Part shown: one piece after another, positions 1 to 59,634 of the stretch
Position numbering within the stretch: position 1 is the stretch's first letter
Layout of the letters: each line of letters opens with the position of its first letter
Source: Actinomycetes bacterium
GTDB lineage: Bacteria > Actinomycetota > Acidimicrobiia > Acidimicrobiales > RAAP-2
Length of the DNA: 59,634 nt
Assembly: GCA_021786095.1 (NCBI GenBank)
Contig: JAJYNX010000027.1
Span: 1-59,634 of the forward strand
Direction: 5' to 3'
Program-made: the position numbers and the translations under genes
Notes under the pieces: generated by a model
What the model was told of the DNA's origin: nothing
The model's input: only the letters and a program-made list of their open reading frames with translations
Databases searched by the model: none

Positions 1-552
1 CCCCCGGTCACCGTGGACGGGGTCGCGCTCGGCGCGTTCGACCTGGACGAGGTGCGCGCGCACGTGCTGGTCAGCGAGATCGAGCCGCGCCTGTTCTCGG
101 GCGCGCTGCGCGACGAGCTGGCCCCCCACGGCGCCCGCGACGACGACGCGCTGACCGCGGCACTGGCCGCCGCCAGCGCGCGCGACGTCGTCGCGGGCCT
201 CCCCGACGGTCTCGACACCTGGGTGAGCGAGCGCGGGCGCAGCTTCTCGGGGGGTCAACGCCAGCGACTCACCCTGGCCCGCGCCCTGCTGGCCGACCCC
301 GACCTGCTGATCCTGGTCGAGCCGACCTCGGGGGTGGACACCCACACCGAGGGGCGCATCGCGGCGACGCTGCGCGACGCGCGCGCCGGGCGCACGACGC
401 TGATCGCCACCACCTCGCCGCTGATGCTGGCGGCCGTCGATCACGTCGTGGTGGTCGTGGACGGCGTGGTGGTCGCCGAGGGCACCCACGACGAGCTGGT
501 GCGCTCGTCGCCGCGCTACCGCGCGATCGTGCTGCGCGAGGAGGAGCCGTGA
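1..552 (+). CDS. ABC exporter half, C-terminal ATPase part (5' truncated by window edge)
   Basis: The reading frame is open from base 1, so only the end of the nucleotide-binding domain is present and Walker A lies outside. The signature FSGGQRQRL is intact, but other catalytic motifs are degenerate. The Walker B region reads [12 protein letters not shown], with Val (gtc, 316-318) where Asp is expected. The Q-loop reads [10 protein letters not shown] without its Gln, and the H-loop reads IATTSPL without His. The stop overlaps the GTG of the next gene (GTGA, 549-552), so the two halves are probably co-translated as a heterodimer. Substrate cannot be told. Family and pairing are confident. Confidence 0.85.
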
Positions 553-2315
553 GCCAGCTGCCCGTCGCCGACGCCGCGCAGGTGCGCGCCCACGCCCTGG
601 CCCTGGCGCGCCGGCACCGCCGCGAGATGACGCGCATGCTCCTCGTCTACGCGCTGGCGGCCAGCGCCGCGCTGGTGCCGGCGTGGATCATCGGCCAGCT
701 GACGACCCTGGCCACCAGCCACCGACTCACGTCCTCGCGCGTGACCCTGGACGTGGCGGTGCTGGCGGGCGCGTCCCTCGCCTACGCCGGGCTGTCCTTC
801 GTGGCGCGCCGGCGCAGCTACCGCCTCGGCGAGCGGGTCTTCGCCCAGCTGCGCGAGGAGTTCCTCGCGAGCGTGCTGGCCCTGCCGCTGGTCGAGGTGG
901 AGCGCGCCAGCACCGGCGACCTGCTCAGTCGCACCACCAACGACATCGAGGCGCTCTCGCGCACCGTGCGCTTCGCGGTGCCCGAGTGGATGGTGGCGCT
1001 GATCCAGGCGTCGCTGACCCTGGTCGCCATGGTGCTGGTCAGTCCGGTCGCGGCGCTGGCCAGCCTGGTGTCCCTGCCCATCCTGTGGGGGGCGACGCGG
1101 CGCTACCTGCGCCTGGCGCGTCCGGGGTACCTGCGCGAGCGCGTCAGCTACGCCACGCTGTCGGGCACCATCGCCGAGACCGCCGAGGGGGCCCGCACGC
1201 TCGACGCCCACCGCCTCGGACCACGCCAGCGCCGCCGGGTCGACGACAACCTGCGCGAGTCCTTCTACGCCGAGATGTACACGCTGCTCATGCGCCTGAT
1301 CTGGTTCCCGGCGGTCGAGATCGCCTTCACCCTCTCGGTGGCGGCCACGCTGGCCTGGAGCGGCTGGCTGGTGATCACCCACCACCTGGCGATCGGTGCG
1401 GCCACGACCGTCACCCTCTACGTGGTCCAGATCAACGACCCGATCGACCGGATCATCTCCTGGCTCGACGAGCTCCAGGTCGGCCAGACCTCGCTCGCGC
1501 GCCTGGTGGGCGTGTCGACCGTGCGCGAGGGCCGCGCGCGCGACGGCGCCGAGCCCGCCGACGAGACCCTGGTCGTGGAGAACGTCACCTACGCCTACGC
1601 CACCGGGCGCGACGTGCTGCACGGGGTGTCGCTCACCGTGCGCCCCGGCGAGCGCCTGGCCGTCGTGGGCCCGTCGGGCGCCGGCAAGTCGACCCTCGGG
1701 CGCCTGATCGCGGGCGTGGACGCGCCGCGCACCGGGTCGATCCGCGTGGGCGGCGTCGAGGTCTCGTCCCTGGCTCCCGACCGGCTGCGCCGCCACGTGG
1801 CCCTGGTCACCCAGGAGCACCACGTCTTTCTCGGCACCGTGCGCGAGAACCTGGCCCTGGCGCGGCCCGGCGCCTCCGACGCCGACCTGGTGGCGGCGCT
1901 CGCGGCCGTCGACGCCCTGGACTGGGTGCGGGCACTGCCCGGGGCGCTGGACTGCCCCCTCGGCACCACCGGCGCCCCGCTGACCCCGGCCCAGGCCCAG
2001 CAGCTGGCCCTGGCGCGCCTGGTGCTGGCGGACCCCCACACGCTGGTGCTCGACGAGGCCACCGCCCTGCTCGACCCGCGCGCCGCGCGCCACCTCGAGC
2101 GCTCCCTCGACGCGGTGCTGGCGGGGCGCACGGTGATCGCCATCGCGCACCGCCTGCACACCGCCCACGACGCCGACCGGGTGGCCGTCATGGTCGACGG
2201 CGAGCTGGTGGAGCTGGGCACCCACGACGAACTGGTGGCGCGCGACGGCGAGTACGCCGCGCTCTGGCGCAGCTGGCGGCGCGAGTCGATCGTCGGCGAC
2301 GCCGAGGGACGCTGA
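549..2315 (+). CDS. ABC exporter half, permease-ATPase fusion
   Basis: A 588-residue half-transporter with an N-terminal six-helix exporter-type membrane domain (about residues 25-310) and a C-terminal ATPase. Walker A ([10 protein letters not shown]), Q-loop (LVTQEHHVF), Walker B ([12 protein letters not shown]) and H-loop (IAIAHRLHT) are consensus. The signature is LTPAQ (residues 478-482) instead of LSGGQ. This is the mirror image of the upstream half, so the dimer should have one consensus ATP site (Walker motifs here, signature from the partner) and one degenerate site, as in TM287/288- or BmrCD-type exporters. The GTG start overlaps the upstream stop by 4 bp. It is convergent with the gene at 2330. 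Confidence 0.92.
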
Positions 2316-2329
2316 GCCGAGGCCGCGGG

Positions 2330-2908
2330 TCAGTGCGTGGACAGGAAGCGGTTGAGCGCGTCGAGGGTGGCCTTGGCCGCCGCCGCGGTCTCACCCTCGG
2401 CGGAGGCGACGCCGAAGCGATCCCCCTCGCCGACCAGCGAGCGCAGGGTCACCAGCACCGGCCACTGCTTGAGCGTGGCCACGCTGTTCACCGCCATCAG
2501 GGAGAAGGGGACCTCGTAGCCGAGCTGGCGCAGGGCGGCCAGGGTCGCCTCGGCACCGCCGATCAGCGGGCCACTGGCAGCACTGCCGACACCGACGCGA
2601 TCGCCGTAGCGCAGCTCGACCTCGCAGGACCCGTCGTCGTCGCGCAGGTCCGCGCGCACCAGCGCCACGCGCGACCCGTCGTCGCGCGTCGGAGGAACCA
2701 TCGTCCCCTCGACGCTCACGTCGGCGTCGGGGAAGTAGAGGCTGGCGATCTGGCGCGCCACCGAGTGCGTGGCCGCGGCGTCCTCGCCGCTCACCACCAG
2801 CGCCACCGCGTCCACGTCGCCGTTCTCGCGGTAGGTGAGTCCCACGCTCACCACTCCGGGCAGCGCGCGCAGCTCGAGTTCGAAGTCCTCTTCGGTCCGC
2901 GAGGTCAT
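2330..2908 (-). CDS. hypothetical protein, 192 aa, coupled to c-di-GMP genes
   Basis: I do not recognise this protein securely. The start chosen is the ATG at 2908, which overlaps the stop of the upstream GGDEF gene by 4 bp (ATGA). Two small alpha/beta-looking halves are visible. The second half contains GDRVGVGSAASGPLIGG and GDRFGVASAEGETAAAAK followed by ALNRFL, faintly reminiscent of the LeuA dimer/regulatory domain, but no catalytic residues can be named. It is the last gene of a three-gene coupled unit with two c-di-GMP enzymes, so a sensory or output role in that pathway is possible. That is inference from position only. Confidence 0.75.
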   Translation of the reverse strand: MTSRTEEDFELELRALPGVVSVGLTYRENGDVDAVALVVSGEDAAATHSVARQIASLYFPDADVSVEGTMVPPTRDDGSRVALVRADLRDDDGSCEVELRYGDRVGVGSAASGPLIGGAEATLAALRQLGYEVPFSLMAVNSVATLKQWPVLVTLRSLVGEGDRFGVASAEGETAAAAKATLDALNRFLSTH

Positions 2909-3774
2909 GACAGGACGATTCCCTTCTTCTCGTAGAGCCGCGCGTCGGCGATGCGGAACAGCTCGTTGGGGTCGGTCGAGTCGGCGGGGGCCACCGCCGC
3001 GCCGGTGGTGAACTCGATGGACTCGTCGCCCGCCTTCAGGTGCAGGCGTAGTCGCTCGAGGAAGCCCGCGGACTCGCTGCCCTCGGCGTTGGAGAGGATC
3101 ACCGCGAACTCGTCGCCCCCGATGCGCGCGGCGGTGTCGCCGCTGCGCACCGACTGGCGCAGCGCGAAGCCGAACTGGCGCAGCACGTGGTCTCCGGCCG
3201 CGTGACCGCGCTGGTCGTTGACGGTCTTGAAGTGGTTGAGGTCGAGCAGGACCATCGTGAAGGGCCAGCCGTAGCGGGCGCTGTGCACCGCGGCGGTCTG
3301 CAGTGCCGCGTCGAACGCGCGCCGGTTGGCGATGTTGGTCAGCGGGTCGTGGGCGGCGCTGAAGCGCGCCACGTGCATCGACCACGACAGCTGACAGGCC
3401 GTACGCACGGCGTCGCGCTCGGCCTCGCTCACCACGTCCGGCTCGCAGTAGACCCCCGGCGTCGCGCCCAGGCGCGCCAGCAGCTCGGGCTCGACGCTGC
3501 GCCGCCCGAGGCGGAAGGCCTGGGTCCCGAAGGACTCGTGGCCGAGGACCACCACCGCGTCGACGAGACCGTGGCGCTGGGCCAGCAGCTCGAGGATCGT
3601 GTAGATGAACCCGATGCCGAGCTCGCTCTCGGCGAGCTCGTCGAGCATGGTCTGGAAGAGCCACGGCTCGTAGCCCTGGGCGCGCGGGTCGCTGAGCACG
3701 CTCACGCCGGCCGCGCTCGACCCACTCGACCAGCCCGGCTCGCCCACCGGCGAAGGGTCGGCGGACGCACTCAC
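2905..3774 (-). CDS. diguanylate cyclase (GGDEF)
   Basis: A 289-residue protein. The C-terminal half is a GGDEF domain with the entry motif DPLTNIANRRAF, the active-site loop RIGGDEF and an RSGD sequence five residues before GGDEF, the classic product-inhibition I-site. It should therefore make c-di-GMP with feedback inhibition. The N-terminal 115 residues are a helical sensory-like region I cannot assign. No membrane segment or signal peptide is apparent, so it is probably cytosolic. Its start overlaps the stop of the GAF-GGDEF-EAL gene by 4 bp and its stop overlaps the start of the next gene by 4 bp, indicating one coupled operon. Confidence 0.92.
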   Translation of the reverse strand: MSASADPSPVGEPGWSSGSSAAGVSVLSDPRAQGYEPWLFQTMLDELAESELGIGFIYTILELLAQRHGLVDAVVVLGHESFGTQAFRLGRRSVEPELLARLGATPGVYCEPDVVSEAERDAVRTACQLSWSMHVARFSAAHDPLTNIANRRAFDAALQTAAVHSARYGWPFTMVLLDLNHFKTVNDQRGHAAGDHVLRQFGFALRQSVRSGDTAARIGGDEFAVILSNAEGSESAGFLERLRLHLKAGDESIEFTTGAAVAPADSTDPNELFRIADARLYEKKGIVLS

Positions 3775-6068
3775 GACGGGAAGTCCGCGAGTCGCGACGA
3801 GTCCACGCGCAGCAGCGCCGCGTCGACTCCGCCCCGTGCGAGCAGCAGCGCCAGCTCCTCGCTCGGCACCGCCCGCGACATGAGGTAGCCCTGGCCGCGG
3901 GTGCAGCCCAGCTCGACGAGCTTGTCCAGGATCGCGATCGACTCGACCCCTTCGGCGATCACCCCGAGGTGCAGGGCGGCGGCGAGACGGATGATCGACT
4001 CGACGATCGCCCGGTCGTAGGCGTCGGTGGTCACCCCGCGCACGAAGCTCATGTCCAGCTTCAAGAAGTCAACCGGCAGGTTCTTCAACTCGGTCATCGA
4101 CGCGAAGCCGGTGCCGAAGTCGTCCAGGGCCACCTCGACGCCGAGCGCCTGGAAGCGGCGCAGGATCCCGGCGGTGCGCTCGGACTCGGTCAGCACCACG
4201 TGCTCGGTGATCTCGATGCAGATCCGCCCACCCTCGACCCGGTTGCTGGTGAGACACCCCTCGACGAACTCCACGATGTCACCCATCACGAACTCCGCCG
4301 GCGACATGTTCACGCGTACCACGAAGTCGAGGTCCGGGTAGGCGCGCTCCCACGCGGCCAGTTGGCGACAGGCCTCGGCGAACACCCACCGACCGATGTC
4401 CACGATGAGTCCAGTCTCCTCGGCGACCTTGATGAAGTCGTTGGCGTCGACGACACCGCGAGTCGGGTGCTGCCAGCGCACCAGCGACTCCACCGCGAGC
4501 AGCCGCCCGGTACGCAGGTCCACCTCGGGCTGGAAGTGCAGGCGCAGGTCGCCGTTCTCGATGGCGTCGCGCAACTGGAGCTCGAGGTTCGAGCGCGCGC
4601 CCGCGGACTGACGCAATTCGTCGTCGAAGACCACCACCTGGTGGCCACCGCGAGCCTTGGCCGCGTACATCGCGACGTCGGCCCAGCCGATCACGTCGAG
4701 AGCGCTGGGCGAGCCGGTGCCTACCGCGGCCACGCCGATGCTGGCCGTGTGGATCAGGCGCTGGCCGCCAACGGCCGTCGGCTCGCCGATCACGCCGAGC
4801 AGGCGGTAGGCGCTCGCCAGCAGATCGAGCTCGCTGCTGACCGCGTCGGCTAGGACCACGAACTCGTCGCCGCCGAGGCGGCCGGCGAAGTCGTGGGCGC
4901 GCACGCTCGTGCGCAGCCGATCCGCGATGGTCACCAGAAGCCGGTCGCCGCTGGCGTGACCCAGGAAGTCGTTCATCACCTTGAAGCGGTCGAGGTCGAT
5001 CACCATCACCGCGGTCTCGCGACCAGCCTCGATCCGTTCGGTGAGCTCACGCACCAGCGCGCGCCGGTTGGGTAGACCGGTCAGGTCGTCGTGCGTCGCG
5101 TTGTAGACCGTGCGTGCCTCGGCGTCGAAGCGCCCCTGGAGCTGCACCAGCATCGAGGCGACTGCCTGAAGCGCGTTGATCTCCGAGGGGACCCACGCGT
5201 GCAGGCCGAAGTGAATGAAGCCGAGGATCCCCCACGTCGAGTCGTCGAGCAGCAGCGGCACCGCCGCGCCGGCCACTTCGGGCACCCCCGACCCGGACTC
5301 GACGCGCTTCAGGTAGTCCTCGGTCACCTCCTCGACGCCGGGCATGAAGGGGGTGCGCAGGTCCTTCATCGCCGCGAAGATCGGGTCGGCCTCGAAGGCC
5401 ACCTCGCCCAGCGGATCGGGGTCGGGCACGTTCTCGCGTGCCGGCCATTCGGCCTCGAGGATGCTCAGGCCGCGGGCCAGGTCGTTGCGCCGCAGGAAGG
5501 CCGCGTCCGAGCCGAGGAACTCCCCGAGCACCCGCACCGTCCAGTCCAGCGTCTCCTGGCGGGTCGCGATCGTGGCCGACATGAGCCGCTCGGCCACCTG
5601 GGCCACCAGCTCGTCCAGGCGACGCTGGTGCAACAGGCTGGTCTCGCGCGTGACCTGGGTGGCGACGTGTCCGAGCAGGCCCGCGAAGGCGCGCACCAGG
5701 GACCGCTCGCGCCGGGACCAGGTGCGTCCCTGACGCGCGACGACCAGCACACTGCGCACGCGCCCGCCCCCGGCCTCGAGGGCCTCACTCACCACGCCCC
5801 ACTCGGCCCCGCCGATCTGGCAGGTGAAGGTGCTGACGAGTTTGGCGTCACGCAGTTGGCTCGACACCAGGTCGCGCAGGTACTCGAAGGCGTCGTTGGC
5901 GCCACCCGCGACCAGGGGATCCGCCTCGAAACTGGTGGAGGTCCCGGCGTCCACCACGGCGACCACCGCCGCGCCGGGGATGATCTGCATCAGGGTCTCG
6001 AAGACGAGGCGCGTCTCCTCGCGTGACCGTCCGGCATTCCCAGTACTGGAACTCTTCACCGACGTCAC
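3771..6068 (-). CDS. bifunctional GAF-GGDEF-EAL c-di-GMP enzyme
   Basis: A 765-residue protein. Two GAF-like regions (about 10-125 and 135-290) precede a GGDEF domain (RLGGDEF, with I-site RAHD five residues upstream) and an EAL domain. The EAL domain keeps every catalytic position I can check: ESLVRW, NMSPAEF, CIEITEH, LDDFGTGFASM, DFLKLD, IAEGVES and GQGYL. Both cyclase and phosphodiesterase activities are therefore plausible, with direction set by the GAF sensors. It is first in the unit 6068-2330. The start taken is GTG at 6068; GTG at 6059 is better spaced from a GAGGTGA sequence and is an alternative. Confidence 0.92.
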   Translation of the reverse strand: MTSVKSSSTGNAGRSREETRLVFETLMQIIPGAAVVAVVDAGTSTSFEADPLVAGGANDAFEYLRDLVSSQLRDAKLVSTFTCQIGGAEWGVVSEALEAGGGRVRSVLVVARQGRTWSRRERSLVRAFAGLLGHVATQVTRETSLLHQRRLDELVAQVAERLMSATIATRQETLDWTVRVLGEFLGSDAAFLRRNDLARGLSILEAEWPARENVPDPDPLGEVAFEADPIFAAMKDLRTPFMPGVEEVTEDYLKRVESGSGVPEVAGAAVPLLLDDSTWGILGFIHFGLHAWVPSEINALQAVASMLVQLQGRFDAEARTVYNATHDDLTGLPNRRALVRELTERIEAGRETAVMVIDLDRFKVMNDFLGHASGDRLLVTIADRLRTSVRAHDFAGRLGGDEFVVLADAVSSELDLLASAYRLLGVIGEPTAVGGQRLIHTASIGVAAVGTGSPSALDVIGWADVAMYAAKARGGHQVVVFDDELRQSAGARSNLELQLRDAIENGDLRLHFQPEVDLRTGRLLAVESLVRWQHPTRGVVDANDFIKVAEETGLIVDIGRWVFAEACRQLAAWERAYPDLDFVVRVNMSPAEFVMGDIVEFVEGCLTSNRVEGGRICIEITEHVVLTESERTAGILRRFQALGVEVALDDFGTGFASMTELKNLPVDFLKLDMSFVRGVTTDAYDRAIVESIIRLAAALHLGVIAEGVESIAILDKLVELGCTRGQGYLMSRAVPSEELALLLARGGVDAALLRVDSSRLADFPS

Positions 6069-6177
6069 CTCGCGCTCGCCTGGGTACGAAACTAGCAGTC
6101 AACAGGCCGTTCGTCCAATAACGTTTTTCCTGAATGGCTCCGTCTCGAGAGTACTGGGCGGTAGGCGACCCGTCGGG

Positions 6178-9072
6178 TCAGGCGTCGAACACCCTGGACA
6201 GGTCGTGCTCCATCGTCGGAGTCTCGTCGCGGCTCAGGACCTCGTCGAGTGCGAGGCGCACGCTGTGCACGCGCGGCGCCGGCGCGTCGAACACCCGCAT
6301 CACCATCGTCACGACCTCGCCGTCGGCGAGGTCCCACAGCTCGGCGAACTGGCGCGACAAGTCCGCCAGGTCGCGCACGTGGCGCTCGCCCCCGAGCTCG
6401 CGTAGCTCGCGCTCGTTGGTCACGTACAAGAAGACCGGCGAGACCGGCTGGGCCGCCAGGCCCTCGCGCTCCACGCCGAGCCAGAACTTCTCCAGGGCCA
6501 TGCCCGCGCGCACGTACCACACCGGCTCGGCTCGCGGCACCACGATCGCCACCAGCGCCGAGCTCGTCGCCACGGCGACGCGCGTGCGCGTCCCCAGGGC
6601 CTCGCCCCCGCCCCACTCCTCCAGCAGAGCCATCACGTCGGGTCGGCCCAGGAGGTCCAGTGCCCCGAGGGCGGCCTCGTCCATCTCGAGCGAGCGCACG
6701 TCGAGACCCTCGTCGAGGTCGTCGAGACCCGGCCAGCGCAGCTCGGACAGCATCTGCTGGTGCACGTCGGGGATCAGGAAGCGCAACCGGTCCGACTCGG
6801 CGAGCAGGCGAGCCCCCTCGGCGACCCGGTCGCGGTCGGTGATCACGTGCAGGCGCGCGCCCTCGCGCGACACGGCGCGCGCCCAGCGCTCGAGGGTTGG
6901 GGTCGGCACGGGTGTCGGCGCGCCGATGCGCCGGTTGGCGGACCGGCTCGCCACGTAGGGGTGGTAACGCGCGAGGTCCGCGTCGAGCCCCGCTCCCAGG
7001 GTGATCGTCGCGACGTGGTCGCTGACGTGGCCGCTCGGAAAGAGCTGGACCGTGCCGACGCGCTGGAGCGACGCCATGGCCACGCGCGCGTTGAAGATCG
7101 CGGCACCGATCCCCAGGTAGCTGCCCCGGTGCGCGACGTCCATCTTCGAGGTGCGCTCGGGCAGCAGGTAGAACCGGATCTCGTCGCCGCTGGCCTCGAA
7201 GCGCCAGGGCTGCACGTTGCCGCCCGACGGGGCGCGTCGCGCCGCGTCCACCACCAGGTCCACCGGATCGTCCGACACGAGTGGTGGATCCTCGGGCGCC
7301 GGCGTGGCCAGCCCCTCCAGGCGCTCGTCGCGCACCTCCACCGGGGCCAGACCGTCGAGGATCTCCTCCACGTCGAAGCGCACGCGGCCCGACGCCAGCG
7401 GCGCGCCGGTGCCCAGCCGGCGCACCGCCGCGGCCACGGTGGCCGCCCCCAACGTGATCTCACTGCCCAGCTGGGGCCATCCGGTCAGCGACGTGCCCAC
7501 CTCGAGTAGCGACGCGGCCCCGCGCGCCGAGGCGTCGCCCGCCCCGACCAGGCGCAGCAGGTACGGGCCCTTCTCCGCCAGCGACAGCTCGGCCAGCGCG
7601 GCGGAGTCCAGGTCGCCGAGCAGCCCGTGGAAGATCGGCCGCGCGGGCTCGAGGTCGAAGCGCTCGACGTCTAGGACGCCGCGGTCACTGGTCTCCATGA
7701 TGACCGGGATGCCGCGCTCGCGCGCGGCCTCGCGCACGAGGAACTTGACGTCGAGCGAGTCGCACTCCTCGATCACGAGGTCCAGCCCATCCAGGAAGGC
7801 CCCCAGGTTCTGCGGCGTCACGCCCTCCGGCACGGCCACGACGCGCACGTAGGGATCGATCTCGGCGATGCGCCGCGCCGCGACGACCGCCTTGTTGACG
7901 CCGAGGTCCAGGACGCTCGCCGGGATGCGATTCAGGTTCGACAGGTCGATCACGTCGAAGTCGGCCAGGCGGATCTCCCCGATCAGCCCCTCCATCGCCA
8001 GGGCGTGCGCGATCGCGTGGCCCGCGCTCACCCCAACCAGACCCACGCGCAGCGTGCGCAGGCGCGACTGCTCCTCCAGGGTGATCTTGTGGTGGTTGCG
8101 GTCCAGGCGCAGGCGCGAGAAGGACCGCGGCGCCAGCAGGCGCACCACGGCGCGACGCCACGGGTAGTAGACCCAGCGGTAGCCCTCGTCGAGCAGCGAC
8201 GGGTGAGGAGTCGGGATGATGGCGGCCAGCTGCTCGCGCTGCTCCTCCAGGCGGTCGAGCATCCGCAGCGACTCGTCCTCGCGCAGCACGCGCAGCACCT
8301 CGCGCTGGACGCGGGTGCCCACGTCGAGCACGACCGCGCGCCACGCCCGCGAGCGCTCACTGGCGTCCTCGACCAGGCCTGTCGCCCCCGGTCCGCGACC
8401 CAACTGCTCGGCCTCGCGGCGCAGGTTCTGCTGGTGCGCGGGGGTGCAGAGCTCGTAGCTGCGCGAGCGGCGCCACGAGAGAGCGATCGTGCGGTAGCGC
8501 TCGTCGGGGAAGGGCACCCAGCGCGTCCCGATCTGGGTCGCGCCGGTGATGTCCCCGGCCGGCTTCAGGGTGTCGGAGATCGCCGCGACGGCCAGCTCCG
8601 CGCCGAGCCAGTGCAGGGAGTGGATCACGCAGCGCGACAACGTCTCCACCAGACGATGTCCGACGCCGGCCTCGCCCTTGGACCACGCGCCCTTGATCTC
8701 GACCACGCCCAGACGCACCTCGCGATCGATCAGCGCCGCCACCTCGTCGATCTCCGGGGAGTCGGCCATCTCCTCCAGCAGGGCCGCCTGGTGGCTCCCG
8801 TCCAGGGGGCCGTGCACGCGCAGGCCGGCCACCGGCCGACCGTCGGGGGCGAAGCCGACGAAGAAGAGCGAGACGCCCTCGCCCTCCTCGAGCTCTTGGC
8901 GGCGCAGGGTCCCCTCGAAGCCGTAGTTGCGGTAGGTGCCCTCGGCCTCCTCCAGGTACAGCCGCCACAGGTCCGGCCGCTCCAGGGGGTGGTGACCCTC
9001 GAAGCGCACGCCGGACACCTGGTCCACGAAACTCGACCCGTACTGGTACCGACGACTCGTCACACTGGCCAC
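6178..9072 (-). CDS. Rv1355c-like GNAT/ThiF/nitroreductase fusion
   Basis: A 964-residue three-part protein. Residues ~1-210 look like a GNAT-type acyltransferase. A helical linker follows, then an E1/ThiF Rossmann adenylation domain from ~345 (LRVGLVGVSAGHAIA, LADFDVIDLSNLNR). From ~605 there is an FMN nitroreductase fold (RRAPSGGNVQPWRF). The ThiF-nitroreductase pairing is that of mycobacterial Rv1355c (annotated MoeY), whose substrate is uncertain; I do not endorse a molybdopterin role. No CxxC zinc pairs are seen in the ThiF part. It stands alone, divergent from pilD. Start GTG at 9072. Domain calls are good, function unknown. Confidence 0.85.
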   Translation of the reverse strand: MASVTSRRYQYGSSFVDQVSGVRFEGHHPLERPDLWRLYLEEAEGTYRNYGFEGTLRRQELEEGEGVSLFFVGFAPDGRPVAGLRVHGPLDGSHQAALLEEMADSPEIDEVAALIDREVRLGVVEIKGAWSKGEAGVGHRLVETLSRCVIHSLHWLGAELAVAAISDTLKPAGDITGATQIGTRWVPFPDERYRTIALSWRRSRSYELCTPAHQQNLRREAEQLGRGPGATGLVEDASERSRAWRAVVLDVGTRVQREVLRVLREDESLRMLDRLEEQREQLAAIIPTPHPSLLDEGYRWVYYPWRRAVVRLLAPRSFSRLRLDRNHHKITLEEQSRLRTLRVGLVGVSAGHAIAHALAMEGLIGEIRLADFDVIDLSNLNRIPASVLDLGVNKAVVAARRIAEIDPYVRVVAVPEGVTPQNLGAFLDGLDLVIEECDSLDVKFLVREAARERGIPVIMETSDRGVLDVERFDLEPARPIFHGLLGDLDSAALAELSLAEKGPYLLRLVGAGDASARGAASLLEVGTSLTGWPQLGSEITLGAATVAAAVRRLGTGAPLASGRVRFDVEEILDGLAPVEVRDERLEGLATPAPEDPPLVSDDPVDLVVDAARRAPSGGNVQPWRFEASGDEIRFYLLPERTSKMDVAHRGSYLGIGAAIFNARVAMASLQRVGTVQLFPSGHVSDHVATITLGAGLDADLARYHPYVASRSANRRIGAPTPVPTPTLERWARAVSREGARLHVITDRDRVAEGARLLAESDRLRFLIPDVHQQMLSELRWPGLDDLDEGLDVRSLEMDEAALGALDLLGRPDVMALLEEWGGGEALGTRTRVAVATSSALVAIVVPRAEPVWYVRAGMALEKFWLGVEREGLAAQPVSPVFLYVTNERELRELGGERHVRDLADLSRQFAELWDLADGEVVTMVMRVFDAPAPRVHSVRLALDEVLSRDETPTMEHDLSRVFDA

Positions 9073-9134
9073 GTCAACAACTCCCTGAGCTCCGACACCG
9101 CCCGATGGTCCGGGGATCCGCTCTACATGCGAAC

Positions 9135-9140
9135 TATAAT
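9135..9140 (+). promoter_or_regulatory. possible -10 element ahead of pilD
   Basis: A perfect TATAAT sits in the only AT-rich part of the 178-bp divergent spacer between the ThiF fusion gene and pilD, about 110 bp before the pilD start. No convincing TTGACA-like -35 lies 16-18 bp upstream, so the call is weak. Confidence 0.3.
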
Positions 9141-9250
9141 TTCACCACACGCGTAATTGGGGGATTCCACCGTGCCGTCCACCAGCCCGAGGGCCGAGCA
9201 GCGCGAACCCGTTCCCTCGAACGAGACGACGCGGTGACGGTAACGAGCGC

Positions 9251-10030
9251 GTGCTAGCGATCCTCATCGTCGGCTGCGGCGTGCTCGGTCTCGTCATCGG
9301 CTCGTTCCTCAACGTCGTCATCTACCGCGTGCCGCGCGGCCAGTCGATCGTCGCACCCGCGTCCGCCTGTCCCTCGTGCGCGTCGCCGATCCTCGCGCGC
9401 GACAACGTGCCGGTCCTGTCGTGGCTCTGGCTACGGGGTCGGTGCCGACACTGCGCCGCGCCGATCTCCGTCCAGTATCCCCTGGTCGAGCTGACGACCG
9501 GCGCGCTCTTCGCCGGCGCGGCCGCGCGACTCGGCGTCGCGTGGGACCTGCCGGCGTTCCTCGCCCTGGCGGCGGGGCTCGTCGCCCTGGCCTGGATCGA
9601 CGCGCAGCGCCTCATCCTGCCGCGCGCGGTGGTCTACCCCACCCTGATCGCCGTGGCGGCGCTGCTGACCCTGGCGGCCGCGGCGTCGCACCAGTGGCAC
9701 CACCTGCTCGTCGGGGTCGTCTGCGCCGCGGCCTGGGGGCTCCTGTTCTTCCTGATGAACCTGGCGAGCCCGCGCATCCTCGGCTTCGGCGACGTGCGCC
9801 TGGCGCCGGTGCTCGGCCTGGCCCTCGGCTGGCTCGGCGTGGGCGACGTCCTGCTCGGCTTCTTCGCGGCCAACCTCATCGGCGCCGTCCTCGGAATCGC
9901 GCTGATCGCGACGCGCACCATCCGCCGCGACCAGCCCGTCCCCTACGGCGTCTTCCTCGCGGCCGGCACCCTGCTCGCCCTCTACGCCGGACCCGAGCTG
10001 CTCGCCCCGTTCCAGGGACTGCACCTGTGA
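9251..10030 (+). CDS. pilD: type IV prepilin peptidase / N-methyltransferase
   Basis: A 259-residue polytopic membrane aspartic peptidase of family A24. The N-terminal part has the methyltransferase-type zinc motif, two CxxC pairs (CPSC and CRHC). Catalytic aspartates are in AWIDAQRLILP and in the signature GFGDVRLAPVLG. Several hydrophobic helices follow. It would cleave and N-methylate the prepilins encoded at 11964-16579. It is the only plus-strand gene of the pilus locus. The GTG start is supported by the typical N-terminus (GSFLNVVIYRVPRG follows) rather than by a clear ribosome-binding site. Confidence 0.95.
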   Translation: MLAILIVGCGVLGLVIGSFLNVVIYRVPRGQSIVAPASACPSCASPILARDNVPVLSWLWLRGRCRHCAAPISVQYPLVELTTGALFAGAAARLGVAWDLPAFLALAAGLVALAWIDAQRLILPRAVVYPTLIAVAALLTLAAAASHQWHHLLVGVVCAAAWGLLFFLMNLASPRILGFGDVRLAPVLGLALGWLGVGDVLLGFFAANLIGAVLGIALIATRTIRRDQPVPYGVFLAAGTLLALYAGPELLAPFQGLHL

Positions 10031-10043
10031 CCCCGGCGCCCGG

Positions 10044-10679
10044 TCAGTAGACCAGCTCCATGCGCAGCCCCTCACCGTCCCACTCGGGGTCGGCCGGTAG
10101 GCGCTTGGCCGCGTGGACCAGCACGCGCCGCGCCGACCACATCAGCGCCGCGGCGTCGAGCAGGTGCTTCTCCGGCACGCCCTCGAGATCCGCGTCGAGG
10201 ATCTTGTCCACCCACTGCAGGCGCCGCTCGAGCGCCAGGCGACGCTCCACCTGACCGGTCTCGAGTCGCTTGGACCAGCGCAGCGGCTGGTCGCCGTTCA
10301 ACTGGTAGAAACTGAGCTCGGGGTTGCCCTCGAAGACGACGCGTTGGCGGTAGGGGGACATCTCGGCGACCACCTCGCGGTAGCGCGGCAACAGCCACGC
10401 GCTCACCGCGTCGAGGTGGGCGTCGGGGGGCGCCACGTCGGTGTCGAACACCTGGCGACTTGGGGCGTAGCGCACGGCGATCCCCCGTCGGCCGAGCAGG
10501 GCGCGGGCCTCACGGTCGCACGTGCGCGGCCAGTGATCCGCGTCGGGGTAGCCCACCGGGGCGTTCACCACCAACGCCTCGAAGCTCGGCCGCTCGTCCA
10601 GCACGTCGGCGAAGGAGGTGAACAGCCGCGGCGGCTCGGGCGCCACAGTGGCACCGATCACCTTGGCGCTCACCACCAC
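10044..10679 (-). CDS. DUF429-like protein (predicted RNase H-fold), catalytic acids replaced
   Basis: 211 residues from the first standard start (GTG, 10679). It resembles DUF429: VVNAPVGYPDAD, then TCDREARALLGRRG. DUF429 proteins normally have a catalytic-type Asp in a GVDG start motif and another in a DxPxGL motif; here the equivalents are GVTP and NAPVGY, so the acids are gone. The conserved N-terminus (RVIAGVTPWKSRW) is encoded upstream of 10679 with no ATG/GTG/TTG in frame before a TGA. Initiation may therefore use the CTG at 10725-10727, or the protein may be N-terminally eroded. It follows pilT by 77 bp. Function unknown. Confidence 0.7.
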   Translation of the reverse strand: MVVSAKVIGATVAPEPPRLFTSFADVLDERPSFEALVVNAPVGYPDADHWPRTCDREARALLGRRGIAVRYAPSRQVFDTDVAPPDAHLDAVSAWLLPRYREVVAEMSPYRQRVVFEGNPELSFYQLNGDQPLRWSKRLETGQVERRLALERRLQWVDKILDADLEGVPEKHLLDAAALMWSARRVLVHAAKRLPADPEWDGEGLRMELVY

Positions 10680-10755
10680 CCAGCGTGACTTCCACGGGGT
10701 GACGCCGGCGATGACGCGGTAGGGCAGGTCCTGGCGATGTCGTACGTTGCTCGTA

Positions 10756-11856
10756 CTACGAGACCTTAGCGGCCATCAACTCTTCCTGGTCGATGGAGCG
10801 CTGGAGCTCCTTGGGGTGTGCCGACACCGACAGCGCGTCCTCGTAGGTGATGGTGCCCTCGTGGATGAGCTTGGCGAGACTCGCCTCGAGGATCTGCATC
10901 CCCTCCTTCTGGTTGGTGAACATCACGTTCGCCAGCTGGTTGGAGCGGTTCTCGCGAATCAGGTTGCGCACCGGGCTCGTGGCCACCAGCACCTCGAAGG
11001 CGGCGACCATGCCCCCGCCCACCTTGGGGATCAAGCGCTGAGCGATGATCGTGCTCAGCGACGCCGCCAGCTGGACGCGCGTCTGCTCCTGGCGCCACGC
11101 CGGGAACACGTCGATGATACGATCGATCGCCTGCGGAGCGTCGTTGGTGTGCAGCGTCGCGAAGACCAGGTGGCCGGTCTCGGCCATGGTGAGCGCGATC
11201 TGGATCGACTCGATGTCGCGCATCTCACCGATCAGCAACACGTCGGGGTCCTCGCGCAGCGCCGAGCGCAGCGCCCGCTCGAAGGACGGGCTGTCGAGTC
11301 CGACCTCGCGCTGGGAGACTGCCGACATCTTGTGGCGGTGCACGTACTCCACCGGGTCCTCGATGGTGAGGATGTGCGCGGCGCGAGTCTCGTTCACCCG
11401 GTCGATGATCGACGCCAGCGTGGTGGACTTGCCCGAGCCCGTCGGACCGGTGACCAGCACGAACCCGCGAGGCTGTTGAGCCACCATCTCGGCCGCCACC
11501 GGCAGGCCCAGCTCCTCGAAACTCGGGATCTTGGACGGAATCACGCGGAGTGACAAGGCGGTCTGGCCGCGCTGGGTGAACACGCTGCCGCGGATGCGCG
11601 CCAGGTCACGCCAGGAGAACGCGAAGTCCACGTCCATTTGGGTCTCGAAGATTTCGCGCTGACCCTTCGTCAGCAGGGGCCACGCAATGTCGTGGATCTG
11701 CTGACCGGTCAACGACGCCGCGTTCTCCACCGGACGCAACTTGCCGTCCACGCGGATGCGCGGTGGCGAGTCATCGGCCAGCAGGAGGTCACTCCCGCGC
11801 TGGTCCCAGAGCACTGCGATCCACGGGTCGATTCCCGCCATCTGCTCGTCCGCCAT
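10756..11856 (-). CDS. pilT: type IV pilus retraction ATPase PilT
   Basis: A 366-residue hexameric secretion ATPase of the PilT class. Walker A is TGPTGSGKSTTL, the Asp box IEDPVEYVHRH, Walker B region DPDVLLIGEMRD, and the His box TGHLVFATLHTNDA. The C-terminal PVRNLIREN matches the PilT hallmark AIRNLIRE. It powers pilus retraction and twitching. Its ATG has a GGAAAG sequence 11 bases upstream and lies just past a strong hairpin that separates it from the pilin gene. Confidence 0.95.
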   Translation of the reverse strand: MADEQMAGIDPWIAVLWDQRGSDLLLADDSPPRIRVDGKLRPVENAASLTGQQIHDIAWPLLTKGQREIFETQMDVDFAFSWRDLARIRGSVFTQRGQTALSLRVIPSKIPSFEELGLPVAAEMVAQQPRGFVLVTGPTGSGKSTTLASIIDRVNETRAAHILTIEDPVEYVHRHKMSAVSQREVGLDSPSFERALRSALREDPDVLLIGEMRDIESIQIALTMAETGHLVFATLHTNDAPQAIDRIIDVFPAWRQEQTRVQLAASLSTIIAQRLIPKVGGGMVAAFEVLVATSPVRNLIRENRSNQLANVMFTNQKEGMQILEASLAKLIHEGTITYEDALSVSAHPKELQRSIDQEELMAAKVS

Positions 11857-11875
11857 GCTCTCTCACTTTCCAAAG

Positions 11876-11925
11876 GCCTCGCGCCCCGCGTGTCGAACTA
11901 AAGTCGGCTGAGCGGGGCGCGAGGC
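11876..11925 (-). terminator. hairpin between pilin gene and pilT
   Basis: A perfect 14-bp inverted repeat (11876-11889 with 11912-11925; arm GCCTCGCGCCCCGC) encloses a 22-base loop. It begins 39 bases after the pilin stop codon and ends 20 bases before the pilT start. The T-run after the minus-strand stem is weak (CTTT), so it may be a partial terminator that lowers pilT expression relative to pilin, or an mRNA-stabilising 3' hairpin. Confidence 0.6.
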
Positions 11926-11963
11926 TAAAAACCATACAATACAATACTACATGTACTCCAATA

Positions 11964-12554
11964 TTAAGCCTTGTTTAGTACCGCGAAATTACAAGCCTCA
12001 ACGGGGTCAGTCGTGGCATTAAAAGCAATATCCTTGTATGTGCCAGTATTAAGACCGTATACGTAAACGTCACCATAAACGTTCGTGCCACCCGTCGCCG
12101 ACCCAGTCGTTCCGGTGATAGAGCCCAGAGCTGTTACAGCACTAGGCTGATCGGCAGTAACACCGTCACCAACAAAGACAGCGTACGAACTTGAGGACGG
12201 CCACGACTGAAGGAACGGTCCCCCTGCTAAACCAACGTTCGTGCTCGGAGCGAGCAAAGTTGCCTCCCAGCCTGCAGCGGCGGTTGGATACACTGTGGTG
12301 CCGTTCGTCGTCAACCCGGTCGTCGCAAGCGTCGGATTCTCGGCCTCCAGCGCCGCGACCGCAATGCCCAGGGTCTTCGCGTCCGACTGGCACGCGGCCG
12401 AGGCACTCTTTCCGGTGACCCCTCCCAGGGCAAACACGACAATCGCGGCCAAGATGCCCAGCACGACGATGACAATCAACAGTTCGATCAACGTGAAACC
12501 GTCGATCTCACCGGCCGCCCTGCGCCGCTGGAGCCTTTGGTACGTCTGAATCAT
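11964..12554 (-). CDS. pilA: major type IV pilin (prepilin)
   Basis: A 196-residue prepilin. A basic leader ends in Gly19 and is followed by FTLIELLIVIVVLG, so cleavage by PilD is predicted between Gly19 and Phe20, giving N-methyl-Phe and the conserved Glu at mature position 5. The rest is a globular Ser/Thr/Gly-rich domain with two cysteines (CQSDAK and ACNFAVL), a probable disulfide loop. Base composition is less GC-rich than its neighbours. Start ATG at 12554, with AAGGC about 8 bases upstream and an 11-codon minigene ending 13 bases before it. Confidence 0.93.
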   Translation of the reverse strand: MIQTYQRLQRRRAAGEIDGFTLIELLIVIVVLGILAAIVVFALGGVTGKSASAACQSDAKTLGIAVAALEAENPTLATTGLTTNGTTVYPTAAAGWEATLLAPSTNVGLAGGPFLQSWPSSSSYAVFVGDGVTADQPSAVTALGSITGTTGSATGGTNVYGDVYVYGLNTGTYKDIAFNATTDPVEACNFAVLNKA

Positions 12555-12567
12555 GCTGTTCTGCCTT

Positions 12568-12603
12568 TCACTTCCCGGCGTGCCGACACTCGGAACTAGC
12601 CAT
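12568..12603 (-). CDS. 11-codon leader minigene upstream of pilin
   Basis: A tiny ORF (MASSECRHAGK) starts at ATG 12603 with an ideal Shine-Dalgarno, GGAGG seven bases upstream, better than that of the pilin gene itself. It ends with TGA 13 bases before the pilin ATG. It could be a translation-coupling or attenuation leader for the abundant pilin. Expression is not proven; the ribosome-binding site and position are the only evidence. Confidence 0.45.
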   Translation of the reverse strand: MASSECRHAGK

Positions 12604-12631
12604 GGTCTTTCCTCCGTGGAAAAACGAATTT

Positions 12632-12640
12632 ATCGTATCA
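12632..12640 (-). promoter_or_regulatory. possible extended -10 promoter for the pilin gene
   Basis: On the minus strand TG-A-TACGAT (extended -10 type) lies about 20 bases before the Shine-Dalgarno of the leader minigene, in the AT-rich 248-bp spacer between the minor pilin operon and pilA. A TTGACA occurs immediately upstream but is too close to act as a -35 for it. Apart from this and the minigene, I see nothing else in 12555-12802. Confidence 0.35.
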
Positions 12641-12802
12641 CTTGTCAAGAACCGCGGCAGGAAGAATTTTTAATGCAAAGCGCCTTCTCAGGTAGCGCAA
12701 CCGCGTCCAGGTCAGAATACGTTCAAAAAAACGGTTTTTAAACACGGAGATGCCACTACCTACCAGCCCTCGCCACATCCATTCACAACACGGGAACAAC
12801 GA

Positions 12803-13654
12803 CTAATACGTGATCTGATCACTCGGCGCATTGATCGGGCTCGTCCCGGTGGGGGTGGTGACGATCACGTCAGCGGTGCCCGAGCCCGACGACGGCTCGC
12901 ACGCGGTGATCGTGGTGGTATTAACCACGCTCACGCTCGTCGAGGCGTAGACGGCGTTATTAGATCCACTGATCACGAAGGTGACGGTTGCGGGGCTCGT
13001 GAACCCCGTCCCCAGGATCGTGATCGGGGTGGTCGAGCACGTCGGTGGCGCCGCGTTCGCGGTCACGCTGGTCACCGTCGGCGGTATCGCCCCGAAGACC
13101 CACGTGTCGATCTTCATCCCCGTGCCGCACGACGACGTCCCCGCCACGGTGGTCGTCGTCGTGGTGGTCGTCGAGACGGGAGGACAACTGGAGTAGTTGT
13201 TCGTCGTCGGATAGTCGTCGTAGGTGACGACGGCCTGCAGCAGCGGGTTCGCAGCGCAGTAGGTCGCACTCTGCGTGGAGGGACAGGTGGAGAAGGTGAC
13301 CACTCGCGTGGACTTGCTCTGAGGGTTCCACTGCGTCGAGCACCAGACCGAGACGGACAAACCGTTGATGGTGCCCATGGCGGGTGCAAGGCACGCGATC
13401 GGCGGCGACGCGTAGAGGGTGCTGGAGTCGAAGTAGTAGCGCGCGTCCTGCACCGCCACCTCGGTCGCACTGTTGGCGGTGGCCACCGTGGACTGGGCCG
13501 CGGTGAAACGGATCGAGTTCCGAAGATCGCTGCTCGTCCAGGTGGCCATCGAGAGGACAATCAGACTCACGACGACCAGGAAGATCAGCGCGAGGATCAG
13601 TGATGCCCCGACCTCGTCGTGGCGTCGGTCCCGACGAATCGGACGCCTAGCCAT
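12803..13654 (-). CDS. PilX-like minor pilus protein with TIG/IPT domain
   Basis: 283 residues. The N-terminus has a basic leader, EVG then ASLILALIFLVVV, a type IV prepilin-like helix lacking Glu5, typical of PilX-type components. A Ser/Thr-rich globular part with a run of eight threonines (about residue 165) leads to a C-terminal immunoglobulin-like TIG/IPT domain (SVTANAAPPTCSTTPITILG to VIVTTPTGTSP). Its start lies 8 bp inside the preceding minor pilin gene, so the pair is coupled. Probably a low-abundance pilus-tip subunit with adhesive potential. Confidence 0.8.
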   Translation of the reverse strand: MARRPIRRDRRHDEVGASLILALIFLVVVSLIVLSMATWTSSDLRNSIRFTAAQSTVATANSATEVAVQDARYYFDSSTLYASPPIACLAPAMGTINGLSVSVWCSTQWNPQSKSTRVVTFSTCPSTQSATYCAANPLLQAVVTYDDYPTTNNYSSCPPVSTTTTTTTTVAGTSSCGTGMKIDTWVFGAIPPTVTSVTANAAPPTCSTTPITILGTGFTSPATVTFVISGSNNAVYASTSVSVVNTTTITACEPSSGSGTADVIVTTPTGTSPINAPSDQITY

Positions 13655-15008
13655 TGACGAAACCGTCTGTCACGGTCGCCGACGCACCATTGGCGTTGGT
13701 CACGGTCACGTCGCCCGTCCCCCCCGACGTCGTGCCGTCCCCGGTAACGTCGAACGTGATCGACGTCGAGGTCACCGACACGGGCTCGATGCTGGTGGCG
13801 TTCGCACTGATCACCACCGTGGTTCCGCTATCGAAGCCCGTGCCAGTGATCACGCACTGACCAGGCTGGTTGAACGACACCACGCACTGGGACGAACTGG
13901 TCGGCGACGAAATCGAGGTGATGGTCACCCCGGGTGTCACGGTGAACGCTCCACCGGTCCCGTTAGACCCATCGGGGTTGGTAACGGTGACCGTCCCGGA
14001 AACTGTAGGCGCGGTCGGTGACACCGTGACATACATCGTCAACTGGCTCGGCCCGTCATACACCGTGCTACCCGGAATGACCGAGACGCCACTATTCGAG
14101 AAGGATGCCAAAGCTCCGTTGATGAACCCTGAACCGTCGACGGTCACCGTTTGACTCTGCACTCCTTGAGGCAACGAGGTCGGTGTTGGTGTCGACGATG
14201 ATACGGACGGCGCGGGGTTCACGACGAAAAGATTGGCGTGCGTCACTGAGCCACCACCAGGGTTGGTTACCGTGACGGCGTAGGAGCCCGTTGCCGCGTC
14301 GGTGGGCACCGTCACGTTCACCGCCAATGACGTTGAACTGGTCACTTGAGTCGAATTGACGACAACGTTCCCACTCCCGCCAGTGATCAAAACAGTCGCC
14401 CCGCTCACGAATCCAAAGCCGTCGAGTACCAGGTTCTGTACCAACGCGCCCTGTCCCAAGGACGACGGCGTCAGCGATCGAATGCCCAAGGTCCCCGAAG
14501 TCGCTACCACCTGCTGACGTCCATCCACCACGAATGACGTCTGATCGGTTGTCCCGTTGGCTGCTCGCACCTGCACCGTAATCAGTTGTGGCGGAGCAGA
14601 CGTCGCGCAGTCGCTCGGCATCGTCATCGACCACCCCCCGCTACTTGGATACTGCACGGACTCGATTGTCACGGTGTAGGTCGAGGGTGCCCCGTAGTTA
14701 TTTGTCGAACTATACGTCGCAGTTGTCGCGCATGGTTGGTACTCCGGGCTCTGCTGCTGCTGTATCGCGGAGAAGGCGGACTCGGCCACCGTCCGCAAGA
14801 CCACGTCGTTCGCCGCCAGGCTGCGATGTTGGGCCGAACCCGTGATCGTCGTCGAGAATGCCGCGAGCAACGCCAAGCCGCTCACGCTAAGGATGATCAG
14901 GGTAATCAGCACCTCGATGAGAGTGTCACCGCGGTCATCAACTGCTTGCGAAATTCGCTGACGCATCTTATTACAGAACCGAGGGTTCCGAGTCACCGGC
15001 GCCGTCAT
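13647..15008 (-). CDS. PilV-like minor pilin with tandem TIG/IPT domains
   Basis: 453 residues. The prepilin leader ends at Gly27, followed by DTLIEVLITLIILS with Glu at mature position 5. After a pilin domain of about 130 residues come three TIG/IPT immunoglobulin-like repeats, recognisable by repeated GFGF/GSGF/GTGFDSGT and VTNPGG/VTNPDG/VTNANG motifs and beginning with IRSLTPSSLGQG. Such domains on a minor pilin suggest a surface adhesin presented by the pilus. The ATG overlaps the stop of the upstream minor pilin gene by 4 bp. Confidence 0.85.
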   Translation of the reverse strand: MTAPVTRNPRFCNKMRQRISQAVDDRGDTLIEVLITLIILSVSGLALLAAFSTTITGSAQHRSLAANDVVLRTVAESAFSAIQQQQSPEYQPCATTATYSSTNNYGAPSTYTVTIESVQYPSSGGWSMTMPSDCATSAPPQLITVQVRAANGTTDQTSFVVDGRQQVVATSGTLGIRSLTPSSLGQGALVQNLVLDGFGFVSGATVLITGGSGNVVVNSTQVTSSTSLAVNVTVPTDAATGSYAVTVTNPGGGSVTHANLFVVNPAPSVSSSTPTPTSLPQGVQSQTVTVDGSGFINGALASFSNSGVSVIPGSTVYDGPSQLTMYVTVSPTAPTVSGTVTVTNPDGSNGTGGAFTVTPGVTITSISSPTSSSQCVVSFNQPGQCVITGTGFDSGTTVVISANATSIEPVSVTSTSITFDVTGDGTTSGGTGDVTVTNANGASATVTDGFVNG

Positions 15009-16579
15009 GGCGATGTGATGTTGATGTTGATTCCATTAAGGAAGTTGGCCCACCCAGCGATAATGAAACTGGTGCTAATTGTGCCAACCTCTGTACACAC
15101 AACGCCGCCGCCGGGCACGTAGATCCCCCCGTACGCATTATTGGACGTATTTGCCACTGTGACGATGCCAGATGTGCAACCACTCGAAGATGACGGGCAC
15201 GTCCCGGCATCCCATATTGTGACCCCGCTGCTCTGGACAGCACTACCATTTGTCCCAATCCAACTTACAGGCGATGACAAATTGACCGTGGACTTGTTCT
15301 CGAAGGTAATTGAACCCGTTGCGTCCGGAGGGGCGTACAGGAGAGCTCCTGCGCCGTAGACGTGCGTATTGTTGTTCGTTCCGCCCGTGAGGCCGCCATC
15401 AAATATGTAGGCACCAGCATCGAAGTACGTCGTTGAACCGTTCGGAAGGATAAATGGTGTCGCAAACTCGTAGTTAGTAGTAGCACTTCCGCTAAAGATG
15501 ATGGTTGCGTTGTTACTAAAATTCGGCTGACTAGCGTAGTAACCAGGTGAGCACGTGTACGTATTACCCTGCTTAGTACAACTACCCTGCGTTGTTGAAG
15601 CTGGTGGTTCTGGCGGATAGAGGATCCCGTTGAACGGGTCGGCGGGTGGGGCCCATCCGTACACCGTGGGGCAGGCGGGTGAGACACCGCCACCACACAC
15701 TACCGTCGTCGATGAGGGATCCGGTGCCAAAATGGTCGTAACGCCTATCGTTGAATTATTGGCCACATTCACCACACCACTGCTTGTTGAACACGACGAC
15801 GTAGAGGCAATGCCAAGGGTCCCGTTGTTGGTACCCCCATTGACGTTTATTGTCAGAGAACTGTTCTTGCTGCCTCCACCCACACTCAATACATTGCAGC
15901 CTGATCCCAGGAGTGTCAAGGGTGGAAACTTTGAGTTACCCGTCGGCACTCCTCCCGCAGTGGCAAGACCCGAGCGCGGGCTCGCCACCATCGTGTAGGG
16001 AGCGGAACTCATCGGCACGTAGATGGGGAACACCACGGCCGCAATAGTCGACGCCAGGGTCGGAGGAAAGAGAGAGGTCGAGCACGACGAGTACGTGGGC
16101 GCACAGATGCTCGGAGCGCTCTGGCTGCCCGAGAGGTCGTAGGAGATCACCGTCGTCCGTACCGGCGTGGTGAAGTTGCCGAACGTGCAGTACGTGCGCT
16201 CGAGCGAGTAGTTGGTCGTCCCGTTGTTCATGGGCACGCTCACGTAGGACACCGCACTCTGCCCATCGCTCCACACCAGGCCCAGAAGTTGCGTGCCGTT
16301 CGTTCCGCACTCCGGTGGGGTCGTCGCCTCGGTGGTGATCGTTCCCGCGCTTTGCACGTCCTTCACGAACGTCGCGTCGACGGTCTGGAGATCACCGGAT
16401 CCCGAGAGTCGAGCTGACACGCGCGACTGGAGCGAGAACACCGACACCAGGCCCAGAGAGATCGCCCCGATCACCAGCGGGAGGATGGTGACCACGATGA
16501 GCAACTCGATCAGCGTGAAGCCCCGCTCCTCGCCTCGTCGGGCATGACCTACCCCCTTACTACGTCCCGGAAGCGTCAT
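15005..16579 (-). CDS. PilW-like minor pilin with Asn-rich repetitive ectodomain
   Basis: 524 residues from ATG 16579, chosen because GGGAGG lies 5 bases upstream; the frame extends to a TTG at 16615 without a ribosome-binding site. Leader cleavage is predicted after Gly20 (RGEERG, then FTLIELLIVVTILP). A pilin-like domain of ~190 residues is followed by an Asn/Gly/Ser/Thr-rich repetitive ectodomain, possibly a beta-helix (for example NVNGGTNNGTLG, VANNSTIG). Base composition of the ectodomain is visibly less GC-rich than flanking genes, suggesting transfer or relaxed evolution. Its start is 32 bases after the pilC stop. Confidence 0.8.
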   Translation of the reverse strand: MTLPGRSKGVGHARRGEERGFTLIELLIVVTILPLVIGAISLGLVSVFSLQSRVSARLSGSGDLQTVDATFVKDVQSAGTITTEATTPPECGTNGTQLLGLVWSDGQSAVSYVSVPMNNGTTNYSLERTYCTFGNFTTPVRTTVISYDLSGSQSAPSICAPTYSSCSTSLFPPTLASTIAAVVFPIYVPMSSAPYTMVASPRSGLATAGGVPTGNSKFPPLTLLGSGCNVLSVGGGSKNSSLTINVNGGTNNGTLGIASTSSCSTSSGVVNVANNSTIGVTTILAPDPSSTTVVCGGGVSPACPTVYGWAPPADPFNGILYPPEPPASTTQGSCTKQGNTYTCSPGYYASQPNFSNNATIIFSGSATTNYEFATPFILPNGSTTYFDAGAYIFDGGLTGGTNNNTHVYGAGALLYAPPDATGSITFENKSTVNLSSPVSWIGTNGSAVQSSGVTIWDAGTCPSSSSGCTSGIVTVANTSNNAYGGIYVPGGGVVCTEVGTISTSFIIAGWANFLNGININITSP

Positions 16580-16611
16580 CCTGACCTCCCTCTCGGCACG
16601 GCGTCCGCTCC

Positions 16612-17871
16612 TCAATGGACGTTCACCTGGTTGTAGATGCCGTACATCGCGGAGATCAGGGCGACCGCCACGAAGCCCACGACCAGGCCCATGACGATGA
16701 TGATCGCGGGCTCGAACAGCGAGGTCGCTCGATCCACCTTCGTCTCCAGCTCCCGGCCGTAGTAGGCGGCGGCCACCTCAAGCTGCTGGTCGAGCGTTCC
16801 CGTCTCCTCACCCACCCGGAACATCTGACGCGCCGCCCCGGGGAAGAGACCGGTTCGCGCGATCGGCGCCGCCAGTCCCTGTCCCTCCATCATCGCCTCG
16901 CGCACGCCGTCAAGCGCCGAGTGGTAGACGGCATTGTTGGCCGAGTCCGCCGTGATCGCCATCGAGCGCGGCAGGTCCACGCCCGCGTGGAGCATCGAGG
17001 AGAGGATCCGACAGGTCCGCTCCAGGATCGCCGTCTTGGCCAGGTCCCCCACCACCGGCAGGCGAAGGAGCCAGCCGTCGAGCATCGCCTGGCCCTTCTC
17101 CGAGCGGCGCATCGAGATGAAGGTGGCCGTGATGGCGATCACCAGGGCCAGGAAGATGAACCACCAGTGCGAGAAGATCCCCGACATACCGAGCATCATC
17201 CTCGTCACCAACGGCAACTTGGCGTGTAGCGAGTTGAAGAACACCACGAAGCGAGGCAGCACGAAGACCGTCAGAATGACCACCGTCACCACCGACATCG
17301 CCGCCACCACGGCCGGATAGATCAACGCGGACGTGATCTTGGTCCGCGCCTTGGTATCACGATCGATGTAGTCGGCCAACTGGTTCAGCACGACGTCGAG
17401 ATTCCCGGTGAGCTCCGCCGACTCCAGGATCCCCACGTAGAAGTTGGGGAACGCCTGGGGCTGCGCCGCGGCGACGGCGGCAAACGTGTCACCCGCCCGC
17501 AAGCCGTCGATCATCTGGGTGAGCACCCTACGCAGCATCTTGTTGGAGGTCTCCTCGACGATGACCTCCATCGCCTCCATGATGGGAATACCCGCTCGCA
17601 TGAAGACGGCCAACTGGCGAGTGAAGTTCATCACGTCCTGGCGCGGCACCATCTTCTTGGTGATCTCGAAGCGCATCCAGCTGGTCTTCTCCTCGACTTG
17701 CTGGGGCTGCAGGCCGCGCTGGAGCAACGCTAGGTGCGCGGCACCGCTCGAGACCGCCATCTCGACGCCGGTCACCTTCTTGCCCGCCTCGTCGATCGCG
17801 CTGTAGCGGTACTTGACGAGCGGGATCGCCTTGGCGGGCTTCTCGGAACGACGAGGCAGTCGGAGTTTCAT
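16612..17871 (-). CDS. pilC: type IV pilus inner-membrane platform protein PilC
   Basis: 419 residues from ATG 17871, which overlaps the pilB stop (ATGA). Two T2SSF domains are visible. The first contains QDVMNFTRQLAVFMRAGIP, the second ERTCRILSSMLHAGVDLP, each followed by GEETGTLD/AELTGNLD-type motifs and hydrophobic helices (VVTVVILTVFVLPRFVVFF; IIIVMGLVVGFVAVALISAM). It forms the membrane platform turned by PilB and PilT. Length is typical for the family. Confidence 0.95.
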   Translation of the reverse strand: MKLRLPRRSEKPAKAIPLVKYRYSAIDEAGKKVTGVEMAVSSGAAHLALLQRGLQPQQVEEKTSWMRFEITKKMVPRQDVMNFTRQLAVFMRAGIPIMEAMEVIVEETSNKMLRRVLTQMIDGLRAGDTFAAVAAAQPQAFPNFYVGILESAELTGNLDVVLNQLADYIDRDTKARTKITSALIYPAVVAAMSVVTVVILTVFVLPRFVVFFNSLHAKLPLVTRMMLGMSGIFSHWWFIFLALVIAITATFISMRRSEKGQAMLDGWLLRLPVVGDLAKTAILERTCRILSSMLHAGVDLPRSMAITADSANNAVYHSALDGVREAMMEGQGLAAPIARTGLFPGAARQMFRVGEETGTLDQQLEVAAAYYGRELETKVDRATSLFEPAIIIVMGLVVGFVAVALISAMYGIYNQVNVH

Positions 17872-20030
17872 AGCGTGTACATGCTCCTGATGACCTCGGC
17901 GAGCGAGGTGATGTCCTGGGCCACCAGATTGAGGGCCTCCTCGCGCATCGTGCGCATCCCCTGCTTCACGGCCATGTTGCGCAACTCCTCCTGGGTCGCC
18001 CAACCCACCACCAGACGGCGGATCTCGGGCGTCATCACCAGCAACTCGTAGACGCCGATTCGGTCCTTGTAGCCGGTGTAGGAGCAGAAGTTGCACCCCA
18101 CCCCGTGGTAGAAGACACTCTTCTCGGGCCCGCCGCTCTCCTCGTAGAAGATCCGCTCCTCGTCGCTCGGCGTGTAGGCCGTCTTGCACGACGGGCAGAT
18201 CCGTCGCAGGAGCCGCTGGCCCACCACCGCGAGCACCGACGACGCCACCAAAAAGGACTCGATCCCCATGTCGAGGAAGCGGTGCAGGGCCGAGACCGAG
18301 TCGGTCGCGTGCAGCGACGACACGACGAAGTGCCCGGTGAGCGCCGACTGCACCGCCACTCGCGTCGTCTCGACGTCACGGATCTCCCCCACCAGGATGA
18401 CGTCGGGGTCCTGGCGCAGGATGGACTTCAGTCCCGTCGCGAAGGTGAGACCCGCCTGCTCGTTGGTCTGGATCTGATTGATCGACGGGAAGACGTACTC
18501 GACCGGGTCCTCGATCGTCATGACGTTGACGCTGTCGTTGTTGACCTCGCTCAGCGTCGCGTAGAGGGTCGTCGTCTTGCCACTGCCCGTGGGCCCGGCG
18601 CAGATCACCATTCCGAAGGGCGCCCGCACGATCTTGGAGAATGCCTCGTGGGTGTCGGTGGGCATCCCGAGCTCGCCGAGGTGCAGCACCGAGCGAGTCT
18701 TGTCCAGGATGCGCATCACGCAGGCCTCGCCCATGATCGTCGCGACCGTGGCCACGCGGACGTCGACCTCCTTGCCGTCGATCGTCATCGTCAACTGACC
18801 GTCCTGAGGACGACGCCGCTCCACGATGTTCATGTTGGCCATGATCTTGATGCGGCTCACGAGTCCGGGACCGATGGAGGCCGGCAGCGAGAGCACTTCC
18901 TTCAGGGTCCCGTCGATGCGAAAGCGCACGCGAACGACCGCGTCGGACGGCTCGATGTGCACGTCGGACGCGCGGTCGCGCATGGCCTGGGTCAGGATCT
19001 GGTCCACCACCTGCACCACGGGCGCATCGGGAGCCATTACTTCGGGAGCGGCCGTCTCCGTCGAGCGACGACGAGTCTCCTCGACCGCCTCGAACGCTTG
19101 CACCAACTTCTGCACCGCGCCCAGGGCCCGGTAGTTGTTGTCGATCGCCCAGTGGATGTCCGACAGCGGCGCAATCAGCAGGCGAACCTTGTAGTTGCTC
19201 TCGCGCGCCAGCACGTCACGCAACTCGTCGGTCGGCTCGGCCACCGCGATCTGCAGCACGTCGTCCTCGAGGCGGATGGGAATGGCCATGTAGCGTCGAG
19301 CCGCGTCCTCCTTCAACAAGGGCAGGACCGTCGGATCCGGCTTGTCGCGACGAAGGTTCGCCACCCCCGTCCCGAAGAAGGCGGCGAGCGCGTGGGCCAG
19401 GGACTGCTCGGAGAGCGATCCCATCGCGACCAGTACCTCACCGAGCCGGCCCCCGGACTCGCGCTGCTTCACCAGAGCCTTGTTCAGTTGAGCCACCGTG
19501 ATGAGACCGCTACCGATGAGCTGATCTCCGAGACGTCCACCATTGCCCGCCACTTCCTCCTCAACCGGTGGGTCGACAGGGGACGACGCCGTGGCCGGTG
19601 CGGGATCGGGGGTGGCCGGCGCGGGGTCGGGAGTCGCTACCGCGACCGGCGCGACGACCTCGGCGACGGGTGCGGGATCGGGGGTGGCCGGCGCGGGGTC
19701 GGGAGTCGCTACCGCGACCGGCGCGACGACCTCGGCGACGGGTGCGGGATCGGGGGTGGCCGGCGCGGGGTCGGGAGTCGCTACCGCGACCGGCGCGACG
19801 ACCTCGGCGACGGGTGCGGGATCGGGGGTGGCCGGCGCGGGGTCGGGAGTCGCTACCGCGACCGGCGCGACGACCTCGGCGACGGGTGCGGGGGGATCGA
19901 TTCGAACGTCGTCGACCTCCTCGACAACCTTCTTGTCAGCGACTAACGTCGCCGCGCCCTTGCCGTCTGCGTGGGCCGTAACCTTGCGTTCCGCTTTGGA
20001 AGCCTTTCGACTTTTCCTCATGGATGTCAC
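17868..20030 (-). CDS. pilB: type IV pilus assembly ATPase PilB with MshEN domain and repeat linker
   Basis: 720 residues. A charged N-terminus is followed at about residues 49-145 by four identical 24-residue Pro/Ala/Val repeats, then an MshEN-type domain. That domain starts RLGDQLIGSGLITVAQLNKA and continues with RLGEVLVAMGSLSEQSLAHA, matching the doubled RLGxxLxxxG...LxxxL pattern that binds c-di-GMP in MshE. The ATPase core has Walker A GPTGSGKTTTL, Walker B DPDVILVGEIRD and the His box; a CPSC...CNFC zinc module follows. Start is GTG 20030 or ATG 20021. It powers pilus extension and heads the pilB-pilC-minor pilin operon. Confidence 0.95.
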   Translation of the reverse strand: MTSMRKSRKASKAERKVTAHADGKGAATLVADKKVVEEVDDVRIDPPAPVAEVVAPVAVATPDPAPATPDPAPVAEVVAPVAVATPDPAPATPDPAPVAEVVAPVAVATPDPAPATPDPAPVAEVVAPVAVATPDPAPATPDPAPATASSPVDPPVEEEVAGNGGRLGDQLIGSGLITVAQLNKALVKQRESGGRLGEVLVAMGSLSEQSLAHALAAFFGTGVANLRRDKPDPTVLPLLKEDAARRYMAIPIRLEDDVLQIAVAEPTDELRDVLARESNYKVRLLIAPLSDIHWAIDNNYRALGAVQKLVQAFEAVEETRRRSTETAAPEVMAPDAPVVQVVDQILTQAMRDRASDVHIEPSDAVVRVRFRIDGTLKEVLSLPASIGPGLVSRIKIMANMNIVERRRPQDGQLTMTIDGKEVDVRVATVATIMGEACVMRILDKTRSVLHLGELGMPTDTHEAFSKIVRAPFGMVICAGPTGSGKTTTLYATLSEVNNDSVNVMTIEDPVEYVFPSINQIQTNEQAGLTFATGLKSILRQDPDVILVGEIRDVETTRVAVQSALTGHFVVSSLHATDSVSALHRFLDMGIESFLVASSVLAVVGQRLLRRICPSCKTAYTPSDEERIFYEESGGPEKSVFYHGVGCNFCSYTGYKDRIGVYELLVMTPEIRRLVVGWATQEELRNMAVKQGMRTMREEALNLVAQDITSLAEVIRSMYTL
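19597..19884. repeat. four perfect 72-bp tandem repeats inside pilB
   Basis: Four contiguous identical 72-bp units start at 19597, 19669, 19741 and 19813, with a partial fifth from 19885. Each encodes 24 residues of a Pro/Ala/Val linker between the PilB N-terminus and its MshEN domain. The unit is a multiple of three, so copy-number change would lengthen or shorten the linker without breaking the frame. Confidence 0.97.
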
Positions 20031-20541
20031 AGACCCTTCGACCCGACCGTCAAAAAAATATAACTTCTACAACGCGCAATCTACTCTACCGTTGGCTCGA
20101 TTCCAACCCCTACCCTCAGCCAGGCGCCGATCGCGTCAGCCCGTCCAACGGCGCGTACTTACGGTGCTGTGGCGAACTGTACCCGCCCATCATCAAAACG
20201 AGCACAACGACGACACGTCCTACTTTCTCGACAGGGAGACCGAGACGGCCTGTCCACATCCCCAAGCCCTCAAAGGCGTCTTTCCACGGGCGAACGATTC
20301 CCGCTCACCCCGCTCCAGTCCTCGTACCCCGAGCCAGCCCCTCGCTGGCGATCGGCGTCCCGCCGACGCCCACCGCCCACGCGCCGCGACGTCGCCATCA
20401 CAACATCGGCACCATCACAATGGGGTCTATAACACCGTTATAACAAACCTTACAAAAATGGTATTCTTGCTTCTAGAATACGTGCATCAGAACGATAGTT
20501 TCGCATCCGATTGATCCCGTAACCATGAGTCGAGAACGACG
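20031..20541. other. 511-bp divergent intergenic region, pilB / HD-GYP gene
   Basis: No gene is supported here. The pilB-proximal end and the stretch 20410-20520 are AT-rich, and a direct repeat (TATAACACCGTTATAAC) lies near 20428-20444. It must hold divergent promoters for the pilus operon and the HD-GYP gene; only one plus-strand candidate could be picked out. A short ATG ORF (20525-20545, MSRERR) ends overlapping the GTG start of the HD-GYP gene and may be chance. Confidence 0.6.
20450..20479 (+). promoter_or_regulatory. candidate housekeeping promoter for the HD-GYP gene
   Basis: TTACAA (20450-20455) and TAGAAT (20474-20479) are separated by 18 bp, a fair fit to TTGACA/TATAAT, 62 bp before the GTG start. 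Pattern evidence only. Confidence 0.4.
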
Positions 20542-22101
20542 GTGAGAGAGGAGTCGTCCCAGTGGGCCGACGCGCTCGCCCTCCCGCCGGGCGTGGTGAC
20601 GCGCGCGTTCTTCGACTCGCTGACCCAGGGCGTGATGATCGTCGATCCCGCGGGTGTCATCCTCGACCTCAACGCGGCCGCGCTCCAGATCCTGGACCGG
20701 GAGCGCGACTCGCTGGTGGGCCACGGCATCGCCGACCTCCCCCCCGCCGTGGACGAGCGCGGTGAGCCGCTCACCACCGAGACCCGACCGATCGGGGAAG
20801 TCCTGCGCCGAGGCGACCCGATCGCCATGCGCACGATCGGCCTCGACCTGCCCGGTCACGGCCGACGCTGGATCATGGTCCACGACCGTCCCCTACGCGT
20901 GAACGGCCAGCTCGCCGGCGTCTCGAGCTCCTTCATCGACATCACCTCCCTACGCCGCGCCACCGCCACGTCCGACCTCTTCGCCGAGGTGAACCGGTCC
21001 ATGATGCACGAGCGCGACGAGGAGGCGTTCCTCGCACACTTCTGCGACGCGCTCGTCACCATCGGCGGCTACGAGCTCGCGGCCCTCGGCGAGGCGCTCG
21101 TCGACGAGCACCACAGCGTGCGGCTCCTGCACGCCGCTGGGGCGACCCACTACCTCGAGACTCTCGCCGACACCGCGTCGTGGTCCGAGTCCAGCGACAC
21201 CGGACGCGGCGCGCTCGGCACGGCGTTGCGCACGGGCCTGGTCCAGATCTCCCACGAGTTGCCGAACTACGCGTTGTGGCGCGAACGCGCGGAGCAGGTG
21301 GGCTTTCACTCCATGATCGCCCTGCCGCTGACGCTCGGCCACCGCTCGGCGGTCCTCGTGCTGTACGCGCGCGAGCCCCTCGCCTTTCGTGATGAGACGG
21401 TGGTGGCGCGCCTCACCCAAATGGCCGACGAGATCAGCTTCGGCGCCGCCCACCTCGCCACCACCCGCCAGCTCGCGGCCTCGCTGGAGGGGACCCTGCG
21501 CGCGCTCGCGCACCTGACCGAGATCCGCGACCCCTTCACCGCCGACCACCAGAACCGCGTAGCCCAGCTGGCTGCGGCGATCGCGCACGACCTCGGGCTG
21601 GACGAGGAGCTGGTCCACCAGATCTACCAGAGTGGGCTGGTTCTGGACATCGGCAAGTCCAGCGTCCCCGCCGAGATCCTGACGCGTCCGGGACACCTGA
21701 CCGCGCTCGAGTTCTCCATGGTCCAGCGGCACTGCGAGATCGGCGCAGCCATCCTCGAGCGGGCCAACCTGCCCGAACCCATCGTCAGCGTCGCCCGCCA
21801 GCACCACGAGCGCCTCGACGGGTCGGGCTACCCCGATGGATTACGCGGCGATGAGATCAGCCTGCCAGCCCGGGTCGTGATGGTCGCCGACGTCCTCGAA
21901 GCGATGACCCAGCACCGCCCCTACCGACCGGCGCGACGCCTCAAGGACGCTCTGGACCACGTGCGTGAGAACAGCGGGACGCTCTTCGACCCCGACGTCG
22001 TCGCCGCGCTCGACGAGGTGTTCGCCCGGGGCTTCACCTTCGACGACACGACGTGGAGTGCCTCTCCCCTCGGAGCACCGCTGATCCGTGCCGGACGATG
22101 A
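20542..22101 (+). CDS. PAS-GAF-HD-GYP protein with altered HD motif
   Basis: 519 residues. A PAS domain (about 18-135, SLTQGVMIVDPAGVILDLNA) and a GAF-like domain (about 145-310) precede an HD-GYP domain. HD-GYP proteins hydrolyse c-di-GMP at a metal centre. The helix motif is TADHQNRVA, the later histidine RHCEIGAAIL is kept and the signature HHERLDGSGYPDGL is intact. The HD dyad itself reads LDIGK: Leu368 replaces the metal-binding His before Asp369. Activity may be reduced or lost, leaving a sensor or scaffold. The gene is followed by the sigma factor gene on the same strand, 334 bp away. Confidence 0.88.
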   Translation: MREESSQWADALALPPGVVTRAFFDSLTQGVMIVDPAGVILDLNAAALQILDRERDSLVGHGIADLPPAVDERGEPLTTETRPIGEVLRRGDPIAMRTIGLDLPGHGRRWIMVHDRPLRVNGQLAGVSSSFIDITSLRRATATSDLFAEVNRSMMHERDEEAFLAHFCDALVTIGGYELAALGEALVDEHHSVRLLHAAGATHYLETLADTASWSESSDTGRGALGTALRTGLVQISHELPNYALWRERAEQVGFHSMIALPLTLGHRSAVLVLYAREPLAFRDETVVARLTQMADEISFGAAHLATTRQLAASLEGTLRALAHLTEIRDPFTADHQNRVAQLAAAIAHDLGLDEELVHQIYQSGLVLDIGKSSVPAEILTRPGHLTALEFSMVQRHCEIGAAILERANLPEPIVSVARQHHERLDGSGYPDGLRGDEISLPARVVMVADVLEAMTQHRPYRPARRLKDALDHVRENSGTLFDPDVVAALDEVFARGFTFDDTTWSASPLGAPLIRAGR

Positions 22102-22435
22102 GACGCGCGACCGAACGGTGCCCTGACGCGCCGCCACCCGTGACTCGCGAAGAGCCATCGGCGTCAGTGGCACGTGGACGCGGCCGCCGCTCGCGAGGCT
22201 CGTCACGGTCCCGCGCACCCCACCCCACCCGCCGCGTGCGTTCGGCGATGGTCGGCGCGCGGCGCGCGCGCACGGCCCACGCCCTCACCGTTCGCCGTAG
22301 CAAAACGCGACGCGCGGCGACCCGATTTCCGTTTGAATCAGTCGGGTCGTATGTGTAGTATTCAACGATTGCGGCACGGGGAGCGGACGAGTCATTTTCT
22401 CGTATCGTCTCTCGCGAGGAGGGAGCAGCCGTACA
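22102..22435. other. 334-bp spacer ahead of the flagellar sigma gene
   Basis: No ORF with coding character is supported. The first 220 bp are very GC-rich with runs of alternating CG. The last 110 bp are AT-richer and hold the candidate sigma-gene promoter. No terminator-like hairpin with a T-run was found after the HD-GYP gene. Confidence 0.6.
22333..22361 (+). promoter_or_regulatory. candidate promoter for the flagellar sigma gene
   Basis: TTGAAT (22333-22338), 17 bp, TAGTAT (22356-22361), 74 bp before the GTG start. A fair housekeeping-type match in the AT-rich part of the spacer. Confidence 0.45.
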
Positions 22436-23227
22436 GTGTCGGTGCGAGATGAGTCGGGGAGTTCGAGGGTCAGCGAGATAACGAGCGACGAGACGGTTGA
22501 CGCACTCTGGGCCCGATATTTCGCGGATCGCTCGCTCGAGAATCGGAATCGTCTCGTTCTGTTCTACGCACCGCTGGTGCGCGTCGTCGCCGGTCGCCTG
22601 GCCAAGCGCATGCACTCCTTTCAGTCCATTCAGGAATTGTGCTCCTGTGGACAATTCGGATTGATCAACGCCGTCGAGCGATTCGACCCGGGCGAGGGTT
22701 TCCAGTTCGCGACCTACGCGACGATTCGCATCCAGGGGGCCATCATCGACGAGTTACGTCGTGACGACATCCTGCCCAAGCGGATGCGCGCGCGCGTGCG
22801 CACCTACCAGGTGGCCCGCGAGGCCCTGGAGAGCGACTACCGCCGCTCGGCGAGCCTGGCGGAGGTGGCCGCGTACCTTGGCACCAGCCTGAGTGAGGTC
22901 GTCGAGCTCGACGACCTCGCCACGACCACGACGTACCTCGTCTCGCTCTCGACGACCGGCGAGGGGCCCGGCAGCGACCTGGCGGGTACGCGACTGGACC
23001 CCAGCGACCACGCGGAGTTGTCGTCCCTGCGCGACGCGGTCAAGGTCGCCCTGCAGCACCTGACCGAGCGCCAGCGCCAGGTCCTGGTTCTGCACTTCCT
23101 CGAGGGGTTCCACAAGAGCGAGATCGCCGACGCCCTGGGCATCGATCGGTCGCGCGTCACCCAGCTCGTCTACCAGGGCCTGCGCAACCTGCGCCGCGAG
23201 CTCGGCGAGCTGCCCACCACGCCGTAG
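22436..23227 (+). CDS. fliA: flagellar sigma factor (FliA/WhiG, sigma-28 class)
   Basis: 263 residues with sigma regions 2, 3 and 4 and no region 1.1. Region 2 contains QELCSCGQFGLINAVERFDP and FATYATIRIQGAIIDELRRD, the FliA/WhiG-type core-binding and -10-recognition region. Region 3 includes RTYQVAREALE. Region 4 ends with TERQRQVLVLHFLEGFHKSE and an HTH (IDRSRVTQLVYQGL). GTG start with AGGAGG 12-13 bases upstream. It is convergent with csrA, only 7 bp apart. The seven flagellar-type promoters in this window are its likely targets. No flgM is visible nearby. Confidence 0.95.
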   Translation: MSVRDESGSSRVSEITSDETVDALWARYFADRSLENRNRLVLFYAPLVRVVAGRLAKRMHSFQSIQELCSCGQFGLINAVERFDPGEGFQFATYATIRIQGAIIDELRRDDILPKRMRARVRTYQVAREALESDYRRSASLAEVAAYLGTSLSEVVELDDLATTTTYLVSLSTTGEGPGSDLAGTRLDPSDHAELSSLRDAVKVALQHLTERQRQVLVLHFLEGFHKSEIADALGIDRSRVTQLVYQGLRNLRRELGELPTTP

Positions 23228-23234
23228 GCCCCGG

Positions 23235-23552
23235 CTAGTCGTCGCGCGGCGGCGGTTGCTCGTCGCGCGACGCGACGGTCGGTACCGGGTCCGCCACCTC
23301 CCCGGCGGGCGAACGCGACCCGGCGCGGCGCGACCCGTACGAGGCCCACGCCGTGGCGTCGGGCGACGCGCTCGCCGACTCGCGGTTCTCCTGGCGAATC
23401 CGCTCGAGCACCTCCTCGCGATCGATGCGCACCTGTTGGGGCGCCTCGATGCCGATCTTCACGCGACCGTTGCCCGAGACCGCCACCACCGTGATGACGA
23501 TGTCGTCGCCGATGAGGATCTTCTGGCCCACCTCGCGCGTGAGGGTCAGCAC
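23235..23552 (-). CDS. csrA: carbon storage regulator CsrA with C-terminal tail
   Basis: 105 residues. The first ~60 are a complete CsrA fold (MLTLTREVGQKILIGDDIVI, KIGIEAPQQVRIDREEV), including the RNA-contacting arginine after APQQV. A Ser/Arg/Pro-rich tail of about 45 residues is longer than usual. CsrA binds GGA motifs in mRNA leaders, represses translation and is sequestered by FliW. GTG start one base after the fliW stop, so they are co-translated; a strong GGA hairpin precedes fliC in this window. Confidence 0.95.
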   Translation of the reverse strand: MLTLTREVGQKILIGDDIVITVVAVSGNGRVKIGIEAPQQVRIDREEVLERIRQENRESASASPDATAWASYGSRRAGSRSPAGEVADPVPTVASRDEQPPPRDD

Positions 23553-23553
23553 C

Positions 23554-24120
23554 TCACTCGCCCCGTTCGTCGGGCAGGGGCGTGGCGACGGACCAGCCGG
23601 CGTCGTGCTCGCTCAGTGCGGGCACGAGCTGATCCGCGCGGCCGGTGCGCCGATTCACCACGAGCGGCGAGTAGAGGTTGGCGGTCGACGCCTCGAGGGG
23701 CTCTCGGGGATGGATGATGGCGAGCACCGCCACGTCGCTCGCGTCGTGAACCTCGAGGTCGTTCGCGGTCGCGGCGTCGATCTCCACCCGATAGTCGGGC
23801 CACAGGTACCCGGGCGAGAGGACGAGGAACGACAGCGCGTCCCACGTCTCGCCGCGCGCGAGCGCGACGCGGTCGGTGCAGCGCAGCCGGGCCACCATCG
23901 ACACCGCGCCGTCGCCCAGCGGCTCCAGGACGAAGTGGCGCGCCTCGCGAAATCCCGGTAGGTCGCGCCGCAGCGTCACCGCCAGCGGCGCCACCGGGGC
24001 GGGCGTCGCCGTCACCACCACGCTCGAGCCCGGCGCCACGGGCGTCGTCGTCGCGCTGCGCCTCGTCGCCGTCACGCTCTTCCCATCCTCACCCGCACGG
24101 GCCTCGTACGCGGTGGACAC
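23554..24120 (-). CDS. fliW: flagellar assembly factor FliW (CsrA antagonist)
   Basis: 188 residues from GTG 24120, chosen because it overlaps the flgL stop (TAGTG). The FliW core runs from DLPGFREARHFVLEPLG through LSFLVLSPGYLWPDYRVEID to NLYSPLVVNRRTGRADQLV. A poorly conserved N-terminal extension of ~50 residues (Thr/Val/Ala-rich) precedes it. FliW binds either flagellin or CsrA, so export of flagellin frees FliW to relieve CsrA repression. Order flgL-fliW-csrA matches Gram-positive flagellar loci. Confidence 0.93.
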   Translation of the reverse strand: MSTAYEARAGEDGKSVTATRRSATTTPVAPGSSVVVTATPAPVAPLAVTLRRDLPGFREARHFVLEPLGDGAVSMVARLRCTDRVALARGETWDALSFLVLSPGYLWPDYRVEIDAATANDLEVHDASDVAVLAIIHPREPLEASTANLYSPLVVNRRTGRADQLVPALSEHDAGWSVATPLPDERGE

Positions 24121-25016
24121 TACAGGAACTTCACGAGCGTCTCGGGGATGGCCTGGGAGGCCGCCCACAGCGCCGCCTGGTAGCTCGTCGTCTCCAGCGA
24201 CAGCTGCGTGGTCGCCGTCGCCACGTTGACGTTCTCCAGGGAGGCCTGGGACGACTGGACCGCCGCGATCTGCGAAGTGAGGGCCGCCCCGGCGCTGGAC
24301 GCCATCTGGGACGACTCGCCCAGGACGGCGCTGGCTCCCTGGGCCCCGGCGATCACCGCGTCGAGCGCGTCGAGCGCGGTCGAGAGGCTGGCCGCGCTCG
24401 GCGCGCCGCTCGCCAGCGCGCTCGACGCCGCCGAGAGCGTCGCGAACACGTTGGTCGCGCCGCTTCCGAACAGCGCGGTGCCCGGCACCGACACCACGAG
24501 ACTCTCCCCCGAGCCGGCGCCCGGTCCCGCGATCACGGTCGGGCTCTGCGTGGTGCCGAGGAACGTACCGCTCGTGTCGTAGGCCTGGGGCGAGGCCGAG
24601 GTCCCGGCGAAGATGGCCCGACCCTCGAACTGGGTGTTGGCCAGCGACAACAGGTTCGCGGCCACCCCGCTCAGCTGCGTGCCGAGGGCCTGGTAGCCGA
24701 CGGCGTTCTGCGTACCCTGGTTGATGGCCTGCAGCAGCAGCGAGCGCGCCGACTGCATCGACGCGAGGGCGCTATTGGCCGCGCCGTTGGCGACGCCGAG
24801 CCACGAGGTGGCCAGGTCGACGTTGGACTGCCAGCTCGTCAGCTGCGTGGCCTGGCTCGACAGGGCCAGCACCTGGGTCACCGCCGCCGGGTTGTCCGAC
24901 GGCTTGGTCAGGACCTGGCCCGAGCCGAGTTGCATCTGCAGCTCGGCGATGCTCGCCGCCTGCGCCGTCAACTGGCCGGAGAGCGTGGCGATGAGTGCGT
25001 CACTGGAGAGGGCCAC
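24120..25016 (-). CDS. flgL: hook-filament junction protein FlgL (HAP3)
   Basis: 298 residues. The flagellin-like N-terminal helix (LIATLSGQLTAQAASIAELQ, SGQVLTKPSDNPAAV) and C-terminal helix (LENVNVATATTQLSLETTSY) are conserved and bracket a short variable domain containing QFEGRAIFAGTS. It joins FlgK to the filament. GTG start one base after the flgK stop. Length is typical of compact FlgL proteins. Confidence 0.93.
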   Translation of the reverse strand: MALSSDALIATLSGQLTAQAASIAELQMQLGSGQVLTKPSDNPAAVTQVLALSSQATQLTSWQSNVDLATSWLGVANGAANSALASMQSARSLLLQAINQGTQNAVGYQALGTQLSGVAANLLSLANTQFEGRAIFAGTSASPQAYDTSGTFLGTTQSPTVIAGPGAGSGESLVVSVPGTALFGSGATNVFATLSAASSALASGAPSAASLSTALDALDAVIAGAQGASAVLGESSQMASSAGAALTSQIAAVQSSQASLENVNVATATTQLSLETTSYQAALWAASQAIPETLVKFL

Positions 25017-25017
25017 G

Positions 25018-26475
25018 TCAGACCGCCGCCAACAGGGACTGGAAGACCGTGGTGATGGCGCTGATCACCTTGGACGAAGCCTGGAAGGCGTTCTGAGCGG
25101 CGAGAATGGCGACCTCCTGATTGTTCTGGTTGACGCCCGAGATCGACGACAGATTGTTGGCGGCGGTCGTGGCCAGTGCCGACGCCGACGCCTCGTTGGT
25201 CGACGCGTTGGCGGCCTCGGTGCCGAGACCGCCGATCAGCGTGCGATACAGGGCATCGGGCCCACCGGACGCGGTCGCCAGGGCCGCCATCGCCTGCGCG
25301 TTGGTGCCGTCGAGCGTCGGCGTGCCGATGACGTTGGTGTTGGTGGCGCTCGGTGCGGCCGCCGTCGCGATCAGCGACGGCGAGGCCAGCAGCGCGGGCG
25401 ACACCGTGATCGTGGCGGCCGAGCCCGCTCCCGCGGTGCTGGGGGTGAAGGTGGTCGACGAGCCCGCGTCGACGAAGATCGGCGGGAGCACCGGGCCCGA
25501 CCACGTCCCCGCGATCGCCGAGCCCGGGTACCCGTCGACGTTGAGGCCGTTGGCCTGGAGGGTGTTGAGGCTGCTCGCCAGGCTGTCGGCCACCGCGTTG
25601 AGCTGGCTCTGGTACTGCGGGAGGGTCACGTTGACGGCGGCCAGCGTCGCCCCGATCTGCCCCCGAGCCTGGACGCTGACGCCGTTGCCGGTGACCACGT
25701 TGAGGGACGCCGTCGCCGCCGACCCGGTGGTGCTGAGCACCTGGGCGACGTTGCCGGACACCAGCTGCACCCCGTCCGCGTAGACCGCGAGCGTGCCGTG
25801 GGCCCCGGCGGAGGTGCTCACCCCGAGCAGGCTCGCCAACTGGTTCACCGCGGCGTTTCGCTGATCGATGAGGGCGTTCACGTCCTGCCCGCTGGCCGTG
25901 CCGGCCGCCACGCCGACGTTCAACTGCGCCACCTGCGCGAGCAGGCTGTTGGCCTGGGCCAGCGTCCCCCCGTCGGACGCCCCGGTACCGATCTGGCCCT
26001 GCAGCGACGAGGAGAGCTGGCTCAACTGGGCGGAGCTCGCGTTCAGTGACGCCGCCACCGACTGCGCCGCGCCGACGGCCGCCTGTTGCGAACCAGGCTG
26101 GTTGACCGACGACGCCAGCGTCGACAGCGCCGACCACAGCGTGGAGAGCTGCGAGGCGATCCCGGTCGTGCTGGGCTCGGGGAAGACGGACTCCAGCGAG
26201 CTCATCACCTGGTTGGTCTGCGTGGCACCCGCCTGCACGCCCAGGGCCGCGACGTTCGCGGCGGCGAACACCGCGTCGGTGAGCTGGCCAACCGACGACA
26301 CGACCACGCCCTGGCCCACGCCCAGGGGGCCGACACCGGTCTCGGGCGAGAGGTTGACCACCTCCGCGGCGTAGCCCGGCGTCGCGATGTTCGTCAGGTT
26401 GTTCGAGGCGGTGTCGATCTGGGCCAGGTCGGCCGCCAGTCCGCTAGCGGCCGCCGAGAGGCCCATGTCACTCAC
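25018..26475 (-). CDS. flgK: hook-filament junction protein FlgK (HAP1)
   Basis: 485 residues from GTG 26475, which overlaps the flgN stop as GTGA; an ATG lies three codons further on. The N-terminus has the rod/hook signature (LAQIDTASNNLTNIATPGYA) and the C-terminus the matching coiled coil (GVNQNNQEVAILAAQNAFQA). The middle is Ser/Ala-rich. The product is exported and caps the hook before filament growth. Its neighbour flgN encodes its likely chaperone. Confidence 0.93.
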   Translation of the reverse strand: MSDMGLSAAASGLAADLAQIDTASNNLTNIATPGYAAEVVNLSPETGVGPLGVGQGVVVSSVGQLTDAVFAAANVAALGVQAGATQTNQVMSSLESVFPEPSTTGIASQLSTLWSALSTLASSVNQPGSQQAAVGAAQSVAASLNASSAQLSQLSSSLQGQIGTGASDGGTLAQANSLLAQVAQLNVGVAAGTASGQDVNALIDQRNAAVNQLASLLGVSTSAGAHGTLAVYADGVQLVSGNVAQVLSTTGSAATASLNVVTGNGVSVQARGQIGATLAAVNVTLPQYQSQLNAVADSLASSLNTLQANGLNVDGYPGSAIAGTWSGPVLPPIFVDAGSSTTFTPSTAGAGSAATITVSPALLASPSLIATAAAPSATNTNVIGTPTLDGTNAQAMAALATASGGPDALYRTLIGGLGTEAANASTNEASASALATTAANNLSSISGVNQNNQEVAILAAQNAFQASSKVISAITTVFQSLLAAV

Positions 26476-26987
26476 AGCACACCGTCCACCAGCACGGCGC
26501 CGCGCGCGGCCGCACGGCCGTAGGTCGGCGTGGGGCCCGAGTGCAGGAACGCCAGGGCCTCGTCGGCCAGGGCCGCGCGCCGTCCCATGGCGGCGCTCAC
26601 CGTGTCCGCCAGCACCTGGATCTCGGCCACCATCGCGCGCAGGGAGTGACGGCGATCGAGCAGCAGCTCGCGCCACCCGCCAGTGAGCGATGACGCCAGC
26701 TCGTCGAGCCGCGAGGCCGGGTCCACGCCGAGGTGGTCGGCCACCAGCAGCGTCGACGACGAGCGCACCATCTCGTGGAGGCGCAGCTCCTCGTAGGCGA
26801 GTTCGATCTCGCGCACGGCCGTGAGGATCGACGGCCCCTGCTCCGCCGCGGCCAGCGCCCCCAGGACGACGAGTCGGTAGCGCAGCACCTCGAGTGAGGC
26901 CCCGATGCCGTCCAGCGACTCCACCAAGTCCGAGAGAAGGTCCGAGAGCGGGTCCGAGAGAAGGTCCGAGAGAGAGTCGTCATCCAC
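26472..26987 (-). CDS. flgN: FlgN-like export chaperone
   Basis: 171 residues, mostly helical, in the expected place just before flgK and flgL. Sequence conservation in FlgN is low; the helical pattern (LRYRLVVLGALAAAEQGPSI, REIELAYEELRLHEMVRSSS) and position support the call. The N-terminus has a short Leu-Ser-Asp repeat encoded by four 12-bp units. The GTG start at 26987 lies only 9 bases past the -10 element of a flagellar-type promoter, so the message is probably leaderless or nearly so. Confidence 0.8.
   Translation of the reverse strand: MDDDSLSDLLSDPLSDLLSDLVESLDGIGASLEVLRYRLVVLGALAAAEQGPSILTAVREIELAYEELRLHEMVRSSSTLLVADHLGVDPASRLDELASSLTGGWRELLLDRRHSLRAMVAEIQVLADTVSAAMGRRAALADEALAFLHSGPTPTYGRAAARGAVLVDGVL
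26928..26975. repeat. four 12-bp tandem repeats in the flgN 5' end
   Basis: Units GTCCGAGAGAAG, GTCCGAGAGCGG, GTCCGAGAGAAG and GTCCGAGAGAGA (plus-strand sense) encode repeated Leu-Ser-Asp-Leu/Pro near residues 5-20 of FlgN. In frame, so copy change would be tolerated. Confidence 0.9.
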
Positions 26988-26995
26988 CGCCTGGA

Positions 26996-27023
26996 GTGAC
27001 GGCCCGGGCTCGCCCGCAGTTGA
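26996..27023 (-). promoter_or_regulatory. flagellar sigma-28-type promoter for flgN-flgK-flgL-fliW-csrA
   Basis: Minus strand: TCAA (27020-27023), 16 bases, GCCGTCAC (26996-27003). One of seven sites with the same spacing; it is also close to the published WhiG/FliA consensus (TAAA-N15/16-GCCGATAA). The predicted start point is at or within a few bases of the flgN GTG. Confidence 0.75.
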
Positions 27024-27027
27024 GGGG

Positions 27028-27291
27028 CTACGACTCCTCGTCGGCGCCCGGGCGCACGTCGTCGACCGGGGGCCGCGCGTAGCGCAGCGCCACGGCCGAC
27101 GCGCCGACGACCAGCACGCCCGCCAGGGCGAAGGACTCGACGAGGCGGGCCAGCACGACGAGCGGCGACAGGTCCTGGGTGATCATCTCGAGCAGGCTGG
27201 GCGACACCGTGACCAGAGTCAGCACGACGATCGCGGCCAGGCGGAACCGGCGAACGTCGACGGCGAACCTGTGGCGATCCGTCGCGCTCAG
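27028..27291 (-). CDS. small two-helix membrane protein, probable CTG start
   Basis: 87 residues if started at CTG 27291, which overlaps the flhF stop in a CTGA arrangement analogous to the ATGA/GTGA overlaps elsewhere in this operon. The first standard start in frame (GTG, codon 24) would cut into the first helix. Two hydrophobic segments are visible (AAIVVLTLVTVSP and SFALAGVLVVGASAVALRY) with a basic N-terminus and acidic tail. I do not recognise a family. It occupies the slot where flhG often follows flhF. Confidence 0.6.
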   Translation of the reverse strand: MSATDRHRFAVDVRRFRLAAIVVLTLVTVSPSLLEMITQDLSPLVVLARLVESFALAGVLVVGASAVALRYARPPVDDVRPGADEES

Positions 27292-28457
27292 GGCGCCTCC
27301 TCGACCAACCGAGCGAGCAGGACGTGGAGCCAGCGCAACGTCGTGGCGGGCGCGCCCTCGAGCCAGAGGATCGGGGCGACACCCATCAGCTCGGCCACGC
27401 TGGCGGTCGCGCGCAGGCGCACCAGCGCCAGCGCGTCGAGGCGCCCGAGACGCGCGGCCCATCGCGCGACGTCTACGCGCTTGGCGGCCGCGCCCACCGC
27501 GCCCAGGACGTAGTCCGGCGCGAGACGGTCCAGCCACGCGGCCGTCGCCGCCAGATCCCTGGTGGACAGCGGTGCCTCGACGGCCAGGACCGTCAAGCGA
27601 GGCGTGGCGCGGCGCCGGGCGATCCGGCGCCACTGGGTGACCGACTGCTCCGCGACGAGCAGGTCTGACGCAGCGATCGCCAACGCCGACGCCACCTGCT
27701 GGGCCGTGGCGAGAGCGTCGCGTCGCGAGCCGACCACCACCACCACCGACCCTCCGGCGCGGGGCAGGGGTGCGGCGCTGGGCAGGCGCGCCAGCGAGCG
27801 AACCAGCGCGTCCAGCGACGCCGGATCGTCGGGCTGGTACGCGGCGGGGACGCCCAGCGCGCCCACGCGCGCACCCAGCGCGCCGACCAGGTCGGCGCAA
27901 ACGTCGTCGCGGGGCGGGCGCGCGTCGTCGCTCGGTCCACCGGGGTGCTCCCGACTCGCGGCCGGTGCGTCGTACCCCGCCGACCCGCCGGCGTCCAGGG
28001 CCGCCTGCGCCTGGGCCAGCACCTCGCGGAAGGCGTGATCGACGAGCGCCGGCGCGCCGAAGGTCGCGTCGCCGAAGGTCGCGTCGCCGAGGATCACGGG
28101 GTCGTCGACCACGTGATCGATGGTCACGCGATCGTCGGTCGCCGCCACCAGCTCGGCCAGCCGGTCCGCGGGCGGCGCGCGCCGCGGCGCGCGAGCCCGG
28201 GCGCCCGGGGTCGGCCGATCGAGGTCCCCACCACCGTCGCGACCTCGCCCGCGGCCCCTGCTCACCCCGGTCGGGTCGTGCAGCGCGGCGACGTAGGTCT
28301 CCCTGACGAAGAAGCCGAGGATCCCCCCGCGTCGTACCTTCCAGCAGCGCACCGCGGCGTCCGCCCCCAGTGCGGCGTACGCCCGCGCCAGCGCCTCCTC
28401 GGCGCTGGCGCCCTCGAACTCCCCCTCACTCGCCCTAGGCGGCGGCACTGATCTCAC
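27288..28457 (-). CDS. flhF: FlhF-like protein with degenerate GTPase domain
   Basis: 389 residues. The N-terminal domain resembles FlhF (FEGASAEEALARAYAALGAD, RRGGILGFFVRETY). The C-terminal half has the outline of the SRP-type NG domain, but the P-loop position reads VVVVVGSRRDALATA rather than GxTGxGKTT, and the TKLDE motif position reads VRLRATAS. GTP binding is therefore unlikely. A low-complexity linker (residues ~80-210) contains a duplicated DATFG. FlhF normally guides the first flagellar export components to their site. Start GTG 28457 overlaps flhA by 23 bp; GTG 28448 is an alternative. Confidence 0.8.
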   Translation of the reverse strand: MRSVPPPRASEGEFEGASAEEALARAYAALGADAAVRCWKVRRGGILGFFVRETYVAALHDPTGVSRGRGRGRDGGGDLDRPTPGARARAPRRAPPADRLAELVAATDDRVTIDHVVDDPVILGDATFGDATFGAPALVDHAFREVLAQAQAALDAGGSAGYDAPAASREHPGGPSDDARPPRDDVCADLVGALGARVGALGVPAAYQPDDPASLDALVRSLARLPSAAPLPRAGGSVVVVVGSRRDALATAQQVASALAIAASDLLVAEQSVTQWRRIARRRATPRLTVLAVEAPLSTRDLAATAAWLDRLAPDYVLGAVGAAAKRVDVARWAARLGRLDALALVRLRATASVAELMGVAPILWLEGAPATTLRWLHVLLARLVEEAP

Positions 28458-30522
28458 GCGTCACGCTCCCCACGGGCGACACCACGACGCCCACTCCGAT
28501 CTCGCCGAGCGCCAGGACCCCCACGCGCGGCAGGCTGGGCCGCAGCATCCGCCACAGGGCGTGGCGCAGTCGCGTCGCGCACACCACGACGGCCACGACC
28601 CCCCGGGCGTCGGCGTCGCTCCAGAGCCGTCCGACGTCGCGCACGATGGCCTCGGCCTCCATGGCGGTGACGCCGAGAGTTCGCCGCCCACGATCGCCCA
28701 CGCGCAACGACTCGATCAGGGCCTGCTCCAGCGCCGGCGCCAGCGTGATCACCGCGATCGTGCCCTCGCGCTCGTACAGCGAGTCGATCGTCGTGACCAG
28801 CGCCAGTCGGGCCGCCTCGAGCAGGCTGTCCGGATCCTTCGCCTGGCTGCGCGCCTGCTCGGTCAAGGCCTCGAGGATGCGCACCAGATCGCGCACGGGC
28901 ACACCCTCGTCGAGCAGCCCGCGCAGGACGCCCTGCACGTCGCCGAGCGTGAGGCCGGCCGCCGCCATCTCGTCCAGCACGACGGGATTGGTCGCCCGCA
29001 GCCCGTCGAGCAGCAGCTTGGTGTCCTGGCGCGAGATCAGCTCGCCGGCCCGCTCGCGCACGACCTCGGCCAGGTGCGTCGTGACCACCGCCGAACGGTC
29101 GACCACGGTGACGCCCGCGACGGCCGCCTGATGGCTCAGGCCGATGGGGATCCACTTGGCTCGGGCGCCGAAGGCGGGGTCGCGGGTGTCGGTCCCCGAC
29201 AGGCCGTCGAGCTTCTCCCCGATCGCCAGCACCTTGCCGCGCGGCGCCTGCCCTCGCGCCACCTCGATCCCGTGAACCTTGATGGCGTACGTGTCGGCGG
29301 GCAGGTCGAGGTTGTCGCGCGTGTGAACCCGGGGCATGACCACGCCCAGCTCCAGGGCGACGTTGCGACGCAGGGCCTTCACCCGGTCGAGTAGGTCGCC
29401 CCCGCGCTCGGCCTGGACCAGATCGATGAGGTCGATGCCCAACTCCAGGCTGAGCGGCTCCACCGCCATGCCCGCCGCCAGCGCGTCCGGTGACTCGTCG
29501 GGCGCCGCCAGGGCCAGCGATGCGGCGGGCGACGCCTCGGTCGTGACGTCCTTGGGCAGCCGCGTGCCGAAGGCGAAGACCAGCGCCCCCACGATCAGGA
29601 ACGGCAGGCTCGGCAGGCCGGGCACGATGGCCAGGCAGGCCATGATGACACCGGTGGCTCGCACGATGCGCCGGAAGCGCGAGAGCTGGGTGACGACGTC
29701 GTGGCCCAGGTCGTGCTCCGTCGCCCCGCGCGTCACGATGATGCCCGTGGACAGCGACAGCAGCAGTGCGGGGATCTGCGAGACCAGTCCGTCGCCGACG
29801 GACAGCAGGCTGTAGGTGTCGACGGCCGACGACGCCGACAGGTGGCGCTGGAAGATGCCGATGGCGAGACCACCGACGAGGTTGATCATCGTGATCACGA
29901 TCGCCGCGATCGCGTCGCCGCGCACGAACTTCGACGCGCCGTCCATCGCCCCGTAGAAGTCCGCCTCGTCGGCGATCTCGCGACGGCGGCGACTGGCCTC
30001 GTGCTCGTCGATCGCCCCCGACGCGCGATCGGCGTCGATGGCCATCTGCTTTCCCGGCATGCCATCGAGGGTGAAGCGGGCCGCCACCTCGGCCACCCGC
30101 CCCGATCCTGACGTGATCACCACGAACTGGATGATGATGAGGATGAAGAACACCACCAGACCGACCACGATCGAGCCGCCGATCACGAAGTGCCCGAAAC
30201 TCGACACCACCACGCCGGCGTAGCCGCGCAGCAGCACCTGGCGCGTGACCGCCACGTTGAGGGCGAGTCGGAACATCGTCGCCATGAGCACCAGCGTGGG
30301 AAAGACCGAGAAGTCGAGGGGGCGCTTGACCTGCATCGCCGTCAACAGGACCAGCACCGACCCCGTGATGTTGGCGGTGATCAGGATGTCGATCACGAAC
30401 GTCGGCAGGGGGATCACCAGCACGACGACCACCGCCACCACCGACAGCGGCACGGCCATGTGCGTCAGCCGCTCCCAGCGGCTCGTCGTGACCGCGGGTC
30501 CGTCGCTCACCCGACCGACCAC
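28435..30522 (-). CDS. flhA: flagellar export gate protein FlhA
   Basis: 695 residues. Eight hydrophobic helices occupy the first ~330 residues, with the FHIPEP-type motif RFTLDGMPGKQMAIDADRAS between helices and the conserved FRLALNVA. The cytosolic domain follows from ~350 (LGVVMPRVHTRDNLDLPADT). It forms the nonameric gate of the flagellar type III export apparatus. Its promoter lies over the 3' end of flhB. GTG start at 30522 has a weak ribosome-binding site; GTG at 30510 (MSDGPAV) is a plausible alternative. Confidence 0.96.
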   Translation of the reverse strand: MVGRVSDGPAVTTSRWERLTHMAVPLSVVAVVVVLVIPLPTFVIDILITANITGSVLVLLTAMQVKRPLDFSVFPTLVLMATMFRLALNVAVTRQVLLRGYAGVVVSSFGHFVIGGSIVVGLVVFFILIIIQFVVITSGSGRVAEVAARFTLDGMPGKQMAIDADRASGAIDEHEASRRRREIADEADFYGAMDGASKFVRGDAIAAIVITMINLVGGLAIGIFQRHLSASSAVDTYSLLSVGDGLVSQIPALLLSLSTGIIVTRGATEHDLGHDVVTQLSRFRRIVRATGVIMACLAIVPGLPSLPFLIVGALVFAFGTRLPKDVTTEASPAASLALAAPDESPDALAAGMAVEPLSLELGIDLIDLVQAERGGDLLDRVKALRRNVALELGVVMPRVHTRDNLDLPADTYAIKVHGIEVARGQAPRGKVLAIGEKLDGLSGTDTRDPAFGARAKWIPIGLSHQAAVAGVTVVDRSAVVTTHLAEVVRERAGELISRQDTKLLLDGLRATNPVVLDEMAAAGLTLGDVQGVLRGLLDEGVPVRDLVRILEALTEQARSQAKDPDSLLEAARLALVTTIDSLYEREGTIAVITLAPALEQALIESLRVGDRGRRTLGVTAMEAEAIVRDVGRLWSDADARGVVAVVVCATRLRHALWRMLRPSLPRVGVLALGEIGVGVVVSPVGSVTREISAAA

Positions 30523-30607
30523 CTACGCGCACCCGCCACGGACCCTCCCGGACTCTCTCGTGTCCCGTCCGTCCCTGGACCCACCGGCGCCGTCCTGGCC
30601 CTCGCCT

Positions 30608-30635
30608 ACTACGTCTCGCCCGGCGCCGGAGTTGA
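30608..30635 (-). promoter_or_regulatory. flagellar sigma-28-type promoter for flhA unit, overlapping flhB stop
   Basis: Minus strand: TCAA (30632-30635), 16 bases, GACGTAGT (30608-30615). The octamer contains the TAG stop codon of flhB, so promoter and coding end are superimposed. Spacing is identical to the other six sites. Confidence 0.7.
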
Positions 30636-31742
30636 GAACCACCCGGCGCCCGGCGCCGGGCCCGCCATGCGGTGCACCTCGCGAAACGACCGCGCGGTGG
30701 GCGTGAGTGCGTACACGAAGGCCAGCAGCTGGGCCACCGCGGTGTAGAGACGGGCCGGCACCAGCTCGTCGATCTCGCACGACGCGTGCAGGGCCCGCGC
30801 CAGCGGGGGGTTCTCCACCAGCACCACGCCGCAGCGCCGCGCGTGCGCGCGAATCGCGACGGCCACCAGGTCCTCCCCCTTGGCCACGACGCGCGGCGCG
30901 ACGTCGGTGGCGCGGTCGTACGCGAGGGCGACCGCAAAGTGGGTGGGGTTCGTCACGACGACGTCGGCCCGGGCCACCGCGGCCATGACGTGCATGCGCG
31001 AGAGGCGCCGCGCCCGGCTGCGCAGAGCCCGGCGCACCTCGGGATTGCCCTCGCTCTCGCGGCGCTCGTCCTTCACCTCCTGGCGGGTCATGCGCACCTC
31101 GCGGTTGTAGGAGCGGCGCTGGAAGAAGTAATCGGCCCCGGCGACCACCAGCGCCACGATCCCGATCACGCGCAGCAGCTGCATGATGATCGGTGCCGTC
31201 GCGCTGAGGGTGCTCTCCAGGGGCAGCGTCGCGCCGCCGAGCACCGCGGTCACCAGCTGTCGCTCGATGTCGTAGGCGACGACGGCGAGGACCGCCACCT
31301 TGAGCGACGTCTTGAGCAGCGTCCAGGCCCCCTGGCGCGAGACGACGCGCTGCAGCCCGCTCTTGGGCGAGATGCGCGAGAGCCGCACGCCCAAGGCCTG
31401 GGGGGTCACGTGCAGGCCCACCTGGGCCGTGGCGATCGCCACGGCCACGACGCCGCTGACCAGGGTCACTGGCAGGGCCGCGAACGCCGCCGTCGCGAGC
31501 CCCTGGCCGACCAGCGCCACCGCGCCCGCACGCGTCGGGTGCGCCATCGCCTGGACGACACGCTGGACGAAACCGTCGACGCGCGTGGACGCCAGGCCGC
31601 CCAGCCACGGCAGGAGTCCGGTCACCGCGACCAGGCCGGCCCATCCACCAACCTCGGGCGAGCGGGCCACGGTGCCCTTCTCGCGCACCTCCTTGCGACG
31701 CTTGGGGGTCGCCTTCTCCGTCTTCTGGGAGGAGTCGGCCAT
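30609..31742 (-). CDS. flhB: flagellar export switch protein FlhB
   Basis: 377 residues from ATG 31742, which shares a base with the fliR stop (TGATG). The N-terminus EKATPKRRKEVREKGTVARS, four membrane helices and the autocleavage motif NPTH (in VVVTNPTHFAVAL) are all present. Cleavage at NPTH switches export from rod/hook to filament substrates. The C-terminal tail ends in a Pro/Gly-rich stretch whose coding DNA also carries the flhA promoter. Confidence 0.96.
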   Translation of the reverse strand: MADSSQKTEKATPKRRKEVREKGTVARSPEVGGWAGLVAVTGLLPWLGGLASTRVDGFVQRVVQAMAHPTRAGAVALVGQGLATAAFAALPVTLVSGVVAVAIATAQVGLHVTPQALGVRLSRISPKSGLQRVVSRQGAWTLLKTSLKVAVLAVVAYDIERQLVTAVLGGATLPLESTLSATAPIIMQLLRVIGIVALVVAGADYFFQRRSYNREVRMTRQEVKDERRESEGNPEVRRALRSRARRLSRMHVMAAVARADVVVTNPTHFAVALAYDRATDVAPRVVAKGEDLVAVAIRAHARRCGVVLVENPPLARALHASCEIDELVPARLYTAVAQLLAFVYALTPTARSFREVHRMAGPAPGAGWFSTPAPGET

Positions 31743-32506
31743 CAGCCCCCGCCGAAGAGCTGGCTCATCGCGCGTCCGACCAGGCTCACCACGTCCCCGG
31801 GCAGCGCCACCAGGGCGACACCGACCCCGACGAGTGCGACGACGACCTGCAGGGGCATGCCGAAGACGAAGACGTTCACCTGGGGCGCCGACTTGGAGAG
31901 CAGGGCCAGCACGATCTGCGTGCAGAAGAGGACAGCGATGAGCGGCGCGGCGATCTCCACCGCCGCCGCGAAGAACGTCACCACGTCCCCGGTCACGACG
32001 CCGGCCAGCGACCCGAGGGTGGTGGGCGGGAAGCTCGTCCCCACCGCGTGGAAGGACGTGACGAACCCCTCGACGATGACCACCACGGCCCCGGTGGTGA
32101 AGAGCAGGGCCGTGAGCACCAGGTTGTAGAACTGGCCGAAGATCGACGCCTGCAGCAGCGACAGCGGGTCGAGGGCCTGGGGCAGGTTCAGACCCGAGAA
32201 CAGGTCGATCAGCCGCCCGGCGGCGGCGATGGTGGTGACGAAGAGGGACACCACGTAGCCGAGCACCACGCCGACCACCGCCTGGAGCACCAGCTGCACG
32301 AGTACCTGTGCGTCGCTCGAGGGCAGCGGGTCGTGCACCAGCTGCGGCGCGGCGTAGACCGCGACGGTCGCCGCGATCGCCACCTTCACCATCCCCGGAA
32401 TCGACGGGTTCGAGAAGGGCGGGCAGATCGACACCCACGCGGCGGAGCGGACGAACGCCAGGACCAGGGCGATCGCGAAGGCGGCCGACAGGTGCAGCGT
32501 CATCAC
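31742..32506 (-). CDS. fliR: flagellar export membrane protein FliR
   Basis: 254 residues with six hydrophobic helices and the FliR signature region (RSAAWVSICPPFSNPSIPG, FSGLNLPQALDPLS). Part of the FliP-FliQ-FliR core of the export gate. Start is GTG 32506 (GTGA overlap with the fliQ stop) or ATG 32503 (TGATG overlap). Confidence 0.95.
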   Translation of the reverse strand: MMTLHLSAAFAIALVLAFVRSAAWVSICPPFSNPSIPGMVKVAIAATVAVYAAPQLVHDPLPSSDAQVLVQLVLQAVVGVVLGYVVSLFVTTIAAAGRLIDLFSGLNLPQALDPLSLLQASIFGQFYNLVLTALLFTTGAVVVIVEGFVTSFHAVGTSFPPTTLGSLAGVVTGDVVTFFAAAVEIAAPLIAVLFCTQIVLALLSKSAPQVNVFVFGMPLQVVVALVGVGVALVALPGDVVSLVGRAMSQLFGGG

Positions 32507-32778
32507 TGACCGGCGAGGATCTGCGGGATGGCGTTGTAGAGGTGCTCGGTGTAGGCCACCGCGAGCCCGAGCATCCAGTGGCCCATGAGCAACAGCACCA
32601 GCCCGATCGCCACCACCTTGGGCAGGAAGGTGAGCGTGAACTCCTGGATCGACGTGACCGCCTGGAACAGCGAGATCACGAGGCCCACGACCAGGCTGAC
32701 CACCAGCACCGGCCCCGCCAGCTCGGCGATCAGCACCAACGCCTGCGTGGCGAGGTTGAGCACCGTGGTGTCGGTCAC
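32503..32778 (-). CDS. fliQ: flagellar export membrane protein FliQ
   Basis: 91 residues, two transmembrane helices (ALVLIAELAGPVLVVSLVVG; VVAIGLVLLLMGHWMLG) joined by the conserved loop LFQAVTSIQEFTLTFLPK. Typical length for FliQ. GTG start two bases after the fliP stop. Confidence 0.95.
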   Translation of the reverse strand: MTDTTVLNLATQALVLIAELAGPVLVVSLVVGLVISLFQAVTSIQEFTLTFLPKVVAIGLVLLLMGHWMLGLAVAYTEHLYNAIPQILAGQ

Positions 32779-32780
32779 GG

Positions 32781-33470
32781 TCAGTGGTTGTAGGAGAGCA
32801 GGAGCGAGTGCACGACCAGCGCCCACCCGTCGACCAGCACGAAGAGCAGGATCTTGAAGGGCAGCGAGATCAGCGTCGGCGGGAGCATGTAGATCCCGAT
32901 CGACATCATGATCGCCGACACCACGAGGTCGATGATCATGAACGGGAGGAAGATCATGAAGCCGATGAGGAACGCCGACTGGATCTCGGACAGCACGAAC
33001 GCCGGGATCACCGTGGTCAGTGGCAGGGTCATGGGGTCGCTCGCGTTCTCGTGACGGTACGACGTGAACAGCCCCAGGTCGGTGTCGTTGGTCTGCTTCA
33101 GCATCCACTGCTTGAGGGGGACCTCGCCCTGGTCGATGGCCTGAGTGGCCGAGATCTGGCCGTGCTCGTAGGGCTGGATGGCCACGTGGTCGATGCTCGA
33201 CAGGACCGGCGCCATGATGAAGAGCGTGAGGATCAGCGCCAGCCCGGCCAGCACCTGGTTGGGCGGCACGGTCTGGGTTCCCAGGGCGTTGCGCGTGAGC
33301 GACAGAACGATGAACACCCGCGGGAACGCCGTCATCAGGACGAGCAGGGACGGCGCGACCGACAGCACGGTCAGCACGACGATGATGAGCACCGAGGTCG
33401 AGGGACTCTTCAGCCCGCTGATGTTCACGTTGAGGTTCGAGCTCGCCGCCCACGCGACCGAGCTCATCAC
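32781..33470 (-). CDS. fliP: flagellar export membrane protein FliP
   Basis: 229 residues. Four hydrophobic segments, with FliP landmarks TAFPRVFIVLSLTRNALGTQ, DPMTLPLTTVIPAFVLSEIQ and the C-terminal PFKILLFVLVDGW. The N-terminus is short (about 25 residues before the first helix). GTG 33470 or the adjacent ATG 33467 may start it. It follows fliO by 57 bp, one of the larger gaps in this operon. Confidence 0.96.
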   Translation of the reverse strand: MMSSVAWAASSNLNVNISGLKSPSTSVLIIVVLTVLSVAPSLLVLMTAFPRVFIVLSLTRNALGTQTVPPNQVLAGLALILTLFIMAPVLSSIDHVAIQPYEHGQISATQAIDQGEVPLKQWMLKQTNDTDLGLFTSYRHENASDPMTLPLTTVIPAFVLSEIQSAFLIGFMIFLPFMIIDLVVSAIMMSIGIYMLPPTLISLPFKILLFVLVDGWALVVHSLLLSYNH

Positions 33471-33527
33471 GAGTCCCTCGACCCGTCGGCGTTCACTGCC
33501 CGCATTGGCTGTCCCCGTCGGAGCCGG

Positions 33528-33941
33528 CTAGCGCCGGACCGTCTTCTCCCGTAGATGCTCGATGAAAGCGTCCCATGCCCGAGGGGAACTTCCCCCACTG
33601 CCCCACGCCGTCCGTGGCGTGACTGCACGGTCGACGCGGGCGCCGGCCGGTTCCTCCGGTGACGCTGTCGCGTCCCCGTCGAGCTCGCTCAGCAGCGTCA
33701 GCTGCTGCGCGCTCTGGCCCACCAGGAAGGTGCGCCCCGCGACGCGCACCACCAGCAGCGCCGCACTCTTGCCCACCGTCCGGCGCGACACGACCTCGAC
33801 GTGCGCGCCCGCGGCGTCGCGCGTCGCGCGCCCCGGCCACCGCTGCCAGCGCTGGGCCACCCGCGCCAGCGCCACCAGCAGGCCGACGACGAAGCCGAGG
33901 ACGAGGATCGTCCGCCCCACGGCCAGGAGGGTCACCGCCAC
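33528..33941 (-). CDS. fliO: FliO-like flagellar assembly protein
   Basis: 137 residues. One N-terminal transmembrane helix (TILVLGFVVGLLVALARV), then a small FliO-type beta domain (VEVVSRRTVGKSAALLVVRV, RTFLVGQSAQQLTLLSEL) and a polar tail. FliO helps assemble the FliP ring. Position between fliN and fliP is the usual one. GTG start three bases after the fliN stop. Confidence 0.88.
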   Translation of the reverse strand: MAVTLLAVGRTILVLGFVVGLLVALARVAQRWQRWPGRATRDAAGAHVEVVSRRTVGKSAALLVVRVAGRTFLVGQSAQQLTLLSELDGDATASPEEPAGARVDRAVTPRTAWGSGGSSPRAWDAFIEHLREKTVRR

Positions 33942-33944
33942 GAC

Positions 33945-34259
33945 CTAGGCCCCCTGGTCCACGACGATCTCGGTGATGCGCACCCCGTACTCGTCGCCGA
34001 CCTCCACGACCTCCCCGCGGGCCAGGACCACCTCGCGGTTCAGCACGATCTCGATCGGCGCCCCCACCGCCTGATCGAGTTCGACGACGTGGCCGGGGCG
34101 CAGGGCGCTCAGCTCGCCGAAGGAGAGTCGCGTCTTGCCGATCCAGGCCGAGACCTCGACCGAGACGTTGCGGAACTGCGCCTCGCGAACTCGTAGGGAT
34201 GCCTCGCGGGCGTCCGCGGATGACTCGAAGGACTCGTCGAACTGCTCTGTCGCCGTCAC
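33945..34259 (-). CDS. fliN: flagellar motor switch protein FliN
   Basis: 104 residues from GTG 34259 (GTGA overlap with the fliM stop; GGAGG seven bases upstream). The SpoA fold is complete: VSVEVSAWIGKTRLSFGEL, LRPGHVVELDQAVGAP, IEIVLNREVVLARGEVVEV. FliN forms the C-ring base with FliM. A short acidic N-terminal extension is typical. Confidence 0.95.
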   Translation of the reverse strand: MTATEQFDESFESSADAREASLRVREAQFRNVSVEVSAWIGKTRLSFGELSALRPGHVVELDQAVGAPIEIVLNREVVLARGEVVEVGDEYGVRITEIVVDQGA

Positions 34260-35149
34260 TTGGCAACCTCCTCTGTGATCAGGCACGCCTTGCGCACGCC
34301 CGAACTGCACATGTCCGCCAGCGCCACCAGCAGTCCCTCGGCGCGCACCTCGAGCGGACGACCCTTGGGGTGGCCGAGGCCCAGGCTGTCGCCGACGCGC
34401 AGGGTGAGCAGCTCGGCGGGCGTGGTGAGAAAACTCGGGAACTGGAAGACCACCGTGAGGGGCACGTCCCAGAGTCGGCGCCGCGTCGCCTGGGCCGCGA
34501 GATCCTCGCGGGCGTCGTCGCTCGACGCGCTGCGCGTGGCCAGTCCGTCGATCAGCATCCTCACCATGGGGAAGGGGAGGCAGATCACCGCGGTTCGAGC
34601 CGGTCGCGCCGCCACCGCCACCGTGAGACGTAGGGCCATGCACATCTCCGACGGCGACGCCACGGACACGAACTGAATGTTGCCCTCCTGGGCCTCGAGC
34701 AACGGGTAGGTGACGTGGATGCGCGAGAGCGAGCGACTGAGCTCACCGAGCAGATCCTCGATGATCGGCGCGAAGAATGCCCGGTCGATCTCGGTCGGGA
34801 TCCGACCCGCGAAGTCGTCCTCGCCCGAGCCCGCCAAGCGCAGGTCCACCAGTGCCAGGGCCTCCTCGGTCGGGATCGCCACCAGCGCCCGCCCCGTCAG
34901 GGGCGGCAGGGAGAAGGTGAAGAAGTAGGACCCCTCCTGAAGCTCCTCGGCCAGATCGCGCCAGGTCACCTGATCCAGCGCGTCGAGCTCGAAGGACACC
35001 GGCTGGCGCAGCGTGGACGTGAACTTCTGGGTCGCCGAACGGGCGAAGACCTCGAGCAGCCCCTGCAGCGCCTGCAGGTCCACCCGCTCGAGCAGGTCGG
35101 TTCGACGGAAGTCGTGGTTGCGTACAACCTTGGCGGGCTGGTCGGTCAC
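34256..35149 (-). CDS. fliM: flagellar motor switch protein FliM lacking the CheY-binding peptide
   Basis: 297 residues. The CheC-like middle domain and C-terminal SpoA domain are recognisable (VRNHDFRRTDLLERVDLQAL, SFELDALDQVTWRDLAEEL, SPSEMCMALRLTVAVA, LLTLRVGDSLGLGHPKG). The N-terminal LSQxEIDALL-type helix that binds phospho-CheY in canonical FliM is absent; the protein starts about 10 residues before the domain. The middle-domain GGxG motif reads AGSG. GTG start with GGAG 6 bases upstream. No chemotaxis genes occur in the window. Confidence 0.93.
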   Translation of the reverse strand: MTDQPAKVVRNHDFRRTDLLERVDLQALQGLLEVFARSATQKFTSTLRQPVSFELDALDQVTWRDLAEELQEGSYFFTFSLPPLTGRALVAIPTEEALALVDLRLAGSGEDDFAGRIPTEIDRAFFAPIIEDLLGELSRSLSRIHVTYPLLEAQEGNIQFVSVASPSEMCMALRLTVAVAARPARTAVICLPFPMVRMLIDGLATRSASSDDAREDLAAQATRRRLWDVPLTVVFQFPSFLTTPAELLTLRVGDSLGLGHPKGRPLEVRAEGLLVALADMCSSGVRKACLITEEVAK

Positions 35150-35165
35150 GTCATCTCCATTCGCC

Positions 35166-35921
35166 TCACACTCCCGCGTGACTGATCGGCCGCACGACGA
35201 TGTTCACGCGCCGGTTCTCGGCGCGACCCACCGCCGTCGCGTTCGTCGCCAGCGGGTGGTACTGGCCGTAGCCGAGCAGGATGACCCGGCTCGGGCTCAC
35301 CCCGTCGGTCTGGGTCATGCGCACGACCACCGTGGCGGCGCGGGCCGCCGAGAGCGCCCAGTTGTTCGGATACGGGCCGCCGGTGATGGCGCGATCGTCG
35401 GTGTAGCCCGCCACCTCGATGTCGTTGGGAACCCGCGACAGCACCCGCGCCGAGGTGTCGACGATCTCCTGGCCCACCACCGAGAGCGACGCCGACGCCG
35501 TCGCGAAGAACGTGGAGTCGGCGACGAGGCCCTCCACCAGGCCCGACGGCGTGATCGAGAAGGTGACGTCGCGCAGCAGCCCGCGCGCGCGCAGCGCCGC
35601 ACTCAGCTCACGTCGCAGGTGCGCGAGACGATCCGTGGCCGTACGCGTGGTCACCGACCGACGGTGCACCGCCGTGGTGCCGTGGGGCACGTCGGACAGC
35701 ACGGCTCGCGTGACCGACTGCTTGAACTCGTGGTACTTGGCCTTGTTGATCGTCGAGAGCGCGAAGAGCACGATGAACAACACGAGCAGCAGCGTGATCA
35801 TGTCCGAGTAGGTGAGCAGCCAACGGTCCGCGTTGTCGGAGTGCGCCGTGGCCCACGTGTCCCCCCGACGACGATTGGCGCGCCGATACGCACCGCCCTT
35901 GGCACTGGTCGGCCCGCTCAC
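35166..35921 (-). CDS. motB: flagellar stator protein MotB
   Basis: 251 residues from GTG 35921 (GTGA overlap with the motA stop). A basic N-terminus, one helix with the proton-carrying Asp (RWLLTYSDMITLLLVLFIVL), a plug/linker and a C-terminal OmpA-like peptidoglycan-binding domain (VAGYTDDRAI, NWALSAARAATVVV, GRAENRRVNIVV). Anchors the stator to the wall. Proton rather than sodium coupling cannot be settled from sequence. Confidence 0.96.
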   Translation of the reverse strand: MSGPTSAKGGAYRRANRRRGDTWATAHSDNADRWLLTYSDMITLLLVLFIVLFALSTINKAKYHEFKQSVTRAVLSDVPHGTTAVHRRSVTTRTATDRLAHLRRELSAALRARGLLRDVTFSITPSGLVEGLVADSTFFATASASLSVVGQEIVDTSARVLSRVPNDIEVAGYTDDRAITGGPYPNNWALSAARAATVVVRMTQTDGVSPSRVILLGYGQYHPLATNATAVGRAENRRVNIVVRPISHAGV

Positions 35922-36703
35922 GCCGCGACCTCGGACGACGCGGGGACGCCACTCGTGGACACCTCGCCACGCTGGGCCGGTGAGAGGAAGGCCTCTAGTC
36001 GATCGCGCAACTCGGTGGTGGAGGCGTTCAACTGCATCGTGAGCAGCCCCACGACCAGCATCTCGCGGTAGGTGACCTCCTCGTCGGTCAGGCGGCGCAA
36101 CTTGTTCGAGATGGGGAGCCAGACCGCGTTGGCCAGCATCACGCCCCACAGAGTCGCGGTGAAGGCCGAGGCGATGTCCGGTCCCAACTTGCCCGGTGAG
36201 CTCAACTGACTCAACACGCCGATCAGGCCGACAACCGTGCCGATGATGCCGAAGGTCGGCGAGTAGCCGGCCAGGTCCGCGAAGAACTTGGTGGACGTCT
36301 GGTGGCGCACCCGCAGCCCGTCGATCTCGGCCGTGAGCAGTTCGTGCACCCGCTCCGGGTCCGACGTGGACACGATCAGCTGGATGCCCTTCCTCATGAA
36401 GGGGTCGTCCGTGGCCAGCTCCTCGAGCACCAGCGGATTCGAGCGCGCCTCCTTGGCCAGCGCTAGGAGCGCGTCGACGGTGCCGCGCGTGTCGGGTCCC
36501 TTGCGCGGCTTGAGCACCAGACGCGTCGCGCGCGGCACGACCCGCAACTGCGCCCACGTGAAGCCGGCCATCGCGGCCCCCATCGAGCCCCCGACGACCA
36601 GGATCACCGACGAGGCCTTGAAGAGCGAGGTGACCGAGCCGTGATCCATCACCAGCGCGCCCAGGACCGCGACGATCGAGATCAGGATGCCGATCGGGGT
36701 CAC
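35918..36703 (-). CDS. motA: flagellar stator protein MotA
   Basis: 261 residues with four membrane helices (IGILISIVAVLGALVM; SSVILVVGGSMGAAMAG; GYSPTFGIIGTVVGLIGVL; IASAFTATLWGVMLANAVW) and a cytosolic loop between helices 2 and 3 that contacts FliG. GTG start overlaps the flbD stop (GTGA), stop overlaps motB. Normal length. Confidence 0.96.
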   Translation of the reverse strand: MTPIGILISIVAVLGALVMDHGSVTSLFKASSVILVVGGSMGAAMAGFTWAQLRVVPRATRLVLKPRKGPDTRGTVDALLALAKEARSNPLVLEELATDDPFMRKGIQLIVSTSDPERVHELLTAEIDGLRVRHQTSTKFFADLAGYSPTFGIIGTVVGLIGVLSQLSSPGKLGPDIASAFTATLWGVMLANAVWLPISNKLRRLTDEEVTYREMLVVGLLTMQLNASTTELRDRLEAFLSPAQRGEVSTSGVPASSEVAA

Positions 36704-36975
36704 TGACTTCGCACCTCGCTCAGTCGGGTCACCCCCGCCGCGGCGTCACCCCCGCCGCGGCGGGGGTCCTCAGGTCCCTCGAACACGCGACGCAGCAACG
36801 CCACCTTCTCGCTGCGAATCCGCTCCACGACGCCAGACGGATCGTGGGCGACGATCACGTGACCTCCGTCCAGCAGGTAGATCGCCGACTGGCCACCGAC
36901 CGCGAACTCCACCCGCGTGACGAGATCCTCGTTCAGGTGCATCGTCGACCCATCGAGCTTCGTCACTTCAATCAC
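36700..36975 (-). CDS. flbD: FlbD family flagellar protein
   Basis: 91 residues: the ~65-residue FlbD core (MIEVTKLDGSTMHLNEDLVT, EKVALLRRVFEG) plus a repeat-encoded Gly/Asp/Arg tail. FlbD-type small proteins lie between flgE and motA in many Gram-positive flagellar operons; function poorly known. Its unit starts at the promoter 37019-37046. GTG start with GGAG six bases upstream. Confidence 0.9.
   Translation of the reverse strand: MIEVTKLDGSTMHLNEDLVTRVEFAVGGQSAIYLLDGGHVIVAHDPSGVVERIRSEKVALLRRVFEGPEDPRRGGGDAAAGVTRLSEVRSQ
36729..36767. repeat. 17-bp direct repeat with 20-bp GC palindrome in flbD 3' end
   Basis: TCACCCCCGCCGCGGCG occurs twice in tandem (36729-36745, 36746-36762). The second copy extends into a perfect palindrome, ACCCCCGCCGCGGCGGGGGT (36748-36767). 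It lies within coding sequence just before motA and could fold strongly in the mRNA. Confidence 0.9.
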
Positions 36976-37018
36976 GTCGGCTCCGTTCGCGCGAGTCAGG
37001 GGAGAGGCACGCTCTCCA

Positions 37019-37046
37019 GTGACGGATCAACCTCGCCCAGAGTTGA
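37019..37046 (-). promoter_or_regulatory. flagellar sigma-28-type promoter for flbD-motAB-fliMNOPQR-flhB
   Basis: Minus strand: TCAA (37043-37046), 16 bases, TCCGTCAC (37019-37026), in the 108-bp spacer between flgE and flbD. Same spacing as the other six sites. Confidence 0.75.
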
Positions 37047-37083
37047 GTGCCGGCCGCACCACCACGCGCTCGTGCGCCGGCCA

Positions 37084-38358
37084 CTACGGCATCTGCATGA
37101 GCGACTGGAGCACTGTGTCGGTCGTGGTGATCACCTTGGTGTTGGCCTGGTACGCGGTCTGCGCCTCGATCAGGTCGGTGAGCTGGGTGGCCAGGTCGAC
37201 GTTCGAGCCGATCACCGCACCGCCCTGGACGGTGCCCAAGCCGTTCGTCCCGGGCTGGCCGTACTGGGCCTTGCCTGACGCCACGGTCGACGTGAAGTAC
37301 GTCTGACCCTGGTTGTCGAGTCCCTCGACGTTGGCGAACTGCGCCAGGGCGATGGTGCCCAGCGCCTTGCTGCCGCCGTTGGAGTAGTCGCCCGTGATGA
37401 CTCCATCGGCACCGATGGAGTAGGCGTCCAGCGTTCCCGCCGCGCTCCCGTCCTGGGAAGTCACCTCGAGGGACTGGCTGCCGGCGAACTGCGTGACCGA
37501 CGTCGCCGACCCCACGGGAGGGAAGTCCACGGCGGGCATCGTCGTGCCCGACCAGGTGTAGTTGCTCGGCTCGTTGGTGATGGGGACACTCGTCTGGCCC
37601 GTTCCGACGGGCGTACCGTTCACGGTCGCGAGCTGCCCGCTGGTCGAGAACGCCAGGGTTGGTGGAGTGGCCCACAGGGGTGAGGACGCACCGGTCACCG
37701 TTCCCTGCATCGACCAGCTGGTCGCCGTGCCGTTGGCGTTCGTCGTGGGCGTCAGGGTCAGGGTCACGGGCACGGCGTCGCCCAGCGAGTCGTAGATCGT
37801 GGTCGTCACCGTGACGGGCCCGGTCGGGTTCGCCGGGAGGTTTCCGCCCAGCACCATGTTCTGGGTCTGGGTCGCCACCCCGGTCGAGCCGAGCTGAATG
37901 GTCAGGGGGGACAGCGGCGCCGACGTCGGCTGGCCCGGCTGCCACCCCTCGACCAGGCCCCCGCTGTTCGTCGCCAGATGCCCATTCGCGTCCAGCTGGA
38001 GATCGCCGTCGAGCGTGTAGTAGGTCTGACCCTGCTGGCTGACGGTGAGGAAGCCATTCCCCTCGATGGCGACGTTGCTCGGCACCCCCGTCTGGATCAC
38101 CGAGCCCGGCGTGAAGTTCAGCCGGATGGCCGACACCTCGGCGCCGGCACCGATCGAGGACGGATTGGTGCTCGCCAGCGTCGTGCCGACGGCCCCACCC
38201 GCCGGCTGCAGTTGCTGGGTCAGCATGTCGGCGAACTGCACCGTCTGGGAGACGAAGCCGTCCGTCTGCGAGTTGGCCACGTTGTTGCCAATGGTGTCGA
38301 GGTACGTCTGCATCGTGTCGATTCCTGAGGCGGCAGCGCCCAGAGAACGATTGGACAT
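37084..38358 (-). CDS. flgE: flagellar hook protein FlgE
   Basis: 424 residues from ATG 38358 (AAGGAG 6 bases upstream). N-terminal hook/rod signature (MQTYLDTIGNNVANSQTDGF), D1 domain motif (NVAIEGNGFLTVSQQGQTYY), a central variable domain, and the C-terminal helix (VDLATQLTDLIEAQTAYQAN). Polymerises into the hook. It is last in the flgB-to-flgE unit. No flgG or flgF paralogue is present in the window. Confidence 0.93.
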   Translation of the reverse strand: MSNRSLGAAASGIDTMQTYLDTIGNNVANSQTDGFVSQTVQFADMLTQQLQPAGGAVGTTLASTNPSSIGAGAEVSAIRLNFTPGSVIQTGVPSNVAIEGNGFLTVSQQGQTYYTLDGDLQLDANGHLATNSGGLVEGWQPGQPTSAPLSPLTIQLGSTGVATQTQNMVLGGNLPANPTGPVTVTTTIYDSLGDAVPVTLTLTPTTNANGTATSWSMQGTVTGASSPLWATPPTLAFSTSGQLATVNGTPVGTGQTSVPITNEPSNYTWSGTTMPAVDFPPVGSATSVTQFAGSQSLEVTSQDGSAAGTLDAYSIGADGVITGDYSNGGSKALGTIALAQFANVEGLDNQGQTYFTSTVASGKAQYGQPGTNGLGTVQGGAVIGSNVDLATQLTDLIEAQTAYQANTKVITTTDTVLQSLMQMP

Positions 38359-38387
38359 GGTTACTCCTTCATGAACTAGTTGGTTGA

Positions 38388-38443
38388 TGGTGATCGTGAA
38401 CTGGTGATCGTGTACTGGTGATCGTGTACTGGTGATGGTGAAC
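38388..38443. repeat. four 14-bp tandem repeats in the flgD-flgE spacer
   Basis: TGGTGATCGTGAAC, TGGTGATCGTGTAC (twice) and TGGTGATGGTGAAC follow one another without gaps, 30 bp upstream of flgE. Non-coding. The unit is not a multiple of three and sits in the leader of the hook gene. Confidence 0.92.
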
Positions 38444-38488
38444 GGCGGGATGAGTGACGGCGTGGCGCGGCGACCGCGGCGCCCCGCC

Positions 38489-38905
38489 TCAGGCTGTCCC
38501 AATCTGTGTCACGGACGAGAGGGCGACGACACTGCCGCCCACGTCCAGGGTCGGGCCGTTGGCGCCGTTCGTGACGCCGGTCACCGCGCCCGTGATCACG
38601 TTGCCGGTGGAGTCGGCCCCGGTTATCGTGCGGCCGATCAACGACGCCGCCGCCCCCATGTCCGACGACTGCGACACGCTTTGCAACTGCTCCACCTGCG
38701 ACAGTTGGGCCAACTGGCTCATGAAGTTCGCCGAACTCGTCGGGTTCATCGGGTCCTGGTAGCGCAACTCGGACACCAGCAGGTTCAAGAACGTGTTGGG
38801 TGCCAGCAGACTCGCCATGCCCGTTGACGTCGCGCCCGTCGACGACGTGGTATCACCCAGCGGCACCCCGGACGTGGCTCCCGTGGGGCTCGTTGACATA
38901 CTCAT
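38489..38905 (-). CDS. flgD: hook-capping scaffold protein FlgD
   Basis: 138 residues. The conserved N-terminal core is clear (TFLNLLVSELRYQDPMNPTS, FMSQLAQLSQVEQLQ) after a Ser/Thr/Gly-rich export-signal region. The C-terminal part is short, so the large beta domains of enteric FlgD are missing, as in other compact Gram-positive forms. Start ATG 38905 with GGGAGG upstream; it overlaps the stop of a 31-codon ORF (ATGA). Confidence 0.93.
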   Translation of the reverse strand: MSMSTSPTGATSGVPLGDTTSSTGATSTGMASLLAPNTFLNLLVSELRYQDPMNPTSSANFMSQLAQLSQVEQLQSVSQSSDMGAAASLIGRTITGADSTGNVITGAVTGVTNGANGPTLDVGGSVVALSSVTQIGTA

Positions 38906-38997
38906 AGGACCTCCCTGGTCATCCTCATACGATCTCCTTTGTCATTTGGTTCCCTCGTCATCTCGATTCCCATCGACTCGGTCGTCTCGGTCCTCAT
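38902..38997 (-). CDS. 31-codon small ORF directly before flgD
   Basis: Starts at ATG 38997, overlapping the stop of the preceding 21-codon ORF (ATGA), and stops overlapping the flgD start (ATGA). The peptide is charged and Met/Thr/Arg-rich (MRTETTESMGIEMTREPNDK then 11 more residues). Two further Met codons, one preceded by AAGGAG, lie near its end. It may be a small protein or only a coupling device for flgD; I recognise no family. Confidence 0.4.
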   Translation of the reverse strand: MRTETTESMGIEMTREPNDKGDRMRMTREVL

Positions 38998-39059
38998 CCG
39001 TGACCCCTCTCGTCGAGCGCCTCGTCCCGGACGAGCCGACGCGCTGCGCGTGCGTCCAC
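38994..39059 (-). CDS. 21-codon small ORF after fliK
   Basis: GTG 39059 is preceded by a near-perfect Shine-Dalgarno (GAGGAGGG, 39064-39071) that overlaps the fliK stop. The peptide is highly charged (VDARAARRLVRDEALDERGH plus Gly). Its stop overlaps the ATG of the next small ORF. Coding status uncertain. Confidence 0.4.
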   Translation of the reverse strand: MDARAARRLVRDEALDERGHG

Positions 39060-39069
39060 GGAACCCTCC

Positions 39070-40437
39070 TCACAGCAGGAGGTGGATCTGTCCACCGGCC
39101 TCGCCGCCATCACGAACGGCGACCACGATCTCCCGCGTCGCCGAGGGCCGCGTGCGCGCCACCGTCGCGTCGGGATCCCGGCGTCCTTCCGACCCGCGCC
39201 CGGACGGGTCACGCACCGTCACGTTGACCGCCAAGCCGTTACGCGACAATGCGGTCCGCAGCGCATCGGCGTCGCGGGCGAGCAGATCGTGACCCTGACG
39301 CGTCTGGGGCGTGAGCAGGACCTGCAGATCCGCGCCGCGCAGCGACACCACCGCGCGCACCGCCCCCAGGTCGGCGGTCCGCAGCGCCACCTCGACGCGG
39401 TAGATCCCCTCACCCTCGTGAAGCGGTCGAGCGATGACGCGGGCCAGCACGTCCACGCTCGCCCCCGCGCCCGCCGTGACCACTACCGGACTCGACACCG
39501 GTGCCGACGGAGGTCCACCGGCCACCGCCGCCACGGGTGGCGCCGCACGATCCCACGAAATGGTGGGCCGCGCGGGCGCGGCGGATGCGCGAGCCCTCGG
39601 CGTGCCGTCCGCCCCGATCGTCGACGGCGGGACGCTGGTGACCGCGAGACGCGACGCGCCCCCCGCGCGGGGTCCGCCGCCCGGCTCGACGACGCGTGGG
39701 GCACCAACCCCGTCGAGACGAGAAGGAGCGGAGGTCGCGAACAGCCCCCTCACCACGGGCGGTGCGCCCACCGTGGGCGGATCGACCGCCCGCGGCGTCG
39801 TGGCGACGGGGGCACCCGCCTCGACCACCGACTCCGGTGGGCGCACCCCCGTGGCGAGCGAGGGTGCCCTCCCCCGCGTCCGGGCGGATGGGCGCACGGC
39901 CGATGCCCCGACGGCGCGACCGCGCGGAGTCGTCGTTCCACGGTCGCCGCCCACAACGAGCGGCGCCGCGCCGGGACTGGCCGACCGTGGGGGCCCGACG
40001 GCGACCTCGCGAGGCGTCACGGACGGCGCGGGCACGACGTCGCGGGCAGACGGCGTTCTCGCCGGCGACGCGCCACCTCTCGGTGACACCGCCGTCGCCG
40101 CCCGCGCGGGAGTCGAGGCCCGCGGCATCGGGGCGAGCGGCGGCGCCGGCTGCGCGACCGGTAAGGGCGGCGGTAACGGCGCGAGAGGCACCGGCGCAGG
40201 GGTCGCGCGTCGGGAGCGACGCACGTTCGGCGTACGAGCGTCTCGCGCGGAACGCGTCGGGGGGGTCGAGCCCGCCGCGTCGGTCGGTCGAGCCTGACGC
40301 GCGAGAGTCTCACGGAAGGTCGGGACGGACGAGGGTGCCTCACCCGGGCCCCGGGGCGCCGGACGACCGTTCGAGCGGACCGGCGTCGTCCCCCTCGTCG
40401 TCGGCGACCCCGCGGGCTCGTGCACCGCGTCCATCAC
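39070..40437 (-). CDS. fliK: hook-length control protein FliK
   Basis: 455 residues. The first ~330 are Pro/Ala/Arg/Thr-rich and low complexity, as expected for the secreted molecular ruler. The C-terminal ~110 residues form the Flg_hook domain (EGIYRVEVALRTADLGAVRA, ADLQVLLTPQTRQGHDLL, ALSRNGLAVNVTVRD), which triggers the FlhB specificity switch. GTG start overlaps the stop of the NlpC/P60 gene (GTGA). Confidence 0.88.
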   Translation of the reverse strand: MMDAVHEPAGSPTTRGTTPVRSNGRPAPRGPGEAPSSVPTFRETLARQARPTDAAGSTPPTRSARDARTPNVRRSRRATPAPVPLAPLPPPLPVAQPAPPLAPMPRASTPARAATAVSPRGGASPARTPSARDVVPAPSVTPREVAVGPPRSASPGAAPLVVGGDRGTTTPRGRAVGASAVRPSARTRGRAPSLATGVRPPESVVEAGAPVATTPRAVDPPTVGAPPVVRGLFATSAPSRLDGVGAPRVVEPGGGPRAGGASRLAVTSVPPSTIGADGTPRARASAAPARPTISWDRAAPPVAAVAGGPPSAPVSSPVVVTAGAGASVDVLARVIARPLHEGEGIYRVEVALRTADLGAVRAVVSLRGADLQVLLTPQTRQGHDLLARDADALRTALSRNGLAVNVTVRDPSGRGSEGRRDPDATVARTRPSATREIVVAVRDGGEAGGQIHLLL

Positions 40438-41237
40438 GCCGCCGATCCCAGGACCCGGCGGATCGCGACGATCGGACCCGCGCTCGAGAGCGGCTGCACC
40501 TGCACGGTGGTCCCCGTATACGGCGAGTCGATCATCTCGCCGTTTCCAACGTAGATGCCGACGTGACCCGGCGAGCTCGCGGTGCCGTCCGACCCCGCGA
40601 AGAAGAGCAGATCACCCGGCTGCGCACTCGCGAGGGACGCCACCGGCGTGCCGATCGTGGCCTGCTCCTCGCTCGTGCGCGGGATGGCGATGCCCCAGCG
40701 CGCGTACACGTACTGCGTGAAGCCGGAGCAGTCGAAACCGCTCGGCGACGTGCCGCCCCACACGTAGGGCGTGCCCCGGTAGAGCAGCGCGGTGCCGACG
40801 ATGTCGCCACCGGTGACCGCCCCCCCGCGGGCCACCACCCCGCCGACGGGCGCCGGTCCCCCGACACCACGCACCAGGGGAGCGCGCGCGAGCAGCGGCG
40901 ACACCGGGGCCACGGTCTGCGCCGCCGGCGCCGACGCCGACGTCGACGCGAGCAGCGCGACCACCGCCATCTCGTTCGCGAGGCCCGCGGCCGCCCCGTC
41001 GGCGCTCGGCGACGCGACCGATCCACCCCCATCGCCAACGGCGAGGTCGCCGACGAAGAGGCCACCCCCCGACGCGTCGAGCGTCGTGCCCGACGACGAG
41101 ATGGACGTCAACTGCTCGAGAGTCGCCGCGAACGAGGCGATCCCGGGTGTCGCGAGCGAGGTCGCGGCACCGGGCCCACTGGCGAGGGGCGCGACCGCGC
41201 CCGCGGACCCTCCCACCATCGCGGGGCCGCTCGTCAC
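40434..41237 (-). CDS. NlpC/P60 peptidoglycan hydrolase in the flagellar operon
   Basis: 267 residues. The C-terminal ~125 are an NlpC/P60 papain-like domain: catalytic Cys in GFDCSGFTQYVY, His in SPGHVGIYVGNGEMID, and the YVWGG entry motif. The N-terminal ~140 residues are Ala/Gly/Ser-rich with no standard signal peptide, consistent with export through the flagellar apparatus. Coupled by 4-bp overlaps to fliJ and fliK. It likely opens the wall for rod passage, replacing FlgJ, which is not seen here. Confidence 0.9.
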   Translation of the reverse strand: MTSGPAMVGGSAGAVAPLASGPGAATSLATPGIASFAATLEQLTSISSSGTTLDASGGGLFVGDLAVGDGGGSVASPSADGAAAGLANEMAVVALLASTSASAPAAQTVAPVSPLLARAPLVRGVGGPAPVGGVVARGGAVTGGDIVGTALLYRGTPYVWGGTSPSGFDCSGFTQYVYARWGIAIPRTSEEQATIGTPVASLASAQPGDLLFFAGSDGTASSPGHVGIYVGNGEMIDSPYTGTTVQVQPLSSAGPIVAIRRVLGSAA

Positions 41238-41671
41238 GAGGTGCCCACCCGCGCCCCATGACGGATCGTCGCGAGGTCGTCCAGCTCGGCCGTCTCCTCG
41301 CGGCGCAGGTCGTCACGCCAGCGAGCCACCCCGTCGGCGCGCAACCGCTCGAGCACCTCCGCACGACGCCGCGCGACGTCCCACGCGCGGCTCGCCGCCT
41401 CGCGCGCGTCGCTCGCCTCGTCCAGCGCCGTACGGGTGTCGTGGCGCTGGCCGGCGAGGCGCTCGGCCTGATCGGCGACCCAGTGCAGGTGGCCGATCGA
41501 GGTGGGTCCCGTCGCGAGCGCCAACCGGCGCAGCGACGCGTCCACCGCGTCGAACGCGTCGCGCGCTCGACGCAGGTCCCGTGACGCCAGGAGGAGACGC
41601 TCGCGCGCCAGTCGCTCCTCCAGGAGGCGAATCCGCATCACGGTCTCCAGAGAGAATCGATACGCCCTCAC
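41234..41671 (-). CDS. fliJ: flagellar export chaperone FliJ
   Basis: 145 residues, almost entirely an antiparallel coiled coil rich in Arg, Ala, Glu and Leu (YRFSLETVMRIRLLEERLAR at the start, typical of FliJ). It links FliI to FlhA. Start GTG overlaps the fliI stop by 4 bp; stop overlaps the NlpC/P60 gene. Confidence 0.9.
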   Translation of the reverse strand: MRAYRFSLETVMRIRLLEERLARERLLLASRDLRRARDAFDAVDASLRRLALATGPTSIGHLHWVADQAERLAGQRHDTRTALDEASDAREAASRAWDVARRRAEVLERLRADGVARWRDDLRREETAELDDLATIRHGARVGTS

Positions 41672-42987
41672 GGCGCGCTCCCCGAGTCGGCGACGAGTCC
41701 CGCCAGACGCTGGCGAGTCGCCAACAGGTCACTCACCTCGTCGATGGGCTGGCGGCAGAACATGTCGATCGCCGCCTTGGTGGCCAACGCTCGATCGACC
41801 ACCGGGTTGGTCCCGGCCACGTAGGCGTCGATCTCGATCAGATCCTTGGCGTCGCGCCACGCCGCCAGCAGTTCCCGGACGACCCCCCCGGCCGCGGCCT
41901 GGTCGCGCGACACCACCATGGGCGCCACGCGCGAGATCGAGCTCAGAACGTCGACTGCGGGGTAGTGATTGGACTCCGCCAGGGCTCGCGACAGCTGGAT
42001 GTGCCCGTCGAGGATGGAGCGAGCGGTGTCGGCGATGGGCTCGTTCATGTCGTCGCCCTCGACGAGCACCGTGTAGAGACCCGTGATCGAGCCTCGCTCG
42101 CCCAGCCCCGTGCGCTCGAGGAGCCGCGGCAGGAGACCGAAGACACTGGGGGGGTAGCCCCTCGTCGCCGGCGGCTCGCCCGCGGCCAGACCCACCTCGC
42201 GCTGGGCCATGGCGAAACGCGTGATCGAGTCCATCAAGAGCACCACGTCGCGACCCTGGTCACGAAACCACTCCGCGATCCGCGTCGCCGTGAACGCCGC
42301 GCGCAGACGCATCATGGCCGGCGCGTCGGACGTCGCCACCACGACGACCGAACGCGACAGCCCCGCGGGTCCCAGGTCGCGCTCGATGAACTCCGCGACC
42401 TCGCGGCCCCGCTCGCCGATCAGAGCGACGACCGAGACGTCGGCTGACGTGCCGCGCGCGATCATGGACATCAGCGACGACTTGCCCACGCCCGACCCCG
42501 CGAAGATTCCCAACCGCTGGCCCTTGCCGCACGGGACCAGCCCGTCCAGCACGCGAACGCCGAGCGGCAACTGCTCGGTGACCATGCCGCGACGCAGCGG
42601 ATGGGGCGGCTGGCCCGTGACCGCCACGTCCGCGCCCACGACACTCGCCCCTCCGTCGATGGGCACGCCGGTACCGTCGAGGACGCGCCCGAGCAGCGCC
42701 GGTCCCACGCGCAGCGTCACCGGTCCACCCAGGTCGCGCACCGGTGTGCCGGAGCGCAGGCCCGTGGTGTCGCCGAAGGCCAAGCAGACGACGCGGTCCT
42801 CACGAAGCGCTACCACCTCGGCCAGGATGCGATCGCCACCGGGCATCAGTTCGAGTCCGTCGCCGATGGCCGCGGCGATGCCGGCGACGTCGATCGACAT
42901 GCCGACCATCCGTGTCACCCGGCCCAGGCGCTGAGGGCGGGCGGCGTCGAGTGCGACCTCGCTGACGTCGTCAAGCAGCCCGGTCAC
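41668..42987 (-). CDS. fliI: flagellum-specific export ATPase FliI
   Basis: 439 residues related to F1-beta. Walker A GIFAGSGVGKSSL, Walker B VVLLMDSITRFA, and GERGREVAEFIERDLG are all present; the N-terminal beta barrel contains TLRVGPALLGRVLDGTGVP. Overlaps fliH by 17 bp and fliJ by 4 bp. Confidence 0.96.
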   Translation of the reverse strand: MTGLLDDVSEVALDAARPQRLGRVTRMVGMSIDVAGIAAAIGDGLELMPGGDRILAEVVALREDRVVCLAFGDTTGLRSGTPVRDLGGPVTLRVGPALLGRVLDGTGVPIDGGASVVGADVAVTGQPPHPLRRGMVTEQLPLGVRVLDGLVPCGKGQRLGIFAGSGVGKSSLMSMIARGTSADVSVVALIGERGREVAEFIERDLGPAGLSRSVVVVATSDAPAMMRLRAAFTATRIAEWFRDQGRDVVLLMDSITRFAMAQREVGLAAGEPPATRGYPPSVFGLLPRLLERTGLGERGSITGLYTVLVEGDDMNEPIADTARSILDGHIQLSRALAESNHYPAVDVLSSISRVAPMVVSRDQAAAGGVVRELLAAWRDAKDLIEIDAYVAGTNPVVDRALATKAAIDMFCRQPIDEVSDLLATRQRLAGLVADSGSAP

Positions 42988-43654
42988 CGGTCGCCCCCGC
43001 TACGCCCGCCCTGGCCAGCACCTCACGCACACGCTCCAGAGCCGTGGTGATCTGGCCGTCCAGGACCGTGTCGCCGATCTCCACCCGCGCGCCACCGCGG
43101 GCCACCGCGGCGTCGGCCACCAGTGTCACCTCGCGACCGAGGTGCAAGGTGGCGACCTCACCGAGTCGCGCCAGGTCCTCGGGGTTCAAGTACGCCGTCG
43201 CCGGACCGCTCCCCTCGTCGGCGGCCAGGGTTCGCACGAGGGCGTCGCGACCGGGGTTCAGCGACACGCTCAGCTCGTGCGCGAGCAACTCCTCCACTAG
43301 GGCGAACGCCACTCGCGACGCCGCTTCGAAGAGTTCGTCGCGCGCTCGGGCCCCCGCCTCGCGCACCTCGCTCGCGGCCGCCTCCAGGGCCGCGAGCGCC
43401 GTGGCGCGCCGCGACGCCTCCTCACGGCGCTCCCGCTCGACGTCGGCCCGTGCGGCCTCGGCGCCGCGGGCGTAGCCCTCCGCGTAGCCCTCCGCGTAGC
43501 CCGTCTCGCGCTCGTCGGACGGCGCGTCGGGACCCACCCGCTCACTGACCCCCTGAAGGCTGGCGTAGGTGGTGGGCACCACCGTCGCGTGGGCCAGCCG
43601 TCGCAGCTCCCTGGTCGGGGTGGCCACCGACTCCGATCGCTTGAACACGCTCAC
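42971..43654 (-). CDS. fliH: FliI regulator FliH
   Basis: 227 residues. The N-terminal half carries the GxxxG glycine-repeat helix characteristic of FliH (GYAEGYAEGYARGAEAA), encoded by a 12-bp DNA repeat, followed by a charged coiled coil. The C-terminal half matches the FliH/V-ATPase E-like domain (YLNPEDLARLGEVATLHLGR, GGARVEIGDTVLDGQITTAL). GTG start overlaps the fliG stop. Confidence 0.92.
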   Translation of the reverse strand: MSVFKRSESVATPTRELRRLAHATVVPTTYASLQGVSERVGPDAPSDERETGYAEGYAEGYARGAEAARADVERERREEASRRATALAALEAAASEVREAGARARDELFEAASRVAFALVEELLAHELSVSLNPGRDALVRTLAADEGSGPATAYLNPEDLARLGEVATLHLGREVTLVADAAVARGGARVEIGDTVLDGQITTALERVREVLARAGVAGATGDRAA

Positions 43655-44745
43655 AGCACCACCTCGTCCTCGCGGGCGATGACGATCACTCCGTCGGCGT
43701 CCAGCTGGCGCGCCGTGCGCACGATGGTCGCCTGGGCCGCATTGACCTGCGTGCCGCGCACCGCCCCCATGACCTCCAGTTCCTCGTCGACCATCGCGGT
43801 GACGCGCTCCGAGAGATTGGCGCGAATCTTGGCGACCGCGTCGGCGGACAGGCGCGGGTCCTTCATGGCCAGGGCCAGCGTCGCCGCGTCCACGGAGCGG
43901 AAGATCTGCTGCAACGATTTCCCGTCGAGCTTGACCACGTCGTCGAAGGTGAAGAGCTTGGCGCGGATCTGCTCGGCGATCGCCTGATCCTGCTCCTCGA
44001 GGTCCCGTAGCACCTGCTGCTCGATGGCCCGATCCGAGTGGTTCAAGATCTCCGCGACGGTGGTCGTTCCGCCAGCCACCGTCGTCGATCCGCCGGCCTG
44101 CACGCCGCGCAGCTTCTCGGCGAACAGCGAGGTGGCCTGGCGAATCGCCACCGGGTCCACCCGCGTCAGCTGCGCGATGCGCTTGGCCACCTTGACGCGA
44201 AAGGCCGGCTCGAGGACGCTGAGCAGATTCGCGGCCTCCTCGGGCGGGAGGTACGCCAGCAGGACGGCGACGACCTGGGGCTGCTGGCCCCCGAGCACGG
44301 CGAGCGCCTGCTGGGGATCGATGCGCAGCAGGCCCGAGAGCGGGCTCGCGGCTCGCTGGCCCTCGATCTGATCCATCACCTCCTGCGCCCGGGTCTGTCC
44401 CAGGCGCTCCTGGAGGAAGGCCCGCGCCAGTTCTAGGCCGCCCTGTCCCATCATCTCCGACTGGCCCACGCGGTCCATGAACTCGGCGAACACCTCGACG
44501 ACCATCGCCGAGGAGAGCGGCGGCAGGCCGATGATCTCCTTCGTGAAGCTGATCGCCTCGTCGTCGCTCATCTCCTTCAGGACCGGGGCGGCGCGCTGCG
44601 TGCCCAGATGCGCGAGCAGCACTGCGATCTTCTGGCGACTCGTCAGCGCCGCCGAGGCGCGTCCCGACGCAACGCCTCCGATACCGGCACGATCGTCGCG
44701 CGCGCGCGGCGCGTCCGCCGCGACCGAGTCGGCGTAGTCGGTCAC
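43651..44745 (-). CDS. fliG: flagellar motor switch protein FliG
   Basis: 364 residues from GTG 44745 (GTGA overlap with the fliF stop). The N domain (SRQKIAVLLAHLGTQRAAPV), middle domain (QPQVVAVLLAYLPPEEAANL) and C-terminal torque domain (FDDVVKLDGKSLQQIFRSVD, MVDEELEVMGAVRGTQVNAA) are all present. An unusual Gly/Thr/Val insertion (AGGSTTVAGGTTTV) lies between the middle domain and the C-terminal helices. An N-terminal extension of ~35 residues is variable. Confidence 0.95.
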   Translation of the reverse strand: MTDYADSVAADAPRARDDRAGIGGVASGRASAALTSRQKIAVLLAHLGTQRAAPVLKEMSDDEAISFTKEIIGLPPLSSAMVVEVFAEFMDRVGQSEMMGQGGLELARAFLQERLGQTRAQEVMDQIEGQRAASPLSGLLRIDPQQALAVLGGQQPQVVAVLLAYLPPEEAANLLSVLEPAFRVKVAKRIAQLTRVDPVAIRQATSLFAEKLRGVQAGGSTTVAGGTTTVAEILNHSDRAIEQQVLRDLEEQDQAIAEQIRAKLFTFDDVVKLDGKSLQQIFRSVDAATLALAMKDPRLSADAVAKIRANLSERVTAMVDEELEVMGAVRGTQVNAAQATIVRTARQLDADGVIVIAREDEVVL

Positions 44746-46334
44746 GCGGAGTCCCCCCCGTGCTCGTCGGCCCAGGCGCGCAGCAGGCGGGCCACCTCGG
44801 CGGGACGCTGCTCGATGTACGTGCTGACCTGGGCGAGGACCATGTCCGGGGCCGCCCCGAGCGAGGGCGCCGACGCGATGACCGGCAGCTCCACCGACGG
44901 CGCGCGCGCCGCGTCCAGCTCGACGGCGCCCACGGCGCGCCGGGTCGGCGCGACCGGGAGTTCGTCGTAGTGCGCGCGCCGCGACGAGCGCCACGCCACC
45001 AGCACCATGGCGGCGAGCACGAGCAGCAGCGCGCCGCCCTCAGCCGCGTGCTCCATCAGAGCTTGCGAACCCGGGCCGAGCGTCGTCGCCGCAGTCACGG
45101 GCGTCGGCGCAAAACGCATGGATGTCACGACCAGTCGATCGCCGTTGGCCGTGTTGAGTCCGGCGGCGGCGCTGACCAGAGCCGCCACCTTGGACTGGCT
45201 GACGGTCGCCCCGGACCGGGAGTTCAACAGGACCGCGACCGAGGTGCGCACCACCTGGCCCGGCGCCTGGCTCACCGTCTGGGTCACCTGGCCGACGGCG
45301 TTGGTGACCTGACTGCTCGTCGAGGAGTAGGTACCGGCCGCGTTGGTGGTCGCCACCGGTGTGTTGGAGCCGAGGACTCCCGCGGGCGGCGCCCCGCTGC
45401 CGGTGTAGGTCGCCCGCGACGTCGTCGAGCCAGTCGGAGCGAGGAGCGGCTGGCCCTTCGCGTTGGTCTGGAGTCCCTTGATCGTGGTGCTCTGCTGATT
45501 GAAGTTCAAGAGCGCGTGCACCTGCACGACGGCGTTGCCGGGACCCACCACCCGACTGAGCAGGGCGTCGAGGGCCCCCGCCAACTGCGTGTCGTAGGCC
45601 GTGGTCATCGCGCTGTCCGAGGAGCTCGTGCCCCCGGCCGCCCCGCCCGCACTCGACAGGACGTCACCGTGGTTGTCGACCACCGTCACTCCCGACGGCG
45701 ACAGCCCCGGCGTCGCCGACGCCGTCAGGTGCACGATCGCCTGAACCTGACCCGACGAGAGCGAGGTGCCCGGAGCGAGGTCGAGGAGGATCGACGCCGT
45801 CGTGGCCGGCTGGGGGCCGATCGCGAAGGAGCTCTGGGCGGGGATGACGAGGTTTACCTGCGCCGACTGCACACCCTGGATCGACTCGATCGTCTGCGCC
45901 AGCTGTCCTTCCAGAGCCTGCTGGTACTCGACCTGCTGGACGAACTGTGACGTCGTGATCCCGCTCTTCTCGAGGTTGGAGAAGCCGATCGTGCCGGAGC
46001 TGGGCAGGCCCTGCTCGGCCAGCGCGACGCGCTCCTGATCCACGAGGTTCGCGGGGACCAGGACGGTCGACCCTCCGTTGCTGAGCTCGTAGGGGATCTT
46101 CGCGGTCGCCAGCTGCGCGGTCACCGCGCCGGCGTCGGCGGCCTGAAGGTTGGTGAACAGCGGCTGGTAGTTGGGCTGGGACTCCACCCGCATGAACGCC
46201 ACCGCGGCGGCGACGACGACGACGAGGGCGAGAACGCTCACCGTCTTCTGACCCATCGTGAACTCGCCGAGCACGCCGCGAGCACGGCGCCACGTCGCGT
46301 TCAACGAGTCGGAGGTGCGCGCGGGTAGGGCCAT
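44742..46334 (-). CDS. fliF: flagellar MS-ring protein FliF
   Basis: 530 residues. Two transmembrane helices (VLALVVVVAAAVAFM near the N-terminus; ALLLVLAAMVLVAW near residue 430) flank the periplasm-equivalent YscJ/FliF ring domains (PLFTNLQAADAGAVTAQLAT, VDQERVALAEQGLPSSGTIG, IPAQSSFAIGPQPATTASIL). The C-terminal tail binds FliG. Starts 4 bases after the fliE stop with no clear ribosome-binding site, so translation is probably coupled. Confidence 0.95.
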   Translation of the reverse strand: MALPARTSDSLNATWRRARGVLGEFTMGQKTVSVLALVVVVAAAVAFMRVESQPNYQPLFTNLQAADAGAVTAQLATAKIPYELSNGGSTVLVPANLVDQERVALAEQGLPSSGTIGFSNLEKSGITTSQFVQQVEYQQALEGQLAQTIESIQGVQSAQVNLVIPAQSSFAIGPQPATTASILLDLAPGTSLSSGQVQAIVHLTASATPGLSPSGVTVVDNHGDVLSSAGGAAGGTSSSDSAMTTAYDTQLAGALDALLSRVVGPGNAVVQVHALLNFNQQSTTIKGLQTNAKGQPLLAPTGSTTSRATYTGSGAPPAGVLGSNTPVATTNAAGTYSSTSSQVTNAVGQVTQTVSQAPGQVVRTSVAVLLNSRSGATVSQSKVAALVSAAAGLNTANGDRLVVTSMRFAPTPVTAATTLGPGSQALMEHAAEGGALLLVLAAMVLVAWRSSRRAHYDELPVAPTRRAVGAVELDAARAPSVELPVIASAPSLGAAPDMVLAQVSTYIEQRPAEVARLLRAWADEHGGDSA

Positions 46335-46338
46335 GGGA

Positions 46339-46659
46339 CTAGAGCGGCATGTTCATGATCGAGTTCAGCGAGCTCACGGCCCGACTCGCGAGAGCACTCG
46401 CCAGCTGGGTGTCCAGCGTCGCCACGCTCGAGGCCACCGTCGCATCGGCCACGGTGGCGGTGCCGGCCGCGGCGTCGAGTGACAGTGAGGTGGCGTTGTT
46501 GGTGACCCCATTGAGCGAGTCGATGGCTTGGCCCAGGAGGTTCTGGAACGAGCTGCCGGCGGTGCCCGGGGTGGGTGACGCCGCCGGAGCCGACGCGGCG
46601 CCGGCGGCCATCGCCGCGGAGATCGACGGTATCGGGGCGATAGGTGGTATCACGATCAC
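46339..46659 (-). CDS. fliE: hook-basal body protein FliE
   Basis: 106 residues from GTG 46659 (GTGA overlap with the flgC stop). Short proline-rich start, then the FliE core (SSFQNLLGQAIDSLNGVTNN, ATVASSVATLDTQLASALAS, VSSLNSIMNMPL). Links the MS ring to the rod. Confidence 0.9.
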   Translation of the reverse strand: MIVIPPIAPIPSISAAMAAGAASAPAASPTPGTAGSSFQNLLGQAIDSLNGVTNNATSLSLDAAAGTATVADATVASSVATLDTQLASALASRAVSSLNSIMNMPL

Positions 46660-47075
46660 GCCTTGATGCTCAGGATCGCCTCGTAGGCGGTCTTGGCACT
46701 GCCCATCACCTTGGCGTTGGCCTGATAGGACGTCTGGGCCTGGACGAGGTCGGTCATCTGTGTCGCGAGATCGACGACGGGGTACTCCACCATCCCCTTG
46801 GCGTTGGCGAGGGGATTGGACGGGTCGTACTGCAGCTCGCCCGTGGCCGGACCCACGTCGATCGCGTTGACCTGCACCCCCGCCTCGGCCGCGTAGCCCG
46901 GAGGGCCCGCCGCCAGTCGGGGCCCCGCGTTGACGTACTGGGCCCGGTAGACCGGCTGACCGGGCGCGACCGCGTCGTTCATGTTGGCCACGTTGCCCCC
47001 GATGGTGTCGATCCAGGTCTGATCGACGTTGACCCCAGTGCCCGCGATGTCGACGGCACTCCACATTGAACTCAT
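46656..47075 (-). CDS. flgC: proximal rod protein FlgC
   Basis: 139 residues. Hook/rod N-terminal helix (VNVDQTWIDTIGGNVANMND) and C-terminal helix (VDLATQMTDLVQAQTSYQAN) are conserved, with QYDPSNPLANAKGMVEYPVV preceding it, diagnostic of FlgC. ATG start with AGGAGG immediately after the flgB stop. Confidence 0.94.
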   Translation of the reverse strand: MSSMWSAVDIAGTGVNVDQTWIDTIGGNVANMNDAVAPGQPVYRAQYVNAGPRLAAGPPGYAAEAGVQVNAIDVGPATGELQYDPSNPLANAKGMVEYPVVDLATQMTDLVQAQTSYQANAKVMGSAKTAYEAILSIKA

Positions 47076-47083
47076 TGGACCTC

Positions 47084-47422
47084 CTAGGCGGTGATGGCGG
47101 CGGACAGGATCGTGAACTGCGCGCTGAGCGCGTTGTCCACCGTCTGGTTCTCGAGACCGTTCTCCTGCAGCAGGGTCATCTCGGTGGCGATGGACACGTT
47201 GTTGCCGTTGGTCCCCGACGGCAGGCCCTCCGGCGTCGTGCTGACCACGGCCGTGCCCCCCTGTTGCAGCGCGGCGGCCAGCGACGACTGGAAGGTGACC
47301 TGACTCGCCTGGTAGCCGGGCGTGTCCTGGTTCGCGATGTTGTTGGCGATCACCTGCTGCTGGTTGACGATCGCGTCGAGAGCAAACTGCAGAATCCCGA
47401 TGGACTCCGTGGCGCCAGCCAT
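47084..47422 (-). CDS. flgB: proximal rod protein FlgB
   Basis: 112 residues from ATG 47422 (GAGGAG 4-6 bases upstream). Contains ALDAIVNQQQVIANNIANQD followed by TPGYQASQVTF, diagnostic of FlgB. First gene of the largest flagellar unit, running to flgE, about 70 bases downstream of a flagellar-type promoter. Confidence 0.94.
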   Translation of the reverse strand: MAGATESIGILQFALDAIVNQQQVIANNIANQDTPGYQASQVTFQSSLAAALQQGGTAVVSTTPEGLPSGTNGNNVSIATEMTLLQENGLENQTVDNALSAQFTILSAAITA

Positions 47423-47491
47423 GACGTCTCCTCGCTCAACTGTGGGTTCCACCATCCTGGCCCTGTGCTGAGCGATCCCTGCTCGTCAGGG

Positions 47492-47519
47492 TCTACGTCC
47501 CCGCGCGCCGCGGAGTTGA
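47492..47519 (-). promoter_or_regulatory. flagellar sigma-28-type promoter for the flgB-flgE operon
   Basis: Minus strand: TCAA (47516-47519), 16 bases, GACGTAGA (47492-47499), between the end of the large glycosyltransferase gene and flgB. Same spacing as the other six sites. Confidence 0.75.
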
Positions 47520-47536
47520 GACGTCGCCGCGACCCG

Positions 47537-50500
47537 TCACCCCGCGCGCGATTCACGCACGAGCGACGCGACGTCGTCCAGGCGCCGGGCCGATCGCGTT
47601 CGCACCGACGCCACCGAGAACCGGGCGGCGTCACGCCAGCCGCGCTCACCGAGCGTCGCCAGACGTTCGGGGTGCGCGACCGCGTCGAGCATCGTCGCGG
47701 TCAGTACCTCGTCGTCCACCTCGCGCCACCACGACTCGCGAAAGACGCCGGAGGAGTCGGCCCGCGACGCGGGCGCCGCGGTGGTGCGAACCAGCAGCGA
47801 GTTCTGGGGCGTGCAGAACTCCCGATGCCCCCCCACGTCGGGACAGATGGTCGCGCGACCGTGGGCGAGGGCCTCCAGGAAGGGCAGGCCGTAGCCCTCA
47901 CCGCGGGTGGGCAGGACGAAGACGTCGCTCTCGAGGTAGAGCTCGCTCAAGGCTTCTCGCGACAGCCGCGACGTGATGACGCGCAGGCGCCCCGTCAGCG
48001 CCCGCATCTCGGCGGGTGTCACCGTGGCCCGCAGCCACGACGCGACGCCCTCGTCGCTCACGCCACTGAGCTTGAGGACCAGCTCACTGTCGCCCGACGT
48101 GGCGGCGACCCGAGCGAACGCCCGCACCAGCGCCTCCGGGTTCTTGCGGGGCTCGAAGTGGAACACCGAGAGGAAGCGGCATCCCGGCCCCGGCCCTGGC
48201 CGGGACGGGAGCCGTCCGAGGCTCGGCGCCTCGTACCCCTCGACGCCGGGCGGCACGACGACCAGGCGTTCGGGGGGCACCCCGGAGGCCGCCATGACGT
48301 CGGCGTCGAAGTGCGAGAAGCACCACACCTCGTCGAACCCGTGCAGGACGTGACGCAGCGATGGCGGCACCGGTGCCGCCTCGAAGGTCGTCCTCGCGAT
48401 GCGGTAGCGCGCGCGCACGCGCGAGGACACCTCGTCGAGCCAGCCCAGGGGCACGTCCAGCACCGCGACGTCCACGGGCGCGTCGGACGCGTCGCGCAGC
48501 GTCATCGACGCCCGCGCTCGTGGTGGCGAGTCCACCGCCACCTCCATGACGTCCACTCCCGCCACGCCCAACGCGTCGTGATCGAACAGGGTCCGCGAAG
48601 CCTGCGAGAAGCCCGAGTCCCCGTGGAACAGGCCGTAATGACCCACCCGCAGCGTCGGTGCGGCCCGCACCCGGGTCGGCGCGCCGCGAGCCACGCGTGC
48701 GGGGCGCCGCGCGACCGCCATCGCGTCCAACGGTGCCACCTCCCCGACTGGGCGACACCCGCCCTCCACGGGCACGAAGCCGGCCGCGCTCAGCAGCGAC
48801 TTCAGCAGGCGCACCGGGTAGGGCCGCCGGTGCGTGGCGTCCAACCAGAAGTTCTCCCGGCTCACGCGCGGCTCGGCGAAGTCGGGGGTCTGTACCACCA
48901 CGAGCCCCTGGTCGGCGAGGTGCTCGTAGATCCACGCCAGGACTCGCTCGACCTCGTCGGGCGTCAGATGCTCGACGATGTGCCCGAGGAACACGCCGTC
49001 GATGTCGCCCACGTCTAGGCCGTCCAGGACGTCGGGGACGAACCCCTCGTACACGGTGAAGCCGTCGGCGCGCAACTCCGCGACGAGGGTGGGATCGGCC
49101 TCGATGCCGCGCGCACGCTTGCCCCGACCGCGCAGGACGCGCATCATCGACCCCTGCCCGCACGCGACGTCCAGTATCGAGTGGCAGCCGCCGAAGTACT
49201 CGGCCAGGTACTGGGCGATGGCGTAGGTGGCGCGGTCGTCACCCTCGAAGTCGTGCGCGTAGGCGAAGGAGCCCGATCGCGTGGCGCGCTCGCGATCGTG
49301 CGCGGCGCTGAGCGCCCGGTAGGGGCCCCCGGACCAGACGTCGGGCGTCGTCGCGACCAGCCCGGCCAGGCGGGCGCGCGCGTCCGCGAGGGCGACGCGC
49401 TCGCGCGGGTCCCGTCGCCGCTCCACGGCCCGGGCGACCCGCCACGCGGTACCGAGGTCCCCGATGGCCGCGAGGCGCGTCAGCACTGGCGCGGGCGGCG
49501 CGTCATCGACCAGGACCCGGCGCACGTCGCCGACGAGCCGCGTCAGGGAGTCCTGCGGGCGTGATCCCGCGCACAGTCCCTCCAGCGCCGCCTCGGCGGC
49601 GCGGGCGGCCCCCGCCCAACTCCACTCGCGGGCTCGCCGCGTCGCGGCGAGCGCCAGGGGGGCCGTCGCCACGTCGCCGTTGACGACCGCCCCGAGGAGT
49701 CGACCCAGCTCCCCCACGTCGGGCTCGTACCAGTAGCACTGATCGGCCAGGACCCAGCTCCCGACCAGCGGCGAGCTCGCCACGTGCAGACTCGAGGGCA
49801 CCAGGAGCGACTCGTCGGGTCCGCAGAACTCGTTGGTCGCGCCGCCACGCGTGTGGATGACCGGGGTGCCCAGGGCCATGGCCTCGAGGACCGGCAGGCC
49901 GAAGCCCTCGGCCCGGTAGGGGTGCACCAGCACGTCGGCGTTGGCAATCAGCTCCAGGACCGCTCGACGCTCGAGGTGGCGGCGCTCCACGACCGTGATC
50001 GCCTCCACCCGCGGGTGCGACGACATCGCCTCGCCCAGCAGTGACTGGTTGACGTAGAACGACTCCGCGCCGACGTCCTTCACCACCAGGCTGGTTCGCG
50101 CCAGCGTCGCGTCGTCGAGCGAGTCGAGCGCCTCAACCAGCACGTCGATCCCCTTGCGAAAGATGGTCCCCCCGACGAACAGCAGTTGGGTGGTTTCGTC
50201 GCGCGCCCGAGTACGCGGCGCAACGTCGTCGATGTCGACTCCGTTAGGGACCACCCACACCTTCGAGGGGTCGACGCCGGACTGGATGTAGCCGCGCTTG
50301 ACGTACTCACTCGGCACCCACAGGGCGTCCACCTCGGCCAGGGCGTCCAGCCACGACAAGGGGACCGACCCGAACTCCCACGGCTGCACCACGATCAGTC
50401 GCTCCGGGCCGCGCCGTGCCCAGTTCGGCGGCCACACCTGACGGATGCGCGCATCGGGGCTCTCACCCGGCTCGCCGATCCCCAGACTCGGGCCGTGGCC

Positions 50501-50662
50501 GAGGGGTGGGCGAGCCAGTTCGGCCAATCGCGCGTCATCGACGTCGAGACCCACCAGGGCGACCGCGTGTCCGCGCTGCGCCAGCGCGCGGGCGAGGCTC
50601 AGATTGACGATCCCGTAGCTCCCCGTCGGTGAGAAGTTGCCCTCGATGACAATGCGCACCAC
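47537..50662 (-). CDS. tridomain glycosyltransferase-methyltransferase-glycosyltransferase
   Basis: 1041 residues. An N-terminal GT4-type glycosyltransferase (~1-370; YRAEGFGLPVLEAMALGTPV) is followed by a SAM methyltransferase (~490-680; SILDVACGQGSMMRVL) and a second GT4 domain (~700-1041; FVLPTRGEGYGLPFLEALAH). No membrane helices, so cytosolic. Lying between flgB and the fliC-fliD-fliS genes and behind its own flagellar-type promoter, it is a strong candidate for building a methylated glycan on flagellin. The acceptor is inference. GTG 50662 or the adjacent GTG 50659 starts it, after GAGGAG. Confidence 0.85.
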   Translation of the reverse strand: MVRIVIEGNFSPTGSYGIVNLSLARALAQRGHAVALVGLDVDDARLAELARPPLGHGPSLGIGEPGESPDARIRQVWPPNWARRGPERLIVVQPWEFGSVPLSWLDALAEVDALWVPSEYVKRGYIQSGVDPSKVWVVPNGVDIDDVAPRTRARDETTQLLFVGGTIFRKGIDVLVEALDSLDDATLARTSLVVKDVGAESFYVNQSLLGEAMSSHPRVEAITVVERRHLERRAVLELIANADVLVHPYRAEGFGLPVLEAMALGTPVIHTRGGATNEFCGPDESLLVPSSLHVASSPLVGSWVLADQCYWYEPDVGELGRLLGAVVNGDVATAPLALAATRRAREWSWAGAARAAEAALEGLCAGSRPQDSLTRLVGDVRRVLVDDAPPAPVLTRLAAIGDLGTAWRVARAVERRRDPRERVALADARARLAGLVATTPDVWSGGPYRALSAAHDRERATRSGSFAYAHDFEGDDRATYAIAQYLAEYFGGCHSILDVACGQGSMMRVLRGRGKRARGIEADPTLVAELRADGFTVYEGFVPDVLDGLDVGDIDGVFLGHIVEHLTPDEVERVLAWIYEHLADQGLVVVQTPDFAEPRVSRENFWLDATHRRPYPVRLLKSLLSAAGFVPVEGGCRPVGEVAPLDAMAVARRPARVARGAPTRVRAAPTLRVGHYGLFHGDSGFSQASRTLFDHDALGVAGVDVMEVAVDSPPRARASMTLRDASDAPVDVAVLDVPLGWLDEVSSRVRARYRIARTTFEAAPVPPSLRHVLHGFDEVWCFSHFDADVMAASGVPPERLVVVPPGVEGYEAPSLGRLPSRPGPGPGCRFLSVFHFEPRKNPEALVRAFARVAATSGDSELVLKLSGVSDEGVASWLRATVTPAEMRALTGRLRVITSRLSREALSELYLESDVFVLPTRGEGYGLPFLEALAHGRATICPDVGGHREFCTPQNSLLVRTTAAPASRADSSGVFRESWWREVDDEVLTATMLDAVAHPERLATLGERGWRDAARFSVASVRTRSARRLDDVASLVRESRAG

Positions 50663-50776
50663 GTCTCCTCACCACGTCCTGGCGCCCCGCGCCAGTCGTG
50701 CCGCCACGCCCCCGAGACCGATCACCCGAGCCGATCACCCGGGCACGGTCATCGGGTCGACTCACCCGCCAGATGC

Positions 50777-50804
50777 TCTACGCCTCGTCGAGACGCGAAA
50801 TTGA
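50777..50804 (-). promoter_or_regulatory. flagellar sigma-28-type promoter for the 1041-residue glycosyltransferase
   Basis: Minus strand: TCAA (50801-50804), 16 bases, GGCGTAGA (50777-50784), about 115 bp before the gene. The long leader contains a direct repeat (CGGGTGATCGG twice). Same spacing as the other six sites. Confidence 0.7.
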
Positions 50805-50835
50805 GGGCTCCCGCCCCGCTCGGCGCGCCGCTGGC

Positions 50836-51126
50836 TCACATCTCCGTCTGGACGTAGTTCGCGGGAGGAGCCACCTCGTGGGGCCGCGGGCGCGCCGCGG
50901 GGAGTCGGCCACGAGCGGCGGCCAGACGAGCCGTCAACTCGGCCACGAGCTGGTCGCAGGCGACGCTGAGACGCTCGGCCTCGTCGCGACAGCGCTCGGG
51001 CAGTAGCTCGTCCGGACGGGCCGGCGCGGCCGGCGCCACACCCGTTCCGACCTCGGCCGCCCAGCGCACCGCCGACAGGTAGTTCGCCACGTCGACGAGG
51101 TACTCATCCCACGTGGGTGGCATCAC
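50836..51126 (-). CDS. small helical protein after fliS (possible FliT-like chaperone)
   Basis: 96 residues beginning MMPPTWDEYLVDVANYLSAV, helical, with Arg/Ala/Leu/Glu-rich later segments. It overlaps the fliS 3' end by 23 bp in another frame. FliT chaperones often follow fliS and are small and helical with little sequence conservation, so a FliT-like role is reasonable but rests on position. Last gene of the fliC-fliD-fliS unit. Confidence 0.65.
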   Translation of the reverse strand: MMPPTWDEYLVDVANYLSAVRWAAEVGTGVAPAAPARPDELLPERCRDEAERLSVACDQLVAELTARLAAARGRLPAARPRPHEVAPPANYVQTEM

Positions 51127-51523
51127 CGCTCTGCTCCGTCACGGTCACCGCTCGCCGCCACGCCTCGTGGATGGGGTGGAAGAGATCCGCGCACTCGCGC
51201 ACCAGCACCACACTCTTCTCGAGGTTGGCGCGCACGAGGTGCTGCTCGATGAAGGCGTACACCGACTCGAGCTCACGACCGCCCGGAAAACCGTCCGGCT
51301 CGAGCGCGACGCGCAGGAGCCGCACGCTGCGCTGGGCGTGCTGGAGGTTCTCGTCGCACGTCGCGTAGTCCACCTGCTCGATCGCGGTCTCGGCGCGAGC
51401 CAGATCGGCCGCGATCCGCTCGCAGATCATGATCAGCAGATGGGGGCCGTCCGCGGTGTGCACCGCCTGACCCTGGTAGACGAGCGCCGGATTGCGAGCG
51501 ATCACGGGGAACCTACCCGACAT
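51104..51523 (-). CDS. fliS: flagellin export chaperone FliS
   Basis: 139 residues, all-helical. Features of FliS are visible: GPHLLIMICERIAADLARAE, AIEQVDYATCDENLQHAQRS, LESVYAFIEQHLVRANLEKS. Binds the flagellin C-terminus; in other species it also cooperates with FliW. ATG start lies 11 bp inside the fliD 3' end. Confidence 0.9.
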   Translation of the reverse strand: MSGRFPVIARNPALVYQGQAVHTADGPHLLIMICERIAADLARAETAIEQVDYATCDENLQHAQRSVRLLRVALEPDGFPGGRELESVYAFIEQHLVRANLEKSVVLVRECADLFHPIHEAWRRAVTVTEQSGDATHVG

Positions 51524-54023
51524 TGAGCGTCGAGCCCGAGGGGAACAGCGACGAGGACGAGGACGAGGACGAGGAGTTCGCCAGGAACTTGCTCTCTGAG
51601 GTCAGCTGGACCAGCGCGGCCTCCATGGCGGCGAACTCCTGGGCCAACATGGCCTGCTGGGTGCTGATTAGCTGCTTCTGCTGGGCGATCTCACTGGTCA
51701 CGTTGGTCAGGGTCGCGTTCACCCCGCTCAGTGCCGCCGGAATCTGCCCACCGGGCGAGACCACCTGGTTCGCCACGTAGGCCAGCCCCTGGGCCAGGCC
51801 GGGACTGTAGTTCACCGTGCCGAGCGGCGTCGAGGACGTCACGCCCGTCGTCGTGACCTGGAGCACCAGCCCGTTCGCGGGATTCGCGGGATCAGCCAGT
51901 GAGAGCATCTGGCCGACGCCGGTCGCGGCCTGCCCGTTGATGGTTCCCGCGACGTCGACACCCGTGTAGGTAGTCCCGGACGTCGTGAGCCCCAACTGGT
52001 CGGTGCCGGACGCTCCCACCGTGAAACTCGCGGCCGAGCCGTAGGCGGCCGAGCTCATCTGCACGTAGTAGGAGCCACCGACGTCGACCAGTGAGGCGGA
52101 CACCCCGATGCCCGCGGCCGCGAGGGCGCTGTTCATGCCCGCCACCACCGACGACACCGTCTCGCCGGCGCTCGCCGCGTAGGTCGCCGTCGCGGTGCCC
52201 GAGGTGATCGAGTACGTCTCGGCCGTGCTCAGCGTCGACGACGGCGCGGCGAAGGCCACCGAGCCGGTGTCCAGGGCCTGCGCGGCCGACTGGCTGATCG
52301 TGACGGCGTAGCTGCCCGGCGTCGTCTGGTCACTGGCCCCCGCCACGCTGACCTCGCCCGCGTAGGTCGAACTCGACGGCGTGAACGTCCCGCCCTCGGT
52401 GAACATGGACCGCACGGCCGCCGGATTCGCGTCGTAGGCGGTGGCGAACGCCGTCGGATTGAACGTGATGGTCCCCGAGGACGTGATGGCCAGGCCGGCG
52501 GACTCGCCCGGCGTCCCGTCCGAGCCGGCGGCCGACGTGCCCACCGCGTTGCCCACGATCGCGAGGACCCGCTGAGCCAGCGCGTTCAGCGACGTCACCC
52601 CGTTGAGGGGGCCCGCGACGCCCGTCGTGGGGTCGTACGCGGTGTCCGTCGCCAGCGTGCTCAGCAGCGTGTTGGCCGCGTTCACCAGGGCCGAGACCTG
52701 GCTGGCCATCTGGGAGCCGTCGGGTGACACGGTGAGGGTCACCGGCGTCGCGCTCACCTGGCCGAGGTCGACGGTGATCCCGGGAAGGAGGCCCGCCACC
52801 TGATTCGTCGAGGAGGTGACCTGCGGACCCCCCACACCCCCCACCGACACGATCGAGTCCTGGGCCGCGGTCGTGGTCTGCATCGCCCCGAGCGAGGACG
52901 ACGCGAAGGCCGCCACGTCGATGGTCGCCGCGCCAGTCAGGCCGGTCGCGTTCGACGTGATCTCCAGCGCGTACTGGTTGCTCCCCTCCTCGAGCGCGTT
53001 GGCCGTCACGCCGACGTTGGCCCCGTTGATGGCGTTGACCACCGACGCGAGTGAGCCGTTGCCCACCGAGACGTTCTGCGCTGTCATGGAGCCGAGGGCG
53101 AGGGGGCCCGATAGGTTCGCGTTCAGCGTGCCTCCGCTGCCCGACGTCAGGGTCACCGTCGTCGTACCGGTCCCCGCGATGTCGGTCACCGTGTTCGCAG
53201 TGCCGTCAACGGTGATGATCCCGTTGGTGCCGTAGACCAGCGCACTGGTCGACAGACCCAGGGTGGCGAGCGCGGTACCGCCCGTGATCTGTAACGACGC
53301 GCTCGATCCCTGCTGCGTCGTGGCGAGCGCCAGGTCGCCGCCCGAGGTCAGCGTGGCGCTGAGCGTCCCGCCCGACGCCTGGGAGATGGCCGCCGCCAGC
53401 TGGGTAGGCGTGTAGGTGCCCGACGCGATGGTCACCGTCGACGACGTGCCGTTGATGGTGGCCGTCACCGTGTCGTTGGTGGAGCCGATCGTGGTGCTCG
53501 CCGCGAGCGGTGTCGTACCCACGACGCCGGCGCCCGCCGACGCCTGGGTCACGCTGATCGTGTGCGCCCCGACCGCGAGCCCCGACTGGCCCGCGAAGGA
53601 GACGATACCGAGCGCCGCGCCCCCCGATCCCACGAGGTAGTCGCCGCTCGCGACGACGTCGCTCGTCGCCGCGACGGTGCCCGCCGAGATCTGGGTGGAG
53701 CCCGTGGCCAGCTGGTCCACCGCCAGCGAGATCGACCCCGCCTGGCTGCCCGACGTGACCGAGCCGGTCGCCACCGAGGAGTTGGACGACGCCACCGAGT
53801 ACGCCTGGTCGTAGGCCAACGGGCTCGCGAGAGCGTCGCCCGCCTGCTGCAGCGCCAGCAGCTCGGAGTTGATGGTCTGGTAGTCCGAGGCCTGCGTCGA
53901 CAGGCTGGCCTGCTGGGCCTGCAGCTGCTGGAGTGGCTGCTCGTAGGCCGCCAGCTCCGCGTTGATGATCTGACTGGTGTTCAATCCCGACAGCAGGCCG
54001 CCAAAGCTCACCGGTGCTGACAT
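51513..54023 (-). CDS. fliD: flagellar filament cap protein FliD
   Basis: 836 residues from ATG 54023 (GGAGGAG upstream); large for FliD. N-terminal signature SFGGLLSGLNTSQIINAELA and the coiled coil (PLQQLQAQQASLSTQASDYQ) are typical. The extended middle is Ser/Thr/Gly-rich with repeated beta-type modules. The C-terminus has the FliD helix (NVTSEIAQQKQLISTQQAML) and ends in a poly-Ser stretch encoded by a 6-bp DNA repeat near 51549-51575. Exported cap; the expanded Ser/Thr domains would be exposed. Confidence 0.92.
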   Translation of the reverse strand: MSAPVSFGGLLSGLNTSQIINAELAAYEQPLQQLQAQQASLSTQASDYQTINSELLALQQAGDALASPLAYDQAYSVASSNSSVATGSVTSGSQAGSISLAVDQLATGSTQISAGTVAATSDVVASGDYLVGSGGAALGIVSFAGQSGLAVGAHTISVTQASAGAGVVGTTPLAASTTIGSTNDTVTATINGTSSTVTIASGTYTPTQLAAAISQASGGTLSATLTSGGDLALATTQQGSSASLQITGGTALATLGLSTSALVYGTNGIITVDGTANTVTDIAGTGTTTVTLTSGSGGTLNANLSGPLALGSMTAQNVSVGNGSLASVVNAINGANVGVTANALEEGSNQYALEITSNATGLTGAATIDVAAFASSSLGAMQTTTAAQDSIVSVGGVGGPQVTSSTNQVAGLLPGITVDLGQVSATPVTLTVSPDGSQMASQVSALVNAANTLLSTLATDTAYDPTTGVAGPLNGVTSLNALAQRVLAIVGNAVGTSAAGSDGTPGESAGLAITSSGTITFNPTAFATAYDANPAAVRSMFTEGGTFTPSSSTYAGEVSVAGASDQTTPGSYAVTISQSAAQALDTGSVAFAAPSSTLSTAETYSITSGTATATYAASAGETVSSVVAGMNSALAAAGIGVSASLVDVGGSYYVQMSSAAYGSAASFTVGASGTDQLGLTTSGTTYTGVDVAGTINGQAATGVGQMLSLADPANPANGLVLQVTTTGVTSSTPLGTVNYSPGLAQGLAYVANQVVSPGGQIPAALSGVNATLTNVTSEIAQQKQLISTQQAMLAQEFAAMEAALVQLTSESKFLANSSSSSSSSSLFPSGSTLNVG

Positions 54024-54045
54024 GCGCTCCTCCTTCACTGCCCGC

Positions 54046-54071
54046 CGCGTCGGCCCCGCGGGGCCGACGCG
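54046..54071. terminator. 26-bp perfect palindrome upstream of fliD
   Basis: CGCGTCGGCCCCGCGGGGCCGACGCG is its own reverse complement. It sits 22 bases before the fliD start. There is no T-run. It could attenuate read-through from fliC or protect the fliC mRNA 3' end. Confidence 0.55.
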
Positions 54072-54084
54072 TACACGGGGCGGC

Positions 54085-54115
54085 CGCCGCACTCCGGGAC
54101 TCCCGGAGTGCGGCG
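54085..54115 (-). terminator. fliC 3' hairpin, probable terminator without T-run
   Basis: A 14-bp perfect stem (54085-54098 with 54102-54115) and 3-base loop begin six bases after the fliC stop codon. Strong GC hairpin with no T-tract, as in many high-GC actinobacterial terminators. With the palindrome next to it, two hairpins separate fliC from fliD. Confidence 0.65.
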
Positions 54116-54121
54116 GGGCGA

Positions 54122-54958
54122 CTACTGCAGGATCTTCTGGGCCAGGTTGGGCAACTGCTGCGCCTGGTAGAGCACCGACATGCCCGCCTGCTCCAGAATC
54201 TGCAAGGACGCGAACTGGGTCGTGGCCTGCGCGACATTCACGTCGACCAGGTTCGCGTGGGCCGCCTGGATGTTCTCCTGAGCGGTCGTCAGGTTCGCCG
54301 ACAACGAGGTCATCTGGTTCTGGGTCGCGCCCACGTCGGCCGCCTGGAGGGCGACGGTGGAGATGGCCGACTGCACCGCCGTCATCGCCGCCTCGGCCGA
54401 GGAGACCGTGCCGATGCTGACAGCCGTGCTGTTCACGCCCAGCGCCGTCGAGCTCGACGACGCGATGGTGATGACGATCTGGTCGCTCGCCGTGTTGTAG
54501 GGGCCCACCTGGAACGTCTCACCCGCGTAGGATCCGTTCAGCAGGGCCGTCCCACCGAAGTTCGTGCTCGCCGAGATCTGGTCGAGTTCGCTCTGCAGTG
54601 AGGCGAACTCCGCCTGGGACGCTGACAGCGTCGTGGCGCTCTGCGTGCCGCCGTTGGCCACCTGCGTCGCCAGCGTGTTCATCGTCTGGAGGATCGCCGC
54701 CTCCTGGCCCAGCGCACCCTGGGCGGTCTGCAGCACCGACACCGCGGTCTGGACGTTGCTGATCGCCTGGGTGTAGCCGTTGCCCTCCTCCTGCAGGTAC
54801 TGGCCCACCACGTAGCCCGAGGGGTTGTCCGCGGCCGTCTGGATCTGCAGACCCGACGACAGCTGGCTCACGACCTGGGATAGTGAGGTGTTCGTGGCGT
54901 CGAGGTTGTTGTACGCATTCACCGCCGCCGCGTTGTAGTTGATATCGATTCCCGCCAT
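54122..54958 (-). CDS. fliC: flagellin
   Basis: 278 residues from ATG 54958 (AGGAGG 7 bases upstream). A compact flagellin of D0/D1 domains: N-terminal helix (AVNAYNNLDATNTSLSQVVS, SSGLQIQTAADNPSGYVVGQ) and C-terminal helix (LVDVNVAQATTQFASLQILE, then QAGMSVLYQAQQLPNLAQKI). The central part is short and Ser/Thr-rich (ITIASSSSTALGVNSTAVS), offering O-glycosylation sites. Preceded by its own promoter and a CsrA-type hairpin. Confidence 0.96.
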   Translation of the reverse strand: MAGIDINYNAAAVNAYNNLDATNTSLSQVVSQLSSGLQIQTAADNPSGYVVGQYLQEEGNGYTQAISNVQTAVSVLQTAQGALGQEAAILQTMNTLATQVANGGTQSATTLSASQAEFASLQSELDQISASTNFGGTALLNGSYAGETFQVGPYNTASDQIVITIASSSSTALGVNSTAVSIGTVSSAEAAMTAVQSAISTVALQAADVGATQNQMTSLSANLTTAQENIQAAHANLVDVNVAQATTQFASLQILEQAGMSVLYQAQQLPNLAQKILQ

Positions 54959-54988
54959 GGGATGTCCTCCTGTTGACTTGATCTCCGA

Positions 54989-55020
54989 GGGGAGACGGAG
55001 CATCCTTGCTCCACCTCCCC
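54989..55020 (-). promoter_or_regulatory. fliC leader hairpin with probable CsrA-binding GGA loop
   Basis: In the minus-strand transcript, GGAGCA (55012-55007) pairs with TGCTCC (55002-54997) and the four-base loop is AGGA, giving the string CAAGGATG, close to the CsrA consensus (RUACARGGAUGU). Outer arms (54989-54994 with 55015-55020) can extend the stem. A second GGA lies in the Shine-Dalgarno (CAGGAGGACAT, 54963-54973). Two sites, one over the ribosome-binding site, is the arrangement of the Bacillus subtilis hag leader. Confidence 0.7.
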
Positions 55021-55047
55021 CTACGGACCACCGCGCCCGGGAATTGA
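55020..55047 (-). promoter_or_regulatory. flagellar sigma-28-type promoter for fliC
   Basis: Minus strand: TCAA (55044-55047), 16 bases, TCCGTAGG (55020-55027). The predicted start near 55012-55014 puts the GGA hairpin at the very 5' end of the transcript. Same spacing as the other six sites. Confidence 0.8.
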
Positions 55048-55073
55048 GTGGGCCGCGAGCCCCGAGCCGGCGA

Positions 55074-58000
55074 CTACCGAGACGCCGAGGTGCGGCGCCG
55101 GTCCTCGATCGCCCGCGCCCGCGCGCGCACGTCGCGCGCCACGACCGACGGCGCCAGCAGCCGGCGTGCCCGCGCGCGCGCCCGGGTCGCCAGGGCCTCG
55201 CCGCGGGCCGGCTGGGCGGCCATCGTGCGCATCGCGCGCGCCGCGCCGTCCAGGTCCGGCTCGGCCCACTGCCCGCCCGGCACGCATTGGCGCTCGGCCC
55301 CGGGGATAGGGACCACGGCGCACGGCACGAAGAGGCAACTGCCCTCATCGTGCACCTCCTCGGCGTAGGAGTGGCGAGTGGCGATCGTCGCCGCGCCACT
55401 CATCATGGCGCGCGAGAGGAGCCGGCCGGTCCCCTCGCTGCGGTGCAGCGAGACCACGCACAGACGCTGATCCCCACTCTCATCGAGGATCCGGAGTCGT
55501 CGCCCATCGCCGACCTCGCGCACCTCGACGTCGGGGCGTCGCGCCGCCGCCTCGATCAGGCGAGCGTGCTCCGCAGGGTAGCGTGCCGCGTGGAGCGTCT
55601 CGATCACCAGGTTATGGCCGGCGTGCGGACGAAACGCCTCGCAGTACGCGGCGAGCACCCCGTCGGGATTCTGCCGTTCGACCCCCGTCTGGAAATCCAC
55701 GCTCGCCACGAACGTGCAGCGCGCGTCGTCGAGGGCGCGACGACGCGTCGCGGCGAGAGCGGGGAGGGCCACCGATGAGACCCGACCGACGGACGCGCGC
55801 CCGACGGCCCGGGCCGCGAAGCGCGACGGTGCCCAGACCTCGTGCAGCATCCGTGCCGCCGTGGCCATCATCGGTGAGGGGACGTCGTAGTCCCACGGCC
55901 ACACCCCGATCATGTAACGCCCCTCGAAGGGAGCCACCCCCACGTCCATCGCGAAGTTCGCCAGATCCTCGGGTGACAGGACGAGCAGTGTCGTCTCGAA
56001 GGGGTAGTCGCCGCCGTCGCGGTGCGACCACTCCCAGGGACCCCGCTCACTCGTCGCGCAGTACGACGTGGTCGAGACCGACAGTCCGTATCCGGTGAGC
56101 GCGGTGGCGAGCATCCGGGCCGCGTGTGCCTCGTCGCTGCTGCCCGTGAAGTCTCCCACGATGTTGACGCCCCCACGCCGCGGTCTGTCGCTCACCGCCG
56201 GGGTCTCCCTCGGCCGACCACGCGGCCGACGCGACGACCGCACCGCCGCCAGCGGCGTCGCCTCGCGCGGCGTCGGTGCCTCGGCCACCACCGGGGACTC
56301 GTCGCGTCGCTCGAGGAGCCCGGGGGCGAGGCGACGAACCTGCTCGTCCACCACGGCGCGAGCGGCGGGCTCCAGCCGACCCCGCGCGTCGTGCACGCCC
56401 GCTACCACGCGAGCGTCCGCGAAGCTCCCGTACGCGGCGGCCCCGGCCAGGACGCGCACGACGGGGTCGAGCTCGCGATTGGCGGACATCGCCACGAGCG
56501 GACAGGCGGACGCCAGCGCGCGGGCGCGTAGCCGCGCGGACCAGACGAGCGCCCGGGGCACCGACAAGCGGGGCCCTAGGCGTCCCGCCGCCGCGAGCGG
56601 CTCGAGGCGTTCGGGGAACCGCTCCCAGACGCCCTCCAGGACCGCGTCGGCGAGGTCGGGCGGCTGGCGCAGGAGTCGTCCGAGCACCGCCACGAGGTCA
56701 GCGGCGTCCAGCGCCTCGGCGACCTCGGACGCACTGCGCCCCGCCCGCGCGAGCCACCCGACCAGATCGCCGACGTCCGCCTCGAGCACGCCGTCACGGC
56801 GGATCGCCTCGAGCACGACGTCCGCCGCCTCACTCCAGCGACCGAGGGAGGCCAACGCCTCGCCGCGCAGTGCGGCGAGCATGTGAGTGGCGTACTCGAC
56901 GCCGTCGTCGTCGCGCCCCCGCGAGGGGACCCGTGCCAGTATCGCCAGGCCGGCGTCGGCGTCGCCCATCGCGATGCGCGTGGTCCCCTCGGCGATGTCC
57001 GCCGCTATCTGGAGCACCGACGAGCCGCGCAGCTCGTCCACGCACGACAGAGCCTCGTCGAAACGTCCCCGTCGCGTCAGGATGTTGATGAGGTTGCGCA
57101 GCGCCAGACGCCGCGTGATCGGATCGCCCGACGCCGACGCCGCCTCGCGCAGGGCCTCCACGGCGTCGTCGCTGTGGCCGGCCGATTCGAGGGCGCGTCC
57201 GTAGTTCATCAACGCGTACGCGTGACTGAGGTCGTCATCGTCCAGGGCGGCGCGCGCCAGTAGCAGGTTACGCTGCGCCTTGCCCCTCGTCCCGAAGACG
57301 TCGGCGGCGTAGCCGTGATGCAGGAGCCGAACCCCGCTCGCGTACCCGATCCGTAGTCGTCGGGCGGGGTCGTCGGCCGCGACGACCTGCTCGTGGAGCC
57401 GGTGGCGCCACGTAGCGGCGTCTCGGCGGAAGAGGCGCACTGCCGTGTGGACCGAGCGGGCGTTTCCCGCGCCGTGGAGATTCTCGATCGCCACGAGGTA
57501 GGCCTCCACGTCCGAGCGCCGGTCGCCGAGGAGGGTGCGCACGGCCGACGGATTCGCCAGCAGCTCCTCGTCGGCGTCGAGTGACAGGATCCAGGTGCCG
57601 CGCGCCTGCGCCATCGCCACGTTGCGCGCTCGCGCGAAGGAGTCATCCCAGTAGCCCTGGAAGACGCGCGCGCCTCTCTGCCTGGCGATGGTCACGGACC
57701 GATCGATCGAACCCGTGTCGTACACCACGATCTCGTCGACGAGGTCCGCCACGGAGTCGAGGGCCGCCCCGAGCATGTCCTCCTCGTCCCTCACGATGAG
57801 ACACGCCGAGACGAGACACGGCGGCACCCCGTCGTCGCCGTCCCAGAGTCGGCGAAGGCGGAGCCGATTCTCCTCCACCAGCGCGGGCCACGAACCACCC
57901 CACGCGGCGACGCTCGCACCTCCCACGTGACGCACGGGCAGGCCATCGAGCGCGTGGAGGCGATAGCCGTCGCGGCGCAGCCTCCGGCACAGGTCGTCGT

Positions 58001-58571
58001 CCGCGAGAGCACCGGCGACGTAGCCCTCATCGAAGCCGCCGCAGCCGCGAAAGGCCTCCGTGCGAAGAGCCAGGCAGCAGCCGTCGAGTTGGTCGATCGG
58101 GATCGCCTCGTCCGGTGAGCCTCCCTCCCATCCGCCCGCCAAGCCTCGCGTCACGCCACGCCTATCGCCGCGAGAGCGAGTGCTCGACGCCGTCGCGGAC
58201 TCGTCACCCGCTCGCGGGCCAGCGGCGCCCACGGTCGGGTCTTCGAGTGGCCGCACCAGTTCGTCACGCCATCCCTCGCCGACGACGGCGTCACTGTGCA
58301 GGAAGACCAGCACGTCGCCACGAGCGGCGGCGGCGCCCTGATTGCAGGCGACCGCGAAGCCCTGATTAACGGGATTGGTCACGAGCCGAACCCACTCGTA
58401 ACGGCGCAACTGCTCGGCGGTCGCGTCACGCGACGCGTTGTCGATCACCACCACCTCGTCACTCGGCGCCAGCGTCGGCCGCAGTGCGTCGAGACAGGCC
58501 CGGGTGTGTTCCCACGCGTTCCACACGGGTATCACCACCGATACCGTGCGTCGCTCCGCCCCAGTCGTCAC
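55074..58571 (-). CDS. GT2-GT2-TPR-GT4 giant glycosyltransferase upstream of flagellin
   Basis: 1165 residues. Domain order: a GT2 (1-250; VSVVIPVWNAWEHT, LVFLHSDAVVGEG), a second GT2 (255-410; SACLIVRDEEDMLGAALDSV, ILSLDADEELL), TPR-like helical repeats (~420-720; HAYALMNYGRALESAGHSDD), a basic linker, and a C-terminal glycosyltransferase (~790-1165; GGVNIVGDFTGSSDEAHAAR, LCVVSLHRSEGTGRLLSRAM). GT-TPR fusions modify proteins in other bacteria. Position just upstream of fliC and a flagellar-type promoter point to flagellin glycosylation (inference). GTG start lies 7 bases past the -10, suggesting a leaderless mRNA. Confidence 0.87.
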   Translation of the reverse strand: MTTGAERRTVSVVIPVWNAWEHTRACLDALRPTLAPSDEVVVIDNASRDATAEQLRRYEWVRLVTNPVNQGFAVACNQGAAAARGDVLVFLHSDAVVGEGWRDELVRPLEDPTVGAAGPRAGDESATASSTRSRGDRRGVTRGLAGGWEGGSPDEAIPIDQLDGCCLALRTEAFRGCGGFDEGYVAGALADDDLCRRLRRDGYRLHALDGLPVRHVGGASVAAWGGSWPALVEENRLRLRRLWDGDDGVPPCLVSACLIVRDEEDMLGAALDSVADLVDEIVVYDTGSIDRSVTIARQRGARVFQGYWDDSFARARNVAMAQARGTWILSLDADEELLANPSAVRTLLGDRRSDVEAYLVAIENLHGAGNARSVHTAVRLFRRDAATWRHRLHEQVVAADDPARRLRIGYASGVRLLHHGYAADVFGTRGKAQRNLLLARAALDDDDLSHAYALMNYGRALESAGHSDDAVEALREAASASGDPITRRLALRNLINILTRRGRFDEALSCVDELRGSSVLQIAADIAEGTTRIAMGDADAGLAILARVPSRGRDDDGVEYATHMLAALRGEALASLGRWSEAADVVLEAIRRDGVLEADVGDLVGWLARAGRSASEVAEALDAADLVAVLGRLLRQPPDLADAVLEGVWERFPERLEPLAAAGRLGPRLSVPRALVWSARLRARALASACPLVAMSANRELDPVVRVLAGAAAYGSFADARVVAGVHDARGRLEPAARAVVDEQVRRLAPGLLERRDESPVVAEAPTPREATPLAAVRSSRRPRGRPRETPAVSDRPRRGGVNIVGDFTGSSDEAHAARMLATALTGYGLSVSTTSYCATSERGPWEWSHRDGGDYPFETTLLVLSPEDLANFAMDVGVAPFEGRYMIGVWPWDYDVPSPMMATAARMLHEVWAPSRFAARAVGRASVGRVSSVALPALAATRRRALDDARCTFVASVDFQTGVERQNPDGVLAAYCEAFRPHAGHNLVIETLHAARYPAEHARLIEAAARRPDVEVREVGDGRRLRILDESGDQRLCVVSLHRSEGTGRLLSRAMMSGAATIATRHSYAEEVHDEGSCLFVPCAVVPIPGAERQCVPGGQWAEPDLDGAARAMRTMAAQPARGEALATRARARARRLLAPSVVARDVRARARAIEDRRRTSASR

Positions 58572-58578
58572 CGTAGGA

Positions 58579-58606
58579 GTTACGGCCCAATTGTTACGAA
58601 AATTTA
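58579..58606 (-). promoter_or_regulatory. flagellar sigma-28-type promoter for the 1165-residue glycosyltransferase
   Basis: Minus strand: TAAA (58603-58606), 16 bases, GCCGTAAC (58579-58586). The best match of the seven to the classical TAAA-N15/16-GCCGATAA. The octamer ends 7 bases before the GTG, implying leaderless translation. Confidence 0.8.
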
Positions 58607-58650
58607 GCCTGAATGAATACGCGCCACAGACGTTTCACATGGTGACGGCC

Positions 58651-58656
58651 TATCGT
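58651..58656 (+). promoter_or_regulatory. possible -10 for a leaderless RsiG-like gene
   Basis: TATCGT ends 7 bases before the GTG start, which lacks a Shine-Dalgarno. The -35 region is weak. A leaderless plus-strand transcript, divergent from the glycosyltransferase promoter, would fit. Confidence 0.35.
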
Positions 58657-58663
58657 TGCTATC

Positions 58664-59194
58664 GTGATCGATTCGATCGACAAAATCGAGGCTTTGCTTC
58701 ATCTCACTCAACCGATAACTGGCGACACCCCAACGACAACGTTGCGGCGGTGGCGCAATGAGCTCGTCGAGGCGTCGGTCGCTGTCTCCTACGCCAACAG
58801 CATCCTGGGGCTGGACCTCAGCCTGCTCGAGCGCGCGGCCACGTCGACGCGCGCCGACGTGCTGCAGTACCTCATCGACGAGCTGCCCCATCTGCTGAGC
58901 GATGGATGGGTGGGCGGCGGCTGGTCGCTCTCACCCGACGCCAGTGCCTCGGTCGCCGCCGCGGCCCTCCTGACTCGCCAGGATGCCGCGCTCTACGATC
59001 TACACGCCGCCGTCGCCAGCTGTGACTTCGCCGACCCCGAGGTCGTGAACGACTTGCGCGAGCGCGTCGAGGTACAGCGCGAGCGCCTGCGCGCGCTGCG
59101 CGACCAACTCGAAAGCCGCCTGCGCGACGTCCAGAGCGCCGTGCGCCACCAGTACGCGACCGGTGTCGCGTCGGTCGACGACTGGCTCACGTAG
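58664..59194 (+). CDS. RsiG-like (anti-sigma WhiG family) helical protein, c-di-GMP motif not conserved
   Basis: 176 residues. The architecture resembles the Streptomyces RsiG family: an N-terminal helical pair (LRRWRNELVEASVAVSYANS) with the SYxxxxL landmark at residues 42-43, LIDELPHLLSDG in the middle, and a long C-terminal coiled coil ending QYATGVASVDDWLT, like the RRYxxGxxxVDxLL end of RsiG. RsiG binds c-di-GMP through E-x3-S-x2-R-x3-Q-x3-D; aligned on Ser42, the others read Ser38, Asn45, Gly49 and Ser53, so the motif is lost. It may be a c-di-GMP-independent anti-sigma factor. Family call is by eye and tentative. Confidence 0.6.
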   Translation: MIDSIDKIEALLHLTQPITGDTPTTTLRRWRNELVEASVAVSYANSILGLDLSLLERAATSTRADVLQYLIDELPHLLSDGWVGGGWSLSPDASASVAAAALLTRQDAALYDLHAAVASCDFADPEVVNDLRERVEVQRERLRALRDQLESRLRDVQSAVRHQYATGVASVDDWLT

Positions 59195-59285
59195 CACCCC
59201 AACCGGACGGCGCCGCGCCGGTCGCGCCGTTGACGGCGTGGCGCCCCATCGACGCCGAGTCCTGATCAGCCCGCGGCAACCACCA

Positions 59286-59634
59286 TCACTCGCCCGCCGC
59301 TGCCTCGGACGGCTCATCAACGACGACGCGATCCCGTCCGGCGGCCTTGGCCCGGTAGAGTGCCGCGTCGGCGCGAGCCATGACCAAGTCGGGCGTCTCG
59401 CCGCGGTGGCGTACCGCCAGCCCCACGCTCACGCTCACCGTCGGCCGTTCCGCGGACGACACGGACACGTTCTGGCGCATGCGCTCGGCGACGCTCGCGG
59501 CGACGGCGACGTCGACGTCGGCCAGGACCACCAGGAACTCCTCGCCCCCGTAGCGAAAGACGACGTCGGTGGGCCGCACGCTCTGGGTGAGCGCAGCGGC
59601 GACGTGCTGGAGCACCCGATCCCCCATCGCGTGG
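59286..59634 (-). CDS. diguanylate cyclase GGDEF domain, C-terminal part (cut by window edge)
   Basis: The frame is open to the last base, so the N-terminus is missing. The visible part carries YGGEEF with an RPTD I-site five residues before it, and the later motifs SVSVGLAV and ADAALYRAKAAGRDRV. Active cyclase signature with product inhibition. Convergent with the RsiG-like gene, 91 bp apart. The missing sensor part prevents further assignment. Confidence 0.9.
   Translation of the reverse strand, partial: HAMGDRVLQHVAAALTQSVRPTDVVFRYGGEEFLVVLADVDVAVAASVAERMRQNVSVSSAERPTVSVSVGLAVRHRGETPDLVMARADAALYRAKAAGRDRVVVDEPSEAAAGE

Follow-up and report, generated by a model that had tools for sequence, protein, structure and literature searches.

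The window analysed here, meaning the whole stretch of 59,634 nucleotides, contains a flagellar gene cluster, a FliA/WhiG-type sigma factor gene and a small gene whose product resembles RsiG, the c-di-GMP-dependent anti-sigma factor of WhiG in Streptomyces. The locus raises the question of what restrains the flagellar sigma factor, and whether an RsiG-type protein might do so with its ligand site replaced. If a whole natural clade has dispensed with the ligand site, comparing it with canonical RsiG would reveal the parts needed for sigma binding and show how a ligand-armed regulator can turn ligand-free; its protein would also be a candidate for the restraint on the flagellar sigma factor in actinobacteria lacking FlgM (absence of FlgM: PMC4255298 and PMC10746217, both available as partial texts). 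The background taken below from PMC8325347 likewise reflects a partial text of that paper.

RsiG homology and predicted fold

58664..59194, + strand: motif-less RsiG homologue, 176 aa (open reading frame, seven-member clade, homology to canonical RsiG, AlphaFold2 model and fold search)
58733..58843, + strand: first long helix, residues 24-60 of the predicted coiled coil (AlphaFold2 secondary structure)
59036..59161, + strand: second long helix, residues 125-166 (AlphaFold2 secondary structure)

The reading frame was confirmed, with GTG as its start codon, in a genome (G000) of 2.1 Mb, 117 contigs and 96% completeness, and the gene was found to be kept in six more distinct genomes (G430, G408, G020, G035, G296 and G644; n = 7 in total). 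Close relatives of the protein were few, namely those of G430 (L009, MAG Actinomycetes bacterium DX1.bin64; 76% identity), L010 (Acidimicrobiaceae palsa_658, the same genome as G408; 52%), and G020 and G035 from the same genus as the window (51% and 50%, respectively). Profile searches added G408, with a protein identical to that of L010, G644, and G296, a member of a different family in the order. The dN/dS ratio (Nei-Gojobori, ten pairs among five members) was 0.05-0.48 in nine of the ten pairs, several of them with dS values above 1, and dS was saturated in the tenth. A maximum-likelihood tree, rooted at the midpoint for drawing only, grouped all seven members together, set apart by a branch with 100/100 support.

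Homology to RsiG was traced through more distant relatives. The first search for relatives had already picked up weak similarity (27-28%, E 1.4e-5 to 4.6e-4) to proteins of five further genomes in the order; all five carry one or two exact RsiG motifs and 9-10 of the 10 motif residues, and the one tested against the PDB, L004, matched S. venezuelae RsiG (6pfj) at 3.5e-17. A profile of these five canonical RsiGs had the window gene as its sole match in G000 (E 3.8e-10), and hhalign comparison of the motif-less alignment with the five-sequence canonical alignment gave a probability of 96.6 and an E value of 4.8e-10. In the reverse direction, the motif-less profile matched 19 canonical RsiGs (E 2.3e-12 to 9.2e-6) and three motif-less members in 397 genomes of the order. 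The profile search that the sequence-only reading had proposed was therefore mixed: positive with the canonical RsiG profile and between profiles, as well as in the fold search below, and negative when the window protein was searched against Pfam and NCBIfam (libraries that may lack an RsiG model) or when the single protein (phmmer) or the motif-less profile alone was searched against the PDB. Matches of the window protein to MerR-DNA-bind, DUF883 and BshB2 all fell below cut-off and were rejected, a weak match of the motif-less profile to flagellin helices in the PDB (E 0.009) was judged to be a helix effect, and an RsiG match at 1.7e-25 was not counted as evidence because its profile contained canonical RsiGs.

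The AlphaFold2 model, obtained with a three-sequence alignment (mean pLDDT 76.7, pTM 0.71), predicted the antiparallel coiled coil, long loop and C-terminal helix by which RsiG is recognised, the C-terminal helix being short and residues 80-99 having pLDDT below 50. Foldseek ranked S. venezuelae RsiG chains (6pfj/6pfv) in positions 1-3 with probability 1.00, the best probability among the other listed entries being 0.66; by E value these RsiG matches were weak (0.02-0.04), and TMq was 0.51-0.54. VIA-align scored RsiG at Z 10.9 and 10.6, the next entry reaching 8.2; for helical folds, Z below 13 calls for caution. The structural match of the model to RsiG is thus weak alone but specific, and the long coiled coil that the sequence-only reading had expected was recovered as a prediction, with RsiG as the best fold match.

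Loss of the c-di-GMP motifs and conservation of the loop and C-terminal tail

58775..58822, + strand: degenerate c-di-GMP motif 1, with S38, S42, N45, G49 and S53 at the positions of E, S, R, Q and D (alignment with 34 canonical RsiGs)
59078..59125, + strand: degenerate c-di-GMP motif 2, with R139, R143, R146, E150 and R154 at the positions of E, S, R, Q/H and D (alignment with canonical RsiGs)
58904..58963, + strand: near-invariant loop, residues 81-100, GWVGGGWSLSPDASASVAAA (16 of 20 columns identical in all seven members, mean pairwise identity 0.92; modelled with pLDDT below 50)
59132..59191, + strand: C-terminal tail ending YATGVASVDDWLT, aligned to RRYRxGEASVDSLL of canonical RsiGs (alignment)

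Canonical RsiGs carry the motif E-x3-S-x2-R-x3-Q-x3-D in helix 1 and again in helix 5, and the window protein has neither. The sequence-only reading had noticed the substitutions around a retained S42 in helix 1 (S38, N45, G49 and S53), and these were found as described; it understated the loss, since the helix-5 motif is gone too, with only its central Arg kept. Two of the ten motif residues were kept in six members including the window protein and one in G644, compared with 8-10 in canonical RsiGs (n = 34, all from the same order; His was accepted for Gln). The survivors are the helix-1 Ser (7/7) and the helix-5 Arg (6/7), so that every member has lost 8-9 of the ten contact residues, both Asp residues and the helix-1 Arg among them. 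In helix 5, Arg takes the place of Glu in five of the seven proteins and of Asp in six, and in helix 1 the Glu and Ser positions are both Ser in all seven, the remaining helix-1 replacements differing between members. Taken together with the profile comparisons, homology to twin-motif RsiG and loss of both motifs seem to us hardly open to doubt.

According to PMC8325347, the motifs are strikingly well conserved in 130 twin-motif homologues, except for Gln to His in the first, guanine specificity is attributed to the motif Asp and Arg, and the single-motif RsiGs of basal Actinobacteria retain the motif. The suggestion that the window protein might be ancestral did not hold up, because its layout of twin helices, long loop and C-terminal tail is that of twin-motif RsiG and the basal single-motif proteins possess the motif; most simply, the loss in this clade would be derived. 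Literature searches, which covered partial texts and listings, found no published description of a motif-less RsiG. Absence of c-di-GMP as the cause of the loss was rejected on account of six GGDEF matches in G000, where c-di-GMP is thus probably made.

The two best conserved stretches of the motif-less protein are the loop and the C-terminal tail (mean pairwise identity 0.82 over residues 164-175, n = 7), ahead of helix 1 (0.62) and helix 5 (0.46). In canonical RsiGs the same columns gave 0.65 for the tail, 0.48 for helix 1 and 0.25 for the loop, the last figure coming from alignment columns with many gaps and from a set that is more diverse overall. In RsiG, a long loop that is critical for binding to WhiG becomes ordered with the help of c-di-GMP, and this loop, like the C-terminal regions, touches sigma domains 2 and 4 (PMC8325347). 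Compared region by region, the counterparts of the sigma-binding regions are thus the most constrained, while the ligand-binding residues are gone.

The flagellar sigma factor and the proposed role

22436..23227, + strand: FliA/WhiG-type sigma factor, proposed partner (best NCBIfam matches WhiG and FliA_WhiG, E about 5e-48; alignment)
51513..54023, - strand: FliD (annotation)
54122..54958, - strand: flagellin (Flagellin_N and Flagellin_C, matched with a somewhat offset stretch of this frame)
55074..58571, - strand: glycosyltransferase family 2, divergent neighbour of the RsiG-like gene (neighbour in 6/6 genomes with a visible flank)

The presence of a FliA/WhiG-type sigma factor and the flagellar setting, with flagellin, FliD and other flagellar genes clustered with the RsiG-like gene, were both as the sequence-only reading had stated. 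The sigma factor scored below the NCBIfam cut-offs (163.7 and 164 bits against 189.6 and 343 for TIGR02479 and NF004935) and is, judged by its sequence, a divergent relative of WhiG/FliA; the region between domains 2 and 4 is also shorter in the partner sigmas, by 12 alignment columns. WhiG contacts c-di-GMP through K57, G61 and R62 (PMC8325347), positions that we infer, by spacing, to lie on the LVKYVAGR stretch. In the seven partner sigmas the K57 position is Arg in five and Lys in two, the G61 position Asn in five and Gly in two, and the R62 position Arg in all seven, compared with Lys in nine, Gly in eight and Arg in nine of the nine aligned canonical WhiGs (of 18 found). Since R62 is kept throughout, residual use of c-di-GMP is possible. 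Just upstream of the sigma gene lies a PAS-GAF-HD domain protein gene (HD-GYP-like, 20542-22101, + strand), also seen in G430, and beside it lie csrA, fliW and a flagellin-domain (FlgL-like) gene (23235-25016, - strand), an arrangement as in the control of flagellin translation in Bacillus.

The glycosyltransferase, flagellin and FliD genes adjoin the RsiG-like gene in all six genomes with a visible flank, the contig of G020 ending at this point. In the window, G408 and G644, some 33-36 kb with the flagellar cluster separate the RsiG-like gene from the sigma gene, the contig of G644 carrying the sigma and other flagellar genes; in G296 the sigma gene follows the RsiG-like gene on the same strand within the cluster, about 170-300 bp away depending on the start codon. 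Of 37 genomes of the genus, the same three (G000, G020 and G035) had FlhA and the sigma (E up to 1e-20) along with the RsiG-like gene, none of which turned up in the remaining 34, and sigma and FlhA were present in each of G000, G020, G035, G408, G296 and G430. As the RsiG-like gene sits inside the flagellar cluster, these co-occurrences are not independent and may be explained by joint transfer or loss. The canonical RsiG profile had one match per genome in all seven motif-less genomes and detected no second RsiG in them. Across 24 further genomes of the order, a WhiG-type sigma and canonical RsiG went together, both being present in the same 18, at an E cut (up to 2.1e-30) chosen after the gap between 2.1e-30 and 4.4e-23 had been seen. 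FlhA was found in three of those 18 (G051, G056 and G059), with RsiG, sigma and FlhA on separate contigs, and a fourth genome with FlhA, G039, had neither canonical RsiG nor a WhiG-type sigma at these cuts. FlgM (PF04316) matched in none of 61 genomes including G000, in agreement with the earlier remark that the region has no flgM, and was found in the controls E. coli, B. subtilis and T. maritima; the genomes studied are drafts, 86-97% complete where stated, so that such absences are not proof. Actinobacterial classes without FlgF/FlgG are also without FlgM (PMC10746217), and FlgM-like proteins are absent where WhiG orthologues may drive motility (PMC4255298), as far as the available parts of these papers go.

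From the homology, the clade-wide motif loss, the co-occurrence and linkage with the sigma gene and the searches that found neither FlgM nor a second RsiG, together with the predicted fold, we infer that the protein is probably a derived anti-sigma factor of the RsiG type that acts specifically on the flagellar FliA/WhiG-type sigma and no longer uses c-di-GMP. Taken separately, action as an anti-sigma factor on this sigma is likely, and independence from c-di-GMP only a little less so. In classical RsiG, a c-di-GMP dimer bound in the two motifs helps to order the long loop, which contacts sigma domains 2 and 4 together with the C-terminal region; in the motif-less protein the near-invariant loop may order itself or fold on the sigma, binding it directly. 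The protein would then stand in for FlgM, and release of the sigma might be set by the abundance of the protein or by some flagellar signal. A more specific version, in which the rewritten loop replaces the c-di-GMP dimer in positioning RsiG on the sigma and the protein has become the counterpart of FlgM in actinobacterial flagella without it, with a signal from flagellar assembly perhaps lifting the inhibition, is offered tentatively. What the sequence-only reading had assembled (RsiG homology, substituted residues, coiled coil, flagellar setting, sigma factor and lack of FlgM) agrees with this account in all but the word ancestral.

Other explanations were weighed against the same evidence. 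The pattern of replacements might indicate a switch of ligand, the re-surfaced groove with its now basic helix-5 face holding another nucleotide, a phosphate or an acidic partner that would switch the anti-sigma factor on or off; the recurrent Arg for Glu (5/7) and for Asp (6/7), the central Arg (6/7) and the uniform Ser at the helix-1 Glu and Ser positions (7/7) are in keeping with this. The other helix-1 replacements vary among members, unlike a conserved site, and no ligand suggests itself, so we consider such a switch rather unlikely. That c-di-GMP is still bound in the classical mode through non-canonical residues is very improbable: R62 is kept in the sigma, c-di-GMP enzymes occur in the genome and the convergent neighbour (59286-59634, - strand, interrupted by the contig end) is a GGDEF protein, but 8-9 of ten contacts are lost in every member, including the guanine-specificity Asp and the helix-1 Arg (PMC8325347), and only the window and G430 showed a GGDEF gene directly alongside, neighbours elsewhere being partly annotated.

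It is also unlikely that sigma binding was lost and the protein took another flagellar role, for example by assisting flagellin or its glycosylation, as a chaperone or as a partner. The constant adjacency of the glycosyltransferase and flagellin genes (6/6) and the weak flagellin-helix match, itself probably a helix effect, would fit such a role; conservation is highest in the loop and tail, the regions through which RsiG contacts sigma, and the RsiG-like gene adjoins the sigma gene in G296, both of which speak against a loss of sigma binding. In G430, the GGDEF neighbour (L009 10527-12482, - strand) is fused to an ODP-type metallo-beta-lactamase domain and is possibly an oxygen-sensing diguanylate cyclase.

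With twin-motif RsiG (anti-sigma factor of WhiG, S. venezuelae, PDB 6pfj and 6pfv) the window protein shares sequence homology across the twin-helix protein, the predicted coiled coil, the long loop, the C-terminal tail and a proposed partner of the FliA/WhiG family; it differs in lacking both motifs, in its rewritten, near-invariant loop and in the location of its gene within a flagellar cluster. Because E(X)3S(X)2R(X)3Q(X)3D, a defining feature of RsiG, was looked for in both helices and found in neither, the protein is better filed as a motif-less RsiG homologue that probably works alike than as RsiG. The single-motif RsiGs of Rubrobacter (PDB 7lq2-7lq4) and Thermoleophilia belong to the same superfamily and are short and homodimeric with the motif intact, whereas the window protein has two long helices per chain and no motif; for the Rubrobacter protein a non-sporulation role, in type IV pili, has been proposed, and in 2021 RsiG-WhiG was described as the sole known sigma/anti-sigma pair targeted by c-di-GMP (PMC8325347). 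FlgM, the anti-sigma factor of FliA/SigD, has the role proposed here, holding a flagellar sigma; compared by sequence, the window protein differs in having no PF04316 match and no sigma-promoter-like site facing its gene.

Promoter-like elements of the flagellar cluster

26998..27024, - strand: element with one mismatch, upstream of an unannotated gene before flgK
30610..30636, - strand: element with one mismatch, upstream of flhA
47494..47520, - strand: exact element upstream of the FlgB-like rod gene (helped to define the pattern)
55022..55048, - strand: exact element upstream of flagellin (helped to define the pattern)
58581..58607, - strand: exact element for the divergent glycosyltransferase gene, pointing away from the RsiG-like gene

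A 27-nt element, CTMAAYT-N13-GNMCGTW, was derived by comparing the regions upstream of flagellin (six genomes) and flgB (five genomes). The window holds three exact copies and two with one mismatch, shuffled sequences averaging 0.11 and none of 100 reaching five; this test is partly circular, as two of the five sites defined the pattern and the site at 58581-58607 influenced the M at position 3. The element is similar in length and letters to the FliA/WhiG consensus, which we take to be TAAA-N15-GCCGATAA, and is likely a variant FliA/WhiG promoter, presumably read by the sigma encoded at 22436-23227. The classical promoter, in the form assumed here, had no exact match with spacers of N14-16 and one site with 10 of 12 letters at N14-17, and a TAGG..ACGG motif above the RsiG-like gene was discarded, as it overlaps the 27-nt element on the other strand.

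No element within two mismatches faced the RsiG-like gene in any of the seven genomes (158 bases upstream only in G020). On the opposite strand, towards the glycosyltransferase, the element was exact in four of seven and had two mismatches in G408, with none within 250 bases in G296 and G644, a one-mismatch copy lying slightly further up in G296. Among six sigma genes, one (G296) was faced by a two-mismatch copy at the end of the RsiG-like gene, probably by chance. As no convincing element faces either gene, the RsiG-like gene and the sigma gene both seem to lie outside the sigma's own regulon. An exact element was also found upstream of a GFO/IDH/MocA oxidoreductase gene near the RsiG-like gene (L071 11864-12892, - strand, assigned by Pfam on this copy; L072 15750-16760, + strand), perhaps serving flagellin sugar synthesis.
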